From NCBI RefSeq assembly GCF_900100655.1, contig NZ_FNCE01000005.1, positions 124,001 to 188,000 on the forward strand: DNA of 64,000 nucleotides, read 5' to 3'. The notes beneath the pieces were generated by a model. It worked only from the letters and a program-made list of their open reading frames with translations, was not told the DNA's origin and did not search any database. A program made the translations under genes and the position numbers. Source of the stretch: Limimonas halophila (GTDB lineage Bacteria; Pseudomonadota; Alphaproteobacteria; Kiloniellales; Rhodovibrionaceae). Positions 1 through 64,000 of this stretch are shown one piece after another (the first letter of the stretch is position 1; every line of letters starts with the position of its first letter).

Positions 1-906
1 ATGACGGTGGAGATCAACGAGGGCCGCGGCTGCGGGCCGCAGAAGGACCACATCCACCTCAACCTTATGCACCTCGACCCCGAGGTCATCGATCAGCGCC
101 TGCCCGGCATCGCGGAAACGGCGAAGATCTTCGCCGGCGTGGACGTGAAGCAGGAGCCCATCCCGGTGCTGCCGACGTGCCACTACAACATGGGCGGCAT
201 CCCCACGAACTATCAGGGCGAGGTGCTGACCAAGCTGAACGGCAACCCGGACAGCGTGGTCCCCGGCCTCATGGCCGTGGGCGAGGCGGCGTGCGTCTCC
301 GTCCACGGCGCCAACCGGCTGGGCTCCAACTCCCTGCTGGACCTCGTGGTGTTCGGGCGCTCGGCGGCTCAGCGCGCGGCGGAGAAGACCGCGCGCGGCG
401 AGGCGCACAAGCCGCTGCCCTCGGATCAGGCCGAGCCGACGCTGTCGCGCCTGGACGGCTTCCGCAACGCCCAGGGCGGCACGCCCACAGCCGAGCTGCG
501 CCTGGAGATGCAGAAGACGATGCAGAGCAACTGCGCCGTCTTTCGCACCGGCGACATCCTGGCCGAGGGCAAGACCAAGCTGGGCCAGTGCTGGAACAAG
601 CGCGGCGACATCTCGGTCACCGACCGCTCGATGATCTGGAACTCGGACCTCGTGGAGACGCTGGAGCTGGACAACCTGCTCTCGCAGGCGATGGTGACCG
701 TGGCCTCCGCGGAAGCGCGCACCGAAAGCCGCGGCGCCCACGCGCGCGAGGACTATCCCGAGCGCGACGACGACAATTGGATGAAGCACACGATCGGCTG
801 GCTGGATCAGGAGAAGGGCACGGTCACGCTCGACGAGCGGCCTGTCCACATGCAGCCGCTGAGCAACCAGGTGCAGCACATCCCGCCCAAGGCGCGCGTC
901 TACTAA
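1..906 (+). CDS. sdhA: Succinate dehydrogenase flavoprotein subunit, C-terminal part
   Basis: This is the 3' half of SdhA, the FAD subunit that oxidises succinate to fumarate at the inner face of the cytoplasmic membrane (complex II, TCA cycle). The gene begins before the window, so the N-terminal FAD-binding region is missing; about 301 residues remain. Visible family signatures are [11 protein letters not shown] near residue 60 (substrate-side His/Arg region), [18 protein letters not shown] around residue 90 and [12 protein letters not shown] just after it, then the helical C-terminal domain. It ends in TAA, and sdhB starts 47 bp later on the same strand, so the two are co-transcribed. The family assignment is certain; only the upstream end is unseen. 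Confidence 0.97.
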
Positions 907-953
907 GACGCCGCCGAGGGGCGCACGGAAGAACAGGAACGGGCGAGGCGAGC

Positions 954-1730
954 ATGGTCGAATTCGCGCTGCCGCGGAACTCGAAGGTCAAGGAAGGCAA
1001 GACCTGGCCGGCGCCGGCGAACGCCACGCGCCCCAAGACGTTCCGCATCTACCGCTGGGACCCGGATTCCGGCGACAACCCGCGCGTCGACAAATACACC
1101 ATCGACCTGGATGACTGCCGGCCGATGGTTCTCGACGCCGTCATCAAGATCAAGAACGAGATCGACCCCACGCTCACCTTCCGCCGCTCCTGCCGCGAGG
1201 GCGTGTGCGGCTCCTGCGCCTTCAACATCAACGGGCGCAACACCCTGGCCTGCATCACGCCGATCGAGGAAACCGACCGCGACGTGAAGATCTACCCGCT
1301 GCCGCACATGCCGGTGATCAAGGATCTCGTCCCGGACCTCACGGACGCCTACGCGCAGTACGCCGCGATCGAGCCGTGGCTGAAAACCGACACCCCCGCG
1401 CCCCAGCGCGAGCGCCTGCAATCGCCCGAGGACCGCGCCAAGCTCGACGGCCTGTGGGAGTGCATCCTGTGCTTCTGCTGCACCACCTCCTGCCCGAGCT
1501 ACTGGTGGAACGGCGACAAATACCTCGGCCCCGCCGTGCTGCTCCAGGCCTACCGCTGGATCGCCGACAGCCGCGACGAATACACCGGCGAGCGCCTGGA
1601 CGAACTGGAAGACCCCTTCCGCCTCTACCGCTGCCACACCATCATGAACTGCACCCGCACCTGCCCCAAACACCTGAACCCCGCCAAGGCCATCTCGAAC
1701 ATCAAGCAATTGATGGTCGAGAGAACCTGA
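954..1730 (+). CDS. sdhB: Succinate dehydrogenase iron-sulfur subunit
   Basis: This is SdhB (258 aa), the electron-transfer subunit that passes electrons from SdhA to ubiquinone. The ATG at 954 is chosen because the protein then has the normal family length; the open frame extends far upstream only because it shadows sdhA. All three Fe-S cluster motifs are present: the [2Fe-2S] set C80, C85, C88 and C100 (CREGVCGSC), the [4Fe-4S] set C170, C173, C176 and C237, and the [3Fe-4S] set C180, C227 and C233. It is the last gene of the sdh operon here; the membrane subunits sdhC and sdhD must lie upstream of the window. A hairpin at 1739-1758 follows the stop codon. Confidence 0.98.
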
Positions 1731-1738
1731 GGGCAGGC

Positions 1739-1758
1739 TGAAACATGAGGATGTTTCA
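1739..1758 (+). terminator. Stem-loop after sdhB
   Basis: TGAAACAT (1739-1746) and ATGTTTCA (1751-1758) form a perfect 8-bp stem with a GAGG loop, eight bases after the sdhB stop. No clear T-run follows, so it may be an mRNA 3'-end stabiliser or a factor-dependent terminator rather than a classical intrinsic one. Confidence 0.5.
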
Positions 1759-1908
1759 TCCCGTCAGTCAGTCGACACCGGCGTCTGGCTGAGATGAAGG
1801 TGCCTATCTTGGGAAAGGTATCGATAATGTGCATTGTGAAATGCGCGACTTTGCGCCGATCATAGATACTTAATTGGGTTAAAAGTTTTTCTGTGTTGGG
1901 TTTTCGGC

Positions 1909-2808
1909 ATGATGTCCTCTGCTGATTCTTTCCATCGTTGGACTCCACGGCTCGAACAGTCACGTGCACGCATTCGGTTCGAGCAATATCATAATGAGTT
2001 GAACAATATGTATTGGGCGTCAGTGTCCGCATCAGAATTCGCGGACTATAAAGCACGCCATGCCGACCAAGTTTCGAACGCGCATGATATCTTTTGCGTG
2101 TCTGGAGGAAACGCCCGCCGAGTCCCGCGCGATATCGACAACTGGAGAGCAAGTTTCAGCAATTTCAAGAAATGGCTAAGACTGTCATGCTTGGTCATGG
2201 CCCACTCATATTTTGAAACATATATGAGGAATATTATATCATTAGCACTTTACTCTGATCCTGGGATTCATTTCAATAAACCAAAATTAATTGATGGGAT
2301 AAATCTCGTTAAATATGGCGGTTCTTTAGATGTTGAAGATTCCGTCAAGAGGCTCGTCAAAGGAGCCTGGGAAGATCGGATTATGAATTATGAAGCTCTA
2401 TTCTCGAGAGCTCCTGATAAAGTTAAGAATAACCAAGAGAAGCTTGATGAATTAAGAAAGAAAAGAAACCGAGTGGCGCATCATTTTGGTAGGATGGAAA
2501 ACGTAACTGATAAGCTAATCGATATTGAAAGCGGAAGTGCTGAAGGAATAAGCGAGGAAAACCTTAAGCGTGCGCTAGAATTATTTGGTGCCTTGGTCGC
2601 CGATTTTGACCAACAGCTAATGGAGAATCACATTGGTTCTTTTGAAGATATTTGGAACTTTTGCGAATTCAAGAACGAGTTTTGGCGGCGCTATGGTAGA
2701 ACAACAATCGAGCCGGCAGAGTTCAAAAACGAGCTTTATAGAAAAACAAAAATTCGACCTAATATTTCATATTGCCGTCATCTTATCGCATATTATGAAT
2801 CAATCTAA
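1909..2808 (+). CDS. HEPN-like protein on an AT-rich island
   Basis: This is a 299-aa soluble, mostly helical protein of no family I can name with certainty. Residues 186-192 read RNRVAHH, which contains the R-x4-H signature (R186, H191) of HEPN-superfamily nucleases, preceded by a charged helix (KLDELRKK). HEPN proteins are commonly metal-independent RNases in toxin-antitoxin and phage-defence modules, so an RNA-cleaving role is a reasonable inference but is not shown. The DNA is much richer in A and T than the flanking sdhB and tesA regions and uses codons rare in the neighbours (ATA, TTA, AGA), which suggests recent transfer. No good Shine-Dalgarno precedes the ATG; ATG 1912 is an alternative. 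A second AT-rich gene follows on the same strand. Confidence 0.75.
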   Translation: MMSSADSFHRWTPRLEQSRARIRFEQYHNELNNMYWASVSASEFADYKARHADQVSNAHDIFCVSGGNARRVPRDIDNWRASFSNFKKWLRLSCLVMAHSYFETYMRNIISLALYSDPGIHFNKPKLIDGINLVKYGGSLDVEDSVKRLVKGAWEDRIMNYEALFSRAPDKVKNNQEKLDELRKKRNRVAHHFGRMENVTDKLIDIESGSAEGISEENLKRALELFGALVADFDQQLMENHIGSFEDIWNFCEFKNEFWRRYGRTTIEPAEFKNELYRKTKIRPNISYCRHLIAYYESI

Positions 2809-2973
2809 TTGAACTCGACGCAACGACGTGCCGCATAAGGCTGCATGCTGACTCAACGCCGGCTCCCTAACGATCTATAGGTACGAGAAGGTGCCGTGCT
2901 GCGTGGGCCGTGCCTTCCTAGCGTCCTACCCGTCGCTTGCCAACTCCTGCGTGTGCATGCCACATGTGCCAGC

Positions 2974-4014
2974 ATGTCGCGCTGGTCATTTATCGTCTTT
3001 TGGTTTCTCGCCGGGGCGCTCGGCACTGCTGGCTCGTTCGGCTGTCCGGTAACCTGGGCCGAGCTTTCCGGAATGTTCGAGGTCTCATGGGTGCCGCTGG
3101 GTATCGTGGCCGCCGCCCTGCTTCTTCTCGGCGTCGGCATCTGGGGAGATTCCGAACACTCTCGTGCATATGGAAACCCTGATGTCGATGCCAGTGGTGC
3201 CAATGCATCGCGATCTTCAAACGGAAATGCTCAAGCCTTGCCGCGGCCTTGGTGGCAATGGAAGCTTGCTCTTGTGTGTCGCAGCCTCGTCCCGGCTGGG
3301 CCGAAACACATCGGCTGGGCTGTTGGTTTGGCCGCCTCTGGTGGGTTCGCGGTTGTCCTTATTCCGCCGGTGATGCGGGAGCCCAACCAATGGCAACAGG
3401 CGATTGGAGCAGTGATTGGGTTTCTTGGCCTTGCCGCCGCGGCGCTTTTGAATGCGAAGTTTGAGCGGCAGCGTGATGATCGAAACGACGCCAAGCATGC
3501 TGATGCGATCAGGCAGGTTTTTATGGCGGAGTTGTTCCGTTTACAGGAGATGGAACGGAATATATACGATCCTGGACTGGATATAGATAAAGAGAATACG
3601 CCAATCGAAGAGTACAGAAGACGCTTACAAGAGGCTATTTCTGAATGGTTGCGCAACCTTAACACCCCTATTTACAAACAGTATCAAGATCGACTAGATT
3701 CATTATCGGCTATAGAATGCAAATATGTATTGGAATTTTATAACTTTCTCGAAAAAGCGAGGCGGTCGGTCAATGAATGTAAGCAAAATATAAAAACTCT
3801 GGACAAGCAAAACTACACAGAACAGGAGAACCGAAAAGCCTTAAACGAATTATATAATGAAATATTGACAAGTTCCATATTTGATCGTGCGAAAGAAACT
3901 CGAAATAAAATCGAAGAAAATGGGAGAGAAATAGTACCAATGACAACGCAGTATGCGATGGATGTTTTTCCAAATCCTAACCAGAAGGGCGAGTCTGCGA
4001 CGTCAGAGCAATAG
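2974..4014 (+). CDS. Four-TM membrane protein with helical cytoplasmic tail
   Basis: This hypothetical membrane protein has 346 aa from the ATG at 2974; a GTG at 2896 with an AGAAGG just upstream is the alternative and adds 26 residues. Hydrophobic segments lie at about residues 2-22, 42-58, 110-132 and 142-161 (numbered from the ATG). A basic stretch (KFERQRDDRNDAKHAD) and about 180 residues of charged, coiled-coil-like helix follow. The N-terminal half has GC-rich codons, whereas everything after about 3480 is AT-rich like the HEPN-like gene upstream. I recognise no catalytic motif. Its place behind a HEPN-like gene on an atypical island suggests, without proof, that the two form one module in which this protein is a membrane-anchored partner. 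Confidence 0.7.
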   Translation: MSRWSFIVFWFLAGALGTAGSFGCPVTWAELSGMFEVSWVPLGIVAAALLLLGVGIWGDSEHSRAYGNPDVDASGANASRSSNGNAQALPRPWWQWKLALVCRSLVPAGPKHIGWAVGLAASGGFAVVLIPPVMREPNQWQQAIGAVIGFLGLAAAALLNAKFERQRDDRNDAKHADAIRQVFMAELFRLQEMERNIYDPGLDIDKENTPIEEYRRRLQEAISEWLRNLNTPIYKQYQDRLDSLSAIECKYVLEFYNFLEKARRSVNECKQNIKTLDKQNYTEQENRKALNELYNEILTSSIFDRAKETRNKIEENGREIVPMTTQYAMDVFPNPNQKGESATSEQ

Positions 4015-4053
4015 GCCGGCCTCGCGCGCCATAAGGCGTGTATGCCGCCGAGC

Positions 4054-4088
4054 GTGCGGCGCCTTGCGGCCCGTTGGGCCGCGAAGGT
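4054..4088 (+). repeat. 35-bp direct repeat, copy 1
   Basis: This 35-bp sequence recurs at 4266-4300 with 33 of 35 bases identical. Its core, GCGGCCC-GTT-GGGCCGC, folds into a GC-rich hairpin. The stretch 4015-4501 (487 bp) contains no gene I can support; it holds these repeats, a shorter tandem repeat and one further hairpin. Confidence 0.8.
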
Positions 4089-4116
4089 ACCTGACAGTTG
4101 AGGAAGGTACCTGACA
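4083..4116 (+). repeat. Tandem 14-bp repeat GAAGGTACCTGACA
   Basis: GAAGGTACCTGACA occurs at 4083-4096 and again at 4103-4116, a 20-bp period. The first copy runs directly out of the 35-bp repeat. It resembles the end of a mobile element, but no transposase lies nearby. Confidence 0.7.
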
Positions 4117-4149
4117 ATCGAGCCATTGGGCTCCGCCGCCGGACTCGTC

Positions 4150-4173
4150 ATTGCAAGACCCCGATCTTGCAAT
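4150..4173. repeat. Perfect 9-bp hairpin
   Basis: ATTGCAAGA (4150-4158) and TCTTGCAAT (4165-4173) are exact reverse complements around a CCCCGA loop. No T-run follows on either strand, so it is not an obvious terminator. Confidence 0.6.
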
Positions 4174-4265
4174 CCAGCCAATCCGCGCGGTCGCGCTTCG
4201 GAAGCTGCCGGACCGTGTTCCGACCCAAGGGCCTGACCGACCCCACCAACCGCGAAGCCGTCGGT

Positions 4266-4300
4266 GTGCGGCGCCTTGCGGCCCGATGGGCCGCGAAGGC
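4266..4300 (+). repeat. 35-bp direct repeat, copy 2
   Basis: This is the second copy of the repeat at 4054-4088, differing at two bases (GAT for GTT in the loop, and the last base). Further on, 4338-4361 and 4411-4434 also resemble each other (both carry GCCCCCAG-TCCC-AGAC), so the whole stretch looks built from decayed duplications. Confidence 0.8.
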
Positions 4301-4501
4301 GCCCGACAAGCCGGGCGTCCGCTGACCGGTCACGCTGGACAAGCCCCCAGGTCCCAAGACAGCCGCAGCCGTCGCGTTTGGATGGCGTCCATACGCAGAC
4401 CGGGCCTGTTGACAGGCCCCCAGTTCCCTAGACCGTAGCGGGCGGTAGAGATGTGTCTGCATGCGCTTCCTGACAGACACCATGGAACAAGTGTTGTTCC
4501 C

Positions 4502-5272
4502 TCACTGGGCCGTGTAGCCGCCGTCGATGACGAGTTCGCTGCCGGTCATGAACTTGGCGTCGTCGGAGGCGAGGAAGGCGATGCCGGCGGCAATGTCCTC
4601 GGGCTCGCCGACGTGGCCGATGGGGTGGCGGGAGTCCAGCTCCTTGCGGAACGCCTCGACGCCCTGGGGCGAGTTCTTGCCCAGGTCCTCGACCAGCGGC
4701 GTCCAGATGAAGCCGGGGTGGACGGAGTTCACGCGGATCTTGTCCTTGGCGTAGAAGAGGGCGTCGGTCTTGGTCATCTCGCGCACGGCGCCCTTGGAGG
4801 CGTGGTAGGGCGGGATGTCGCGCGCGCCGATGATGCCGTAGATCGAGGACAGGTTGATGATGCTGCCGCCGCCATTGGCGCGCATGTGCCCGACGGCGTG
4901 CTTGGTGCAGTAGAAGACGCCGTTGACGTTCACGTTGATGACGGTGTTCCAGTCCTCGGCGCTGATTTCGTGCGGCTCGGCGTTGATGCCGGCGATGCCG
5001 GCGTTGTTGACCATCGTGTCCAGGCGGCCCCAGGTGTCCACCACCTCGGCGAGGACGCGGGCGACGGCATTCTCGTCGGTGACGTCGAGGCGCCAGTAGG
5101 CGGCCGTGCCGCCGGCCTTCTCGATGGCGTCCACGACCTGCCGGCCGGCGTCGTCGGCCACGTCGGTGACGGCGACCTTGGCGCCCTCGCGCGCCAGGCG
5201 CTCGCAGGCGGCGGCGCCGATGCCCTTCGCGCCGCCGGTGACGACGGCGACTTGGCCGGTAAGGCGGTTCAT
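4502..5272 (-). CDS. Short-chain dehydrogenase/reductase (SDR)
   Basis: This is a 256-aa classical SDR, an NAD(P)-dependent oxidoreductase of the cytosol. It has the cofactor motif TGGAKGIG at residues 12-19, NNAG near residue 90, a catalytic serine in NLSSIYG, and the Tyr-x3-Lys pair Y156 and K160 in YHASK. The C-terminal GSELVIDGGYTAQ is typical of the glucose-1-dehydrogenase / 3-oxoacyl-ACP reductase-like branch. The aspartate in VTDVAD at the end of the second strand suggests a preference for NAD over NADP. The substrate cannot be told from sequence. It lies downstream of tesA on the same strand, separated by 90 bp that form an imperfect hairpin, so co-transcription is uncertain. Confidence 0.93.
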   Translation of the reverse strand: MNRLTGQVAVVTGGAKGIGAAACERLAREGAKVAVTDVADDAGRQVVDAIEKAGGTAAYWRLDVTDENAVARVLAEVVDTWGRLDTMVNNAGIAGINAEPHEISAEDWNTVINVNVNGVFYCTKHAVGHMRANGGGSIINLSSIYGIIGARDIPPYHASKGAVREMTKTDALFYAKDKIRVNSVHPGFIWTPLVEDLGKNSPQGVEAFRKELDSRHPIGHVGEPEDIAAGIAFLASDDAKFMTGSELVIDGGYTAQ

Positions 5273-5276
5273 GGCG

Positions 5277-5364
5277 GACCTCCATTCGGTGTGACGCGGC
5301 GAGCCTGCCCGCGATGCTGCACCGCGGCATTGATGCAGCGCAACTACCCCGAATGGCGGAGGTC
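5277..5364 (-). terminator. Imperfect long stem-loop between tesA and the SDR gene
   Basis: GACCTCCATTCGG at 5277-5289 pairs with CCGAATGG (5349-5356) plus AGGTC (5360-5364), leaving a three-base bulge. Inside it, GCTGCA (5316-5321) pairs with TGCAGC (5334-5339). It begins at the tesA stop codon, so it may attenuate read-through into the SDR gene. No T-run is seen. Confidence 0.4.
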
Positions 5365-6001
5365 AGCTTCCGGACGCGTCCCGCGCCCGCGCCAGCAGCT
5401 TTTTCACCTTGGGCAGCATGTTCTCGACGATGACGCGCACGCCCTCGGCGTTGGGGTGGATGCCGTCATCCTGGTTCAGCGCCGGCTTTTGCGCCACGCC
5501 CTTGAGGAAGAAGGGATAGAAGACGGCGCCGTGCTTCTCCGCCAGCTCGGGATAGATGGCATCGAAGCGCGCGACGTAGTTCTCGCCCAGGTTGCGCGGC
5601 GCCTTCATCCCGGCCAGCAGCGTCGGCAGGTCCTGTTCGGTCAGCCGGCCCAGGATGGCGTCCAGGTTGCGGCGCGTGACGGCGGGATCGATGCCGCGCA
5701 GGGCGTCGTTGGCGCCCAGCACCACGATCACGGCATCCGTGCGCGGGCGCACCACCCAATCCAGGCGCGAGCGTCCGGCTTCCGTGGTGTCGCCGGAGCT
5801 GCCCGCGTTGGTGACGCGCACCGCGTGCCCGGCTTCGCGCAGCGCCGCTTCCAGCTGGTCGGGAAAGGTCTTGCCCTCGGCCAGGCCGTAGCCGTGGACG
5901 AGGCTGTCGCCGAAGGCGAGCAGGCGCAGCGGCTCGGCGGCGGCCGGGGCAGCGGCCAGGAGCGCCAGCGCGGCGGCTAGGACGGCGAGCGGGCGACGCA
6001 T
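5363..6001 (-). CDS. tesA: Periplasmic GDSL lipase / acyl-CoA thioesterase I-like arylesterase
   Basis: This is a 212-aa SGNH-fold hydrolase. The ATG at 6001 is chosen because it starts a clear signal peptide (MRRPLAVLAAALALLAAAPAAA, cleavage about residue 22-23); the frame is open further upstream without coding signs. The four SGNH blocks are present: GDSL with nucleophile S33, SGDTT, GAND and DGIHP with the catalytic Asp/His. The family cleaves acyl esters and acyl-CoA in the periplasm. It is divergent from ybbA-ybbP, the same arrangement as tesA / ybbA-ybbP in E. coli, which supports orthology. The divergent promoters must sit in the 139 bp between 6002 and 6140. Confidence 0.93.
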   Translation of the reverse strand: MRRPLAVLAAALALLAAAPAAAEPLRLLAFGDSLVHGYGLAEGKTFPDQLEAALREAGHAVRVTNAGSSGDTTEAGRSRLDWVVRPRTDAVIVVLGANDALRGIDPAVTRRNLDAILGRLTEQDLPTLLAGMKAPRNLGENYVARFDAIYPELAEKHGAVFYPFFLKGVAQKPALNQDDGIHPNAEGVRVIVENMLPKVKKLLARARDASGS

Positions 6002-6140
6002 TGGTTCGACTCCATCGGGTGAGATGCGAAGGATTTCGGCGTGCGCCGGTTGCGCGGCAAGACGGCGCGGGTTCATTGATCGCGCGCGCCGTGCGCCAAC
6101 ATCCCTGTCCGGCGCCGTCATCCACCACGCGAGTCCCGCG

Positions 6141-6836
6141 ATGATCGATCTCGACACCGTGCATCTGACGCTGCCCAGCCAGGCCGGGCCGGTCCACATC
6201 CTCAAGGGCATCGACCTGCGCGTGGACGGGGGCGAAACCGTCAGCGTCGTCGGCCCCTCGGGCTCCGGCAAGTCGTCGATGATGATGATCGTGGGCGGGC
6301 TGGAACGCCAGACGGCCGGGTTCGTCCACGTGGCGGACCACGACCTCTCGGCGCTGGACGAGGACGGCCTCGCGCGCTTCCGGCGCGAGAACGTCGGCAT
6401 CGTGTTTCAGGACTTCCACCTCATCCCGACGATGACGGCGTTGGAAAACGTCGCCATGCCGCTGGAGTTCGCGGGCCGGCGCGACGCCTTCGACCGCGCG
6501 GCGGACGCGCTGGACCAGGCGGGCCTGGGCGCGCGGCTGTCCCACTATCCCGGCCAGCTTTCGGGCGGCGAGCAGCAGCGCACCGCCCTGGCGCGCGCCT
6601 TCGCCACGCGCCCCAAGCTGCTCCTGGCCGACGAGCCCACGGGCAACCTGGACGGCGCGACCGGCGAACACGTCATGCAGCTCCTGTTCGGCCTGTGCCG
6701 CGACCACGGCTCGACGCTGATGCTCATCACCCACGACATGAGCCTCGCCGGGCGCTGCGACCGCACCGTGGAGCTGGTGGACGGCACCATCCGCGCGGAC
6801 CGCCGGGCGGCGACGGCGGCGCGGGCGACGGCATGA
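6141..6836 (+). CDS. ybbA: ABC transporter ATP-binding protein YbbA (LolD-like)
   Basis: This is a 231-aa ATPase of the MacB/LolD group. It shows Walker A GPSGSGKSS, the Q-loop VFQDFHLIP, the signature LSGGEQQRTALARA, Walker B LLLADEPTGNLD and the H-loop LITHD. The ATG at 6141 gives the normal family length; the frame is open for another 39 codons upstream, but those codons look non-coding. It overlaps ybbP by 4 bp (ATGA) and pairs with it as one transporter. In E. coli the pair neighbours tesA, as here. Its physiological substrate is not established; a role in handling lipid-like compounds together with TesA is inferred from context only. Confidence 0.95.
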   Translation: MIDLDTVHLTLPSQAGPVHILKGIDLRVDGGETVSVVGPSGSGKSSMMMIVGGLERQTAGFVHVADHDLSALDEDGLARFRRENVGIVFQDFHLIPTMTALENVAMPLEFAGRRDAFDRAADALDQAGLGARLSHYPGQLSGGEQQRTALARAFATRPKLLLADEPTGNLDGATGEHVMQLLFGLCRDHGSTLMLITHDMSLAGRCDRTVELVDGTIRADRRAATAARATA

Positions 6837-9361
6837 CGGACACGCTCCGGCTCGCCCTGCGCCTGGCCCGGCGCGAGCTGCGCGGCGGCCTGCGCGGCTT
6901 CTGGATCTTTCTGGGCTGCCTGCTGCTGGGCGTGGCGGCGATCGCGGGCGTGGGCTCGCTGTCGCAGGCCATGCTCACGGGCATCGCCAACGACGGCCGC
7001 GCGCTGCTGGGCGGCGAGGTCGCCATCCGCACGATCCACGCGCCCGCCAGCGAGACGCAGCGGGCGTGGCTGGACCGGGAAGCCGAGCGCCTGTCGCAAA
7101 CGGCGGAGCTGCGCGCCATGGCGCGCGCGCCAGGGGCGGGCCAGCAGACGCTGGTGGAGCTGAAGGCCGTCGACGACGCCTATCCGCTGTTCGGCGCGGC
7201 GCGAACGCAGCCCGAGCAACCGCTCGACGCGGCGCTGGCCGAGCGCGACGGGGCCTGGGGCGCGCTGGTGGCGCCCACGCTGGCCCGCCGCCTGGAGCTT
7301 ACCCCCGGCGACAGATTGCGCATCGGCGACCGCGCCTACCGCGTGCGCGGGGAGCTGACGCGCGAACCCGACCGCGCGGCGCAGGCGTTCACGCTCGGCC
7401 CGCGTGTGCTGGTCCACCGCGCCAGCCTGGACGGCAGCGGGCTGGTGCAGGAGGGCAGCCTCGTCTACCACCACTACCGCCTCGACCTCCCGGCGGGCAC
7501 GGACCCCGCGGCGTGGCGGGACAAGCTGGCCGCGCAGTTTCCCGACGCGGGCTGGCGCGTGCGCGGGCTGGACAGCGCCGCGCCCGGCCTGACGCGCTTC
7601 GTCGACCGCGTCACGCTCTTCATGACGCTGGTGGGGCTGACGGCGCTGCTGGTCGGCGGCGTGGGCGTGGCGAACGCGGTGCGCGCCTACCTGGACGGCA
7701 AGCGGGCCACGATCGCCACCTTCAAGTGCGTGGGCGCGCCGGCGCGGCTGGTGTTCGCCACCTATCTGGCGCAGGTGCTGGCGCTGGCGGGCGTGGGGAT
7801 CGCGCTAGGACTGGTGCTCGGCGGCGCGCTGCCGGCGATCGCCAGGCCGCTGCTGGCGGGCACGCTCAACTTTGAGATCGCGGGCGGCATCTACCCGCAG
7901 CCGCTGGCCGTGGCGGCGCTCTTCGGTGTGCTGACCACGCTGGCCTTCGCGTTGTGGCCGCTGGCGCGCGCCCAGGGCATCCCGGCCGCCGCGCTCTTCC
8001 GCGACGTCGTGGCGGAACGCGCCGCGCGCCCGCCGGGGTGGGCGCTGGCGGCCATCGGCGCGGCCGGGGCGGCGCTCGCCGGGCTGGCGGTGTGGACGGC
8101 CGACGACCGCCTGTTCGCGCTCGGCTTCGTGGCCGGCGCGGCGGGCGCGCTGCTGGCGTTCCGATTGGCGGCGGCGGGTGTCGTTGCGCTGGCGAAACGG
8201 GTTCCGCGCGCGCGGCGGCCGGGGTTGCGGCTGGCGGTAGCGAACCTGCACCGCCCCGGCGCACCGACCGGCAGCGTCGTCACCTCGCTGGGGCTGGGGC
8301 TGACGGTGCTGGTCGCCATCGCGCTGATCGACGGCAACCTGACGCGTCAGGTGACGCAGCAGATGCCGAAGGACGCGCCCGCCTACTACTTCATCGACAT
8401 CCAGCCGGACCAGCTCGACCCCTTCAAGGCAACGGCGCGCGGCGTCGAGGGCGTGCGCGAGGTCCAGGCCGTGCCCATGCTGCGCGGGCGCATCGTCAAG
8501 GTGAACGGCACGCGCGTCCCCGAACTGACCATCCCCGAGGACGTGCAGTGGATGTTCGACGGCGACCGCGGCGTCACCTGGGCGCGCGAGGTGCCGTCGA
8601 ACAGCCGCGTCGTGCGCGGGCAGTGGTGGGACCGCGATCATTCGGGCCGGCAGCTCGTCTCCATCGACGCCGAGCTGGGCCGCGCCATGCAGTTGGCACC
8701 CGGCGACACCCTGACGATCAACCTGCTCGGCCGGAACGTCGAGGCGGAGATCGCCAACTGGCGCGAAATCGACTGGGAGGGCCTGGGCATCAACTTCGTC
8801 ATGGTGTTCTCGCCCGGCGTGGTGTCCCAGGCGCCGCAGAGCTACCTCGCCACCGCCAAGGCGCCGCCCCAGCAGGAGGCCGCGCTGGAAAGCGCCGTGG
8901 CGGAGGGCTTCCCCAACGTCTCCGCCATCCGCACGCGCGAGGTGCTGAACCGCGTCTCCGAGCTGCTCGGCAAGGTGGCGCTGGCGGTGCGCGCCACGGC
9001 CTCGATCACGCTGCTGGCGGGGACGCTGGTGCTGGCCGGGGCGGTCGCGGCGGGGCACCGGCGGCGCATCTACGACGCCGTGGTGCTCAAGGTGTTGGGC
9101 GCCACGCGGCGCAACGTGACCGTGGCCTTTCTGCTGGAATACGGCCTGCTTGGACTCGTCACCGCCGCCATCGCCTCGGTCATTGGTAGCGTTGCCGCGT
9201 GGGTGGTGATGACCCGGGTGATGGACGGCGACTTCGTGATGATGCCGGGCGTGGTGGCCGCGACCGCCGTGGCCGCGACGGCCGTGACCCTCGTGGTCGG
9301 CTACGCCGGCACCGACCGCGCCCTGCGCCAGAAGGCGGCGCCGCTGCTGCGCAACGAATAG
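6833..9361 (+). CDS. ybbP: FtsX-family ABC permease YbbP
   Basis: This 842-aa inner-membrane protein has the double-FtsX layout of YbbP. One TM helix near the N terminus (GFWIFLGCLLLGVAAIAGV) is followed by a MacB-like periplasmic domain of about 190 residues, then three TM helices, a further pair of TM segments, a second periplasmic domain (about residues 500-710) and three final TM helices. The start is the ATG overlapping the ybbA stop. It ends 58 bp before the end of the convergent PAS_5-like gene. Partner and context are as for ybbA; the substrate is unknown. Confidence 0.93.
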   Translation: MTDTLRLALRLARRELRGGLRGFWIFLGCLLLGVAAIAGVGSLSQAMLTGIANDGRALLGGEVAIRTIHAPASETQRAWLDREAERLSQTAELRAMARAPGAGQQTLVELKAVDDAYPLFGAARTQPEQPLDAALAERDGAWGALVAPTLARRLELTPGDRLRIGDRAYRVRGELTREPDRAAQAFTLGPRVLVHRASLDGSGLVQEGSLVYHHYRLDLPAGTDPAAWRDKLAAQFPDAGWRVRGLDSAAPGLTRFVDRVTLFMTLVGLTALLVGGVGVANAVRAYLDGKRATIATFKCVGAPARLVFATYLAQVLALAGVGIALGLVLGGALPAIARPLLAGTLNFEIAGGIYPQPLAVAALFGVLTTLAFALWPLARAQGIPAAALFRDVVAERAARPPGWALAAIGAAGAALAGLAVWTADDRLFALGFVAGAAGALLAFRLAAAGVVALAKRVPRARRPGLRLAVANLHRPGAPTGSVVTSLGLGLTVLVAIALIDGNLTRQVTQQMPKDAPAYYFIDIQPDQLDPFKATARGVEGVREVQAVPMLRGRIVKVNGTRVPELTIPEDVQWMFDGDRGVTWAREVPSNSRVVRGQWWDRDHSGRQLVSIDAELGRAMQLAPGDTLTINLLGRNVEAEIANWREIDWEGLGINFVMVFSPGVVSQAPQSYLATAKAPPQQEAALESAVAEGFPNVSAIRTREVLNRVSELLGKVALAVRATASITLLAGTLVLAGAVAAGHRRRIYDAVVLKVLGATRRNVTVAFLLEYGLLGLVTAAIASVIGSVAAWVVMTRVMDGDFVMMPGVVAATAVAATAVTLVVGYAGTDRALRQKAAPLLRNE

Positions 9362-9419
9362 CCCTGGGCCGCCACTTGGAAATGGTCCGAGCCCGCCCGG
9401 CGAAACCGGCCGACCGGCC

Positions 9420-10055
9420 TCAGCGCTTGCGGGTGACGGCGAGCAGCACGTAGGCGGCGCTGCCGCGGCGTTGCCCATCGGTGTCGCCGTCCGCCGCGAA
9501 GGGCGCGGCGGCGGCGGCGTAGGCGCGCTGGCGCCGGCGCACGCGGAAGCTGGCCGAGGTTGTCGTGGGGACCGCCCGGTCGGCCGCGGCGCGCGCGACC
9601 TCCATCAGCCAGGTGCTGACCTCGGAGAAGGGATCGTCGGCGAGCGGATGGTCCAGCCCGCCGGCCGCTTCCGCGGGCTCGTAGACGCGCGCGATGTCCA
9701 GCGCGCCGTCCGGCGCGGCGCGGAAGAGCACGGCATACGGCCATTGATCCGCGACCACCGCGGGTTCGATCCCCCGCACGTTGGGGAGTGGACCGCCGCC
9801 CAGGCTGCGCCAGTACTGCCGCAGCGAGCGGTAGCGGGGGGCCTCGGCCGCGCCCCGGCCCGTCTCGGGCGCGGCCGCGCCCGTCCCGGCTGGGTGGGGT
9901 GCGCTCTCGTTGGCCGGCGCGGTCGCGGTCCCGGCTTCGGCCGGCGGATGCGCGGTGCTGGCGGCCCGGCGCGCCCGGCCGCCGCGCACGATCGCCACGC
10001 CCAGCAGCGAGGCCGGCTCCTCGGGCGCGGCCGCGTCGTCGGTCGGGCCGGTCAT
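9420..10055 (-). CDS. PAS_5-like domain protein, third gene of the ParA operon
   Basis: This is a 211-aa protein with an Ala/Pro/Thr-rich, probably disordered N terminus (residues 1-75). Its C-terminal domain begins with a YWRSLGGGPLPNVRGIEP motif, resembling the PAS_5 family that is widespread in alphaproteobacteria (Y-W-x-S-L ... G-x-P ... D/E-P). It may sense a small signal or act as a docking platform; nothing shows which. The start ATG overlaps the stop of the RHH gene by 4 bp, so the three proteins are very likely made together. Its presence in a ParA operon is unusual. The PAS_5 call rests on a short motif and is moderately sure. Confidence 0.65.
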   Translation of the reverse strand: MTGPTDDAAAPEEPASLLGVAIVRGGRARRAASTAHPPAEAGTATAPANESAPHPAGTGAAAPETGRGAAEAPRYRSLRQYWRSLGGGPLPNVRGIEPAVVADQWPYAVLFRAAPDGALDIARVYEPAEAAGGLDHPLADDPFSEVSTWLMEVARAAADRAVPTTTSASFRVRRRQRAYAAAAAPFAADGDTDGQRRGSAAYVLLAVTRKR

Positions 10056-10402
10056 GACGCCGCCTCCTGCCCATCCGGCGCCTCGCTGTCCGCGCGCAGG
10101 CAGGCGCAGACGCTTTCCAGCGCCGCCAGGCGGTCGTCCAGGCTCTCGGTCAGCAGCGCCTGCATCGAGCAGTTCAGGTGCGCGGCGGCGATGCGCAGGC
10201 GCCGATGGCGCACCGGGTCCAGGCGCAGGGTCAGGCGCGCGCGCTTGCCGGACGTCCGGCCGCTCTCGGGCGCGGGCGCGACGGCCGCCGGGGGCGGCGT
10301 GTTCCGCGTGGCGGGGCGGTTGACGGTCGCGGGCTGTGCCGCACCCTTGCGCGCGAGCAGCGTGGCGTCGAGGGAGCCGGCCTTGAGCGCGGGGTCCTGC
10401 AT
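10052..10402 (-). CDS. Ribbon-helix-helix-like DNA-binding protein
   Basis: This is a 116-aa protein with a flexible Pro/Ala-rich N terminus (1-50) and a C-terminal segment starting KRARLTLRLDPVRHRRLRIA at about residue 53. That segment has the form of a ribbon-helix-helix fold: a short beta strand with alternating Thr/Arg, then two helices. Such proteins (ParG, CopG/Arc types) bind operator or centromere DNA as dimers and often partner a ParA ATPase. It sits 3 bp downstream of parA and overlaps the PAS_5-like gene by 4 bp. I infer that it binds the palindromes upstream of the operon. The fold call is from pattern only. Confidence 0.7.
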   Translation of the reverse strand: MQDPALKAGSLDATLLARKGAAQPATVNRPATRNTPPPAAVAPAPESGRTSGKRARLTLRLDPVRHRRLRIAAAHLNCSMQALLTESLDDRLAALESVCACLRADSEAPDGQEAAS

Positions 10403-10405
10403 GGC

Positions 10406-11104
10406 TCACGCCTCCGTCCCGGCCGGGGTCAGCGGGGTCTTCGCGGGCTCCTCGCGGGCGCCGGTGAGCACGGTTTCCCGGCGCTCCCCGCGCAAGCGGT
10501 TGGCGAGGTAGCTCCACAGTTCGGCGACCTCGCGCGCCGAGCGCGAGCTGGCGTCGAGGTCCGCCGCCGTGCGCCCGTCGATCATGCTGGCGGCGAAGTC
10601 GTTGCGCTGGTGGATCGTGGCGGGGGCGACCGTGCCGTGCTGCGACAGCGCGACCGCCGCCTCCCCGGTGATGCGCGCGCGCATCTTGCCGGCGTTGACG
10701 ACGAAGACGAGCGGCTTGCCGGCGCCTTCCACGAGGTCGACCGTGGCGCCCGCCGCGCGCAGGTCGTGCGGGCTGGGGCGCGTGGGCACCACCACCAGAT
10801 CGGACAGCCGGATCACGCTCTCGATCGTGTCGGTGATCGCGGGCGGGGTGTCCACGACCAGCAGATCCACGCCCGCCGTCGCCAGCGCCGTGAGGTCGCG
10901 CTGCAGCGTCTCCATCACCGTCTCGGCGAACTCCGGCGTCGGGTCGGCGCGGGCGTTCCACCAGTCGCTCAGGCTGCCCTGCGGGTCGGTGTCGATCACC
11001 GCGACGCGGCCGAAGCCGCTGCGCGCGGCCTGCACCGCGAGGTGCCCGGCGAGCGTGGTCTTGCCGGACCCGCCCTTCTGCGAGGCGAGCGTCAACACGT
11101 GCAT
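10406..11104 (-). CDS. ParA/MinD-family partition ATPase
   Basis: This is a 232-aa P-loop ATPase with the deviant Walker A KGGSGKTT at residues 10-17, DTDPQGS just after the next strand, and Walker B DLLVVDTPP around residue 80. The short length and the lack of an N-terminal HTH fit the small ParA (type Ib, or 'orphan') group, which moves plasmids, chromosomal loci or protein complexes by binding the nucleoid. The ATG at 11104 is preceded by AGAGAGGA. It is the first gene of an operon with an RHH-like protein and a PAS_5-like protein; there is no ParB gene. Its cargo is unknown. It could belong to an integrated plasmid remnant or to a protein-positioning system. Confidence 0.92.
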   Translation of the reverse strand: MHVLTLASQKGGSGKTTLAGHLAVQAARSGFGRVAVIDTDPQGSLSDWWNARADPTPEFAETVMETLQRDLTALATAGVDLLVVDTPPAITDTIESVIRLSDLVVVPTRPSPHDLRAAGATVDLVEGAGKPLVFVVNAGKMRARITGEAAVALSQHGTVAPATIHQRNDFAASMIDGRTAADLDASSRSAREVAELWSYLANRLRGERRETVLTGAREEPAKTPLTPAGTEA

Positions 11105-11162
11105 GGCGGTCCTCTCTTCCGGTCGCGCCGGCGGTTGCCTGTCGTGCGCGGCTTTCTCCCGA

Positions 11163-11184
11163 AATCCGGGTGACCATCCGGATT
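11163..11184. promoter_or_regulatory. Inverted repeat upstream of the parA-like operon
   Basis: AATCCGG (11163-11169) and CCGGATT (11178-11184) are exact inverted repeats separated by 8 bp, about 60 bp upstream of the parA start. With the neighbouring 18-bp palindrome it is a candidate binding site for the RHH-like protein. Confidence 0.5.
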
Positions 11185-11186
11185 GC

Positions 11187-11204
11187 GTTCGATTGCAATC
11201 GAAC
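11187..11204. promoter_or_regulatory. Perfect 18-bp palindrome upstream of the parA-like operon
   Basis: GTTCGATTGCAATCGAAC is a perfect palindrome 83 bp before the parA start codon. It is a candidate operator or centromere half-site. The 220-bp gap 11105-11324 has no gene; it also holds an AT-rich patch (TTAACAGCGCGTTAA) that could contain the promoter. Confidence 0.6.
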
Positions 11205-11324
11205 CCCAGGTCGCTTCCGCGCATCTGCTTCACTCAGGATTCCCGACCGAAATTAACAGCGCGTTAACCATCCAATCGACATCAACACGATTTCGGAACA
11301 GCTTTGTCGCGACGGTGCGGGATT

Positions 11325-14300
11325 TTACGCCGGCCGGGCCCGAGCGCGCAGGACGCTGGCGGTGAGCGCGGGCAGGAAGGTGAGCGTCACCACCGCCGCG
11401 CCCATGATGCCGAAGAGCACGATGGCGCCGACGCCGCGATACAGCTCGGTGCCCGCGCCTGGGATGAAAACCAGCGGCGCCAGCCCGACGATCGTGGTGA
11501 TCGTGGACATCGCGATGGGGCGCAGGCGCGAGGCCACGGCCTCCTGCACGGCCGCGCGCACGTCCGTTTCGCCCGCCCGCAGGTTCGCCTGGGCGCGGTG
11601 GACGAGCAGGATGGGGTTGTTCACCACCGTGCCCATCAGGATCAGGAAGCCCAGCATCGAGATCATGTCGAAGGGCTGGTGGATCGCCGGCAGCCCGATG
11701 GCGGGCAGCGCGCCGCCCACGACGTTCATCACCTTCAGCCCCAGGATGCCGCCGGCCACACCCAGCGGGATCGCCGTCATGATCAAGAGCGGATGGCCCC
11801 AGTGGCTGAAGATCGCCACCAGCAGCAGGTAGACCACGGCGATGGCGACGAGGTAGTTGGACCACAGCGCCTCCTGGGTGCGCTGCAGCTCGTCGGCCGC
11901 GCCCGTGATCTCCACGCCCACCTGGGCCGGGATCTCGCCGCGCTGGCGCAGGTGGCCGACGACCTCCTCGCGCACGCGCTGCACGCCCACCTCCAGCGGC
12001 ACCTCGTCGGGCGGGATGATGTTGAGCGTCACCGTGCGCTGGCCGTTCACGCGGCGCAGCGTGCTTGTGTTCACCGTCTCCACGATGCGGGCGACGTCGG
12101 CCAGCGGCACCGTGGTGCCGTTGCGCGTGTGCACCGGCATGTCGTCAAGGGCGTCCGGCCCGCCCGCCAGGCCGTTCTCGGCGTTCAGGTAGATGTCCAG
12201 CTTGTCGTCGCCCAGGAAGAATTCGTCGGCGTAGGCGCCGTCGCCCAGCGTCGCCACGGCGGCGCCCAGCTCACGCGCGTCCAGGCCGAGTTCGGCGGCG
12301 CGGTTCCAGTCGGGGCGCACCTCCACCAGCGGCTGGGAGAGCGAGAGCGTCGAGGGGGTGGCCTGGATGCGCGGGTCGTCGAACACGGCCTGCGCGCGGC
12401 GGTAGGCCGTCAGCGCGGTGCGGTAGATGGCGGGCAGGTCGGTGCCCGAGACGTCCAGGTTGACGCTGCGCGTGCCGCCGTCGTTGCTGGTGATGATGGA
12501 GCCGCGTGCGGCGAAGGCGCGCATGCCCGGATACTGCTCGTAGCGCTCGGTGATCGCGTCCATCAGCGCCCGGATGTGGCCGGGATCCTGCGTCTCCGCG
12601 ATGATGCGCATGTTGCTGGCTTCGGCGGAGAGGCTGAGGTAGGCGAGCGGCGGGATATCCGTCTCGCCCTTGGCGTAGGCCTCGCCGTCCGCGCCCACGT
12701 GCGGCAGGAACTCGGCTTCGATCTCCTGCGCGATCTCGGTCATGCGCTCCAGGTTGTAGCCGGGCGGGGCGTTCATCGTGGCGAAGGTCTTGGGCTCCTC
12801 GCCTTCCGGCAGGTAGGAGGCCGGCGGCGTCAGGAAGACGACGATGGCCGCGCTCGCCGCCACGGTGCCGGCCATCACCGCCAGCCGGCGCGGCCAGGTG
12901 GCGATCAGCCGGCCCACGCCCGCCGCCAGCGCCGGGCCCAGGCGCCCCCGCCCGCTGCCGCCGTGCACGTCGAAGCGCGCGGCGGCCGCCGGCACCACGG
13001 TGATCGCCACCAGCATCGACGCCAGGATCGCCGCCGAGACGGCGATGGCGATGTCGGAATAGAGTTGGCCGGCCTCTTCCTGGATGAAGACGATGGGCAC
13101 GAAGACCAGCACGGTCGTCAGCGTGGAGGCCAGCACCGCCGGCCACACCTTCTGCACGCCCGCCACGGCGGCCTTCACCTTGTCCAGGCCCTTGCGGCGC
13201 TCCAGCTCGATGCTTTCCAGCACGACGATGCTGTTGTCGAGCGTCATGCCGATGGCGAAGGCGATACCGGCGAGCGAGATGACGTTGACCGTGCGCCCGG
13301 CGACCAGCAGCCCCAGAAAGCCGGCGATGGCGCACACCGGCACGCCCATCACCGCGATCCAGGTCGCGCGCGGGGAGCGCAGAAAGAGGAACATCACCCC
13401 CAGCGCCAGCACAGCGCCGATGCCCAGGTTGCGCCAGACGTTGGTGAGCGAGTCCGAGACGTAGGTGACGTCGTCGGCCGTCAGGCGCATCTTCATGCCC
13501 GCGGGGTTGAGAACCTCGCGGTTGATGTCGTCCATGGCGGCGACCAGCCCGTCCTTGATCTTCATCACGTTGGAGCCGGGCTGGCGGTAGATGCCCACGG
13601 TGATCGAGGGCTCGCCGTTGACCCAGGAGCGCTGGTCGGGCTCGCGGTGGGACAGCTCGATGTCCGCCACCTCGCCGAGCCGGGTGATGGCGTCGCCCCG
13701 CCGCGCCAGCACCAGCTGCTCCAGTTGCTGAACCTCGGAAAAGCGGCCCACGGTGCGCAGCAGGTAGCGGCGCTTGCCGGCCTCCAGGTCGCCGCCGGAA
13801 ACGTCGCGGTTGCGCGCGCGGATGGCGTCGCGCACGTCGGCGACGGAGAGGTAGCGCTCGGTCAGGCGCGCGGGGTCCAGGTCGATGCGGATGCGGCGCT
13901 CGCTGCCGCCCCAGATGGCCGCTTCCGCCACGCCGGGCACGGACTCCATGCGCGGGCGCACGTGATCGCCCAGGAAGTCCCGCATCATCGTCAGGTCCAG
14001 CCCGCGTGGGTTGCCGTCCAGGGGCTGCACCCGGAAGTACATGAAGGAGTTCTGCGAGAACGAGGTGGCGTCGACGCTGGGCTCGTTCACGTTGTCCGGA
14101 TAGCTGGGCACCTGGCTGAGCGCGTTGTTCACCCGGATCATCGCCTGGGTGATGTCGACGTCGTAGGGGAATTCCAGCTCGATGCTGGCCTGCCCGCTGG
14201 ACGCGGTCGCCTCCAGTTTTTCCAGCCCCGGAATGTTGCGCAGGTACTCCTCCTGCTCGATCAGGATTTCCTGCTCGATGTCCTGGGGCGTGGCGCCGGG

Positions 14301-14447
14301 CCAGGAGGTGCGCACCGAGATCGTGCGCACCTCCAGGTCGGGGATCATCTGCACGGGGATGCGGAAGGCGGCGACGATGCCGAGCACGCACACGATGAGC
14401 AGCGCCACCGTGACCAGCGTTCCGCGCCGGACCAGCCCCTCGAACAT
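11325..14447 (-). CDS. RND efflux pump, inner-membrane permease (HAE1-type)
   Basis: This is a 1040-aa proton-driven exporter of the AcrB/HAE1 family, with 12 TM segments in two halves and two large periplasmic loops. TM4 contains GMTLDNSIVVLESIE, where the first proton-relay aspartate of AcrB is kept and the second is Asn, as in many HAE1 relatives. In TM10 the position of the AcrB lysine lies in GTVVNNPILL and is not basic. The porter loops are of normal size. It begins 9 bp after the fusion-protein gene on the same strand, so the two form one operon. No TolC-type outer-membrane gene lies nearby, so the pump probably uses one encoded elsewhere. The substrate is unknown. Confidence 0.94.
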   Translation of the reverse strand: MFEGLVRRGTLVTVALLIVCVLGIVAAFRIPVQMIPDLEVRTISVRTSWPGATPQDIEQEILIEQEEYLRNIPGLEKLEATASSGQASIELEFPYDVDITQAMIRVNNALSQVPSYPDNVNEPSVDATSFSQNSFMYFRVQPLDGNPRGLDLTMMRDFLGDHVRPRMESVPGVAEAAIWGGSERRIRIDLDPARLTERYLSVADVRDAIRARNRDVSGGDLEAGKRRYLLRTVGRFSEVQQLEQLVLARRGDAITRLGEVADIELSHREPDQRSWVNGEPSITVGIYRQPGSNVMKIKDGLVAAMDDINREVLNPAGMKMRLTADDVTYVSDSLTNVWRNLGIGAVLALGVMFLFLRSPRATWIAVMGVPVCAIAGFLGLLVAGRTVNVISLAGIAFAIGMTLDNSIVVLESIELERRKGLDKVKAAVAGVQKVWPAVLASTLTTVLVFVPIVFIQEEAGQLYSDIAIAVSAAILASMLVAITVVPAAAARFDVHGGSGRGRLGPALAAGVGRLIATWPRRLAVMAGTVAASAAIVVFLTPPASYLPEGEEPKTFATMNAPPGYNLERMTEIAQEIEAEFLPHVGADGEAYAKGETDIPPLAYLSLSAEASNMRIIAETQDPGHIRALMDAITERYEQYPGMRAFAARGSIITSNDGGTRSVNLDVSGTDLPAIYRTALTAYRRAQAVFDDPRIQATPSTLSLSQPLVEVRPDWNRAAELGLDARELGAAVATLGDGAYADEFFLGDDKLDIYLNAENGLAGGPDALDDMPVHTRNGTTVPLADVARIVETVNTSTLRRVNGQRTVTLNIIPPDEVPLEVGVQRVREEVVGHLRQRGEIPAQVGVEITGAADELQRTQEALWSNYLVAIAVVYLLLVAIFSHWGHPLLIMTAIPLGVAGGILGLKVMNVVGGALPAIGLPAIHQPFDMISMLGFLILMGTVVNNPILLVHRAQANLRAGETDVRAAVQEAVASRLRPIAMSTITTIVGLAPLVFIPGAGTELYRGVGAIVLFGIMGAAVVTLTFLPALTASVLRARARPA

Positions 14448-14456
14448 CGCGGGGCC

Positions 14457-15581
14457 CTAGCTGTCCGCCTGCACGACGCGCACGCGCTGGCCCGGCGTCA
14501 GGGCCTCGTTGCCCTCGACGACGACGCGCGCGCCGGATTTCAGGCCCTCGCGCACGTGGATCAGGCCGTCGAAGGCCAGCCCGGTGTCGATGACGCGCTC
14601 GCTCACCGTCGGCGGCTCGCCCTTGTCGAGCACCCAGACCGTCTCGCGGCCGTCGGGATGGCGGATCAGGGCGTCACGCGGAATCACGGGCCCGCGCTCG
14701 CCCGTGGCGAGGTCGAAGTGGGCGCGCGCGGACATGCCGGGGCTCATGGGCACGCTGTCGCCGGCCAGGCGCAGGTGCGCCATGAAGGCGCGCGACCGGG
14801 AATCGCTGACGGGGACGGTGCGCAGCACGCGCGCGCCGAAGCGGGTGTTGGGCTTGGCGTCCAGGCGCACGCTGACGGGCGTGTCGGGGGTGATCTTGCC
14901 GTGGTGCTGCTGAGGCACCGGCACCTCGACGCGCAGGCGCTTCAGGCCGATGAGTTCCACCACGCTGCCGCCGGGGTCCAGCCATTCCCCCGTCATCGCC
15001 GCCTTGTGGCTGACCACCCCGGCGAAGGGGGCGGTGACGGTGTGGCGGTCGAGTTCCGCGCGGGCGCGCTCGCGCTGGGCGCGGCGGTGGGCCAGCGCCG
15101 CCTCGCGCGCGGCCACCTGGTCGGCGAGGCTGCGCACCTCGTTCTGCGGCGCGTTGTTCCGGGCCGCCAACTCGCGCGTCGTCTCCAGGCGGCGGCGGGC
15201 GTCGGACAGCTCGGCGCGGGCTTGCTGCACCTCGGCCTCGCGCGCGTCCAGCGTCAGGCGCGTCAGCTCCGGGTCCAGCTTCACCAGGGTGTCGCCCGCC
15301 TCGACGCGCTCGCCCTCGGTCGTGGGGGCGGCCACGACCTTGCCGGCGATGGCGACGGACACCTCGGCGGTGTTGGGCGCGGCCACCGTGCCGGACAGGG
15401 CCACGCGCTCCACGATCGAACGGGTTTTGACGGGTTCGACCTGAACGGGCGCCGCGCCGGACTGCGCCAGCGCGGCCGGGGCGATCAGCGCGGCGATGCC
15501 CAGCAGCCCCGTTCGCACGGCGCGCTGCCGACGCCGCGCACCCAACGTTTTCGTCACACAAACCTCGTTTCCTGCGCGCAT
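14457..15581 (-). CDS. RND efflux periplasmic adaptor (membrane fusion protein)
   Basis: This is a 374-aa HlyD/AcrA-type adaptor linking the RND pump to an outer-membrane channel. It has a signal segment (LLGIAALIAPAALAQ), a split lipoyl domain (GKVVAAPTTEGERVEAGDTL and APFAGVVSHKAAMTGEWLDPG), and between them a helical hairpin of about 70 residues rich in Arg, Ala and Glu. Beta-barrel and membrane-proximal domains follow. ATG 15581 is used; a GTG at 15557 preceded by AGGAAACGAGG has a better ribosome site and would shorten it by eight residues. It is the first gene of the efflux operon; no regulator gene adjoins it. Confidence 0.93.
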   Translation of the reverse strand: MRAGNEVCVTKTLGARRRQRAVRTGLLGIAALIAPAALAQSGAAPVQVEPVKTRSIVERVALSGTVAAPNTAEVSVAIAGKVVAAPTTEGERVEAGDTLVKLDPELTRLTLDAREAEVQQARAELSDARRRLETTRELAARNNAPQNEVRSLADQVAAREAALAHRRAQRERARAELDRHTVTAPFAGVVSHKAAMTGEWLDPGGSVVELIGLKRLRVEVPVPQQHHGKITPDTPVSVRLDAKPNTRFGARVLRTVPVSDSRSRAFMAHLRLAGDSVPMSPGMSARAHFDLATGERGPVIPRDALIRHPDGRETVWVLDKGEPPTVSERVIDTGLAFDGLIHVREGLKSGARVVVEGNEALTPGQRVRVVQADS

Positions 15582-15756
15582 GCCGTCACCGGCCCGCAGC
15601 GTGTAAGGGTGGCCGCCGCGCGCGGGGCGTCAAGGCCGGCGCGCGAACACGTCGGCGTGAGTGCGCCGGGCGTTGCCAAACGCGGGCGCGTTGTGAAAGG
15701 CGGTGGGGCATGCTTCGGGCGACTCAGGCGACACGCGGACGCCGGGCCGGGCGGCG

Positions 15757-16692
15757 ATGAGCGAGCCCCCGGCCATCGCGGTGCGCGGCCTGCGCCACGG
15801 CTACGGCGGCGCGGCGGCGCTGGACGGCGTCTCCTTCGACGTGCCGGCGGGCGGCTTCCTGGCGCTGCTGGGCCGCAACGGCGCCGGCAAGACCACGCTG
15901 GTCAACGCCGTCTGCGCCCTGCTGCGGCCCGATGCCGGCGAGGTGACGGTTTACGGCCGCGACGCCCGCCGCGCCCCGCGCGCGGTGCGCCGCCAGTTCG
16001 GGCTGGTGTTCCAGGACCCCACCGTGGACGAGCGCCTGACCCTGCGGGAGAACCTGGCTATCCACGCGCGCCTCTACGGCGTGCCGCGCCGCGAGCGAGG
16101 CGACCGCATCCACGCCGCGCTGGCGCGCGTCGACCTCGCCGGGCGCGCCAACGAGCGGGCGGGCGCGCTCTCGCGCGGGCTGAAGCGGCGGCTGGAGATC
16201 GCCCGCGCCCTCGTCCACGGCCCGCGCGTGCTGGTGCTGGACGAGCCGACGGCGGGCCTGGACGCCGCCAGCCGCCGCGATCTGCGCGCGCTCGTAGGCG
16301 AGCTGCGCGCCCGCGACGCCGTCGCCGTGCTGCTGACCACCCACCTGATCGAGGAGGCCGAGGACGCGGACCGGATCGCCGTGCTCGACCGCGGGCGGCT
16401 GTGCGCGCTCGACACCCCGGGCGGGCTGCGGGCGCGCACGCCCGCACCGCCGTTGCGCCTGACCTTCGCCGACGCCGACGCCGCGAGTGCCGCCGCGAAC
16501 GCCCTGACGGTTCCCCGCCGGCGCGCGGGCGCGACGCTGTGGGTCCAAGCGGGCGACCGTTGTGCCCACCTGGCCGATCTGCTGAGCGATCCCGACGCGC
16601 GCGCCCAGGTGACGGGCGTGGAGCTGGCGCCGCCCACGCTGGAGGATGCCTTCCTGCACCTGACGGGCGGGACGGAAGAGCGGGATGCGTGA
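15757..16692 (+). CDS. ABC transporter ATPase of the PQQ locus
   Basis: This is a 311-aa ABC-2 type ATPase. It has Walker A GRNGAGKTT at about residue 42, Walker B VLVLDEPTAGLD, the H-loop LLTTHLIEEAE and a C-terminal extension of about 90 residues typical of drug/polysaccharide exporters. The signature reads LSRGLKRRLEIARA rather than the usual LSGGQ; I recall such a variant from ATPases near PQQ-dependent alcohol dehydrogenase systems but cannot confirm it here. The ATG at 15757 fits the family N terminus. It overlaps the permease gene by 8 bp and lies upstream of pqqA-E. It probably energises export of an unknown compound linked to PQQ-dependent oxidation. Confidence 0.9.
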   Translation: MSEPPAIAVRGLRHGYGGAAALDGVSFDVPAGGFLALLGRNGAGKTTLVNAVCALLRPDAGEVTVYGRDARRAPRAVRRQFGLVFQDPTVDERLTLRENLAIHARLYGVPRRERGDRIHAALARVDLAGRANERAGALSRGLKRRLEIARALVHGPRVLVLDEPTAGLDAASRRDLRALVGELRARDAVAVLLTTHLIEEAEDADRIAVLDRGRLCALDTPGGLRARTPAPPLRLTFADADAASAAANALTVPRRRAGATLWVQAGDRCAHLADLLSDPDARAQVTGVELAPPTLEDAFLHLTGGTEERDA

Positions 16693-17488
16693 CGCGCTCG
16701 CCACGCTGCGCGCCGATCTCGCCGCGATCCACGCGGTGTGGCTGCGCGAACTGCTGCGCATGGCGCGCGACCGCGGCCAGCTCGCGGGCGCGGTGAGCCG
16801 GCCGGTGCTCTGGGTGCTCATCTTCGGGCTGGGGCTGGCGCCCTATCTGGGCGCGGGCTTCGCGGGGGCGCCCGTGGGCTACGCCGCCTACGTCCTGCCC
16901 GCTGTGGTCGTGCTCAACATCCTCTACCCGGCGACCCAGGCTGCCCTGGCGACGGTGCAGGACCGCGAGGCCGGCTTCCTGCGCGAGCTGCTGGCGTCCC
17001 CGGCGCCGGCATGGGCGGTGATGACGGGCAAGCTGCTCGGCGGCGCCAGCGTGGCCGTGGGGCAGGGCCTGCTCGTGCTGGCGCTGGCGCCCGTCGTGGG
17101 CGTGGTGCCGAGCGTGGGCGGGGTGCTGGCGGCGCTGCTGCCCATGGCGGCGCTGGCGGTGGCCTTCGCCGCGCTCGCCCTGGCGCTGGCGGCGCGCATG
17201 CGCAGCGTCGTGGGCTTCGGCGTCTTCGCCAACACCCTGATCCTGCCGGCCTTCTTCCTGGCGGGCTCGATCTTTCCCCTGACCCCGCCGGCCGGGACGG
17301 CGGCGGCCGAGCTGCCCGGCTGGCTGACGGCCCTCGTCCACGTCAATCCGGTCACCTACGCCCTGGACGAGCTGCGCTGGGCGCTTTTGGGCTACCGCCA
17401 GCTCGACCCCGTCACGGCGCGCGCGGTCACGGCGGCCTTCGCCGCCGCGGCGACGGGGCTGGCGGCGGTCACGGCTTTCCGGCGGTGA
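16685..17488 (+). CDS. ABC-2 type permease of the PQQ locus
   Basis: This is a 267-aa inner-membrane permease with six hydrophobic segments and the ABC-2 domain layout. A cytoplasmic N terminus with WLRELLRMARDRGQL (coupling region) precedes the TM helices; NPVTYALDELRWALLG near the C terminus is typical of NodJ/DrrB-like permeases. It overlaps the ATPase gene by 8 bp, which means translational coupling. It ends 76 bp before pqqA. Its resemblance to the permeases found beside PQQ alcohol dehydrogenase genes is from memory of the family; its cargo is unknown. Confidence 0.9.
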   Translation: MRDALATLRADLAAIHAVWLRELLRMARDRGQLAGAVSRPVLWVLIFGLGLAPYLGAGFAGAPVGYAAYVLPAVVVLNILYPATQAALATVQDREAGFLRELLASPAPAWAVMTGKLLGGASVAVGQGLLVLALAPVVGVVPSVGGVLAALLPMAALAVAFAALALALAARMRSVVGFGVFANTLILPAFFLAGSIFPLTPPAGTAAAELPGWLTALVHVNPVTYALDELRWALLGYRQLDPVTARAVTAAFAAAATGLAAVTAFRR

Positions 17489-17491
17489 ATC

Positions 17492-17544
17492 GGCCCCGGC
17501 TTTACCGGCCGGGCCTCGTGGTCCAAACTTCCCGGTCGAACCAC
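17492..17544 (+). promoter_or_regulatory. Two stem-loops just upstream of pqqA
   Basis: CCGG (17496-17499) and CCGG (17505-17508), extended by GGCC on both sides with a bulge, form a first hairpin. GTGGT (17518-17522) and ACCAC (17540-17544) form a second. They lie between the permease stop and the pqqA start and could be an attenuator or an RNA-processing site that lets pqqA be made in excess. This is inference. Confidence 0.35.
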
Positions 17545-17564
17545 CACGGCGCGAGGTGACGCCC

Positions 17565-17690
17565 ATGACCGCTCAGCGCGAGTCCATCCCGACCCCGCCC
17601 CCGGCGAAGACCTGGACGGCGCCCACGGTGCGCGAGATCCCCGCGGGCATGGAGATCAACGCCTACATCTGCGCCGAGCGCGACCGCTAG
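17565..17690 (+). CDS. pqqA: PQQ precursor peptide PqqA
   Basis: This is a 41-aa ribosomal peptide from which PQQ is built. It contains the family core W17-T-A-P...EI..GMEINAY, with the invariant E30-x3-Y34 pair that PqqE cross-links and that becomes the quinone cofactor. The N-terminal extension (MTAQRESIPTPPPAKT) is longer than in the 23-24 aa classical peptides but is usual for many alphaproteobacteria. GAGGTGA lies just upstream of the ATG as a ribosome site. pqqB follows after 24 bp. The gene is short and easily missed; context plus the Glu/Tyr motif make it secure. Confidence 0.95.
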   Translation: MTAQRESIPTPPPAKTWTAPTVREIPAGMEINAYICAERDR

Positions 17691-17714
17691 CGCAGCCGGC
17701 CGCACCTCGGCGCC

Positions 17715-18641
17715 ATGCGCGCGATCGTCCTGGGCTCGGCCGCCGGTGGCGGCTTTCCGCAGTGGAACTGCGGGTGTGGCAATTGTGCGCGGGCGTGGCG
17801 GGGCGATCCCGACGCCGTGCCGCGCACGCAGTCGGCGCTCGCCGTCACCGCGGACGAGCGGCGCTGGCTGTTGCTCAACGCCTCGCCCGACCTGCGCCAG
17901 CAGATCCTGACCACACCGGCCCTGCACCCGCGCAGCGCGCCGCGCGGCTCGCCCATCGCCGCCGTGGCCGTGACCAACGCCGACGTCGACCACCTCGCCG
18001 GGCTGCTGACGCTGCGCGAGAGCCAGCCGCTGGCGCTCTACGGCACGGCGCGGGCGCACGCCGCGCTGACCGGCAGCCCGGTGTTCGAGGTGCTGGACCG
18101 CGCCACGGTGTCCCGCCGCGAGCTTCCCCTGGAGGCCACGACGCCCGTACACGACGCCGAGGGCGCGGGCATCGGCCTGTGGCTGACGGCCTTCGCCGTG
18201 CCGGGGAAGGTGGCGCGCTACCTGGAAACGGGCGACGACCCGGCGGCCCTGGCCGGGTCGCCCGGCGACACGATCGGCCTCGCGGTGGCCGACGCGGATG
18301 GGCGGCGCATGGTCTACATCCCCGGCTGCGCAGCGGTGGACCAGCGCGTGACGCGGCGCGTCGCGGGGGCCGAGGCGCTCTTTTTCGACGGCACGCTCTA
18401 CCGCGACGACGAGCTGATCCGCGCGGGCCTGGGCGCCAAGACGGGGGCGCGCATGGGGCACGTGCCCGTCGCCGGGCCGGGCGGCAGCATGGCGGCGCTG
18501 GCGGACGTGAAGGTGCGCCGGCGCGTCTACGTTCACGTCAACAATTCCAACCCCATGATCCGCGCCGACACGCCCGAGCGCGCCGAGGTCGAGGCGGCGG
18601 GCTGGACGGTCGCGTTCGACGGCCTGGAGGTGGCGGCATGA
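17715..18641 (+). CDS. pqqB: PQQ biosynthesis protein PqqB
   Basis: This is a 308-aa protein of the metallo-beta-lactamase fold that acts late in PQQ synthesis (an iron-dependent hydroxylase of the processed Glu-Tyr product). It shows the N-terminal GSAAGGGFPQWNCGCGNC, with the Cys cluster that binds a structural zinc in the family, and TNADVDHLAGLL in place of the usual HxHxDH. The end reads VHVNNSNPM, also a family hallmark. The start ATG lies 24 bp after pqqA, and its stop overlaps the pqqC start by 4 bp. Confidence 0.97.
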   Translation: MRAIVLGSAAGGGFPQWNCGCGNCARAWRGDPDAVPRTQSALAVTADERRWLLLNASPDLRQQILTTPALHPRSAPRGSPIAAVAVTNADVDHLAGLLTLRESQPLALYGTARAHAALTGSPVFEVLDRATVSRRELPLEATTPVHDAEGAGIGLWLTAFAVPGKVARYLETGDDPAALAGSPGDTIGLAVADADGRRMVYIPGCAAVDQRVTRRVAGAEALFFDGTLYRDDELIRAGLGAKTGARMGHVPVAGPGGSMAALADVKVRRRVYVHVNNSNPMIRADTPERAEVEAAGWTVAFDGLEVAA

Positions 18642-19408
18642 TCCGGGGCGAGCCGCTGCCCGATCCCGCCGCCGAGGGGACGGCGCTGACGCCCGACGGC
18701 CTGGCGGCGGCGCTGCGCGCGGTGGGTGAGGCGCGCTACCACAGCCATCACCCCTTCCACCACCTGCTGCACGGCGGCGAGCTGACGAAGGGGCAGGTGC
18801 AGGCCTGGGCGCTCAACCGCTACTGCTACCAGGCCGCCATCCCGCGCAAGGACGCCGCCCTGATCGCGCGCTGCGACGACCCCGCGCTGCGCCGCGAATG
18901 GCGCCGCCGCCTCGCCGACCACGACGGGGACGGGCCGGGCGAGGGCGGGGTGGACCGCTGGCTCGCGCTGGCCACCGACCTGGGCCTCGACGCGGCCACG
19001 GTGCGCGGCCAGCAGCAGGCCCTGCCCGCCACCCGCTTCGCCTGCGAGGCCTATGTGCGCTTCGTCGCCGAGCGCTCGCTGGTGGAAGCCATCGCCTCCT
19101 CGCTGACGGAGCTGTTCGCGCCCCAGATCATCTCCCAGCGCGTCCACGGCATGCTGGCGAACTATTCCTTCGTCTCCGAGGCCACGCTCGCCTACTTCAC
19201 CCCGCGCCTGACCCAGGCGCCGCGCGACGCCGAGCACGCCCTGGACTGGGTGTGCGAGCACGCGCGCACGCCCGAGCAGCAGTCCGCGGCCATCGCCGCG
19301 CTGGCGTTCAAGTGCGACGTGCTCTGGGCCATGCTGGACGCGCTGCACCACGCCTACGTCGCGCCGGGCCACGTGCCGCCCGGCGCCTTCGTGCCGGAGG
19401 ACGCGTGA
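18638..19408 (+). CDS. pqqC: Pyrroloquinoline-quinone synthase PqqC
   Basis: This is a 256-aa cofactor-free oxidase that carries out the last ring closure and eight-electron oxidation to PQQ. The helical-bundle motifs are clear: YHSHHPFHHLLHGGELTKGQ near residue 33, NRYCYQAAIPRKDA, the acidic DHDGDG segment, and RFVAERSLVEAIASSLTELFAP with the active-site region. The ATG at 18638 overlaps the pqqB stop and gives the normal family length. It overlaps pqqD by 4 bp (GTGA). Confidence 0.97.
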   Translation: MIRGEPLPDPAAEGTALTPDGLAAALRAVGEARYHSHHPFHHLLHGGELTKGQVQAWALNRYCYQAAIPRKDAALIARCDDPALRREWRRRLADHDGDGPGEGGVDRWLALATDLGLDAATVRGQQQALPATRFACEAYVRFVAERSLVEAIASSLTELFAPQIISQRVHGMLANYSFVSEATLAYFTPRLTQAPRDAEHALDWVCEHARTPEQQSAAIAALAFKCDVLWAMLDALHHAYVAPGHVPPGAFVPEDA

Positions 19409-19686
19409 GCGCCGGGCTCACCCGCGCGAGCGTGCCGCGCTTGGCGGCGGGCGTGCGCCTTCAGCACAGCCGCGCGCGCGGCGGCACGGTGCTGCTGGCG
19501 CCCGAGCGGGTGTTCACGCCCGATGCCGTCGCCGTCGAGGTGCTGGAGCTGCTGGACGGCGCGCGCAGCGTGGCGGACGTGGCGGCGGTGCTGGCGGCGA
19601 GCTACGACGCCGATGCGGCGACGATCGAGCGCGATGTCCTGGCGCTGCTCGCCGATCTGGCGGACAAGGGGGTGATCGCGGCATGA
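19405..19686 (+). CDS. pqqD: PqqA-binding chaperone PqqD
   Basis: This is a 93-aa winged-helix-like peptide chaperone (RiPP recognition element) that presents PqqA to the radical SAM enzyme PqqE. Recognisable elements are PRLAAGVRLQHSRARG at the start, LLAPERVFTPDAVAVEVLELLDG and ADVAAVLAASYDAD. Translation starts at a GTG that overlaps the pqqC stop (GTGA), and its own stop overlaps the pqqE ATG. It is thus tightly coupled to its partner enzyme. Confidence 0.95.
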   Translation: MSAGLTRASVPRLAAGVRLQHSRARGGTVLLAPERVFTPDAVAVEVLELLDGARSVADVAAVLAASYDADAATIERDVLALLADLADKGVIAA

Positions 19687-20804
19687 GCGCGCCCGGCCCG
19701 CCCCTCGGCCTGCTGGCGGAGCTGACGCACCGCTGCCCGCTGGCCTGTCCCTACTGCTCCAACCCGCTGGAGCTGGCGCGGGCGAGCCGGGAGCTGGACC
19801 CGGACACCTGGCTGCGCGCCCTCGACGAAGCGGCGGCGCTGGGCGTGCTGCAGATTCACCTTTCCGGCGGCGAGCCCGTCGCCCGCCGCGATCTGGAAGC
19901 CATCACGGCCCGCGCCCGCGCGCATGGCATCTACACCAACCTCATCACCTCGGGCGTGCTGCTGGACGCGGCGCGGGTGCGCACGCTGGCCGAGGCGGGG
20001 CTGGAACACGTGCAGCTCTCCATTCAGGACGCCGACCCCGCCACCGCCGACCGCATCGGCGGCCACGCGGGCGGCCACGCCGCCAAGCGCGCCGCCGCCG
20101 AGCACATCCGCGCGGCCGGGCTGCCGCTGACGGTGAATGCCGTGCTCCACCGCCGGAACCTGGACAACCTGCCCGCGATCATCGACGAAGCCGCGGCGAT
20201 GGGCGCCGCGCGCCTGGAGGTCGCGCACACGCAGTACCACGGCTGGGCGCTCGCCAACCGGGCGGCGCTCATGCCCACGCGGGCGCAGGTCGATTTCGCC
20301 GATCGCGCCGTGGCCGCGGCGCGCGAGCGCTGGGCCGGCCGCATGGCGATCGACTACGTCACCCCCGACTACCACGCCAGCCGCCCCAAGGCCTGCATGG
20401 GCGGCTGGGGGCGGCGCTTCATCACCGTGGCGCCCGACGGCACCGTGCTGCCCTGCCACGCCGCCGCCGAGCTGCCCGGCACGACGGGCGAGCGCCTGAC
20501 CGACAAACCGCTCGCGGCCATCTGGGCGCACGGCGCCGATTTCGAGCGCTTCCGGGGGACGGCCTGGATGCCGGAGCCGTGCCGCTCGTGCGAGCGCCGC
20601 GAGGTGGATTTCGGCGGCTGCCGCTGCCAGGCCTTCGCGCTTACCGGCGATCCCGCCGCCACCGACCCCGTGTGCGAATTGTCCCCGCACCACGACCGCG
20701 TGGCCGCGCTTGCGGAGGCGCCCGACGCGCCGCCGCCCTTCACGCCGCGCCGGCCGGGCAACCACCCCGCCTCCGCCAACCAGCCGGAAGAGGAAACGCC
20801 ATGA
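19683..20804 (+). CDS. pqqE: Radical SAM/SPASM enzyme PqqE
   Basis: This is a 373-aa radical SAM enzyme that forms the C-C bond between Glu and Tyr of PqqA. The radical SAM cluster is C18-x3-C22-x2-C25 (CPLACPYC), followed by HLSGGEPVARRD for SAM binding. SPASM-domain cysteines appear in KACMGGWG, VLPCHAA, EPCRSCERREVDFGGCRCQ and PVCELS. The C-terminal tail is Pro-rich. It overlaps pqqD and the sugar dehydrogenase gene by 4 bp on either side, so the cofactor pathway and a user enzyme are translated in one chain. Confidence 0.97.
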   Translation: MSAPGPPLGLLAELTHRCPLACPYCSNPLELARASRELDPDTWLRALDEAAALGVLQIHLSGGEPVARRDLEAITARARAHGIYTNLITSGVLLDAARVRTLAEAGLEHVQLSIQDADPATADRIGGHAGGHAAKRAAAEHIRAAGLPLTVNAVLHRRNLDNLPAIIDEAAAMGAARLEVAHTQYHGWALANRAALMPTRAQVDFADRAVAAARERWAGRMAIDYVTPDYHASRPKACMGGWGRRFITVAPDGTVLPCHAAAELPGTTGERLTDKPLAAIWAHGADFERFRGTAWMPEPCRSCERREVDFGGCRCQAFALTGDPAATDPVCELSPHHDRVAALAEAPDAPPPFTPRRPGNHPASANQPEEETP

Positions 20805-21949
20805 TCCGTTTCATGCTTGTCGGCACCGCGACCGCGGCCCTGGTCGCCGCGGTCACGCTCCCGCAGCCCGCGCCGGCCGCGCAGAGCTTCGAAAGCGAGC
20901 AGGCCACGCTTGAGCTGGAAACCGTGGCCGACGGCCTCGAACACCCGTGGGGCCTGGCCTTCCTGCCCGACGGCCGCATGCTGGTGACGGAGCGGCCGGG
21001 CCGCTTGCGCGTGGTGGACCGGGACGGTGGCGTTTCCGAACCGGTTTCGGGCGTGCCCGAGGTCTACGCGTCCGGCCAGGGCGGACTGCTCGACGTCATC
21101 CTCGGCCCGGACCACGCGGAAACCAAGCGCATCTACTTCTCCTACGCCGAGCCGGGCGAGGGCGGCGCCGGCACGGCCGTGGCGCGCGCGAGGCTCGACC
21201 TCGACGCGCTGGCGCTCAGGGACGTGGAGGTGATCTTCCGCCAGCAGCCCAAGACGCGCGGCGGGCGGCACTTCGGCTCGCGGCTGGTGTTCAAGCCGGA
21301 CGGCACGCTCTTCATCACCATCGGCGACCGCGCCGAGCGCGAGCGCGCTCAGAACCTGACCATCAACCGCGCCCAGGTGATCCGCATCCGGCCCGACGGC
21401 GGCATCCCGCGCGACAACCCCTTCGTCGGGGTCGAGGGACGGCTGCCGGAGGTCTGGTCCTACGGCCACCGCAACGCCCAGGGCGCGGCGCTGCACCCGG
21501 ACAGCCAAAAGCTCTGGATCCACGAGCACGCGGCCCAGGGCGGCGACGAGGTCAACATCCCCGAAGCGGGGAAGAACTACGGCTGGCCCACGATCCACTA
21601 CGGCGAGGACTACGGCGGCGGTCAGTTCGGCGAGGGGACAAAGAAGGCCGGCTTCGAACAGCCCATCTACTACTGGGACCCCTCGATCGCGCCCTCCGGC
21701 ATGGACTTCTACACCTCGGACAAGGTGCCGGCGTGGACGGGCGACCTCTTCGTCGGCGCGCTCGCCTTCCGCATGCTGGTGCGCCTCGACGTCGAGCAGG
21801 GCCGCATCATCCACGAGGAGCGGCTGCTGGAAGACGTGGACGAGCGCATCCGCGCCGTCGACCAGGGGCCGGACGGCAGCCTCTACCTCCTCACCGACGC
21901 GCCCGACGGCCGCGTCTTGCGCCTGACGCCGGCCCCCAAGGAATGGTGA
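20801..21949 (+). CDS. Periplasmic PQQ-type aldose sugar dehydrogenase
   Basis: This is a 382-aa secreted six-bladed beta-propeller of the YliI/soluble glucose dehydrogenase family, which oxidises sugars with PQQ. A signal peptide (residues 1-26, ending PAPAAQ) is followed by HPWGLAFLPDGRMLVTERPG, the family's first blade. GGRHFGSRLVFKPDGTLFIT, YGHRNAQGAALHP and EHAAQGGDEVN carry the His/Arg residues that contact PQQ in relatives; NYGWP follows. The ATG overlaps the pqqE stop by 4 bp, so this is the terminal gene of the PQQ operon and the only PQQ enzyme in the window. The sugar acted on is not known. Confidence 0.94.
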   Translation: MIRFMLVGTATAALVAAVTLPQPAPAAQSFESEQATLELETVADGLEHPWGLAFLPDGRMLVTERPGRLRVVDRDGGVSEPVSGVPEVYASGQGGLLDVILGPDHAETKRIYFSYAEPGEGGAGTAVARARLDLDALALRDVEVIFRQQPKTRGGRHFGSRLVFKPDGTLFITIGDRAERERAQNLTINRAQVIRIRPDGGIPRDNPFVGVEGRLPEVWSYGHRNAQGAALHPDSQKLWIHEHAAQGGDEVNIPEAGKNYGWPTIHYGEDYGGGQFGEGTKKAGFEQPIYYWDPSIAPSGMDFYTSDKVPAWTGDLFVGALAFRMLVRLDVEQGRIIHEERLLEDVDERIRAVDQGPDGSLYLLTDAPDGRVLRLTPAPKEW

Positions 21950-21977
21950 GGCTGGGACGCCGAAGAAGTGATGAGGC

Positions 21978-22054
21978 TGGTGTCCCCGGTAGGACTCGAA
22001 CCTACGACCTGCTGCTTAGGAGGCAGCCGCTCTATCCTGCTGAGCTACGGGGAC
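21978..22054 (-). tRNA. tRNA-Arg (anticodon CCT)
   Basis: Read on the minus strand, the sequence starts GTCCCCG and ends CGGGGAC-A-CCA, making a full 7-bp acceptor stem with an encoded CCA. The anticodon stem GCTGC/GCAGC encloses CTCCTAA, so the anticodon is CCT (codon AGG). D-loop and T-arm (GTAGG-TTCGAGT-CCTAC) are normal. It sits 62 bp after the prolyl iminopeptidase gene on the same strand. Confidence 0.97.
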
Positions 22055-22116
22055 ACGGGCGGCCAGCGCACGCATCCGGTTTGTAGCACGCCGCGCCCGC
22101 GTGGACCAGAAGCGGG

Positions 22117-23073
22117 TCAGGGCACATACCGAAAGCCGTCGGTCGCCGCCACGAGCGCACGGCGCGTGCCCGGCTCCATGGCGGAATGGCCGGCGTCCGG
22201 CACCACGGTGAAGCTGGCGGCGGGCCAAGCGCGGTGCAGTTGGTGCGCCGTCGCCATGGGGCACACCATGTCGTAGCGGCCCTGGACGATCGCGCCGGGC
22301 AGATCGCGGATGGCGGCCATGCCGTCCAGCAATTGCCTCTCGTCCAGGAACGCGCCGTTGGCGAAGTAGTGCGCTTCCAGCCGCGCCAGGGCAAGCGCCA
22401 GACGGTCGCGCGTGAACGCGGCCACAGTGTCCGGGCTCGGCAGCAGGGTGGAGCACGCCGCCTCGTACCCGGCCCAGGCGCGCGCGGCGGGCATGTGCAC
22501 GCTCGGGTCGGGGTCCATCAGGCGGCGGTGATAGGCCGTCAGCAGGTCGCCGCGCTCGGCCGCCGGGATGAAGTCCGCAAACCGCTGCCAGACCTCCGGA
22601 AACACCATGCGGATGCCGTTGAGAAACCAATCGATCTCGTGCGCCCGCCCCAGGAAGATGCCGCGCACGACCAGCGCGCGCACGCGATCCGGATGGGCCT
22701 GGGCGTAGGCCAGCGCCAGCGTCGCGCCCCAGGAGCCGCCGAACACCAGCCAGCGCTCGATCCCCAGGTGTGCGCGCAGGCGCTCGATGTCGGCGACGAG
22801 GTGGGCAGTGGTGTTGGCGCGCGTCTCCCCCAGTGGGGTCGAGCGCCCCGCACCGCGCTGGTCGAACAGCACGATGCGGTAGGCGTCCGGGTCGAAGAAG
22901 CGGCGATGGTCCGGGGCCACGCCCGCCCCCGGCCCGCCGTGCAGATACACCGCCGGTGTGCCGTCGGGCCGCCCCGCCTCTTCCCAATACAGCGTGTGCG
23001 TGGCATCGACGCGGAGGGTGCCGCTGCGCGCGGCCCTGACCGGCGGGTAGAGGTCGCGCATCCGGGGCGTCAT
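22117..23073 (-). CDS. pip: Prolyl iminopeptidase
   Basis: This is a 318-aa alpha/beta-hydrolase that removes N-terminal proline from peptides in the cytosol. Family signatures are LHGGPGAGVAPDHRRFFDP (oxyanion HGGPG), DQRGAGRSTP, the nucleophile elbow GGSWGATLALAYA, WAGYEAACSTL and RYDMVCP with the catalytic Asp; GHS near the C terminus gives the His. The ATG at 23073 is used; an ATG four codons later is possible. It is divergent from the nuclease-like gene with only 34 bp between starts, so the promoters overlap. Confidence 0.95.
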   Translation of the reverse strand: MTPRMRDLYPPVRAARSGTLRVDATHTLYWEEAGRPDGTPAVYLHGGPGAGVAPDHRRFFDPDAYRIVLFDQRGAGRSTPLGETRANTTAHLVADIERLRAHLGIERWLVFGGSWGATLALAYAQAHPDRVRALVVRGIFLGRAHEIDWFLNGIRMVFPEVWQRFADFIPAAERGDLLTAYHRRLMDPDPSVHMPAARAWAGYEAACSTLLPSPDTVAAFTRDRLALALARLEAHYFANGAFLDERQLLDGMAAIRDLPGAIVQGRYDMVCPMATAHQLHRAWPAASFTVVPDAGHSAMEPGTRRALVAATDGFRYVP

Positions 23074-23107
23074 CGCCGTCTCCCGAAGCAGAGCCAAGAG
23101 GCCGCGC

Positions 23108-23917
23108 ATGTCCGCCGCCGTCCGCCGCCGCCGTGTCCGGCTCGCCGCGCTCGCCGCCATCCTCGTGCTCACCGGGCCGGCCGCGAAGGCGGCGGACCTG
23201 CCGGCCGCGCTCGCCGACGGCGGCACGGGGCGCGTGGCCGAGGTGATCGACGGCGACACCGTCCACCTCGCCGACGGGCGGAGCATCCGCCTCGTCGGCA
23301 TTCAGGCCCCCGAACTCAACCCCGGTCAAGCGGACGTGCCCGCACAACCCCACGCCCGCCAAGCTCGCCGGGCGCTGGTGGACCTGGCGGCCGGTGCGCG
23401 CGTGCACCTGGGCTACGGCGGGCGGCGGCGCGACCGCCACGGCCGCTACCTCGCCCATCTGTATCTTCGCGACGGCACCTGGCTGCAAGGCGAACTGGTG
23501 CGCCGCGGCGCCGCACGCGTGTACAGTTTCGCCGACAACACCGCGCTGGTGGACCGGCTGTTGCGCCTGGAACAGCAAGCGCGCCGGGCGGACCGCGGCC
23601 TGTGGGCCCTGGACCGCTACCGCGTGCGCTCGCGCGCCGGCACGCACGAGGCGGTGGGAAGCTGGCAGATCGTCGAGGCGCGCGTGCGCCGGGCGGAGGT
23701 GGTAGATCGCCGGGTGTACCTCAATTTCGGGCGTGACTGGCGCACCGACTTCACGGTCACAATTCCGCCCGAGGCGCGCGCCGCTTTCGACGCGGCGGGC
23801 CTGACGGCCCGGCGGCTGGAAGGGCGGCGCATCCGGGTGCGGGGCTGGATCGAGTCCTACAACGGCCCCCAGATCGAGGTCTCGCATCCTGAACAGATCG
23901 AGGTGATCGGCAAATGA
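23108..23917 (+). CDS. Secreted thermonuclease-like (SNase) protein
   Basis: This is a 269-aa protein with a signal peptide (residues 1-28, RRRRVRLAALAAILVLTG) and a staphylococcal-nuclease fold at about 40-160. The core motifs are VIDGDTVHL, RLVGIQAPEL (position of the catalytic Glu) and DRHGRYLAHLYL (catalytic Arg). The C-terminal 100 residues look like an OB-type extension (RIRVRGWIESYNGPQIEVSHPEQIEV) seen in proteobacterial relatives. It probably acts on nucleic acid in the periplasm. It overlaps the M48 protease gene by 4 bp, so the two are co-translated. Confidence 0.9.
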   Translation: MSAAVRRRRVRLAALAAILVLTGPAAKAADLPAALADGGTGRVAEVIDGDTVHLADGRSIRLVGIQAPELNPGQADVPAQPHARQARRALVDLAAGARVHLGYGGRRRDRHGRYLAHLYLRDGTWLQGELVRRGAARVYSFADNTALVDRLLRLEQQARRADRGLWALDRYRVRSRAGTHEAVGSWQIVEARVRRAEVVDRRVYLNFGRDWRTDFTVTIPPEARAAFDAAGLTARRLEGRRIRVRGWIESYNGPQIEVSHPEQIEVIGK

Positions 23918-25389
23918 CGGGGACGATCCGGCGCACGGCCGCCGGGCTGGCCGCGGCGGCGCTGCTGGCGGCGAACGCGGGGTGCACGACCGCCCCCGCG
24001 ACCGGCGAGACGATCTTCACCGGCGGCATGGGCGCGGACCAGGCGAAGAAGATCGGCGCCCGCCAGCACCCGCAGATCCTGCGCCAGTTCGGCGGCGAAT
24101 ACGAGAACCGCGCGCTGACGACCTACGTGTCCAGCGTCGGCGAGCTGCTGGCCCAGACCTCGGAGGAGCCGGACAAGGACTGGACCTTCACCGTGCTCGA
24201 CACGCCCGTGCCCAATGCCTTCGCCCTGCCGGGCGGCTACATCTACATCACGCGCGGGCTGCTTGCGATCACCGAGAACGAGGCGCAGCTGGCGGGTGTG
24301 CTGGGCCACGAGATCGGCCACGTGACCGCCCGGCACAGCGCCGCGCGCTACGGCGGCAACGTGCTCGGCCAGGTCGCCGGCGTGGCGGCCGGGGTCTTCC
24401 TGGGGCGCGCGGGCGCGCAGGCGGCGAACGTGCTGGGCGCCGTGGCGCTGTCGAGCTACTCGCGCCAGCAGGAGTTCGAGGCCGACAAGCTGGGCGTGCG
24501 CTACGCCACGCGCGGCGGCTTCCAGGCCGACGGCATGGCGCAGCTGCTGGAGCGCATGCAGGCGAAAAGCGAGCTGGACGCCAAGCTGCAGGGGCGCGAG
24601 CCGCGCGACGGTTTCAGCCTGCTCGCCACGCATCCGCGCACGCCCGAGCGCGTGCGCGAGGCGATGGCGGCGGCGGACAAGAAGCCCGTCCAGAGCCCCA
24701 TTGTCGGGCGTGACGTTTTCCTCTCCAAGCTGGACGGCATGGTCTACGGGCACACGGCGGAACAGGGCTTCATCCGCCGCCACGAATTCCTGCACCCGAA
24801 GCTGAAGCTCGCCTTCGAGGTGCCCGAGGCATTCCGCCTGTTCAATTCGGCCGAACGCGTGCTCGCCTTCGGCCCCGAGGACAGCGTCATCATTTTCGAT
24901 TCCGGCGGGCCGAAAGCGAGCAGCGACCCCGTCGACCACCTTCAGAACCAGTGGACCTCCGGGCGGCGGCTGTCGGACGTGGAGGAGATCACGGTCAACG
25001 GCATGCCGGCGGCCACGGGCAGCACACGCGTGAACACGCAACAGGGCACGCGCGACGCCCGCTTCGTCGCCATCCGCTATTCGCCCACGCAGATCTACCG
25101 CTTCCTCTTCCTCACGCCGCCGGAGCTGACGGGGCGCTTCAACGAAGATTTCCGGCGCACGACCCACTCCTTCCGCAAGCTGACGGACGCGGAAGCCGCC
25201 GAGCTCAAGCCCAAGCGCATCCAGGTTCACACGGTCCGCGAGGGCGAAACCGTGGAAAGCCTCGCCGAGCGCATGCCCTATCCGGACTTCAAGCTGGAAC
25301 GCTTCCGCGTGCTCAACGGCCTGCAGCCGGGCGACACGCTGTCGCCGGGCGAGAAGGTGAAGCTGGTGGCGCCGGGACCCGGCGCATAA
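23914..25389 (+). CDS. M48-family lipoprotein metalloprotease with C-terminal LysM-like region
   Basis: This is a 491-aa periplasmic Zn protease of the BepA/YfgC type. An N-terminal signal ends in LAANAGC, giving a lipidated C24. The zinc motif is HEIGH (H132, E133, H136), with a third ligand Glu in FEADKLGVRYA. Residues 280-420 form a second domain. The end (HTVREGETVESLAERM ... LSPGEKVKLVAP) resembles a LysM peptidoglycan-binding unit. Relatives help with outer-membrane protein assembly and quality control. It overlaps the nuclease-like gene by 4 bp and is followed by a strong hairpin that serves the convergent carD gene. Confidence 0.93.
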   Translation: MTGTIRRTAAGLAAAALLAANAGCTTAPATGETIFTGGMGADQAKKIGARQHPQILRQFGGEYENRALTTYVSSVGELLAQTSEEPDKDWTFTVLDTPVPNAFALPGGYIYITRGLLAITENEAQLAGVLGHEIGHVTARHSAARYGGNVLGQVAGVAAGVFLGRAGAQAANVLGAVALSSYSRQQEFEADKLGVRYATRGGFQADGMAQLLERMQAKSELDAKLQGREPRDGFSLLATHPRTPERVREAMAAADKKPVQSPIVGRDVFLSKLDGMVYGHTAEQGFIRRHEFLHPKLKLAFEVPEAFRLFNSAERVLAFGPEDSVIIFDSGGPKASSDPVDHLQNQWTSGRRLSDVEEITVNGMPAATGSTRVNTQQGTRDARFVAIRYSPTQIYRFLFLTPPELTGRFNEDFRRTTHSFRKLTDAEAAELKPKRIQVHTVREGETVESLAERMPYPDFKLERFRVLNGLQPGDTLSPGEKVKLVAPGPGA

Positions 25390-25424
25390 AAAAGCCGGCC
25401 GTCCGGTGGGCCCGGGCGGCCGGC
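25388..25424 (-). terminator. Intrinsic terminator of carD
   Basis: GCCGGCCG (25394-25401) and CGGCCGGC (25417-25424) form an 8-bp perfect stem. Read on the minus strand it is followed by six T residues (A-run 25388-25393), a textbook rho-independent terminator for carD. The T-run overlaps the stop codon of the convergent M48 gene. Confidence 0.9.
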
Positions 25425-25464
25425 AGGAACGTGCGCACCAACAGGGAGAGGATGAAAACGTGAG

Positions 25465-26004
25465 TCAGGCGGACGCCGTCGTCTGCCCGCGCTTGGCGCG
25501 GATGATCGCCTCCAGCTGATAGGCCGCGTTCTCTTCGTCCGTGCCCTCCATCGCGGCGTACTCGCGGGCGAGGCGCTGCAGCGCCGACTGGTACATCTGG
25601 CGCTCGCTGTAGGACTGCTCGCCCTGATCCTCGCCGCGGTAAAGGTCGCGGACGACCTCCGCGATGGCGACCGGATCGCCGGAACTGATCTTGGTCTCGT
25701 ACTCCTGCGCGCGCCGGCTCCACATCGTCTTCTTGGCGCGGCTGCGCGTCTTGAGCGTGCTGATCGCGCTGTCCATCACGTTGCGGCTGGACAGCTTGCG
25801 CAGCCCGGCCGCATTCGCCTTGGTCACGGGCAGGCGCACCGTCATCCGGTCCTGGTCGAAGCGGATCACGATGAGCTCCAGGCTCATGCCCGAGATTTCC
25901 TGGGTCTCCACGCCCTGGACCTTGCCGACGCCGTGGGCCGGGTAAACGACGTAATCGCCCTCGGAAACCGCGAACTGCTGCTCTGCCGTCGCCATCTCGG
26001 CCAT
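25465..26004 (-). CDS. carD: CarD-family transcriptional regulator
   Basis: This is a 179-aa RNA-polymerase-binding regulator. The N-terminal Tudor-like RID domain is recognised by GDYVVYPAHGVGKVQGVE at about residue 18. A helical C-terminal domain (about 70-160; KKTMWSRRAQEYETKI, SERQMYQSALQRLAREYAA) contacts DNA at the -10 upstream fork. Family members stabilise the open complex, chiefly at rRNA promoters. ATG 26004 is chosen over an in-frame GTG at 26034 because GGGAAGCGAG lies just before it. It ends at a strong terminator. The 497-bp gap upstream (26005-26501) must contain its promoter. Confidence 0.95.
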   Translation of the reverse strand: MAEMATAEQQFAVSEGDYVVYPAHGVGKVQGVETQEISGMSLELIVIRFDQDRMTVRLPVTKANAAGLRKLSSRNVMDSAISTLKTRSRAKKTMWSRRAQEYETKISSGDPVAIAEVVRDLYRGEDQGEQSYSERQMYQSALQRLAREYAAMEGTDEENAAYQLEAIIRAKRGQTTASA

Positions 26005-26268
26005 CTCGCTTCCCGCCCTCTTGCTCGCGCGCACCGGCGCTCATCGCCGGCGTTTCATGTCCATCAACAAACCATTCCCGCCGCCCACGGCAGCGGGACC
26101 ATTTCAACACCCAGTGAGCTACGCGGCGTAGCGCGCCGGCCCGGGAGACGAGCCGACTGGTTGCCGGAGGTGCCGGGAGAGGCGATTTCAGGCGCGTGTC
26201 CAATCAGCGCCGGGGGTCCGGCGTTCGCCGCTCAGCAACCAATTGGGAAAATACATGACGATTCCGTT

Positions 26269-26289
26269 GCAGGCAATGCTTTTGCCTGC
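26269..26289. repeat. Hairpin between fdxA and carD
   Basis: GCAGGCAA (26269-26276) and TTGCCTGC (26282-26289) form a perfect 8-bp stem with a 5-base loop, downstream of fdxA and upstream of carD. No T-run adjoins it. The rest of the 497-bp gap (26005-26501) shows no supported gene. Confidence 0.5.
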
Positions 26290-26501
26290 GGGGTACGCCG
26301 TTTCAACCCCGGAACGAGCCCCGCGTTACGGGCGTTTTGGCGCTGGCGTGTGTGCCGCAGCCCTGCTATGCGCCTGCCGGGACGCTCGCCTTTGCCAATC
26401 CGCGACATGTCTCTGCCCGGCTGCGACTTGACCTCGTGCGTGCGGAGCCGCACTGCACCGGATTGCACGGGGCCGGCGGGCCGGGCGAAGGTGTCCGCGG
26501 C

Positions 26502-26843
26502 TCAGTCGTCGCCGCTGCCGGGCTCGGGGGTGAAGTACTTGTTGTACTTGTCGTCCTCGCCCTGGTGGCTTTCCGCGTCGGTGGGCGCGTCCTTCTTGCG
26601 CGTGATGTTCGGCCACTGCTCGCTGTACTGCGTGTTCAGGTCCAGCCACTTCTCCGCTTCGGGATCGGTGTCGGGCAGAATGGCTTCCGGCGGGCACTCC
26701 GGCTCGCACACGCCGCAATCGATGCACTCGTCGGGGTGGATGACGAGCATGTTCTTGCCCTCGTAGAAGCAGTCCACGGGGCACACCTCGACGCAGTCCG
26801 TATACTTGCACTTGATGCAGGATTCAGTGACAACGTAGGTCAT
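26502..26843 (-). CDS. fdxA: Ferredoxin FdxA (7Fe, [3Fe-4S][4Fe-4S])
   Basis: This is a 113-aa soluble electron carrier. The cluster ligands are clear: C9, C12, C17, C21 and C25 in the first half ([17 protein letters not shown]) and C40, C43, C46 and C50 in the second ([11 protein letters not shown]), the pattern of seven-iron ferredoxins. The C-terminal acidic tail of about 60 residues is typical of alphaproteobacterial FdxA. It lies upstream of carD on the same strand, an arrangement common in alphaproteobacteria. Its electron partner cannot be read from the sequence. Confidence 0.96.
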
Positions 26844-26904
26844 CGCGGTATCCGTTCCTCTATCACGGCGGCCCGGACGACCGCCACGGCGGGCGGGGCG
26901 CGCC

Positions 26905-27369
26905 TCAGCCGGTAAGCCCCAGCCGCGCCAGCGCCGCCTTGCGCGCCTGGCCGTTCTCCTGGTCGCTGACGTGGAGCAGTCCCGTCAGCCGGCGCATCAG
27001 GTTGGCCTCGTAGTCGTGCAGTTCGCCGTCGCTGTAGGCGACCTCCCACAGCATCTGCAGGATCGCCACGCGCTCGTCGTGGTCCACGTTGTCCTTCACC
27101 GTGCGGGTGAAGCTGTAGACTTCCACCGCGCGGTCGGCCTCGGCCTCCGCCGTTTCGACCAGATGTTCGGCCGTGGCTTCGTCCAGTTCGAAGCGCTCAC
27201 GCAGATGGCGCGCGACCGTGGCGTGTTCGTCGGCGTCGAAGTGGTCGTCCATGCGCGCGGCCTCGACCAGCAGCGCCGCCACGGCGTGCTGCAGGGGGTC
27301 GAAGCGGATGCCTTCGCCGCGCGCCGGACCGGCCGGATCGGTGAAGATGGCCTTGATCTTGTCGAACAT
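26905..27369 (-). CDS. TerB-like helical protein
   Basis: This is a 154-aa all-helical protein of the TerB / tellurite-resistance-like group (cytosolic, function poorly defined). Acidic metal-binding-like segments [10 protein letters not shown] and [15 protein letters not shown] sit in the two repeated halves, as in the family. The ATG at 27369 begins MFDKIKAIF, the usual N terminus; the frame is open upstream but without coding character. It sits 61 bp upstream of fdxA on the same strand and is divergent from the DUF938 methyltransferase gene. Confidence 0.85.
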
Positions 27370-27543
27370 GCGCTCGCTCCAGCCGCCGCGTCGCGGTTGC
27401 ACGCGGCCGGGCCGATCGAACCGGTTGCACGAGAGCGCGCACCCGGTTTTCCCTGGCGCCCGCACCGATGCGATCTAGCACGCGGTTTTGATGGCCGGCA
27501 ACCATAGGTGGGCTGCGCCTTTGCGCCCGCCGCAGCGAGGGAG

Positions 27544-28218
27544 ATGGTCGTGAGCTCCAACGTTTACCAGAGCGCCGACAGCAAGCCGGGGTTCACCGAA
27601 GCCGAGGACGCGCGCCGTTCCGCGCCGGCCGCGCTGCGCAACCGCGAGCCCATCCGCGAGGTGCTGGTGCGGGTGCTGCCGACGACCGGCACCGTGCTGG
27701 AAATCGCCGCCGGCACGGGCGAGCACGCCGTCGCCTTCGCCGCCGCGCTGCCGGGCGTGACCTGGCTGCCCAGCGACCCCGAGCCGGGCATGCGCGCCTC
27801 CATCGCCGCCCACGCCGCGGCCGAGGGCGTCGCCAACGTCGCCGAGCCGCTGGACCTGGACGTCAGCGCCGATACTTGGCCGGTCGAGCGCGCGGACGCC
27901 CTCGTCTGCATCAACCTGCTGCACATCTCGCCGTGGGCGGCCACGCAGGGGCTGTTCGCCGGCTGCGCCCGCATCCTGCCGCCCGGCGCGCCCGTGGTCG
28001 TCTATGGCCCGTTCACGCGCGACGGCGCCCACACCAGCGAGAGCAACGCCAAGTTCGACGCGCAGTTGCGCAGCAAGAACCCGGAGTGGGGCATCCGCGA
28101 CGTCGCCGAGGTCGCGGGCGACGCCCAGCGCCACGGCGTCGCCCTGGACGAGGTCGTCGAGATGCCCGCCAACAACCTGATCCTCGTCATGCGGATGACC
28201 TCGGACCGGCGGGCCTGA
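27544..28218 (+). CDS. DUF938-family SAM-dependent methyltransferase
   Basis: This is a 224-aa class I methyltransferase-like protein. The glycine-rich SAM motif is VLEIAAGTGEHAVAFA, followed by WLPSDPEPGMRASIAAH. The family hallmark INLLHISPWAAT appears mid-protein, and GPFTRDGAHTSESNAKFDAQL, which DUF938 members share, later on (nothing is known to me of the substrate). ATG 27544 is preferred over an upstream GTG at 27508 because CGAGGGAG lies just before it. ExoD follows 35 bp downstream on the same strand. Confidence 0.9.
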   Translation: MVVSSNVYQSADSKPGFTEAEDARRSAPAALRNREPIREVLVRVLPTTGTVLEIAAGTGEHAVAFAAALPGVTWLPSDPEPGMRASIAAHAAAEGVANVAEPLDLDVSADTWPVERADALVCINLLHISPWAATQGLFAGCARILPPGAPVVVYGPFTRDGAHTSESNAKFDAQLRSKNPEWGIRDVAEVAGDAQRHGVALDEVVEMPANNLILVMRMTSDRRA

Positions 28219-28253
28219 GCGCGCCCGGTCTGAGGGCCTGAGCGGAAGCCAGT

Positions 28254-28868
28254 GTGCAGCGCGATCTTCCAGACGCCGAGGCGGGCCGAGCGGCGCGCGT
28301 GCCCACCTCGGCGATCCTGCGCCGGCTGATGCACGACGCCCCGGCGGACACCGTGACCCTGGCCTGGATCGTGACGCGCCTGGGTGATCGCTCCTTCGGC
28401 ATCGTGCTGCTGCTGGTGGCGCTGATCGGGCTGCTGCCGGGCGCGTCGCCGGTCATGGGGCTGCTGCTCACCGTCCCGGCCGTGCAGATGCTGCTGGGGC
28501 GCGAGGTGCCCCGGCTGCCCCGGCGCATCGCCGCGCGCCCGCTGTCGGCCCCGCGTTTCACGCGGCTGGTGGCGCGACTGGCCCCGGCGCTGGAGCGCAT
28601 GGAACGCCTCGTGCGCCCGCGCTGGCGCACGCCCTTCGGCGCGACCAAGCGCGGCATCGGCCTTGTGGTGCTGCTGCTGGCCGCGACCATGCTCGCGCCG
28701 CTGCCGTTCAGCCACGTCCTGCCCGTGTTCGCCATCGGGCTGCTGGCGCTGGCGTTTCTGGAGGAGGACGGCGTGCTGCTCGCGCTCGCGCTGGCCGCGG
28801 CCACGGTGTCGCTCGGTGTCACGGCCGCGATGGTGTGGGGCGCGGTCGAAGCCGGAATGTTGCTGTAA
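28254..28868 (+). CDS. ExoD-family membrane protein
   Basis: This is a 204-aa inner-membrane protein of the ExoD family (named from rhizobial exopolysaccharide mutants; biochemical role unknown). It has paired hydrophobic helices around residues 48-66 and 72-84, then PRLPRRIAARPLSAPRF and RPRWRTPF, which are characteristic of the family, followed by hydrophobic segments at 135-200. The start is a GTG. It ends 8 bp from the convergent DUF971 gene. Confidence 0.88.
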   Translation: MQRDLPDAEAGRAARVPTSAILRRLMHDAPADTVTLAWIVTRLGDRSFGIVLLLVALIGLLPGASPVMGLLLTVPAVQMLLGREVPRLPRRIAARPLSAPRFTRLVARLAPALERMERLVRPRWRTPFGATKRGIGLVVLLLAATMLAPLPFSHVLPVFAIGLLALAFLEEDGVLLALALAAATVSLGVTAAMVWGAVEAGMLL

Positions 28869-28876
28869 CCGCCGGG

Positions 28877-29281
28877 TCAGCCGCGGCGCTGGGGCTCGCG
28901 CGAAAGGCCCTGGTTTTCCAGCTCGGCCAGGTACTGCTGCCACAGCGTGTCCTGCTGCTCGCCCAGCTTGCGCAGGTAGGCCCAGGAATAGATGCCGGTG
29001 TCGTGCAGGTCGTCGAAGCGCAGGCGCACGGCGTAGTTGCCCACCGGCTCCACGGCCATGATGCCGACATGCTTGCGCCCCGGCACGGTCTGGCGCTGGT
29101 CGGGGCTGTGGCCCTGCACCTCCGCCGAGGGGCTGTGCACGCGCAGGAACTCGGCGGGGTAGGTGAAGCTTCGGCCGTCGTCGAAATCCACGCGCAGCGT
29201 CTTGCTGTCACTGTCGTAGTGGATTTCCAGCGGCCAGTGCTGGGTGCCGTAGCGGGTGGCGGCGTTGTCCTCGTCGCTCAT
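28877..29281 (-). CDS. DUF971-domain protein
   Basis: This is a 134-aa protein with the DUF971 fold (the N-terminal domain of gamma-butyrobetaine hydroxylase-like proteins). LEIHYDSDSKTLRVDFDDG, YPAEFLRVHSPSAEVQGH, VGNYAVRLRFDDLHDTGIYSW and YLRKLGEQQ are family signatures. It may be a small cytosolic factor for Fe-S or other cofactor assembly, as suggested for related proteins, but this is unproven. It belongs to a minus-strand run with Trm112, the LON-domain protein and YbbN (7-bp gap to Trm112). Confidence 0.9.
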   Translation of the reverse strand: MSDEDNAATRYGTQHWPLEIHYDSDSKTLRVDFDDGRSFTYPAEFLRVHSPSAEVQGHSPDQRQTVPGRKHVGIMAVEPVGNYAVRLRFDDLHDTGIYSWAYLRKLGEQQDTLWQQYLAELENQGLSREPQRRG

Positions 29282-29288
29282 CGCGGCC

Positions 29289-29468
29289 TCACGCGTCGAG
29301 CTGGCGGGCCTCGTCCGGCAGCATGATGGGGATGCCGTCGCGGATGGGGTAGGCGAGGCCCGCCGCGCGGCTGATCAGCTCCTGGTTGTCGCGGTCGTAT
29401 TCCAGCTCCGCCTTGGTGACGGGGCAGACCAGAATGTCCAGCAGCTTGCGGTCGATCTCGGTGCTCAT
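29289..29468 (-). CDS. Trm112-family small protein
   Basis: This is a 59-aa member of the Trm112/YcaR family: [17 protein letters not shown], then [20 protein letters not shown]. Only one cysteine (CP) of the usual zinc site is present. Eukaryotic and archaeal Trm112 activates methyltransferases; the bacterial role is not well defined. It is in the usual alphaproteobacterial position between the LON-domain and DUF971 genes. Confidence 0.92.
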
Positions 29469-29512
29469 GGGGCGTGGGTCTCCGGGGCGCGTGTCTTCGC
29501 CTCTCGCGCCGC

Positions 29513-30250
29513 TCAATGGCGCGACGGGGCGATGTCGTACTGGTTGCCGCCCAGGATCGCCATTTCCAGCATGCTTGTCATCGCCTGCGCGCGCATCGTG
29601 ATGTCGGGCGCTTCCAGCAGGGTCTGCTTTTCGCCCGAGGAGAAGGGGCACACCATCGCCAGCGAGGTGACGAGGTGGCAGTCGGGCGCCTGCTGGATGG
29701 CGTCCCAGTCCGCCTCGATGCCCTGCTGCTCGAAGTACCCCGCCAGCGCCTCCAGCAGCCGCACGCGGTCGAACTTCGGCTGCTGCGGCTTGAGATCGGC
29801 CAGGTAGCGGTCGAAGGCCGGCACGACCCGGCGCACGCCGCCGCGGGTGGGGTATTCGCGCTCGATGCGGAAGCGCGTCACGCCGCGCAGCGTGATCAGG
29901 AAACGCCCGTCCTTGGTCTCGCTGAAGGAGACGATGCGCCCCGCGCAGCCAACGCGGTAGACGGGCCCGCTGCCCGGGTCCGCGTCGGGGTCCCCTTCGC
30001 CGCCGGCCTCCTCGGGCGGCAGGCACTCGAACGCGGCGCGCTCGGGGCAATCCTCATCGGCGGGTTGGACCATCCCGATCATGCGCGATTCGGCCAGCGC
30101 CGTGCGCACGAGGCTGAGGTAGCGCGGCTCGAAGACATTGAGCGGCAGCCGGCCGCCCGGCAGCAGCAGCACGCCGGGCAGCGGAAAGATCGGCAGGGTG
30201 GCCGGCAGCTCGTCGGGCCGCGGGTCGAAGGGATTGGTGTCTTCGCTCAT
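29513..30250 (-). CDS. LON substrate-binding-domain protein
   Basis: This 245-aa cytosolic protein consists of the N-terminal (substrate-binding) domain of Lon protease without the ATPase or peptidase. The start [26 protein letters not shown] is diagnostic, followed by [23 protein letters not shown] and a helical end. It may recognise unfolded proteins. Its ATG overlaps the stop of the YbbN-type gene (ATGA), so it is co-translated with a chaperone-like thioredoxin, which supports a role in protein quality control. Confidence 0.94.
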
Positions 30251-31185
30251 GCGAACAGGATCGACGACAGGCGGCGCCGCGCGCTCTTGGTGACGGGGTC
30301 CTGTGCGCCCCACGCCTCGAAGAACTTCACGAGTTGGGTGCGCGCGGCCTCGTCTTCCCAGTGGCGGTCGCGCTTGATGATCTCAAGCAGCTGGTCACAG
30401 GCGTCCTCGCGCCGGCCGGCGGCGTTGTAGGCCATGGCCAGGTCGTAGCGCGCCTGCAGATCGGCCGGATCGGCGGCGATGCGCTGCTCCAGCTCGCCGA
30501 TCTCGCCCGTGCCGGCGGACTGTTCGGCCAGCTCGATGGCCGCGCGGGCGGAATCCAGCTCGGGCTTCGCCTGGACCTCCTCGGTGAGCGCGTCGAACAG
30601 CTCGCGCGCGCCGGTGACGTCGCCGTTGGCGAGGTGGCAGCGGATCAGGCCCGCCAGCGCCTGCTCGTTCTGCTCGTCGCGGTCCAGCACCTGGTGGTAG
30701 AGGCTCTGCGCCGTGGCGGCCTCGCCCGCGTCGAGCGCGCCCTGGGCCTGCTGCAGCGCCTGCTCGATGGCCTGGCGCTGCTCCTCCTCGGAGCCGCCGG
30801 CGGCCTTGGCGACCTCCTCGACGAACTGGCGCACGCCGGATTCCTGCTGCGCGCCCTGGAAGCCGTCGAGCGGCCGGCCCTGGTAGAAGGCGTAGACGGT
30901 GGGCAGGGACTGGATGCGCAGCTGCTGGGCCAGCTCGGCGTTCTCGTCGACGTTCAGCTTGACCAGCTGAACCTTACCGTTCTGCTCCTGGACGACCTTC
31001 TCCAGCAGGGGACCGAGGGTCTTGCAGGGGCCGCACCAGGGCGCCCAGAAGTCCACGATCACGGGCCGCTGCATCGAGCCTTCGATGACGTCCCGCGCGA
31101 AGTTGGTCTGGTCGGTGTCCTTGACGACGTCGGCCGGTGCGTTTCCGCCGCCCTGCTGGGCCTGACCGATGAGCGACTCGTTCAT
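30247..31185 (-). CDS. YbbN-type thioredoxin with TPR region (co-chaperone)
   Basis: This is a 312-aa fusion: a thioredoxin domain (about residues 20-130) with an intact CGPC active site (W50-C51-G-P-C54), then a helical TPR region (about 140-300; QALAGLIRCHLANGDVTGAREL, RYDLAMAYNAAGRREDACDQ). E. coli YbbN has the same layout but lacks the second active-site Cys, so this one may retain redox activity. The family cooperates with chaperones. It is the first of the chain with the LON-domain gene (4-bp overlap) and Trm112. Confidence 0.93.
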   Translation of the reverse strand: MNESLIGQAQQGGGNAPADVVKDTDQTNFARDVIEGSMQRPVIVDFWAPWCGPCKTLGPLLEKVVQEQNGKVQLVKLNVDENAELAQQLRIQSLPTVYAFYQGRPLDGFQGAQQESGVRQFVEEVAKAAGGSEEEQRQAIEQALQQAQGALDAGEAATAQSLYHQVLDRDEQNEQALAGLIRCHLANGDVTGARELFDALTEEVQAKPELDSARAAIELAEQSAGTGEIGELEQRIAADPADLQARYDLAMAYNAAGRREDACDQLLEIIKRDRHWEDEAARTQLVKFFEAWGAQDPVTKSARRRLSSILFA

Positions 31186-31298
31186 GATGTGCCGTCCCGT
31201 GTGTCGCTGGCGTGCCGGGCTCGGGCGGCGCCTCCGCCGCCGGCCCTTGGGAAATGGCTGCGCGGCTGCGTGGTGACAAGGCCGTGAAAGGCCCGGCG

Positions 31299-31856
31299 TC
31301 AGCCGCCCGTCGCCGCGCCGCCCGCGTCGAAATCGATGGTGCCCGGCGCGTGGCCGATGGCCTCCAGGAAGGTGATCAGGTCGCGCGCGGCGATGGTCGT
31401 GGTCATGGTGTTGTCGAGCGGGTGGAAGTTGAGCGCGGCGTAGGTGTCCATCATGCCGCGGTCGAGCACGACCTGCACGGCCTGGGTGGTGTCGTTGATG
31501 GCGGCGAAGGGCGTCACCGCGCCCGGAATCACGCCCAGGTAGCGGCCCAGGCGGTCGGCGCTGCCGAAGGACAGCCGCCCGGCGCCGAGCTGCTCCTGCA
31601 GCCACTTGAGGTCCACCTCGCGGTCCTCCAGGCAGACGACGAGCCACATGCGCCCCTTCTTGTCGCGCAGGAAGAGGTTCTTGGTGTGGCCGCCCTCCAG
31701 CTTGCCGCGCAGCTCCTTGGCCTGGTCCACCGTGACCACGGGCGGGTGCTCCACGGTGTTGACCACGATCCCCAGCTCGTCGAGCCGGCGGAAGAGGTCG
31801 TCCGGCGTCGCCGGGCTGCCGCCGTCCACGAGTTGAATGCCGCCGTCCTCGCTCAT
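31299..31856 (-). CDS. YbaK/ProXp-type aminoacyl-tRNA deacylase
   Basis: This is a 185-aa trans-editing enzyme of the YbaK/EbsC superfamily, which hydrolyses mischarged tRNA (most likely Ala-tRNA-Pro by ProXp-ala). It contains EHPPVVTVDQAKEL, GGHTKNLFLRDKKG with the catalytic lysine, and GVIPGAVTPFAAINDTTQAV with the GxxP loop. TLVA-like discrimination features are not clear, so the exact substrate is an inference. ATG 31856 is chosen from family length. It lies 113 bp upstream of the YbbN gene on the same strand. Confidence 0.92.
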   Translation of the reverse strand: MSEDGGIQLVDGGSPATPDDLFRRLDELGIVVNTVEHPPVVTVDQAKELRGKLEGGHTKNLFLRDKKGRMWLVVCLEDREVDLKWLQEQLGAGRLSFGSADRLGRYLGVIPGAVTPFAAINDTTQAVQVVLDRGMMDTYAALNFHPLDNTMTTTIAARDLITFLEAIGHAPGTIDFDAGGAATGG

Positions 31857-31899
31857 TGCGCGCTCCCCTCCGCTGTGCGGTTGCGTTGGCCGGGTGATC

Positions 31900-31917
31900 G
31901 CCGCGCGGCCGCGCGGC
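31900..31917. repeat. Perfect 18-bp GC palindrome
   Basis: GCCGCGCGGCCGCGCGGC is a perfect palindrome 44 bp upstream of the YbaK-type gene. It could be an operator or simply GC-rich coincidence. Confidence 0.4.
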
Positions 31918-31963
31918 GTCAAGCCGGCCGGATGAGCGCGTGCGATCGCTTGGAAAAAACCCC

Positions 31964-31992
31964 TTGCGTCGGCCCGCCGACATCCGTACATG
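31964..31992 (+). promoter_or_regulatory. Possible promoter of tRNA-Gly
   Basis: TTGCGT (31964-31969) and TACATG (31987-31992) are spaced by 17 bp and lie about 40 bp before the tRNA. The -10 hexamer is weak, so this is a tentative call. Confidence 0.35.
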
Positions 31993-32030
31993 TCTGGACG
32001 TGCTGGGGCGGCGACCGCCGCGACATCGCT

Positions 32031-32106
32031 GCGGGCGTAGCTCAGGGGCTAGAGCGTCTGCTTGCCATGCAGAAGGTCGTGGGTTCGAATCCCATCGCCC
32101 GCTCCA
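32031..32106 (+). tRNA. tRNA-Gly (anticodon GCC)
   Basis: GCGGGCG pairs with CGCCCGC to give the 7-bp acceptor stem, then T and an encoded CCA. The anticodon stem CTGC/GCAG surrounds TTGCCAT, so the anticodon is GCC. The T-arm is GTGGG-TTCGAAT-CCCAT. A strong terminator follows 7 bp downstream. Confidence 0.98.
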
Positions 32107-32113
32107 GCTTGTG

Positions 32114-32148
32114 AACCCCCGGGCCGAGCAAGGCCCGGGGGTTCTTTT
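32114..32148 (+). terminator. Intrinsic terminator of tRNA-Gly
   Basis: AACCCCCGGGCC (32114-32125) and GGCCCGGGGGTT (32132-32143) are exact reverse complements with a GAGCAA loop, then CTTTT. This is a clear rho-independent terminator, 16 bp before the end of the convergent paraoxonase-like gene. Confidence 0.95.
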
Positions 32149-32163
32149 ATGGTCCCCCGTCGT

Positions 32164-33270
32164 TTACGTATCCCCGTCGTTTTCCCGGCAGACCAGCAGC
32201 GCGTCGTCCAGCAGGCCCGCCGCGATCAGTCTGCCGTGCGTGCGAATCGCCGCCGTCGCCATGTTCAGGCGCGTGCCCGTGCGGTCGCGCACCAGGGTTT
32301 GCGTGCCGCCCGTCGCAGGGTCGACGGCGACCACGTGGCTGCCCGCGCGCCGGTGGCCAAAAACGCGGTAGCGCGCCATCCCCGTCGCCGTCAGCGAATC
32401 GTGCACGGCCGCCAGAATCGGCCCCGATTCGCTCCAGGTCAGGTTGTCCGGCCCGCCGGGCAGGGGGTGCGTCGCCACCGGCCCGGCGTGCACGGCCTCG
32501 GCGTCGTAGATGCGAATCCGCTCGCCGCGCGTTTCCGCCACCGCCAGCCGCGCGCCGTCCGGCCCGAGCGTCACGCCGTTCGCCATGGCCAGCTCGTCGG
32601 CCACCGTTCGGATGCGCGGCTCGTTTGTCAGCTCTACGCGCAGCAGCTTCGCCCGGTCCAGGCCCAGCGTCATCTCCAGCCAGCGCCCGAACCCCCGGCA
32701 GGCGCCGTGGTCGCGCGTGACGAAGGCCGTGGTCGGCGAGCGCGCGGCGACGTCGTTGGCGCGGCACAGCGCCGGATCGCGCAGGCTGGCCACGCGGGTC
32801 AGGCTGTCGCCGGTCGGTTCCAGGACCGCCAGCCGGAAGCGCTTGCGCCAGCCGCCGCCGGCCTTGCCCCAGGCGTGGTTCACCGCGAACAGCCGCGCTT
32901 TGCCGCCCTGGCGCGCGAAGCCGATGCCGTGGGGGTGGAAGGCGCCGTCCAATTGGCCCGTCAGCTTGCGGATGCGCAGCTTGCCGTCGCCCGCGCGCAG
33001 CGCGGCCGCCGACACCGCGTAGATGCCGCCGTCCGGCGGGCGCTCGCCCGCGTCCGTGGCGTCGGCCACGGCCCAGCGGTCGTAGGCGGAGAGGTAGAGG
33101 CGGCCGGTCGCGGGATCGTGCGCGAGATCTTCCACCCCGCGCACCGGCGCGCCGCCCGCCGCGTCCACGAGCGGGCGGCGGGTGCAGGTCTCGGCGGCGG
33201 GCACCGGCGCGGCGGCGGTGGTCAGGGCGCAGGCGAGGGCGGCGGCGCGGGCGGCTCGGCGCGGCGGCAT
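32164..33270 (-). CDS. Secreted paraoxonase/SMP-30-like beta-propeller protein
   Basis: This is a 368-aa protein with a signal peptide (residues 1-26) and a six-bladed propeller resembling paraoxonases/arylesterases. GVEDLAHDPATGRLYLSAYD, HPHGIGFARQGGKARLFAVNH, LCRANDVAARSPTTAFVTRDHG and MANGVTLGPDG match, in order, the blades that carry the calcium-binding Glu, Asn and Asp residues in PON1 and SMP-30. Its substrate (lactone or ester) is unknown and hydrolase activity is inferred. It is convergent with tRNA-Gly and divergent from the CopD-like gene. Confidence 0.8.
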   Translation of the reverse strand: MPPRRAARAAALACALTTAAAPVPAAETCTRRPLVDAAGGAPVRGVEDLAHDPATGRLYLSAYDRWAVADATDAGERPPDGGIYAVSAAALRAGDGKLRIRKLTGQLDGAFHPHGIGFARQGGKARLFAVNHAWGKAGGGWRKRFRLAVLEPTGDSLTRVASLRDPALCRANDVAARSPTTAFVTRDHGACRGFGRWLEMTLGLDRAKLLRVELTNEPRIRTVADELAMANGVTLGPDGARLAVAETRGERIRIYDAEAVHAGPVATHPLPGGPDNLTWSESGPILAAVHDSLTATGMARYRVFGHRRAGSHVVAVDPATGGTQTLVRDRTGTRLNMATAAIRTHGRLIAAGLLDDALLVCRENDGDT

Positions 33271-33497
33271 GGCGGGCTTGGTCCGTGGCCGTGTCGGTGG
33301 TGGGATCGCGTCTGCCCCGTTGCGCGCCGCGCCCGCAACCGTAGAGCATCGTGCATGAAATCGTATTTGCCGAGAAAGCTGGAAACCTCACGCTAGGTTC
33401 CTGTTTTTCCTGTGCGAGCAGATTCCGCGCCTGCGGCGCGGGAGCCTGGTGGCTGTCCACGCACGAGCAAGCGGAATCACGCCGGGACGGCCGCGGG

Positions 33498-33549
33498 GTG
33501 TGGGCGCGACACGAGATAAAGTCCGGCCACGGTGGTGTGGGCGTGACAC
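33498..33549 (+). promoter_or_regulatory. Pair of 15-bp operator-like repeats
   Basis: GTGTGGGCGCGACAC (33498-33512) and GTGTGGGCGTGACAC (33535-33549) differ at one base and each carries a GTGT/ACAC dyad. They lie 37 bp apart and about 55-110 bp upstream of the CopD-like gene. The 335-bp gap 33271-33605 holds no supported gene otherwise. Confidence 0.6.
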
Positions 33550-33605
33550 CCTGAATAAGGTGATACCGCTTTACGGCGATCTGCTCTAAAGCCGGAGGAA
33601 CCGCC

Positions 33606-34070
33606 ATGCCCGACATCGCCCTCGCGCTTGCCCTGCACGCGCTCGCCGCCGTCGTCTGGGTCGGCGGCATGGCCTTCGCCTACGCCTTCGTGCGCCCGGC
33701 CCTGGGCGCGCTGGAGCCGCCCGCGCGGCAGGCGCTGTGGCGCGGCACCTTCGCGCGCTTCTTCCCCGTGGTCTGGGTCAGCATCGCCGTGCTCCTGGCG
33801 AGCGGCTACTACGTGCTCTTCCAGGGCTTCGGCGGCTTCGCCGGCGCGGGGATGCACGTGCACCTCATGCACCTGCTGGCGTGGGTGATGACGGCGATCT
33901 TCGCCTACGTCTTCTTCGGCCCCTGGCGGCGCTTCAAGGCGGGCGTGGACGGCGGCGACCCGGCGAGCGCCAAGGCCGCGATCGAGCGCATCCGCGTGAT
34001 GGTGGCGATCAACCTGACCCTGGGCCTGATCGTGGTGGCGGTGGGGGCGAGTGGGCGCTACTGGGGCTGA
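33606..34070 (+). CDS. CopD-like four-helix membrane protein
   Basis: This is a 154-aa integral membrane protein with four TM helices. The first has ALALHALAAVVWVGGMAFAY, the CopD/YcnJ-type H-x-x-x-x-x-W-x-G-G pattern, and the third contains MHVHLMHLLAWVM with several histidines. A GGAGG ribosome site lies just before the ATG. CopD-like proteins are linked to copper uptake or to haem handling, and which applies here is not known. It is preceded by two operator-like repeats, so its expression may be controlled. Confidence 0.78.
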   Translation: MPDIALALALHALAAVVWVGGMAFAYAFVRPALGALEPPARQALWRGTFARFFPVVWVSIAVLLASGYYVLFQGFGGFAGAGMHVHLMHLLAWVMTAIFAYVFFGPWRRFKAGVDGGDPASAKAAIERIRVMVAINLTLGLIVVAVGASGRYWG

Positions 34071-34192
34071 CCGCGCGGCGCGGCGTTTTCTCGCCTCGCG
34101 ATGCGCGCTACCCTTCCCAATCGGAAAAAGCAGCCCGCCCCATCCAGCCCGATCAAGCAGATCAAAAAACGTCGCCGGGGAGGCCAGACCGC

Positions 34193-37100
34193 ATGACCAC
34201 GGGCACCGACCAGCTCAAGAAGGACCTCATCGAGCGCGTCGTCGAGCGCGTCCACCATCGCAACGACGCCGAGCGGGCCCGCTGGCTCGACGCCTTCGTG
34301 CGGCAGTTCTACCGCCACGTGCCGCCCGACGACCTGCTGGACGACGAGCCCGACAACCTCTACGGGCGCGCGCTGGCGATGTACGCCTTCGCCCAGCAGC
34401 GCCAGCCCGGCCAGGCGCGCGTGCGCGTCTACAACCCCGATCACGAGGAGCACGGGTACCGCACCTCCCACACCATCGTGGAGGTGGTCACCGACGACAT
34501 GCCCTTCCTGGTGGACTCCATCACCTCGCAGCTCAGCGAGTACGAGGGGCAGGTCCACCTCGTCATCCATCCGATGTTCGTGGTCACGCGCGGCACCAAC
34601 GGGCGGCTGACGGCCATCGACGCGCCGGACAGCGACGCCGTGCCGGGCGAGGACGCCAGCGGCGCCGAACGGCGCACGGCCGACGCCGAGCCCGTGCGCG
34701 AGTCCTTCATGCAGATCGCCATCAGCGAGCAGGCGCCCGAGCGGCTCCCCGAGGTGCGCCGGCGCCTGGAGGGCGTGCTCGCCGATGTGCGCGCGGCCGT
34801 GCGCGACTGGCGGCCCATGCGCGACAAGATGGGCGCGCTCATCGACGAGCTGCGCACCGCGCCGCCGGACCTGAACCAGGGCGAGATCGACGAAACCCTC
34901 GCCTTCCTCGAATGGGCGAACGCCGACAACTACACCTTTCTGGGCTACCGCCGCTACACCTTCGAGGGCGAAGGCGACGACGCCATCGCCCACATCGATC
35001 CGGATGCCGGCCTGGGCGTGCTGCGCGACCCCGACTACCGCATCTTCGAAGGGCTGCGGAACCTGGGGCGCCTGCCGGCGGACGTGCGCACCTTCCTGCA
35101 CCAGCACGAGCTGCTGCGCATCACCAAGGCCAACCACCGCGCCACGGTGCACCGCCCCGTGCACATGGACACGATCGCGGTGAAGATCTTCAACGACAAG
35201 CGGCAGGTGGTGGGCGAGCACCTGTTTACCGGGCTCTTCACCTCCGCCGCGTATTCGCGCAGCCCCACGGAGATCCCGCTGCTGCGGCGCAAGGTGGATC
35301 AGGTGCTCGCGTGGTCGGGCTTCCGCCGCGACAGCCACAACGGCAAGGCGCTGCTCAACATCCTGGAGAACTATCCCCGCGACGAGCTGTTCCAGATTTC
35401 CGACGAGGACCTGTACAGCATCGCGATGGGGATTCTTCATCTCCAGGAGCGCCAGCGCGTCGCGCTCTTCATGCGCCGCGACGCCTTCGAGCGCTTCGTC
35501 TCCTGCATGGTCTACGTGCCCCGCGACCACTTCTCCACGACGCTGCGCCTGCGCTTTCAGGACATCCTGGCCAAGGCCTTCAACGGCGAGGTCTCGGCCT
35601 TCTACACCAACCTGACCGAGGCCGTGCTGGCGCGCGTCCACATCATCGTGCGCACCACCCCGGGCGAGATCCCGCAGGTCGACAAGCAGGCCCTGGAGCG
35701 CCGGCTGGCGGACGCGGCGCGCTCCTGGCGCGACCACCTGCGCGACGCGCTCGTCGACGACCGCGGCGAGCAGGCCGGGCTGGCGGCCACGCGGCGCTTC
35801 GGCGACGCCTTCCCCGCCAGCTACCAGGAAACCTTCACGCCCCACACGGCCGTCTTCGACATCGCGCGCACCGAGCGCGCCATCGCCGACGGCGATCTGG
35901 CGCTCAACCTCTACCGCCCGATCGAGGCGGACGAGGACGAGGTGCGCTTCAAGATCTATCACTACGGCGGGCCGATTCCCCTGTCGCGCATCCTGCCCGT
36001 GCTGGAGAACATGGGCGTGCAGGTGATCTCGGAGCATCCCTACGCCGTCCAGCCCGCCGACCTCGACAAGTCGGTCTACATCCACGACTTCGGCATGCGC
36101 GTGGCCGGCGGCCATGCCAGCGACCTCTCCGCGTTGAAGGCGAAGTTCCACGACGTCTTCGACCGCGTCTGGCACGACCGCATGGAGAACGACGGCTTCA
36201 ACCGGCTGGTCCTGCTGGCGGGGTTGGACTCGCGCGACATCATCGTCCTGCGCGCCTACTGCAAGTACCTGCGCCAGGCCGCGATCCCCTTCAGCCAGAG
36301 CTACATGGAGGACACGCTGGCCGGGAACCCGGGTATCGCGGCGCAGCTCGTCCAGCTCTTCCACCGCCGCTTCGACCCGGCCTTCCAGGGCGACCGCGAC
36401 ACCGCCTGCGGCGAGACGGTGGCCGCGGTCCACGCCGCGCTGGAGGAGGTGGAGAGCCTGGACCAGGACCGCATCGTGCGGCGCTTCCTCAACGCCATCG
36501 AGGCCACCCAGCGCACCAACTTCTTCCAAAGCGCGGACGAGGGCGGCGAGAAGCCCACGCTTTCGCTCAAGATCGCCAGCCGCGAGGTGGACGAGCTGCC
36601 GCTGCCGCGGCCTTTCCGCGAGATCTTCGTCTATTCCCCACGCGTGGAGGCGGTGCACCTGCGCTTCGGCCTGGTCGCGCGCGGCGGGCTGCGCTGGTCC
36701 GACCGGCGCGAGGACTTCCGCACCGAGATCCTCTCGCTCGCCAAGGCGCAGCAGGTGAAGAACGCCGTCATCGTCCCCGTGGGCTCCAAGGGCGGCTTCG
36801 TCTGCAAGCGCCCGCCGGCCGCCAGCGCCGGCAAGCAGGCGATGTGGGACGAGGGCATCGCCTGCTACAAGCTGTTCATCCGCGGCATGCTGGACGTAAC
36901 CGACAACCTCGTGCAGGACGCCGTGGATCCGCCGACAAACGTGGTGCGCTGGGACGCCGACGACCCCTACCTCGTCGTCGCGGCGGACAAGGGAACGGCC
37001 ACCTTCTCCGACTACGCCAACGAAGTCTCCCAGGCCTACGGCTTCTGGATGGACGACGCCTTCGCCTCCGGCGGCTCGGCGGGCTACGACCACAAGGAGC

Positions 37101-39073
37101 TGGCGATCACGGCCCGCGGCGCCTGGGAGTCCGTCAAGCGCCACTTCCGCGAGCGCGGTAAGGACATCCAGAACGAGGACTTCACCGTCGTCGGCTGCGG
37201 CGACATGGCGGGCGACGTCTTCGGCAACGGGATGCTGCTGTCCAAGCACATCCGCCTGGTGGGCGCGTTCAACCACATCCACATCTTCGTCGATCCGAAT
37301 CCCGACGCGGCGGCCTCGTGGCAGGAGCGCAAGCGCCTGTTCGACGAGGTGAAGGGCTGGGACCAGTACGACACCAGCAAGATCTCCAAGGGCGGCGGGG
37401 TGTTCGAGCGCCGCGCCAAGTCGATCACGCTCACGCCCGAGATCAAGAAGGCCTTCAACATCAAGGCGGATCAGTGCACACCCAACGAACTGATCCGGGC
37501 CATGCTGCTGGCGAAGGTGGAGCTGCTCTGGTTCGGCGGCATCGGCACCTACATCAAGGCCAGCCACGAAACCAACGCCGAGGTCGGCGACCGCGCCAAC
37601 GACCCGCTGCGCGTCAACGGCGAGGACCTGAACGCCACGGTGATCGGCGAGGGCGCCAACCTGGGCGCCACGCAGCACGGTCGCATCGAGTTCTCGCTGG
37701 AAGGCGGGCGCTGCAACGCCGACTTCATCGACAATTCGGGCGGCGCCGACTGCTCCGACCACGAGGTCAACCTGAAGATCCTGCTGGGCGCGGTGGAGCA
37801 GGCGGGCGAGATGACCCGCAAGCAGCGCAACCAGCTGCTGGAGCGCATGTCCGAGGACGTCGCCCAGCTCGTCCTGCGCACCAACTACCTGCAAACCCAG
37901 GCGCTCTCGGTTACGGAGCAGCTGGGCGTCCACCTGCTCAACCGCAACGCGCGCTTCATGCACGCCCTCGAGCGCAGCGGCAAGCTCAACCGCTCGCTGG
38001 AGGCGCTGCCGGACGACGAAACCATCCTGGAGCGGCGCAAGGCGGGCATCGGGCTGATGCGCCCGGAAATGGCCGTGCTCATGGCCTACGCCAAGAACGT
38101 GCTCTACGCCGAGCTGCTGGCCTCCGGCCTGCCGGACGATCCCTTCATGCGCGGCGAACTGCACGCCTATTTCCCCAAGGCCGCGCGCTCGACTTATCCG
38201 GCCTACGTGGACAGTCACCGCCTGTGGCGGGAAATCATCGCCACCTCGATGACCAACGAGGTCATCAACCGCTGCGGCCTCGCCTTCGTGCACGAGATGC
38301 GCGAGCGCACGGGCAACTCGCCCGACGCCATCTGCCGCGCCTATACGGTCGTGCGCGAGGTCTTCGGCCTGCAGGCGCTCTGGGACGAGATCGAGTCCCT
38401 GGACACCAAGGTGCCGGCGGCGACGCAGGCGGCCATGATGGTGGAGATCGGCCGCACGATCGAGCGCACGGCCACCTGGTTCCTGCGCACCCGCGAGCAG
38501 CCCATGGCCGTGCAGGACGCCGTCGACACCTACGCCGACGGCGTGGGCACGGTTGCCGGCAACCTGGACGCGCTGCTGACCAAGGACGGCCGCAAGCACG
38601 TCGACGAGAAGGCGCGCGAATTCACCCAGAAGGGCGCGCCCAAGGAGCTCGCCCGCCGCGTGGCGGCGCTGGGCATCCTGCCGACGGCGCTGGACATCGT
38701 GCAGACCGCGCACGAGCTCGATCTGCCGGTTCAGGAGGTGGGCACCACCTACTTCGCCGTGGGCCACCGCTTCGGCTTCGACTGGCTGCGCACGGCGGCC
38801 AACCAGCTGCCCACGGACAACACCTGGGACAAGCTGGCGATCACCGCCATCGTGGACGACTTCTACAGCCACCAGACGGCGCTGACGCACAACGTGCTGA
38901 CCAAGGCCGACGGGGCCGGCGGCGCGCAGGCGGTGGACGCCTGGGCGCGCACGCGCGAGCACACCGTCAACCGCACGCACGAACTCTTGCAGGAGATGCA
39001 GTCCACGGGCACGCCGGACCTGGCGATGCTGGCGGTCGCCAACCGCCAGATGAAGAGCATGGTCCAGGGCTGA
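34193..39073 (+). CDS. gdh: NAD-specific glutamate dehydrogenase, 180-kDa class
   Basis: This is a 1626-aa enzyme that converts glutamate to 2-oxoglutarate and ammonium with NAD, feeding the TCA cycle. The N-terminal half (1 to about 750) holds ACT-like regulatory modules. The catalytic domain includes RGGLRWSDRREDFRTEILSL, VPVGSKGGFVCKR near residue 865 (substrate lysines) and VVGCGDMAGDVFGNGML near residue 998 (Rossmann fold). The C-terminal 400 residues are helical. Its length matches the alphaproteobacterial family (about 1600). ATG 34193 is preceded by GGGGAGG. Its likely partner PutA is elsewhere in the window (51439-54594). Confidence 0.97.
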   Translation: MTTGTDQLKKDLIERVVERVHHRNDAERARWLDAFVRQFYRHVPPDDLLDDEPDNLYGRALAMYAFAQQRQPGQARVRVYNPDHEEHGYRTSHTIVEVVTDDMPFLVDSITSQLSEYEGQVHLVIHPMFVVTRGTNGRLTAIDAPDSDAVPGEDASGAERRTADAEPVRESFMQIAISEQAPERLPEVRRRLEGVLADVRAAVRDWRPMRDKMGALIDELRTAPPDLNQGEIDETLAFLEWANADNYTFLGYRRYTFEGEGDDAIAHIDPDAGLGVLRDPDYRIFEGLRNLGRLPADVRTFLHQHELLRITKANHRATVHRPVHMDTIAVKIFNDKRQVVGEHLFTGLFTSAAYSRSPTEIPLLRRKVDQVLAWSGFRRDSHNGKALLNILENYPRDELFQISDEDLYSIAMGILHLQERQRVALFMRRDAFERFVSCMVYVPRDHFSTTLRLRFQDILAKAFNGEVSAFYTNLTEAVLARVHIIVRTTPGEIPQVDKQALERRLADAARSWRDHLRDALVDDRGEQAGLAATRRFGDAFPASYQETFTPHTAVFDIARTERAIADGDLALNLYRPIEADEDEVRFKIYHYGGPIPLSRILPVLENMGVQVISEHPYAVQPADLDKSVYIHDFGMRVAGGHASDLSALKAKFHDVFDRVWHDRMENDGFNRLVLLAGLDSRDIIVLRAYCKYLRQAAIPFSQSYMEDTLAGNPGIAAQLVQLFHRRFDPAFQGDRDTACGETVAAVHAALEEVESLDQDRIVRRFLNAIEATQRTNFFQSADEGGEKPTLSLKIASREVDELPLPRPFREIFVYSPRVEAVHLRFGLVARGGLRWSDRREDFRTEILSLAKAQQVKNAVIVPVGSKGGFVCKRPPAASAGKQAMWDEGIACYKLFIRGMLDVTDNLVQDAVDPPTNVVRWDADDPYLVVAADKGTATFSDYANEVSQAYGFWMDDAFASGGSAGYDHKELAITARGAWESVKRHFRERGKDIQNEDFTVVGCGDMAGDVFGNGMLLSKHIRLVGAFNHIHIFVDPNPDAAASWQERKRLFDEVKGWDQYDTSKISKGGGVFERRAKSITLTPEIKKAFNIKADQCTPNELIRAMLLAKVELLWFGGIGTYIKASHETNAEVGDRANDPLRVNGEDLNATVIGEGANLGATQHGRIEFSLEGGRCNADFIDNSGGADCSDHEVNLKILLGAVEQAGEMTRKQRNQLLERMSEDVAQLVLRTNYLQTQALSVTEQLGVHLLNRNARFMHALERSGKLNRSLEALPDDETILERRKAGIGLMRPEMAVLMAYAKNVLYAELLASGLPDDPFMRGELHAYFPKAARSTYPAYVDSHRLWREIIATSMTNEVINRCGLAFVHEMRERTGNSPDAICRAYTVVREVFGLQALWDEIESLDTKVPAATQAAMMVEIGRTIERTATWFLRTREQPMAVQDAVDTYADGVGTVAGNLDALLTKDGRKHVDEKAREFTQKGAPKELARRVAALGILPTALDIVQTAHELDLPVQEVGTTYFAVGHRFGFDWLRTAANQLPTDNTWDKLAITAIVDDFYSHQTALTHNVLTKADGAGGAQAVDAWARTREHTVNRTHELLQEMQSTGTPDLAMLAVANRQMKSMVQG

Positions 39074-39173
39074 TCGGGCAATCCGGCGGATCAGTCCGCC
39101 GAACTGACGGCTTTGCAGGGAGGGCTCACGGTTCTCATTGAGCAGAGCCGGTCCAGGAATGACAAAACGCGGG

Positions 39174-39280
39174 AAAACCCCACCCCCTCACAAGCTCCCC
39201 CTCTCCTTCGTTGAAGGGGAAGGGGGAGAAGGTGGTGCGGAGCGCATGCTCCGCGCCACCAGTGGGGGGGGTGGGGATGA
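39174..39280. repeat. Imperfect palindromic intergenic element
   Basis: In the 436-bp gap between gdh and aconitase, ACCCCACCCCCTCAC near 39178-39191 pairs imperfectly with GTGGGGGGGGTGGGG near 39262-39277. Inside it, GTGGTGCGGAGC (39232-39243) and GCTCCGCGCCAC (39248-39259) form a 12-bp stem with a GCAT loop and one G-U pair. It looks like a REP-type element or a strong terminator of gdh. The remaining sequence to 39509 shows no gene. Confidence 0.6.
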
Positions 39281-39509
39281 TCCCTGAAGCCTGGCATGGC
39301 GTCAGAGGCCCACGGGGCGTTGGCGCGCCCCGGCGTTTCGCGAAGGCGTGATCGGGCGCCCATGGCGCGCGACCGCGTGTCCAAAGCCCGGATCGTTGCG
39401 ATCCGGCCGCCTCATGCCCTAGATTGCGCATGCCGCAGCGCACAAAAAGCCATAAAGCCCGCCGGCTTCCAACGCGCGGGCACGCCGCACAACGACGGGA
39501 GTGATCACC

Positions 39510-42278
<2,769 letters not shown>

Positions 42279-42425
42279 CCGTCCCCGCCCGCGCGATCAC
42301 ACCCCCCGTTCCCCGTTCCGGCCGACGGCCGGGCGGGGTGCGGGGTTGATTTCGTCCGCGGCGCATGATCTGGCTGCGCCGCAGTCCGCACAGCGGGCTT
42401 TTCGTCAACGGCGTCGGAGTGCGCG

Positions 42426-43331
42426 ATGCAGCGCATGCGCGTGCGTCACACCACGACGTACCACTACAAGCGCCCCGTTTCCTTCGGGGAGCACCGCCTG
42501 ATGTTCCGTCCCCGCGACAGCCACGACATGCGGGTCATGGGGACCAACCTGCGCATCGCGCCGCCGCCGGCGGAAACGCGCTGGCTGCACGACGTCTTCT
42601 CCAACTCCCTCGCGATCGTCACCTTCGACCGCCCGGCCGAAACCCTGGTGTTCGAGAGCACGATCGACATCGCGCACTACGGGGCCAGCGCCGAGGACTT
42701 TCCGGTGGCGCCGTATGCGCGCACCTATCCCTTCAGCTATCCGGCCGAAGAGGCGCCGGACCTGAACCGCTTGGTGGAGCGGCACTACGTCGACGGCGAG
42801 CACCGCGTGGACGCCTGGGCCAAGGCCTTCGTCCACGAAGCCGAGGATCCGGTGGATACCGTCGGCCTGCTGCGGAACATCACCCAGGCCATCCACCGCG
42901 ACTTCCGCTACGAGGTGCGCCACGCCGTGGGCACGCGCAGCCCGGCGAAGACGCTGGAGCTGGGCACGGGCTCGTGCCGCGACCTCGCGCTCTTGATGAT
43001 GGAGGCGGCGCGCAGCCTCGGCTTCGCCGCGCGCTTCGTCAGCGGCTACCTCTACGACCCCGCGCTCGACACCAACGGCACGGGCGATCAGGGCCTTCAG
43101 GGCGGCGGCAACACCCATGCCTGGGTGCAGATCTACCTGCCCGGCGCGGGTTGGGTGGAGTTCGACCCCACCAACGGCAAGATGGGCGGCGGCAACCTGA
43201 TCCGCGTCGCCGTGGCGCGCGACCCCGGCCAGGCCATCCCGCTTCAGGGCACCTTCACCGGCTACCCCGACGACTTCCAGCGCATGGACGTTGACGTACA
43301 GGTGACGACCAACGTCGAGGGCGAGGGGTAA
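42426..43331 (+). CDS. Bacterial transglutaminase-like protein
   Basis: This is a 301-aa transglutaminase-fold protein. The N-terminal beta domain begins RHTTTYHYKRPVSFGEHRLMFRPRD, typical of the family. The catalytic triad is C184 (GSCRDLAL), H231 (THAWVQIYLP) and D247 (EFDPTN). Members are probably peptidases or amidases; the substrate is unknown. It may be encoded alone. An ATG three codons later (42435) is possible. The histidine kinase starts 174 bp downstream. Confidence 0.92.
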   Translation: MQRMRVRHTTTYHYKRPVSFGEHRLMFRPRDSHDMRVMGTNLRIAPPPAETRWLHDVFSNSLAIVTFDRPAETLVFESTIDIAHYGASAEDFPVAPYARTYPFSYPAEEAPDLNRLVERHYVDGEHRVDAWAKAFVHEAEDPVDTVGLLRNITQAIHRDFRYEVRHAVGTRSPAKTLELGTGSCRDLALLMMEAARSLGFAARFVSGYLYDPALDTNGTGDQGLQGGGNTHAWVQIYLPGAGWVEFDPTNGKMGGGNLIRVAVARDPGQAIPLQGTFTGYPDDFQRMDVDVQVTTNVEGEG

Positions 43332-43505
43332 CGCCGCCGGCGTCTGCGGCGGTGCGTCGCACCCGCGGCGGCCGCGGCCTGTGTTGGGTTTTTCGGCCTT
43401 TCGTGGTCTCCCCTTTGGGTGCATGGTGCCCGTTAAAGCACGCGCTTTGGGTGTGGTTGCCGCGGCCCGGCACATCGCCGGCTGCGGCGTGCGCTGGAGG
43501 CCCCC

Positions 43506-45965
43506 ATGCCTCAACGGTTGTTCGACCCGTCGGCATCCGGGCAGGTTTTGGAAACCTCGGCGCTGGCGGCGTTGTTCGAGGGCATGCCGGATGCCGTCCT
43601 GCTTGCGGATGCGGAGCGCCGCATCGTGCTGGCCAATCCGGCGGCGGAACAAATTTTCGGCTATTCGGCGTCGGAGCTGATCGGCAACCGCACGCGGATG
43701 CTGTACGCCGACTCGGCCGACTACGAGGCGACCGGGCGCAAGCACTTCAACCCCCTCAGCACCGCCAACACCGGCGTCTACGAGATCCGCTATCAGCGCA
43801 AGTCGGGGGAGACCTTCCCCAGCGAGACCACGGGCTCGACCGTGCGTGACGCGGACGGCACCGTTCTGGGCTACCTCGGCATCATCCGCGACATATCGCG
43901 CCAGCGCCAGATTCAGGAGGTGATGCAGGCGCTGTACGCCAAGACGGCCGACCAGGAGCTGAGCAGCGACGAGAAGATCCAGGAGATCCTGGCGCTGGGT
44001 GCCCGCCACTTCCGCATGCCGCTGGGCATCGTCAGCCACGTCCGCGGCACCACCTACACCGTGCTGCACGCGACCTCGCCGGGCGGCGAGGTGACGCCCG
44101 GCAGCACCTTCGATGTCCGCGGCACTTACTGCACGCACACCCTTCAGACCGATGGGCCGACGGCCTTCGCCCACGTCGGCGAGAGCGCACTGGCCGCGCA
44201 CCCCTGCTACCGGACTTTCCGGCTGGAGAGCTACATCGGCGTGCCGCTGTGGGTGGACGGGGAGCGCTTCGGCACGCTCAACTTTTCCAGCTGGCAGCCG
44301 CACGCCCCGTTCGAGGACGCCGACCGCGAACTCATTCAGCTGTTCGCCCAGTGGATCAGCCACGAACTCAGCCTCGCCCGCGCCTTCGACGCCGTCCGCC
44401 AAGCGAAGCGCGAGGCCGAGGTCGCGCGCACCGAAGCCGAACGGGCGAACGCGGCGAAGTCGCGCTTCCTCGCCACGGTGTCGCACGACCTGCGGACGCC
44501 GCTGACGGGCCTGATGGGGATGCTGGACCTGCTCAGCACCTCGCGGCTGGACAGCGAGGAGCGCGCCTACGTCGAGCACGCGCGCACCTCCGCCCAGGCC
44601 CTGCTGGACCTGCTGAACGACACCTTGGACGTCTCCAAGATCGAGTCGGGCCACATGCAGTTCGAGCGCGCGCCCGTGCACGTGCCGGAGCTGGTGCGCT
44701 CGGTCGCCGCGCTCTTCGAGCCCAAGGCCCGGCAAGCGGGGGTGGCGCTGCAGGTGTCCGTCGCCGATCGCTGCCCGACGCGTGTGCTCGGCGATTCCGT
44801 GCGCCTGCGCCAGATCCTCACCAACCTGGTCAGCAACGCGCTCAAATTTACGAGCGAGGGCGAGGTGCGCATCGAAGCGGGCGCCGGTCCGGGCGGCACG
44901 GGCGTGTGCCTCGCCGTGCAGGACACGGGGCCCGGCATTCCCGCGGCGCGCCAGCGCACCATCTTCGAGCCCTTCCAGCAGGCGGACGCGGCGACCACCC
45001 GCGAGCACGGCGGCACGGGGCTGGGGCTGGCGATCTCCAAGCAGCTGGCTGAGGGCATGGGCGGGCGCATCGACCTTGCCAGCAGCCCCGGCGCGGGCAG
45101 CCGCTTCGATGTCGTGCTGCCGCTGGAACACGCCGCCGAGGCCGAGGCCGCCCCGGACGGCGCCGGAAGCCAGTCGGCCGAGGGGCCCGAGCCGCTGTCG
45201 CTCCTGGTGGCCGAGGACAACCCCACCAACGGCCTGCTGCTGCGCACCGTGCTGGAACGCGACGGCCACAGCGTGCACCTCGTCACCGACGGCGAGGCCG
45301 CCGTCGAGGCCGCGCGGCGCGAGCCGTTCGATGCGGCCATCGTCGACGTTCACATGCCCGGCACGGGCGGGTTGGAGGCCGCGCGGCGCATCCGCGCCGG
45401 GGATGCACGCAATCCCGATCTGCCCGTCGTGGCGCTGACCGCCGACGCCGTTTCCGGGAACCGCGAGGGCTACACCGACGCCGGGGTGGCGGCGGTGTTG
45501 ACCAAGCCGATCTCCTGGGCGGCGGTGCGGCGCACGCTTGCCGAGCTGACCGCCGCCGGCGGCGAGGCGCCCCGGACCGAAACCGACGCGCCGGCGGAGG
45601 CGGGGCGCTACGCCGAGTTGCCCCTGATCGACCCCGACCGCACCGCGGAGTTGCGCGCCGCCCTCGGGTCCGCGGGCTGCGCCGAGTTGATGGCGAGTTT
45701 CCGCGACAGCCTTCTGGACGAACGCGAGCGCGTCGCGAATGCCCACCGCCGGGACCCGGCCGACGCGCGCGCGGCGATGCACACGCTCAAGGGCGTTGCC
45801 CTGAATTACGGCGCGCGGCGGCTCGGCGCGGTGTGCGCCGATGCCCAGACGCGCGCCGAGGCGGGCGAGCTGAGCCAGGCGATGACCGCGGAGGTGCTGG
45901 CTGCGCTGGACGCCACGCTGGCCGAGGTTCGCGCCGCCAGCGACGACGGTGCTTCGGCGGCCTGA
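43506..45965 (+). CDS. Hybrid sensor histidine kinase (PAS-GAF-HisKA-HATPase-REC-HPt)
   Basis: This is an 819-aa cytosolic phosphorelay protein with no TM segment. The order is PAS (20-135), GAF (about 150-290), dimerisation and phosphoacceptor H327 (SHDLRTPL), ATPase (about 425-540, with NALKFTSEGEVRIEA, DTGPGIP and GTGLGLAISKQLAEGMGG), receiver with phosphoacceptor D614 (IVDVHMPG) and HPt with H759 (MHTLKGVALNYGA). The full His-Asp-His relay lies in one chain, so it probably passes phosphate to a separate response regulator that is not in the window. The signal sensed by PAS and GAF is unknown. Confidence 0.95.
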   Translation: MPQRLFDPSASGQVLETSALAALFEGMPDAVLLADAERRIVLANPAAEQIFGYSASELIGNRTRMLYADSADYEATGRKHFNPLSTANTGVYEIRYQRKSGETFPSETTGSTVRDADGTVLGYLGIIRDISRQRQIQEVMQALYAKTADQELSSDEKIQEILALGARHFRMPLGIVSHVRGTTYTVLHATSPGGEVTPGSTFDVRGTYCTHTLQTDGPTAFAHVGESALAAHPCYRTFRLESYIGVPLWVDGERFGTLNFSSWQPHAPFEDADRELIQLFAQWISHELSLARAFDAVRQAKREAEVARTEAERANAAKSRFLATVSHDLRTPLTGLMGMLDLLSTSRLDSEERAYVEHARTSAQALLDLLNDTLDVSKIESGHMQFERAPVHVPELVRSVAALFEPKARQAGVALQVSVADRCPTRVLGDSVRLRQILTNLVSNALKFTSEGEVRIEAGAGPGGTGVCLAVQDTGPGIPAARQRTIFEPFQQADAATTREHGGTGLGLAISKQLAEGMGGRIDLASSPGAGSRFDVVLPLEHAAEAEAAPDGAGSQSAEGPEPLSLLVAEDNPTNGLLLRTVLERDGHSVHLVTDGEAAVEAARREPFDAAIVDVHMPGTGGLEAARRIRAGDARNPDLPVVALTADAVSGNREGYTDAGVAAVLTKPISWAAVRRTLAELTAAGGEAPRTETDAPAEAGRYAELPLIDPDRTAELRAALGSAGCAELMASFRDSLLDERERVANAHRRDPADARAAMHTLKGVALNYGARRLGAVCADAQTRAEAGELSQAMTAEVLAALDATLAEVRAASDDGASAA

Positions 45966-46047
45966 TCCCGCCTCCGATCGGGCGCTTTCACCCATCAAAA
46001 TCGCTGCTGCGCCATTGGGAGCCACCGGGCCGTCGCGCTCGCGGCGC

Positions 46048-46074
46048 TTGACTGTACCGGCTGGACGGTATAGT
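46048..46074 (+). promoter_or_regulatory. SMR promoter with overlapping inverted-repeat operator
   Basis: TTGACT (46048-46053) is a strong -35. A -10 such as TATAGT (46069-46074, 15-bp spacing) or TAGTTT (46071-46076, 17-bp) follows. TACCG (46055-46059) and CGGTA (46066-46070) form an inverted repeat between the hexamers, so a bound dimeric repressor would block transcription. The form resembles TetR-family operators. Confidence 0.7.
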
Positions 46075-46136
46075 TTCGACACATGGCAAGGCGCCGCCAG
46101 GACGATGACCCGGGCCGCCGCCGGGAGGGATCCGCC

Positions 46137-46466
46137 ATGACCTTCGGTCTGCCCGCATTCCTGCTCACGCTGGCGATCGCCAGCGAGATCGTCGCCACCT
46201 CGGCGCTCAAGGCCTCGGAGGGCATGACGCGCCTGGGCCCCTCCGCGCTCGTGGTGGCGGGCTACGCCGCGGCCTTCCTGTTGCTGGCGCACACCCTGAA
46301 GACGATGCCCGTGGGCGTGGTCTACGCCATCTGGTCTGGGGTCGGGATCGTGGGCGTGGCGCTGGTGGGCGCGATGCTCTTCGGCGAGGCCGTCACCGCG
46401 CCCAAGCTCGCCGGCATGGGGCTGATCGTCGCCGGGGTGGCGCTGTTGAAGGTGAACGCTGCGTAA
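46137..46466 (+). CDS. SMR-family multidrug/cation efflux protein
   Basis: This is a 109-aa four-TM exporter of the EmrE/QacE type. The essential acidic residue is E17 in AIASEIVATSALK. Other hallmarks are KTMPVGVVYAIWSGVGIVGVAL and FGEAVTAPKLAGMGLIVAGVALLK. GGGAGG precedes the ATG. Family members exchange protons for lipophilic cations as dimers. The promoter has an operator, so it is probably inducible, but no repressor gene is nearby. It ends 13 bp from the convergent MFS gene. Confidence 0.95.
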   Translation: MTFGLPAFLLTLAIASEIVATSALKASEGMTRLGPSALVVAGYAAAFLLLAHTLKTMPVGVVYAIWSGVGIVGVALVGAMLFGEAVTAPKLAGMGLIVAGVALLKVNAA

Positions 46467-46479
46467 CGGCGGTGCCTGT

Positions 46480-47748
46480 TCAGCCGGCCGCGCGGAAGCT
46501 GCCGTGCGGGGCCCGCCTGGCGCGCAGCAGGTACCAGCCCCAGCCGAGTAGGCAGAGCGCCCAGAACAGCGCGAAGGCGCTGCGATAGGCTTCGGGCGGG
46601 TAGCGGCCGCCGGTTTCCGGCCACAGGTCGACGATGCCGCCGATGGCGTACTGCGCCGCGAAGGCCGTGGTGAACACCAGCAGGTTGAGCGCGGCGTTGG
46701 CGCGCCCGGCGTAGGCCAGCGGCACGTGGCGCGACAGCAGGGTGTAGGACAGCGCCGTGACATTCCCCATCAGCCCGAAGGCCACCCACGGCACGGGCGC
46801 CCACGGCACCAGCCCCAGAATCAGCACGCCGAAGACCAGCAGGAAGATGGCGATGCCCACGCTGACGGTGACGGTCAGCGGGATGCCGATGCGCTCCAGG
46901 GTCGAGGCCAGGCTGCCCCAGAGGATGAAGCCCGCCGTCATGGCGATCATCACCACCAGCAGCGTCTCCGCCACCTCGGCGCGGCCCATGCCCGCCACGT
47001 CGCGCAGCCAGGGCCCCGCCCACAGCCCGGTGATCGAGAGCGTGGTGCCCATGCACAGCACCGCCACGGGCGCCAGGCGCCAGAAGAAGGGGTCGGCGTA
47101 AACCGCCGTCAGCCCCGCCACCTGGTCGCCCAGGCGGACGTGCGCGTGCCCCGCGCCGGTCTCGGGCACGATGAACCAGATCGCCGCCGACACGCCCACC
47201 GTGAGCGCCGCCAGCGCCAGGAACACCCCGCGCCAGTCGGTCACGGTCAGCAGCGCCTCCACCGGCGCGGTCGCGGACACCGCGCCCAGCCCGCCCATGG
47301 CGAGGAAGAAACCGTTGACGATGGGCCAGCGATGCGCGGGGAACCACTGGGTGATCGCCTTGAACGCGGCCATCAGCCCGCCCGCGACGCCCAGCCCGAT
47401 CAGCGCCCGCGCCAGCCACAGCTGCAGCAGCCCTTCGCCCAGCGCGAAGCCGACCGCGCCCAGGGCCGCCAGCAGCATCAGCGTCCCGTTCACCCGGCGC
47501 GGGCCGAAGCGGTCCAGCAGCAGCCCCAGCGGCAGCTGGAAGGCGGCGAAGGCGACGAAATAGGCGCTCGTCAGCAGCCCCAGGTCGGCGGCGCTCAGGC
47601 CCACGTCCGCCTGAAGGCGGTCGGCGATGATCGCCGTCACCGTGCGGTAGAGGTAGGACAGGTAATACCCGCCCGCGAACGGCAGGAAGACCGTCAGGAC
47701 CGCGCGCGCGGTCACGCGCGCCGGGGGCTCGTGGGGCTGTGCGCTCAT
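46480..47748 (-). CDS. Major facilitator superfamily transporter
   Basis: This is a 422-aa, 12-TM MFS protein. YLSYLYRTVTAIIADRLQ lies between TM1 and TM2, and LLLDRFGPRRVNG at the TM2-3 loop is the MFS motif A variant (GxLaDrxGrr). ALIGLGVAGGLMAAFKAITQWFP in TM4-5 is like the NarK/glycerol-3-phosphate-type anion:cation branch. The substrate is not predictable. ATG 47748 gives a proper N terminus; the frame remains open upstream. It is convergent with the SMR gene. Confidence 0.88.
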   Translation of the reverse strand: MSAQPHEPPARVTARAVLTVFLPFAGGYYLSYLYRTVTAIIADRLQADVGLSAADLGLLTSAYFVAFAAFQLPLGLLLDRFGPRRVNGTLMLLAALGAVGFALGEGLLQLWLARALIGLGVAGGLMAAFKAITQWFPAHRWPIVNGFFLAMGGLGAVSATAPVEALLTVTDWRGVFLALAALTVGVSAAIWFIVPETGAGHAHVRLGDQVAGLTAVYADPFFWRLAPVAVLCMGTTLSITGLWAGPWLRDVAGMGRAEVAETLLVVMIAMTAGFILWGSLASTLERIGIPLTVTVSVGIAIFLLVFGVLILGLVPWAPVPWVAFGLMGNVTALSYTLLSRHVPLAYAGRANAALNLLVFTTAFAAQYAIGGIVDLWPETGGRYPPEAYRSAFALFWALCLLGWGWYLLRARRAPHGSFRAAG

Positions 47749-47901
47749 GGCCGAAGCGGTTTCGGGTGCTGGTGGGCCGCCCGGCCTTATGCCGGATCGC
47801 GGGCACGGCGTGAACCCCGCCGCGCGGCGCGAGCGCGCGCCTCGACGCGGCGCGCGGGAATCGCGTACCCCGTGCGGGTGAGCTGGTGGAGGGCGGCGCC
47901 G

Positions 47902-48240
47902 ATGGCGGACCGGGCGCGCGAGGTGCAGCGGCTGGCGACCCTGGCGCACTGGCTGGACGATTTCCTGCGCATCCCCGGCACGCGCATCCGGGTGGGGCTG
48001 GACCCCATCCTGGGGCTGGTGCCGGGCGGCGGCGACGCCGTCATGGCCGCGGTGTCGCTCTTGATCGTGGCGCGCGCCTGGCAGCTCGGGGCGCCGCCCG
48101 CCCTGGTCGCGGCCATGCTGGGCAACGTGGCGCTGGATTTCGTCGTGGGGCTCGTGCCCGTGGCCGGCGACCTGCTCGACGCCGGGGTGAAGTGCAACCG
48201 CCGCAACGTGAACCTGCTTCGCCGGCACCTCGGGGTTTGA
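47902..48240 (+). CDS. DUF4112 membrane protein
   Basis: This is a 112-aa protein of DUF4112 with two hydrophobic helices. It shows LDDFLRIPGTRIRVGLDPILGLVPGGGDAV and VALDFVVGLVPVAGDLLDAGVKCNRRN, which repeats the G-L-x-P motif in each half. Its function is unknown. GGAGGGCGG lies just before the ATG. It ends 66 bp before the leucine-dehydrogenase-like gene. Confidence 0.88.
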   Translation: MADRAREVQRLATLAHWLDDFLRIPGTRIRVGLDPILGLVPGGGDAVMAAVSLLIVARAWQLGAPPALVAAMLGNVALDFVVGLVPVAGDLLDAGVKCNRRNVNLLRRHLGV

Positions 48241-48306
48241 CGCGTGGTTGCACGCGCGCCGCGGCGCGGTAAGGCTGCACGCAGAGCGGCAAAGTGGAGA
48301 CGAGCC

Positions 48307-49349
48307 GTGTTCGACCATCCCGCCTACGACGCCCACGAGCACGTGCTGCACAGCAGCGAGCCGGAAACCGGCCTGCGCGCCATCGTGGCCGTGCACCACA
48401 CCGGCCGCGGCCCGGCGTGGGCGGCCTGCGCATGTACCCCTATCCCGACGCCGAGGCTGCGCTGACGGACGTGCTGCGCCTGTCGCGCGGGATGACCTAC
48501 AAGAACGCGCTCGCGGAGCTGCCCTTCGGCGGCGGCAAGAGCGTGCTCATCGGCGACCCGCACAGCGACAAGACGCGCGCCCTCTTCCACGGCATGGGCC
48601 GCGCCGTGGACGCGCTCGGCGGGCGCTACAAGGTGGCCGAGGATTCCGGCATCGCCGTTCCCGACGTGGACACGATGGGGGAGGTGACGCCCCACGTCGC
48701 CGGCACCACCGCCGACGGCAGCAGCGATCCCTCGCCCGTGACGGCCTGGGGCGTCTTCCACGGCATGCGCGCGGCGCTCCGGCACCGCCACGGCTCGGAT
48801 TCCTTCGCCGGGCGGCGCGTCGCCGTGCAGGGCGTCGGCGCCGTGGGCCGCAAGCTCTGCCGGCACCTGGCCGAGGCGGGCGCGGAGCTGGTGGTCGCCG
48901 ACACCAATCCGGAAGCGGCGCGGGAAGCGGCCGACGCGCTGGGCGCGGCGGTGAGCGAGCCGGACGCCCTCCTGCGCGCGGACGCGGATATCCTGGCGCC
49001 CTGCGCCATGGGCGCGGTCCTCAACGACGCCACGATCCCCGAGCTGCGCGCCGGCATCGTCGCGGGCGCGGCGAACAACCAGCTGGAGGCCGACCGCCAC
49101 GCCGAGATGCTCAGCCAGCGGGGGGTGCTCTACGCGCCCGACTACGCCGTCAACGCCGGCGGTGTCATCAACATCAGCCACGGCGGCCCCGGCTACGACG
49201 CGCAGGCCGCGCTGGCCCACGCGGCGCGCATCCACGACACCCTGCTGGAGATCTTCCAGCGCGCCGAGCGCGAGGCCACCACCACCGCCGCCGCGGCCGA
49301 CCGCGTGGCGGAGACCCGCTTCACACCGCGCGGGCGCGGACCAATCTGA
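48307..49349 (+). pseudogene. Leucine/phenylalanine dehydrogenase-like gene with a frameshift
   Basis: The protein of the Leu/Glu/Phe/Val dehydrogenase family is split over two frames. The GTG at 48307 begins VFDHPAYDAHEHVLHSSEPE and runs to HHTGRGPAW at about 48420. The homologous continuation GGLRMYPYPDAEAALTDVL is one frame away, beginning at 48421 and running to 49349. One G is missing from the G-run at 48419-48421; adding it restores a 347-348 aa protein. Catalytic parts lie after the break: GGGKSVLIGDP and VAVQGVGAVGRKLCRHLAEAGAELVVADT (NAD site). It is either a true null gene or a homopolymer sequencing error. Confidence 0.82.
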
Positions 49350-49362
49350 CTCCGGCGTGGTC

Positions 49363-49818
49363 ATGCCAGCGGGGGTGAGCGACGTGGGCAGCGATCCGGG
49401 TAACGGCCACGACGGACCGCCGACGGCCGGCCGGCTCACACGCTGGCTCTGGCTCGGTTTCGGCCACGGCTGTGTGGCGCTGGGCACGGCGGGTGCGGCA
49501 CTGCCGCTGCTGCCAACCGTGCCCTTCCTGCTCCTGGCCGCCTGGGCGTACGCGCGCGGCTCGCGGCGCCTGCGCGAGCGCTTGTTCGCCCACCCCCGCT
49601 TCGGCCCGTCGCTGCGCGCCTGGCGGGATCACGGCGTCATCTCTCGGCGCGGCAAGATCGCCGCTGTGGCCGCGTGCGGCGTCTCCATCGCCATCGCCGT
49701 GGCCTCGGCGGACGGCGTCGTCGTGCCGGCCGTCGCCGGGACCGCCATCGCGGGCGCGGCCACCTTCGTCGTGACTCGGCCTTCCCATGCGGCCGAGTCC
49801 GGACGCCGCCACGGCTGA
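49363..49818 (+). CDS. DUF454 (YbaN-like) inner-membrane protein
   Basis: This is a 151-aa membrane protein of the YbaN family (function unknown). The hallmark LGTAGAALPLLPTVPFLLLAAWAYARGSRRLRE is present, with a membrane hairpin, then SLRAWRDHGVISRRGKIAAV and a second hydrophobic pair. No clear ribosome site precedes ATG 49363; GTG 49375 is an alternative. It lies 13 bp after the frameshifted dehydrogenase gene. Confidence 0.88.
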   Translation: MPAGVSDVGSDPGNGHDGPPTAGRLTRWLWLGFGHGCVALGTAGAALPLLPTVPFLLLAAWAYARGSRRLRERLFAHPRFGPSLRAWRDHGVISRRGKIAAVAACGVSIAIAVASADGVVVPAVAGTAIAGAATFVVTRPSHAAESGRRHG

Positions 49819-50423
49819 CATCGGCCGGATCGGACCCTCGCGGGCCGCCGAAACGCCATGCGCGAATCGCGCGTATTTTTGAACTCAAGTAAACGTTTTG
49901 CGCGTGGTGTTGGCCGATTCACCGTTTATCTCGCCCGCGACTACCACCAAAGATACAAGTGTTTCGTGGTTATTGGCCTTTATTCGAAGCACGTGAAATG
50001 CCACCCCGGTAACCGGCGCTCCGGGGGGCGGCGCCGGCGAAAACACGGACGAATGGCGATGATGACGACCGGTCATCGGGCACGTCGGGCGCCGGGGGGA
50101 TGCCGCAAACGAAAGGCATGGCACCGGCACGGCTCGCCGCCGACAGCTGCGGGTGCGGCACCGTCGGACCTGGATTTGAGGCAGATAGGGGCTCTTTTTG
50201 GGCTGCTTCGGGAACCAAAGCTCTCGCAAAGCGGCCTGAAGTCCAAGGTGGTAGCCACCAAGCATTCGGGGAGTGCGAGCTCACCCAAAAGGGCGACAAC
50301 ACTGTTCACCAAATCTTCATTTTCCAAATTTTCAATGAGGCTACGGATCCCGGCGCGGTATACAGCCAGCGGTGGGCTCGGCGGCCGGCGTTGAATGGCA
50401 GGAGCAAAGGGGAAGCAACGGCC
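49819..50423. other. Gene-poor stretch with AT-rich patch
   Basis: There is no gene I can support in these 605 bp. The part 49850-50000 is rich in A and T compared with its surroundings. A small inverted repeat GATGAC / GTCATC lies near 50060. The stretch 50190-50370 is open in several frames but has no recognisable domain. It may be the remains of an inserted element. Confidence 0.5.
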
Positions 50424-50678
50424 ATGGCAGAAGCCAAGAAAGACAGCAACGCGCGCAACGAGGAAAGTTGCGCATGCACGCAGGCGTGGCGCATCGCATC
50501 CGACCTGCGGCCGCTCGTGACGAGTTTTTGTGCCCGCTGCCAGGGCACGGGCCCGACGTGCATCGTCGACCAACTCGTGGACGCTGTGGACGAGGCCGGG
50601 GAGACGGAAGAGGTGCCGGCGGGTCCGGTGGCGCCCGGCGACGTGCGCCTCAGCGGATCTGGCCCCGGGCGTGCGTAA
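50424..50678 (+). CDS. Small cysteine-rich protein, uncharacterised
   Basis: This is an 84-aa ORF with a good ribosome site (AAAGGGGAAG) upstream of the ATG. It has five cysteines in the pattern C16-x-C18 ... C36-x2-C39-x6-C46, which could bind a metal, then an acidic tail. I recognise no family. Its 3' end overlaps the end of the convergent HTH-like ORF by 29 bp. It may be real or chance; the Cys pattern favours real. Confidence 0.45.
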   Translation: MAEAKKDSNARNEESCACTQAWRIASDLRPLVTSFCARCQGTGPTCIVDQLVDAVDEAGETEEVPAGPVAPGDVRLSGSGPGRA

Positions 50679-50844
50679 TCGCTTCGGTCAGCAGGGTTTC
50701 CACGACGTCGACAGGTAGTCGCAACTCCCCGGCGATGGCGTGCACCGAGTAGCCGTCCAGCGCCAGCCGCATCACCCAGCGGTGCTGCTCGCCGAGCGTG
50801 GACGGGCCGCTGCCCGGGTTCGTGGGGTGGTCGTTAGGTGACAT
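50650..50844 (-). CDS. Small HTH-like protein
   Basis: This is a 64-aa ORF with a plausible helix-turn-helix: ALDGYSVHAIAGELRLPVDVVETLLTEAI, where GYSVHAIAGELRL fits helix 2 and the turn, and PVDVVETLL helix 3. It resembles sigma-region-4 or YlxM-like short DNA-binding proteins. It overlaps the convergent cysteine-rich ORF by 29 bp at their 3' ends. Confidence 0.55.
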   Translation of the reverse strand: MSPNDHPTNPGSGPSTLGEQHRWVMRLALDGYSVHAIAGELRLPVDVVETLLTEAITHARGQIR

Positions 50845-50988
50845 GGCGGATGGTCACGCAACTCTGTGGTTGAAGCCCTGCCGTCCGGACGTGACACGCT
50901 AGCATTCACCACATCTCCGCCGAATACACCGGAAGTCGGATGACGGCGACGCCCAAGGCCGCGCCTCGCGGGCTATGTCCTTTATTTC

Positions 50989-51038
50989 CGGGCATGATGT
51001 CGGTCCCGGCCCGTTTCGGTCCGGCCTCGTCATGCCCG
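50989..51038. repeat. Inverted repeat with 32-nt loop
   Basis: CGGGCATGA (50989-50997) and TCATGCCCG (51030-51038) form a perfect 9-bp stem, with secondary CCGG pairings inside the loop. It lies in the 594-bp gap before putA, where I see no gene. Confidence 0.5.
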
Positions 51039-51221
51039 AGCAAGGCGGCGGTACCACATTTGCCGCACAGCCGCCATTCGGCTCCGGCGGCCCGCCCTCA
51101 TCCATAAAAATTCTTTCAAAAATCATAAGCGAACGCCAAGAATTTGTCGTGGGTAGACGCCCGCGCGAATCAAAATGCCCGGCGCGCAGGTCGCGCCGGG
51201 CAGGGGCTGATACGCATGCGT

Positions 51222-51402
51222 AATGAGCGGAACGCATGGCCTCATTCTGTCTTTGCGTGCCGCTGGCGCGCGAGCCCGTCTTCGACGGGCTGTCCTCCTA
51301 AAGGTGGACAGGCGCTTTCAGCGCCTCGCACGCTTCAGCGTGCAAAGGACCCTGGCGAGACTCCGCTGCTACATCCTCGGCTTGTCGTAGGTTCCGCTCA
51401 AT
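51222..51402. ncRNA. Candidate structured RNA or element with clustered hairpins
   Basis: AATGAGCGGAAC (51222-51233) and GTTCCGCTCAAT (51391-51402) are inverted repeats (10 bp perfect) enclosing a row of hairpins. These are AGCCCGTC-TTC-GACGGGCT (51273-51291), TGTCC/GGACA (51291-51310), GGCGCT-TTC-AGCGCC (51311-51325) and GCACGC-TTCA-GCGTGC (51328-51343). Three loops contain TTC, a sign of structural selection. The strand of transcription is unknown. It may be an ncRNA or the end of a mobile element. Confidence 0.5.
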
Positions 51403-51438
51403 GAGCGACCGTATGACGAGGCGCTGGCTTGGGCTCCG

Positions 51439-54400
51439 TTACCGCGGCAGATCCTCGTCCAGCGCCAGCAGCGAGGCGTTGCCGCCCGCCGCCGTGGTGT
51501 CGATGGTCAGCGTGCGCTCGGTGGCGAAGCGGTAGAGGTAGTGCGGCCCGCCCGCCTTGGGGCCGGTGCCGGACAGGCCCTCGCCGCCGAAGGGCTGCAC
51601 GCCCACGACCGAGCCCACCATGTTGCGGTTTACGTAGGTGTTGCCCGCCTTCACGCGGTCGGCGACGTAATCGACGGTGTTGTCGATGCGCGTGTGGATG
51701 CCGTGGGTGAGGCCGTAGCCGGTGGCGTTGATCGCGTCGATCACCTCGTCCAACCGTCGCTTGTCGTAGCGCACGACGTGCAGCATGGGGCCGAAGACCT
51801 CGCCCTGAAGCGCGTTCATCCCCTCGATCTCGAAGGCCGCCGGGGCGACGAAGTTGCCGTGCTCGCCGGCGCCGTCCAGCGGCGCGCGGCGCAGCAGCTT
51901 GGCGTTGCGCTCCATCGCGCGGGCGTGACCGTCCAGCATCTCCTTGGCGTCGGGGCTGATGACGGGGCCGATGTCGGTGCGCAGTTCGCCCGGATCGCCC
52001 AGGCGAAGCTCGTCCATCGCGCCCGTCAGCATGCGCGTCACGCGGTCGCCGATGTCGTCCTGCACGAAGAGCACGCGCAAAGCGGAGCAGCGCTGGCCGG
52101 CGCTCATGAAGGCGGACTGCACGATGTCCATCACCGCCTGCTCGGGCAGGGCGGTGGAATCCATGATCATGGCGTTCAGCCCGCCCGTCTCGGCGATGAA
52201 GGGGATGATGGGCCCGTCGCGCTCGGCCAGCACGCGGTTGATGCGCTTGGCCGTGTCCACGCCGCCGGTGAAGGCCACGCCGGCCACGCGCGGGTCCTTG
52301 AGCAGCGGCTCGCCCACGCTGGGGCCGTCGCCCGGCAGGACGTGGAAGACGTCCTCGGGGATTCCGGCGCGGTGCAGCACGCGCGTCATCGCCGCCGCCA
52401 TGAGCGGCGTCTGCTCGGCCGGCTTGGCGACCACGCAGTTGCCCGCCGCCAGCGCCGCCGAGGCCGGGCCGGTAAACAGCGCCAGCAGCTGGTTCCACGG
52501 GCTGATCGTGGCGAAGACGCCGCGCCCGTGGAGATACAGCTCGTTGCGCTCGCCCGTGGGGCCGGGCATGCGGATGGGCTCGGCGAATTTGCGGCGCGCA
52601 TCCACGGCGTAGTAGCGCAGGAAGTCGATGGCCTCGCGCACCTCGGCGACGGCGTCGGGCACCGTCTTGCCGCCCTCGCGCACCGTCAGCCCCATGAACT
52701 CGCCGAAGCGCTGCTCCAGCTCGTCGGCCGCGCGCTCCAGGGCGGCGGCGCGCGCCTCGACGGGCGTGCGCGCCCAGTCGGGGTGGGCGCGCGTGGCCCG
52801 CGCCAGGGCGGCGTCCACGTCGTCCGGCCCGGCCCAGTGGGCCTCGCCGACGACGCGGCGGCGGTCGGCGGGATCGACGATCTCGGTGGGTGTGCCGCGC
52901 CGCCGGGCCTGTCCGCCGACAATGGGCGCGGCCTCCCAGCGTTGGGCCGCGGCGCGGTCCATCTCGCGGCCCAGGGGCGCCAGCTCCTCGGGATCGGCCA
53001 GATCGACGCCGCGCGAATTGACGCGCTCGGTGCCGAAGAGGTCGCGCGGCAGCGGGATGTGCGGGTGGCGGGCCCGCTCGGTGCGCTTCACGGTGTCCAC
53101 GGGGTCGGCGACGATCTCGTCCACCGGCACCTTCTCGTCGGAGAGGTGGTTCACGAAGGAGGTGTTGGCGCCGTTTTCCAGCAGCCGGCGCACGAGGTAG
53201 GGCAGCAGATCCTCGTGCCCGCCCACGGGCGCGTAGATGCGGCACGGGTAGCCGTAGGCGTCCGGCGGCACGATCTGGTCGTACATCGCCTCGCCCATGC
53301 CGTGCAGGCGCTGGAACTCGAAGTCCGTGCGCTCGCCCACGGCGTCCATGACGTAGGCGACGGTGTGGGCGTTGTGCGTGGCGAACTGCGGGTAGATGTG
53401 CTCGCTGTGCGCCAGCATGCGCTGCACGCAGGCAAGGTAGGAGACGTCGGTGTTCGCCTTGCGCGTGAAGACGGCGTACTCGGACTCCCCGCGCTCCTGG
53501 GCGTGCTTGATCTCGGTGTCCCAGTAGGCGCCCTTGACCAGGCGCACCATGAGCCGCCGGCCGTCGCGCTTGGCCGTTGCCGCCAGCCAGTCCAGCATCG
53601 GCGCGCCGCGCTTCTGGTAGGCCTGCACGGCGCAGCCCAGGCCCTGCCAGTCCTTGAGGTCGGGGTCGGCGGAGATGGCGTCGATGACGTCGAGCGAGAT
53701 GTCCAGGCGCTCGGTTTCCTCGGCGTCGATGCACAGCCCGATGTTGTGCTTGGCCGCCGCGCGGCAGATCTCGCGCAGGCGCGGCAGCATCTCGCGCATC
53801 ACGCGCTCGCGCTGGGCGAACTCGTAGCGCGGGTGCAGGGCGGAGAGCTTGACCGAGATGCCGGGGCCGTCGATGGGCCCGCGCCCGTTCGAGGCCTTCC
53901 CGATGGCTTCGATCGCGTCCAGGTAGGCGCGGTGGTAGGCGTCGGAATCCGCCATCGTGCGGGCGGCTTCGCCCAGCATGTCGTAGGAGTAGCGGTAGCC
54001 GCGCTTCTCCGCGCTCTTCGCGCGGTCCAGGGCCTCCTTGATGGTGCGGCCCATGACGAACTCGCGGCTCATGATGCGGATGGCCTGCATCACGGCCGAG
54101 CGGATGAAGGGCTCGCCGGAGCGGTGGATCATCCGCCGCAGCACCGCGCCGTAGTCGCGGCGCTTGGAATCGTCCAGGCGAACCACGCGGCCCGTCAGCA
54201 TCAGCGCCCAGGTGGAGGCGTTGACGAAGATGGAATCGGAGTGGCCGAGGTGGGTTTCCCAGTCCGCCGTCGCGATCTTGTCCGCGATCAGCTTGTCCAT
54301 CGTGTCGTTGTCGGGTACGCGCAGCAGTGCTTCCGCCAGGCACATGAGCACGACGCCCTCCTGCGAGGACAGCTCGTACTCGTGCATGAAGGCCTCGATG

Positions 54401-54594
54401 CCGCCGGGCCGGTGGTCTTCGCGCACGCCGCGCACCAGCCGGCGGGCGGCGTCGGTGACGCGCTCGCGCGCGTCGGGGGCCAGTTCCGCTTCATGGCGCA
54501 GGGCCGTGACGACGCTGTCCTCGTCGGCGTGGTGGTTGGCGCGCACGGCGCGGCGAAGGGGGTCGGCTTCGGCGAGCTTGGGGTCGATGATCAT
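51439..54594 (-). CDS. putA: Bifunctional proline dehydrogenase / L-glutamate-gamma-semialdehyde dehydrogenase
   Basis: This is a 1051-aa PutA that oxidises proline to glutamate in two steps. The proline dehydrogenase barrel occupies about residues 120-480 (GISVKLSALHPRYE, VKGAYWDTEIKHAQ). The aldehyde dehydrogenase domain follows (about 520-1000), with ETGGLNAMIMD and catalytic C836 in SAGQRCSALR. There is no N-terminal RHH DNA-binding domain and no long C-terminal domain, so it is a non-regulatory type. ATG 54594 gives MIIDPKL. It is divergent from the cupredoxin gene. Confidence 0.97.
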   Translation of the reverse strand: MIIDPKLAEADPLRRAVRANHHADEDSVVTALRHEAELAPDARERVTDAARRLVRGVREDHRPGGIEAFMHEYELSSQEGVVLMCLAEALLRVPDNDTMDKLIADKIATADWETHLGHSDSIFVNASTWALMLTGRVVRLDDSKRRDYGAVLRRMIHRSGEPFIRSAVMQAIRIMSREFVMGRTIKEALDRAKSAEKRGYRYSYDMLGEAARTMADSDAYHRAYLDAIEAIGKASNGRGPIDGPGISVKLSALHPRYEFAQRERVMREMLPRLREICRAAAKHNIGLCIDAEETERLDISLDVIDAISADPDLKDWQGLGCAVQAYQKRGAPMLDWLAATAKRDGRRLMVRLVKGAYWDTEIKHAQERGESEYAVFTRKANTDVSYLACVQRMLAHSEHIYPQFATHNAHTVAYVMDAVGERTDFEFQRLHGMGEAMYDQIVPPDAYGYPCRIYAPVGGHEDLLPYLVRRLLENGANTSFVNHLSDEKVPVDEIVADPVDTVKRTERARHPHIPLPRDLFGTERVNSRGVDLADPEELAPLGREMDRAAAQRWEAAPIVGGQARRRGTPTEIVDPADRRRVVGEAHWAGPDDVDAALARATRAHPDWARTPVEARAAALERAADELEQRFGEFMGLTVREGGKTVPDAVAEVREAIDFLRYYAVDARRKFAEPIRMPGPTGERNELYLHGRGVFATISPWNQLLALFTGPASAALAAGNCVVAKPAEQTPLMAAAMTRVLHRAGIPEDVFHVLPGDGPSVGEPLLKDPRVAGVAFTGGVDTAKRINRVLAERDGPIIPFIAETGGLNAMIMDSTALPEQAVMDIVQSAFMSAGQRCSALRVLFVQDDIGDRVTRMLTGAMDELRLGDPGELRTDIGPVISPDAKEMLDGHARAMERNAKLLRRAPLDGAGEHGNFVAPAAFEIEGMNALQGEVFGPMLHVVRYDKRRLDEVIDAINATGYGLTHGIHTRIDNTVDYVADRVKAGNTYVNRNMVGSVVGVQPFGGEGLSGTGPKAGGPHYLYRFATERTLTIDTTAAGGNASLLALDEDLPR

Positions 54595-54796
54595 GCGCGT
54601 CGTCTCCTGCTGCGCCCCGGGATGGATGCCTGCCCGCGGTAAGGCTCGCGGACATGGTGGGCCGACACCCCGGTCGAGGCAACGGCTCTTGCCCCAGGTC
54701 AATCGCGGCTGGCGACGCTTGACCTTCCCGCGCGGTCAGGCATCAGGAGTGCGCACCAGGCGTCCCCCGACCGGGGCGAACACGGAGACACACGGC

Positions 54797-55381
54797 ATGC
54801 GACACACCACGACGGCCATCGCGCTCGCCCTGGCGGCGGCGTTGACGAGCAGCCCGCTCTGGGCAAACGGCAACGGCGAGACGCAGCACCAGGGCGAGCA
54901 CCACGACGGCGGGCACGGGCACGACGGCCACGGGCACGACGGTCACGAAGACGACGGCCACACCGGGGAGGGCGGCCACGGCCACGACTTCGCCCTGGGC
55001 GAACCCGGCGATCCAGGCGAGGTGGACCGCACGGTGAAGATCGAGGCGAAGGGCATGGGCTTTTCGCCCGAGCGCATCTCGGTACAGCCGGGCGAGACGG
55101 TGCGCTTCGTCGTCCACAACCGCGGCCAGCTGCGCCATTCCTTCCTCATCGGCACGCGCGCCGAGCAGCGCGCGCACGAAAAGCGCATGCAGGGGATGAG
55201 CCGGGAGCAGCTCGCCAGCCACGACGATCCCAACATGCTCATGCTGAAGCCGGGGGAGACGGGAACGCTCGTGTGGACGTTCGGGGACGACGTCCGGGGC
55301 GACGCCCGCTTCGCCTGCCACATTCCCGGCCACTACAAGGCCGGCATGCGCGGCGATTTCCGCATGAAGGGCGGGCACTGA
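54797..55381 (+). CDS. Periplasmic cupredoxin with His-rich N terminus
   Basis: This is a 194-aa protein with a signal peptide (residues 1-23, ending LWA) and a His/Asp/Gly-rich segment at about 30-65 that could bind metal ions. The cupredoxin domain at about 80-190 has the full type 1 copper set: His in LRHSF and Cys, His, Met in ACHIPGHYKAGM. It probably carries electrons or handles copper in the periplasm. It is followed by a short CCCGT/ACGGG hairpin. The adjacent putA gene is divergent. Confidence 0.9.
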   Translation: MRHTTTAIALALAAALTSSPLWANGNGETQHQGEHHDGGHGHDGHGHDGHEDDGHTGEGGHGHDFALGEPGDPGEVDRTVKIEAKGMGFSPERISVQPGETVRFVVHNRGQLRHSFLIGTRAEQRAHEKRMQGMSREQLASHDDPNMLMLKPGETGTLVWTFGDDVRGDARFACHIPGHYKAGMRGDFRMKGGH

Positions 55382-55383
55382 GG

Positions 55384-55397
55384 CCCGTTTTCACGGG
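55384..55397 (+). terminator. Small hairpin after the cupredoxin gene
   Basis: CCCGT (55384-55388) and ACGGG (55393-55397) pair around a TTTC loop immediately after the stop codon. It is a weak terminator-like element without a T-run after the stem. Confidence 0.4.
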
Positions 55398-55413
55398 ACG
55401 CGGGGCCGACCCT

Positions 55414-55508
55414 GCCACCCCGCCCGTCATTGCCCGCTGACCACCGGATCGAGTCCGGTGGCATGCGCGGGCAATCCCGCCCGGCGCGGTGACTCCCGGC
55501 GGGGTGGC
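55414..55508. repeat. REP-like nested palindrome
   Basis: Three nested stems occur: GCCACCCCGCC (55414-55424) with GGCGGGGTGGC (55498-55508), ATTGCCCGC (55429-55437) with GCGGGCAAT (55467-55475), and CCACCGGA (55441-55448) with TCCGGTGG (55454-55461). The type is familiar from alphaproteobacterial intergenic repeats. The 353-bp gap (55382-55734) has no supported gene otherwise. Confidence 0.8.
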
Positions 55509-55734
55509 TGAACCTAGCCGACCGTGCGTGCTGCTGCTCTATCCGTCGCCCGACCAGTGCATGGTCATCGCATGCGGAAAACGATGCGCCGCCATCCCGC
55601 GCCCGAAAACGCGTGGGTGGAACCTGTTCGAACGTTCCTTCGAAATACTCTCGATCCGCAATTGAGCGTTTCCGGCACCGGGTGCTTGCCTTTTCAAGCA
55701 TCTTTTCGGTGCTTTTCACCTCGGCACGGAGTGC

Positions 55735-57456
55735 GTGTTCGCCGTGTCCGAATGCATGGACGCAAATCACGTTGACGCTGCCGGCCGAACGCGCCGGTCG
55801 CTCGCGGCGTTTGCCGAGCACAGCGAGGCGTGGCGGTTGCGGGCGCACGCGCGGACGGCCGGCACCGCGAGCGCCTGGCGGGAGCTGGCCGACACCCTGG
55901 CCCGCCGCGCCCGCCCAAAAGGTGCGTTGATCGCCTACACGCGCGCCGCCCGCCGCGACCCCATCGAGGTGCGCGCCCGCCACGCGGCGGCCGAGCTGCA
56001 CCGCGAGGCCGACGACCCCGCCGCGGCGAAACCGCTGTACCACGCCATTCTCGCCATCAACCCGCACGATCCGGACGCTTGCGCGCGCCTCGGCGCGATC
56101 CTGGCCGAGGAGAGCATGGCGCACGCGGTGCCGGCCGAAGGCTACCTGCGCCGCGCGCACCACCTGGGCGCCGAGCCGCGCGAGGCCCTGGTGCCGTTGT
56201 GCCGTCTGCTGGCGGCGCAGGAGCGCGATCGCGAGATCGTCCAGCTCACCGCGGGCCACACGGACACGGCGACGGTCGACCAGCGCCTGCAAGCCCAGGC
56301 CGCGCTGGGCGATCTGGACGGCGCGGCGGACACCGCGTGCGCGGCGCTGCGCGCCCATCCCCACCACCCCGTCGCCTGGTACAACCTGGCCGCGCTGCGC
56401 CGGTACACCCGCGCCCCCGCGGAGGCCACGCGCGACCACGGCGGCGACGCGCTCGCCTGCGTGCGCGAGAAGGCCGAGCGGTCCACGGGCGAACTGCGCG
56501 AGGCCTACGCCTTCGCGCTGGCCGGCATGTTGGAGGGCGAGGGGCGCTTCGCGGACGCCTGGGCCTGGTACGAGACGGCCAACGCCAGCGTGCACGCGCG
56601 CCTGGGCAGCGACGTGGCGGCGGTCGAGGACGCGGAAACGCGCACGCTGCGGACGTTCACCGCGAGCACCCTGGACCGGCTCGGACGCGCGGGCATCCGC
56701 ACGTCCGGCGCGGTGCCCATCTTCATCGTGGGCATGCCGCGCTCCGGCACGACGCTGGTGGAGCGGCTGCTGGCGGCCCACGACGCCGTCGCGCCGCTGG
56801 GCGAGCGCGCGGACCTCGTGGAGGCGCGCGACCACGCGCCCGTCATCGGCGACGGCCGGGATCTGCCCTGGCCGGAACGCGCGGCCGTGGTCTCGCCGCT
56901 GACGACCGGGGCGACCGCGGGCAGCTACATCAAGCGCGTCAACGCGCTGACGCCGCCGGCCACGCGCTTCGCGGTGGACAAGCACCTGGCCAACAGCCGC
57001 CTGATCGGGCTGATCGCGGCGGCCCTGCCGCAAGCCCGCATCGTCCACGTGCGCCGCGATCCCCGGGACATCATGGCCAGCTGCTTCACGGCGCGGTTTC
57101 ACCGCGGCCTGTCGTGGAGCTTCGACCTGGACGACATCGCGCGCCGCCAGGCCAGCCACGACCGCCTGATGGCGCACTGGCGGCGCGTTTTGCCCCCGGC
57201 GCGGCTGCTGGAGGTGCGCTACGAAGCGCTCGTGCGCGAGCCCGACCGCGTGGGCCGCGATATCGCGGATTTCTGCGGCTTCACCTGGAACCCCGGCGCG
57301 GCGGGCGGCCACGCGGCCACGGCCGCGCCCGTGCGCACCTCCAGCGTGCGGCAGGTGCGTGACGCCATCTCCGAGCGCTCCGTGGGCCGGTGGCGGCGGT
57401 TTCCGGGGCTGGCCGCGCGGTTCGGCCAGGACGCTTTATCCCCGGACGGTGCGTAA
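55735..57456 (+). CDS. TPR-containing sulfotransferase
   Basis: This is a 573-aa protein with TPR-like repeats in the first half (about 45-270; WRELADTLARRARPKGALIAY, DPDACARLGAILAEES, VAWYNLAALRRYTRAP) and a sulfotransferase domain after residue 320. PIFIVGMPRSGTTLVE (about residue 330) binds the PAPS 5'-phosphosulfate and HVRRDPRDIMASCF (about 438) its 3'-phosphate. It transfers sulfate from PAPS to an unknown acceptor. The start is uncertain (GTG 55735 with CGGAG nearby; GTG 55744 and ATG 55756 are alternatives). The RTX gene starts 39 bp later on the same strand. Confidence 0.9.
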   Translation: MFAVSECMDANHVDAAGRTRRSLAAFAEHSEAWRLRAHARTAGTASAWRELADTLARRARPKGALIAYTRAARRDPIEVRARHAAAELHREADDPAAAKPLYHAILAINPHDPDACARLGAILAEESMAHAVPAEGYLRRAHHLGAEPREALVPLCRLLAAQERDREIVQLTAGHTDTATVDQRLQAQAALGDLDGAADTACAALRAHPHHPVAWYNLAALRRYTRAPAEATRDHGGDALACVREKAERSTGELREAYAFALAGMLEGEGRFADAWAWYETANASVHARLGSDVAAVEDAETRTLRTFTASTLDRLGRAGIRTSGAVPIFIVGMPRSGTTLVERLLAAHDAVAPLGERADLVEARDHAPVIGDGRDLPWPERAAVVSPLTTGATAGSYIKRVNALTPPATRFAVDKHLANSRLIGLIAAALPQARIVHVRRDPRDIMASCFTARFHRGLSWSFDLDDIARRQASHDRLMAHWRRVLPPARLLEVRYEALVREPDRVGRDIADFCGFTWNPGAAGGHAATAAPVRTSSVRQVRDAISERSVGRWRRFPGLAARFGQDALSPDGA

Positions 57457-57495
57457 TATGAGCGCGCGCCGCGCCGAAGCCAGCGAGGTGTTGTC

Positions 57496-60400
57496 ATGGT
57501 GAACCGCTTCGACACCGCCGATTGGACGTTCAAGGGGCACGCGGGTGCGGTCCGCGATATCCAGCACACGTTCGCGGGTGGTTTTCTCACCGCGGCTGAG
57601 GACGGCACGGCGCGCAAGTTCGTCGAACAGCCCGACGGAAGCGTCACCACGGCGTGGGTTTTCGACGCGCACGCCGGCACCGTGACGGACGTCGAGCGCA
57701 CCGCCAGGGGCGACTTCGTCAGCGTCGGAAGAGACGGCACGGTGCGTGGCTTCTCGGAAACGGCCGACGGAGGCGTGCGCGCCGACTGGACCGTTTCCGC
57801 CGGCACGGGCGACGTCGTTCCCCTTGGCGGCGGCACCTTCGCCGTGGTCGACGGCGCGAGCGTTCGCAAGTTTGCCGTCGGACCGGGAGGCGGCGCCACC
57901 ACGGAATGGACCTTCGACGGCGCGGGCGAGCAGGTCACGGGCGTGGAAACGACGGCGGACGGCGGGTTCGTCGCCGCGTCCCGCGACACCACGGTGTATA
58001 AGTTCGCCGAGACCGGGGGCGGCGGTGTCGCGCCCGAGTGGACCTTCGACGCGCACACGGACGCCGTCGAGGATGTCGAGGTGACACGGGGCGACAGCTT
58101 CGTCACCGCCGGCGCTGATGGCACCGTCCGCAAGATCGGACCCGACGGCCCGGCGTGGACGTGGCGCCCCGACACCCATGACGCCACACCCCCCGTGGCG
58201 AAGGACGTGGAACAGACCGATGACGGTGGGTTCGTGGCGGCCTTCGGCGAGCCCGACAGCGGCCGGAGCACCGAGATTTTCACGTTCGAGCCCACAGGAA
58301 ACGGCGATTTCCGCACCGATTGGACGTTCACCGGCAACGCCGCCTTCGTCTTCGACGTCGAACAGACTCGCGACGGCGGCTTCGTCAGCGCGGCCGCAGA
58401 CGAAACCGTGCGTAGGTTCACGCCGCCCGAGCCGCTCAGCGGGACGCCGGGGGATGACACCCTCGAAGCGGATGCAGACGGCGTTACGATTTTCGGCGGC
58501 GCAGGCGACGACATCTTAACAAGCAAATTCAACAACACCGCGCTGAATGGCGAAAAAGGCAACGACGACCTGACGACCGATCTTTCGGTCAGCACGGATT
58601 CAGCTGAAGCGCTCGAAGGCAGCACGACACAGAACGGTGGTCAGGGCGAGGACACCCTGGAAGCCACGGTTCGGGCCGAGGGTGGCAGTGAAGTGCGCGC
58701 AACGACGAAGCTGGACGGCGGCGATCAGCGCGACACAATTACCGCGAATGCCGTGGCCGCCCGAAGCGGCGAGACGGACTTGCTGGAAACCGTCAATGAA
58801 ATCGATGGTGGCGGGGGCGATGACACCATCGATGCATCTGCGGTTATTAATCTCACAAGTGGGACGTCAAATGCCAAAAATGTAATAAGTGGCGGAGGCG
58901 GCAATGACGATATCGAGGCAACCGCGGAACTTGATGGTGCACCCTCGGAGAGCAGCGTCACCAACATCGTCGATGGCGGAGGTGGTCATGACACGATCAG
59001 TCTCAAAGCGATCGGAGATTTTCACGGACTGACGACACAGGCCCTCAACGAGGTCACTGGCGGAAACGGCAAAGACGAAATCACGGCTGAAGCAAAAGTT
59101 CAGTCGAACGGTGGCCGGACGGCAACGAACGTGCTGGAAGGCGGCAGCGGCGACGACACGCTCACGGCGGAGGGTTTCGGCAATTCCAACACCAGCGGCG
59201 CAGAAGTCTTGAACACCCTTCGCGGCGGTTCCGGCGACGATACAATGGTCGCTGACGGCAAGACGATTAACAGCTTCGGCACGGTCGAAAACACGCTGCG
59301 TGGCGGTGACGGCGACGATGAGATGCGCGCGACCGGCGAGGTTGTGCGTGGGAGCCAACCCGAAGGCACGGTGGAGAACGATCTCGCTGGCGGAGATGGC
59401 AACGACATTCTGACCGCCACTGTCGTTCAAGCCGAGGAAGGGCGCAGCGTGCTCTCCGGCGGCGCCGGCAACGACGAACTCACGGTGAACGGTGGCGATG
59501 CCAATGAGCTGGATGGCGGACGCGGCCAGGATACCCTGATCGGCGGAAGCGGCGACGACCGCCTGGACGGTGGCAAGGATGACGATACCCTGGTTCTGAG
59601 CGCGGGTGCCGATACCCTGATCGGCGGTGCCGGGACGGACACGGTGGAGGTCAGCGGCAGCCGCGACGATTATGCCTTCGAAGACGACAAAAGCACGCTC
59701 GTCGCGCCGAACGGGGACGAGAGCACGCTGCAAAGCGTGGAAGCCGTGGCATTCGAAGATACGACCGTCAGCCTCGGGCAAAATTCGCAACCCCCCAACG
59801 CCAACGACGACAACGCCACCACACCGGCCGGCGAGGCGGTAACGATCGACGTTCTGGCGAACGACAGCGATTCCGACAGCGACGAGTTGACGATTGAGGA
59901 TCCTGGCGAGCCCGCCAATGGCACTGCCGAGGTGGCCGCCGGCAACAGCATTCGCTACACGCCGGATGCCGGTTTCAGCGGGACGGAAACGTTTACGTAC
60001 ACGGTGGCCGACAGCGCGGGAAACACGGCCAGGGCTGAGATCGCAGTGGCCGTGGAAGATGCAGACGGCGGAACCGGCAGCGTCGGCCCCAACCCGCCGC
60101 GCAGCGAGGGGTTGAACATCGTCGTCACCAACGGCGAGGCCCAGACGCTGCGCGTGCCCTTCGCCGCCGATCTGCGCGGCACGGCCGCGGACGAGACCGT
60201 GCAGGTGCCGGCCGGCGGCACGCTCGCCTTTGGCGGCAACACGGGCGACACCGTGGAATTCGCGGCGCCGCTGGATGCTTTCGAGGTCTCCGCCTCGGGC
60301 AACACCATCACCTTCGCCAACGGCGAAACCGAGGCCACGATCGCGCTCAACGGGGACGTCGATCTGGCCTTCGCCGACGGCGGCACCACCGCCACGATCC

Positions 60401-61341
60401 AAAGCGGAGACGGCGGCTTCACCACCCGCCTGGGCTCGCAGACCCTGGACGGCGATTTCAACCCGGGCGCCATCTTTCTCGACCCGGATGCGGCGTCCGC
60501 GCTGTCCGGCGGGCCGGCCAACACCCCGCCGGCCAGCAGCACGCCCAACCTGGTGGTCCTGAACGGGGAATCGCAGACGCTGCGCGTGCCCTTCGCCGCC
60601 GAGGTGCGGGGGACGGCCGAGGCCGAAACCGTGCAGGTGCCCGACGGCGGCCTGCTGGAATTCGCCGGCAACACGGGCGACGAGGTCGAGTTCGCGGGCG
60701 ACCTGGCCGATCACGGCTTTTCGCAGAGCGGCAACGTCGTTAGCGTGACCGGGCCCTCCGGCACCCGCGCGGACGTGGCGCTCAACGCGGACGTGAAGCT
60801 GGCCTTCGCCGACGGCGCGACCACCGCCTCGATTGACGGCCAGACCGCGCGCGTCGGCGGGCAGGCTCTGGACGATACCTTCGATCCGGGAAGCGTTCCC
60901 CTGGATGCGGACGACATCTCCGCCCTGGCGGGTGCTGGGGGCAGCACAGGATTGCCTGAACGACCGCCATCGCAGGGCGGCCGCGGTCCGACGGTTGTGC
61001 AGGCCGGCACCGCCGAGAGCGACAACATCAACGGGAACCAGGATGCCACGATCTCCGGCAACGGCGGCGAGGACCGCTTCATCGTCAACCAGGAGGACAC
61101 GGCCGTCACGATTGACGACTTCGCGAACGGCGATCAGGTGTTCTTCGGCGACGGCCTGACCGAGGGCGACATCTCCGTCACGAACGGCAGCTTCGGCGAC
61201 GGCGAGCTGCAGCTCGCCGGCGGCCAGGCCAGCGTGACGCTGACGAACCTGGCGGACGATGAGGATGTCATCCTCAACCCCGGCGACAGCGATACCGGCT
61301 TCCAGGGGGTCTTCGGCGACGACGCCTTGGCGTTTGGGTAA
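57496..61341 (+). CDS. Large secreted RTX protein with seven-repeat propeller
   Basis: This is a 1281-aa acidic protein. Residues 1-313 are seven repeats of about 40-45 residues, each with WTF...V.DVE.T..GGFVSA..DGTVRKF, which suggests a seven-bladed WD40-like propeller. Residues 314-745 hold RTX calcium-binding nonapeptides (GGSGDDTL, GGAGNDEL, GGDGDDEM) alternating with Ser/Thr-rich strands. Residues 768-860 form a cadherin/Ig-like domain (NANDDNATTPAGEAVTIDVLANDSDSD). Two copies of an about 140-residue module follow (871-1010 and 1016-1155), then an RTX-like tail. There is no Sec signal, so type I secretion is likely; no T1SS genes are in the window. Codon use is slightly less GC-rich in the RTX part. 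Confidence 0.88.
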   Translation: MVNRFDTADWTFKGHAGAVRDIQHTFAGGFLTAAEDGTARKFVEQPDGSVTTAWVFDAHAGTVTDVERTARGDFVSVGRDGTVRGFSETADGGVRADWTVSAGTGDVVPLGGGTFAVVDGASVRKFAVGPGGGATTEWTFDGAGEQVTGVETTADGGFVAASRDTTVYKFAETGGGGVAPEWTFDAHTDAVEDVEVTRGDSFVTAGADGTVRKIGPDGPAWTWRPDTHDATPPVAKDVEQTDDGGFVAAFGEPDSGRSTEIFTFEPTGNGDFRTDWTFTGNAAFVFDVEQTRDGGFVSAAADETVRRFTPPEPLSGTPGDDTLEADADGVTIFGGAGDDILTSKFNNTALNGEKGNDDLTTDLSVSTDSAEALEGSTTQNGGQGEDTLEATVRAEGGSEVRATTKLDGGDQRDTITANAVAARSGETDLLETVNEIDGGGGDDTIDASAVINLTSGTSNAKNVISGGGGNDDIEATAELDGAPSESSVTNIVDGGGGHDTISLKAIGDFHGLTTQALNEVTGGNGKDEITAEAKVQSNGGRTATNVLEGGSGDDTLTAEGFGNSNTSGAEVLNTLRGGSGDDTMVADGKTINSFGTVENTLRGGDGDDEMRATGEVVRGSQPEGTVENDLAGGDGNDILTATVVQAEEGRSVLSGGAGNDELTVNGGDANELDGGRGQDTLIGGSGDDRLDGGKDDDTLVLSAGADTLIGGAGTDTVEVSGSRDDYAFEDDKSTLVAPNGDESTLQSVEAVAFEDTTVSLGQNSQPPNANDDNATTPAGEAVTIDVLANDSDSDSDELTIEDPGEPANGTAEVAAGNSIRYTPDAGFSGTETFTYTVADSAGNTARAEIAVAVEDADGGTGSVGPNPPRSEGLNIVVTNGEAQTLRVPFAADLRGTAADETVQVPAGGTLAFGGNTGDTVEFAAPLDAFEVSASGNTITFANGETEATIALNGDVDLAFADGGTTATIQSGDGGFTTRLGSQTLDGDFNPGAIFLDPDAASALSGGPANTPPASSTPNLVVLNGESQTLRVPFAAEVRGTAEAETVQVPDGGLLEFAGNTGDEVEFAGDLADHGFSQSGNVVSVTGPSGTRADVALNADVKLAFADGATTASIDGQTARVGGQALDDTFDPGSVPLDADDISALAGAGGSTGLPERPPSQGGRGPTVVQAGTAESDNINGNQDATISGNGGEDRFIVNQEDTAVTIDDFANGDQVFFGDGLTEGDISVTNGSFGDGELQLAGGQASVTLTNLADDEDVILNPGDSDTGFQGVFGDDALAFG

Positions 61342-61368
61342 CGGGGCAGCAAGGCGCCGGCACCTGGA

Positions 61369-61401
61369 GCGGCATGCGCGCCGCATGGCGCGCGATGCCG
61401 C
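61369..61401. terminator. Bidirectional terminator-like hairpin
   Basis: GCGGCATGCGCGCC (61369-61382) and GGCGCGC-ATGCCGC (61387-61401, one G bulge at 61394) form a 14-bp stem with a GCAT loop between the convergent RTX and ABC-class ATPase genes. No T-run adjoins it. Confidence 0.6.
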
Positions 61402-61410
61402 CCTACAGCG

Positions 61411-63117
61411 CTATCCAGTTTTCAAATTCCTCAGGCGGTTCAACGCCGCGGCCAGCTCGGTGCGGCGGAAGCGGGCAAGGTCGCCGCGGGCTTTGCCGAT
61501 GCCGTCCAGGCCGCGCTCGGCGAGGCGCTGCTCGATGCGGTCCAGCACCTCCGGGATGGGGCGGCCGCGGAACTGGTTGTCGCTGGTGAGCGTCATCAGG
61601 GCCTCGGCCACGGCGCGCGTCTGGCTTTCGTCCACGAGCTGTTCGACGGCCGTGAGGTCGATGTCGTCCAGGCCGATGGAGATGGCGTGGGCGTGCGGCA
61701 CCTTCACCTTGGGCGGCTTGTCGCCCTTCCCGGTGATGCCGGTGCCGCGCAGGGTGCGGGTGCGCGGGCGGCCGAAGGCCTCGCCGCCTTCCTCGCTGCG
61801 TTCGGTGCGGTGCTGATCCACGATCTCGCGCGCGCGCTCGGTGACGTCCTCGGGCCGGAAGGCCTGCATGGCGAGCACGGTGTCGGCCTTGTCCAGGTAG
61901 TCGCCGGAGCCGCCGAGCACGAGCGTCGTGGACACGCCCAGGTCGTCGTAGAGCTGGCGCACCTTGTCGATGAAGGGCGTGATGGGCTCCTGGTCCTTGG
62001 CGATCAGGGCCTGCATGCGCCGGTCGCGGATCATGAAGTTCGTGGCCGAGGTGTCCTCGTCCATGAAGAGGCCCGTGGCGCCGGCTTCCAGCGCCTCCAC
62101 GATGTTGGCCGCCTGCGAGGTGGAGCCGGAGGCGTTGGGCGAGGAGAAGGCGTCCGTGCGCGCGCCGCCCGGCAGGTCGTTGATGAAGGGCGAGATGTCG
62201 GCGTCGGTGACGCTGCGGCCGTCCTCCGCGCGCACCTTCACCGCCATGGGATCGGCGACGACGAACTCGCGCCCGTCGTCCGGCACGTGGGTGTAGACGC
62301 CGCGTTCGACCGCCTGCAGCAGCGTGGACTTGCCGTGGTAGCCGCCGCCCACGATCAGCGTCACGCCGCGCCGGATGCCCAGGCCGCCGATCGAGCCGCC
62401 GTTGGGCCGCTCCAGGGTGACGCGCAGGCTGTCCGGGCTCTCGAAGGGGATGGGGCCGTCGGTCATGGGGCGGTCGTCCACGCCCGAGCGGCGCGGCAGG
62501 ATGGCTCCGTCGGCGACGAAGGCCACCAGATCGTTCTCCCCGAGCTGGGCGCGCAGGGCGTCGGCGTCCTCCGCGACCTCGACGTGGCGCTGGAGCGCGG
62601 TCGCATCGAGCGCGGCATACCGCAGCGTCTCCCGCACCAGCTTGGGCACGTCCTGGCACAGCATCTGCTCCGCCTCGCGCCCGGCGATGGAGCGGCCCTG
62701 CGCCGGCATCCCGGCGACGAAGCGCGCCTCCACGCCGCCGTCGTCCAGCAGCACGACGGCGCTGCGCTCCAGGATCTCCTGGCCCGGCATGTCCATGGCG
62801 ATGAGCCCGGAGGAGCCGGAGCCGCGCGGCTTGGCGAGCTGCTTCGCGCGGGAAGCGAAGGCGCGGGCCAGGTAGTCGCGCAGGGCCACGGCACGGCTGG
62901 CGCTGCTCCGCGTCGTCTCGGGGAAGGCGGCCGTCTCGGCGGCCACGCGCACGCGCAGGCGCGAGGGGCTGCCGAAGGGATCGCCCTGGACGTGGTCGAC
63001 CAGCAGCTCGAAGCCGTCGAAGGTGTAGCTGCCAACGATGTCCTTGTAGGCCTTGTAGCCCTTGCCATCGATGCGGCGCAGGGTCTGCTGCAAGCTCTGG
63101 CGCGTCGCGGCGCGCAT
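61411..63117 (-). CDS. ABC-class P-loop ATPase (COG3044 type)
   Basis: This is a 568-aa predicted cytosolic ATPase. The P-loop is GGGYHGKST (K263). SPNASGSTSQAANIVEALEAG serves as a signature-like loop; Walker B is GLFMDEDTSATNFMIRD and a later motif is FIDKVRQLYDDLGVSTTLVLGGSGDYLD. The N-terminal domain (about 1-200) is shared by the family. The function is unknown. Its ATG lies 37 bp after the stop of the upstream RNA methyltransferase gene, so the two may be co-transcribed. It converges with the RTX gene. Confidence 0.9.
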   Translation of the reverse strand: MRAATRQSLQQTLRRIDGKGYKAYKDIVGSYTFDGFELLVDHVQGDPFGSPSRLRVRVAAETAAFPETTRSSASRAVALRDYLARAFASRAKQLAKPRGSGSSGLIAMDMPGQEILERSAVVLLDDGGVEARFVAGMPAQGRSIAGREAEQMLCQDVPKLVRETLRYAALDATALQRHVEVAEDADALRAQLGENDLVAFVADGAILPRRSGVDDRPMTDGPIPFESPDSLRVTLERPNGGSIGGLGIRRGVTLIVGGGYHGKSTLLQAVERGVYTHVPDDGREFVVADPMAVKVRAEDGRSVTDADISPFINDLPGGARTDAFSSPNASGSTSQAANIVEALEAGATGLFMDEDTSATNFMIRDRRMQALIAKDQEPITPFIDKVRQLYDDLGVSTTLVLGGSGDYLDKADTVLAMQAFRPEDVTERAREIVDQHRTERSEEGGEAFGRPRTRTLRGTGITGKGDKPPKVKVPHAHAISIGLDDIDLTAVEQLVDESQTRAVAEALMTLTSDNQFRGRPIPEVLDRIEQRLAERGLDGIGKARGDLARFRRTELAAALNRLRNLKTG

Positions 63118-63154
63118 GCGGCCTCCGTCGTCGTGGCGGGCGGCGCGGTCCGGA

Positions 63155-64000
63155 TCAGCGCATCCAGGCGCGCGGGAACTGGCTTTCGATCGTGGCCGGG
63201 GTGTCGCCGTCGCCGGGGTGCAGGAAGCCCACGCCCAGGCTGACGCCCTGGAAGTGCAGCAGCACGTGGCCGCGCCCGTCGCACGCCGCGAGCTGTTCGG
63301 GCCGTGGCTGCACCGCCTGGCGCGCCTGGTAGGCGTCCACCTGCGCGCGGTCCAGCGCGACCACGTTGCGGCTCGCGGCGTCACCGAGCATGAGCGCGGC
63401 GGCCGTCGTGGGCTTGGGCCAGCGCGCGCCGCGGCGGGTGAAGGGCACGCCGCTGGCCGTGGGGCGGGGCCGCCCCGGCGGGCGGTGGTCCTCGGCCGTG
63501 GCGTGAACGTGGTCCCCGGCTTCCCACAGCTTCAACCCCGAGAGGTCCGCCGGGTCGAGGCCGAAGCGGTGGACGAGCGGGTCGAGGATGGCGGTGCGGT
63601 CGGCCGGCTCGCCCGGCGCCGCCGGTTCGACCTCGGCCGGATCGGGCGCGTAAACCGTCGCGTTGGCCGGGCGCTCCAGGGCGATGGCGAAGAAGCCGCC
63701 CGTGCCGCTGCGGTGGGGCCACAGGCGCACGGCGTTCTCCACCACCTCCTGGTCGAAGGCGTGGTCGCCCCAGACCGCCACGCCCGGATCGGCGGGCAGC
63801 GAGCCCACGTTCACCTGGACGGGATAGACCTCGCCCGGCAGGTCGCGGAGGACCGACTCGACAACGGCCTCGTTTTCCTCGGGCGCGAAGCTGCACGTGG
63901 AATAGACGATGCGCCCGCCGGGCCGGGTGAGCTTCACCGCACGGCGCAGGAGCGCGCGCTGCTGGCCGCCCACCCAGTGCCGGAAGGTCCGCTCCGAGCG
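63155..64000 (-). CDS. RNA m5C methyltransferase (NOL1/NOP2/Sun, RsmF-like), C-terminal part
   Basis: This is the 3' part (about 282 residues) of a SAM-dependent rRNA cytosine-C5 methyltransferase; the start is beyond the window end. QRALLRRAVKLTRPGGRIVYSTCSF includes the catalytic TC motif, and SFAPEENEAVVESVL is typical of motif VI. The C-terminal 130 residues (TRRGARWPKPTTAAALMLG, SRNVVALDRAQVDAYQ) resemble a PUA-like RsmF tail. The ATPase gene follows after 37 bp on the same strand. Confidence 0.92.
   Translation of the reverse strand, partial: RSERTFRHWVGGQQRALLRRAVKLTRPGGRIVYSTCSFAPEENEAVVESVLRDLPGEVYPVQVNVGSLPADPGVAVWGDHAFDQEVVENAVRLWPHRSGTGGFFAIALERPANATVYAPDPAEVEPAAPGEPADRTAILDPLVHRFGLDPADLSGLKLWEAGDHVHATAEDHRPPGRPRPTASGVPFTRRGARWPKPTTAAALMLGDAASRNVVALDRAQVDAYQARQAVQPRPEQLAACDGRGHVLLHFQGVSLGVGFLHPGDGDTPATIESQFPRAWMR

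Follow-up and report, generated by a model that had tools for sequence, protein, structure and literature searches.

Two neighbouring accessory genes of Limimonas halophila, here called ORF1 and ORF2, appear to have been acquired separately, a reading to which we give a probability of roughly 60%. ORF1 would be a stand-alone HEPN endoribonuclease, probably serving as a phage-triggered abortive-infection effector, and ORF2 would be an unrelated membrane gene of prophage type that probably belongs to another system. Our sequence comparisons show HEPN membership and a conserved active site in ORF1, place its homologues in mobile and defence contexts, and find the ORF1/ORF2 pairing absent from the compared loci.

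Genomic setting of ORF1 and ORF2

The window analysed here is a 64-kb stretch (G000:C5:124001-188000) of the 3.04-Mb L. halophila genome. Within it, ORF1 and ORF2 are co-oriented and sit between sdhB (954-1730), the 5' neighbour of ORF1, and an SDR gene on the minus strand (4502-5272), the 3' neighbour of ORF2. The flanking genes are housekeeping genes, with sdhA and sdhB upstream and the SDR gene, a GDSL lipase gene and an ABC transporter downstream. Two other members of the host's family keep sdhB but lack the island, and DNA similarity stops where sdhB ends.

The lowest-GC 500-bp segments of the 64 kb fall in this island (minimum 38.6%, against 70.2% overall), and the overall value agrees with the background of about 70% given in the original prediction. 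That prediction also described both genes as low in GC, which is true of ORF1 (41.6%) and of the ORF2 tail (40.4%) but not of the ORF2 membrane half (60.2%), and the intergenic gap (2809..2973) likewise stands at 60.6%. The ORF1 stretch is small, imported DNA. Far from the island, at 58300-59000, lies the next-lowest GC region of the 64 kb (57-60%).

A repeat-rich stretch had been described immediately downstream of ORF2; it is present but modest, consisting of two 43-nt repeats (4054-4096 and 4266-4308) that are 91% identical to each other and can each fold as a strong hairpin, together with two tandem copies of a 20-nt unit (4083-4122). Additionally, sequences of ~32-43 nt at 4353-4390 and 4148-4179 have copies of 84-94% identity at several other sites in the genome.

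ORF1 carries a conserved HEPN domain

ORF1 (1909..2808, plus strand, 299 aa) matches the Ribo L-PSP-HEPN family PF18735 over residues 86-238 (Pfam; E 9.7e-13, 48.9 bits, curated cut-off 28.4). The same model is matched by five of eight family members at E<=1. HEPN domains are defined by an Rx4-6H motif with a polar residue after the arginine, and have a conserved acidic residue further upstream (PMC3710099). The predicted RNase active-site segment of ORF1 spans residues 183-195 (2455..2493, plus strand) and comprises R183, R186-N187-x3-H191-x-F193-x-R195, with residues 186-191 reading R-N-R-V-A-H.

Conservation was assessed in an alignment of eight full-length sequences with 22-30% identity to P0001. 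R186 and H191 lie exactly where the original prediction had placed them and are invariant in all eight, as are F8, R10, F24, W79, E103, Y105, S116, D129, G130 and K135 in the N-terminal part of the protein and W154, R157, L179, R183, N187, F193, R195, I242, G243 and Y296 in the remainder. By reference to PMC3710099, the invariant E103 (2215..2217, plus strand) could represent the second acidic residue conserved in HEPN domains upstream of Rx4-6H; the Ex3[KR] form is present only in part. The match above cut-off, and the fact that R186, N187 and H191 do not vary even among distant homologues, support assignment of ORF1 to the HEPN superfamily, Ribo L-PSP-HEPN type, and bear out the earlier description of the first protein as HEPN-like. 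Since the catalytic pair and the N- and C-terminal segments are conserved at such low identity, the alignment speaks for an RNase maintained by selection, with flanks particular to the family.

AlphaFold runs on ORF1 with a shallow alignment gave two all-helical models that are too poor to define a fold (mean pLDDT 37.5 and 48.0), a profile search of solved structures returned nothing meaningful, and PADLOC models gave no convincing match to ORF1 (best E 0.03).

The Ribo L-PSP-HEPN family belongs to the Abi2/Swt1 group, has a conserved Rx4-6H and is a distant relative of Abi2/AbiF/AbiD; its published members carry a fusion to endoRNase L-PSP or share an operon with ParB (PMC3710099). ORF1 resembles this family in its above-cut-off match, in its Rx4H with N after R and in its upstream acidic residue. 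However, it is a stand-alone protein of ~300 aa whose N- and C-terminal segments show conservation of their own, and neither an endoRNase L-PSP nor a ParB domain was found in ORF1 by Pfam or in the annotated or scanned neighbouring genes. Such a fusion or operon is an association of published members and not the definition of the HEPN domain family. Unlike the abortive-infection HEPN proteins Abi2, AbiF and AbiD, ORF1 has no Pfam match to their models.

ORF1 homologues occur in mobile and defence-rich contexts

Full-length homologues of ORF1 (22-33% identity) were found on plasmids, in one Bacteroidales MAG and in two viral contigs (L049 and L050). The plasmids fall into four lineages, from Citrobacter/Klebsiella/Enterobacter/E. 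coli, Pantoea, Azospirillum and Paracoccus. The two viral contigs were recovered with a motif-based DNA pattern; searching viral contigs with the single proteins found nothing, nor did searches with A1 or A3, and the sole addition from a relaxed pattern (L051) was a chance match in another reading frame. A scan of the genome collection, for which the automatic pattern was poor, yielded one locus, and no HEPN relative was found in phage records. Among 385 alphaproteobacterial genomes ORF1 was found in only one, the window's own, so genome-level co-occurrence has no power here.

Incomplete alphaproteobacterial copies also exist, one truncated (G625) and one split at contig ends (G929), and a tyrosine recombinase ORF adjoins the G625 copy, overlapping its truncation point. 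These copies, together with the short downstream repeats and the isolation of ORF1 among housekeeping genes, would fit an ORF1 that is decaying, left over from a defence island and now without function. Yet the ORF1 of the window is full length and retains every family-invariant residue, and we consider such decay unlikely. Near the truncated G625 copy lies a 186-aa ORF (L030, reverse complement, 5967-6527, minus strand) that contains a stretch resembling R-x-LYNSRS-x3-H and may encode a second HEPN-type protein.

On Citrobacter/Klebsiella plasmids a 253-aa gene and then Gabija (GajA E 7.3e-216, GajB E 6.4e-171) come after the HEPN gene. Seven records cover the full stretch at 100%, and in five others, at 84% coverage, the match begins just past the HEPN gene. 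In the one sister plasmid opened among these five, the 253-aa gene and Gabija are present, the HEPN gene is missing and a type I restriction system lies beyond. Because Gabija thus occurs without the HEPN gene there, and the HEPN gene without Gabija on an E. coli plasmid, the HEPN gene comes and goes as its own unit in a defence-rich place on enterobacterial plasmids. The locus as a whole (L004:5983-11438 and L053) is a variable one, made up of fluoride-type channel genes, the HEPN gene in some cases, the 253-aa gene of unknown function, Gabija and type I restriction; the 253-aa gene remains with Gabija in the opened sister plasmid without HEPN.

In one viral contig (L049), the HEPN gene and a P2-like portal gene (phrog_68, E 1.5e-172) are transcribed towards each other, with the terminase upstream. 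This position matches the cos-proximal spot between gpA and gpQ, described in P2-like phages as a hotspot of anti-phage genes (PMC9122126). In the other viral contig (L050) the copy belongs to a prophage, and a NinB gene lies ~6 kb away; there, a 261-aa gene (720-1505; phrog_30303, unknown function) lies almost directly 3' of the HEPN gene on the same strand. Integrases or transposases are found within ~6 kb of the HEPN gene in Azospirillum, in Paracoccus and on one Enterobacter plasmid.

The gene adjoining the HEPN homologue differs from lineage to lineage. In Pantoea (L006:6967-8124), for example, a 385-aa protein with no Pfam match is encoded 39 bp after the HEPN gene, and by eye it appears PD-(D/E)xK-like (DFIF...IIESKCS). 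The phage-defence setting proposed earlier for the two genes together is supported for the HEPN family, given the Gabija neighbourhood, the P2-like portal-side hotspot, the L050 prophage and several plasmids; the ORF1/ORF2 pair is not supported.

ORF2 belongs to a scattered family of membrane proteins

ORF2 (2974..4014, plus strand) encodes 346 aa; the listed ORF, from GTG 2896, would give 372 aa. The start is probably ATG 2974 rather than GTG 2896, because the closest relative (L012) begins at the aligned methionine, in M-x3-FI-x-FW. Four hydrophobic 19-mers pass a Kyte-Doolittle value of 1.6 and are followed by a charged, helix-rich tail, in line with the four transmembrane (TM) segments and long charged helical tail originally described. 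No curated family matched ORF2 above its cut-off, and weak hits to 23S_rRNA_IVP, four helix bundle and holin PHROGs, all below cut-off or near noise, were set aside.

With a profile built from three sequences (A3), relatives were found in seven other of the 385 alphaproteobacterial genomes. The family shares a membrane segment, then an arginine-rich R-x-R-(D/E) stretch, then a helical tail, and ORF2 is a member of this scattered alphaproteobacterial family of putative membrane anchors. Most relatives have one or two TM segments in a hydropathy scan; L012 has four or five, and it alone can be compared with the N-terminal half of ORF2. It lies in a prophage-like replication region that also encodes a primase, an antirepressor, a helicase and a repressor. 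Its GC content (57/52/33%) shows the same step as ORF2; the AT-rich tail may therefore characterise the ORF2 subfamily and not just the island. The most economical guess is that ORF2 is a prophage-borne accessory ('moron') membrane protein.

ORF1 and ORF2 do not recur as a pair

The original prediction treated the two genes as a possible paired defence module and proposed recurring adjacency as a check. An HMM of the ORF2 family found no match in any of about nine independent HEPN loci, and the HEPN HMM found none in seven ORF2-family loci. The scanned flanks were ~6-8 kb long, shorter in L049 and where the G929 contigs end. With only about ten distinct HEPN loci a conserved HEPN partner could have been missed, and rare co-occurrence of ORF1 and ORF2 is possible, yet the recurrence that defines a module is absent. 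As the two types stand together at no other locus compared, ORF2 looks like a separate newcomer beside ORF1. Neighbours that never recur together were the outcome named in the original prediction as counting against the module, so the two-gene module fails, and the HEPN call stands.

A true two-gene system, with the membrane protein sensing phage or anchoring the complex and the HEPN RNase as effector, would account for two adjacent accessory genes on the same strand that are both partly AT-rich. It would also recall the HEPN-TM immune system of PICIs, mentioned in PMC12948488 and, with citation of Fillol-Salom 2022, in PMC11087260; that name implies a HEPN and a transmembrane protein. Set against this, the ORF1/ORF2 pair does not recur in either set of loci, the genes around HEPN homologues vary between lineages, a gap of 165 bp separates the ORF1 stop from 2974 with no coupling of the two genes, and the membrane half of ORF2 differs in GC. 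Such a system is very improbable here.

ORF1 could instead be the toxin of a toxin-antitoxin pair that maintains a plasmid or island, neutralised by ORF2 or by a missed small antitoxin. HEPN domains are frequent as toxins of this kind (PMC3710099, PMC7641770) and ORF1 homologues are plasmid-borne. However, unlike in HEPN-MNT systems, no MNT nucleotidyltransferase family was matched in the adjacent ORF2, nor was any other antitoxin family in the pair; a recurrent partner gene is absent, and a four-TM protein would be an unusual antitoxin. We regard this, too, as unlikely.

A candidate single-gene defence system

Our preferred reading thus leaves ORF1 as an effector acting alone. Its central HEPN domain (86-238), of Ribo L-PSP-HEPN type in the Abi2/Swt1 clade, lies between conserved N- and C-terminal segments, and the protein most likely dimerises as HEPN RNases do. 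It would be inactive in a healthy cell; phage infection would be sensed through the flanking segments or through a direct phage ligand, and activated ORF1 would cut RNA with R186, N187 and H191, halting growth and phage production, an abortive outcome. We propose this mechanism by analogy to characterised HEPN RNases (PMC3710099) and to Tha (PMC11087260).

Tha is a stand-alone anti-phage HEPN RNase of Staphylococcus phage 80alpha that is activated by phage tail proteins (PMC11087260). Like ORF1 it is a single HEPN protein of ~300 aa with R-N-x3-H (RNSIMH in the prophage-borne Tha-1; PMC11087260), but its HEPN domain is C-terminal, whereas that of ORF1 is central. At sequence level, relatedness of ORF1 to Tha was rejected (hhalign probability 0.1, BLASTP E 0.24), and the analogy is functional only.

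More tentatively, ORF1 and its homologues may constitute a single-gene anti-phage system that has yet to be named, in which the HEPN RNase itself senses phage through its N- and C-terminal segments; they are distributed in plasmids and P2-like phages and from Alphaproteobacteria to Bacteroidales. A role for the four-TM protein as membrane sensor of ORF1 is much less likely than such a single-gene system. If our reading is true, a false two-gene module is removed before others build on the ORF1/ORF2 pairing, and phage-defence candidates gain a stand-alone HEPN effector that is compact and, though rare, widely spread, of a type found in known defence spots such as the Gabija neighbourhood and the P2 portal-side hotspot. 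The conserved flanks, with F8, R10, F24 and W79 on one side of the domain and I242-G243 and Y296 on the other, would then offer concrete places to seek the phage trigger.
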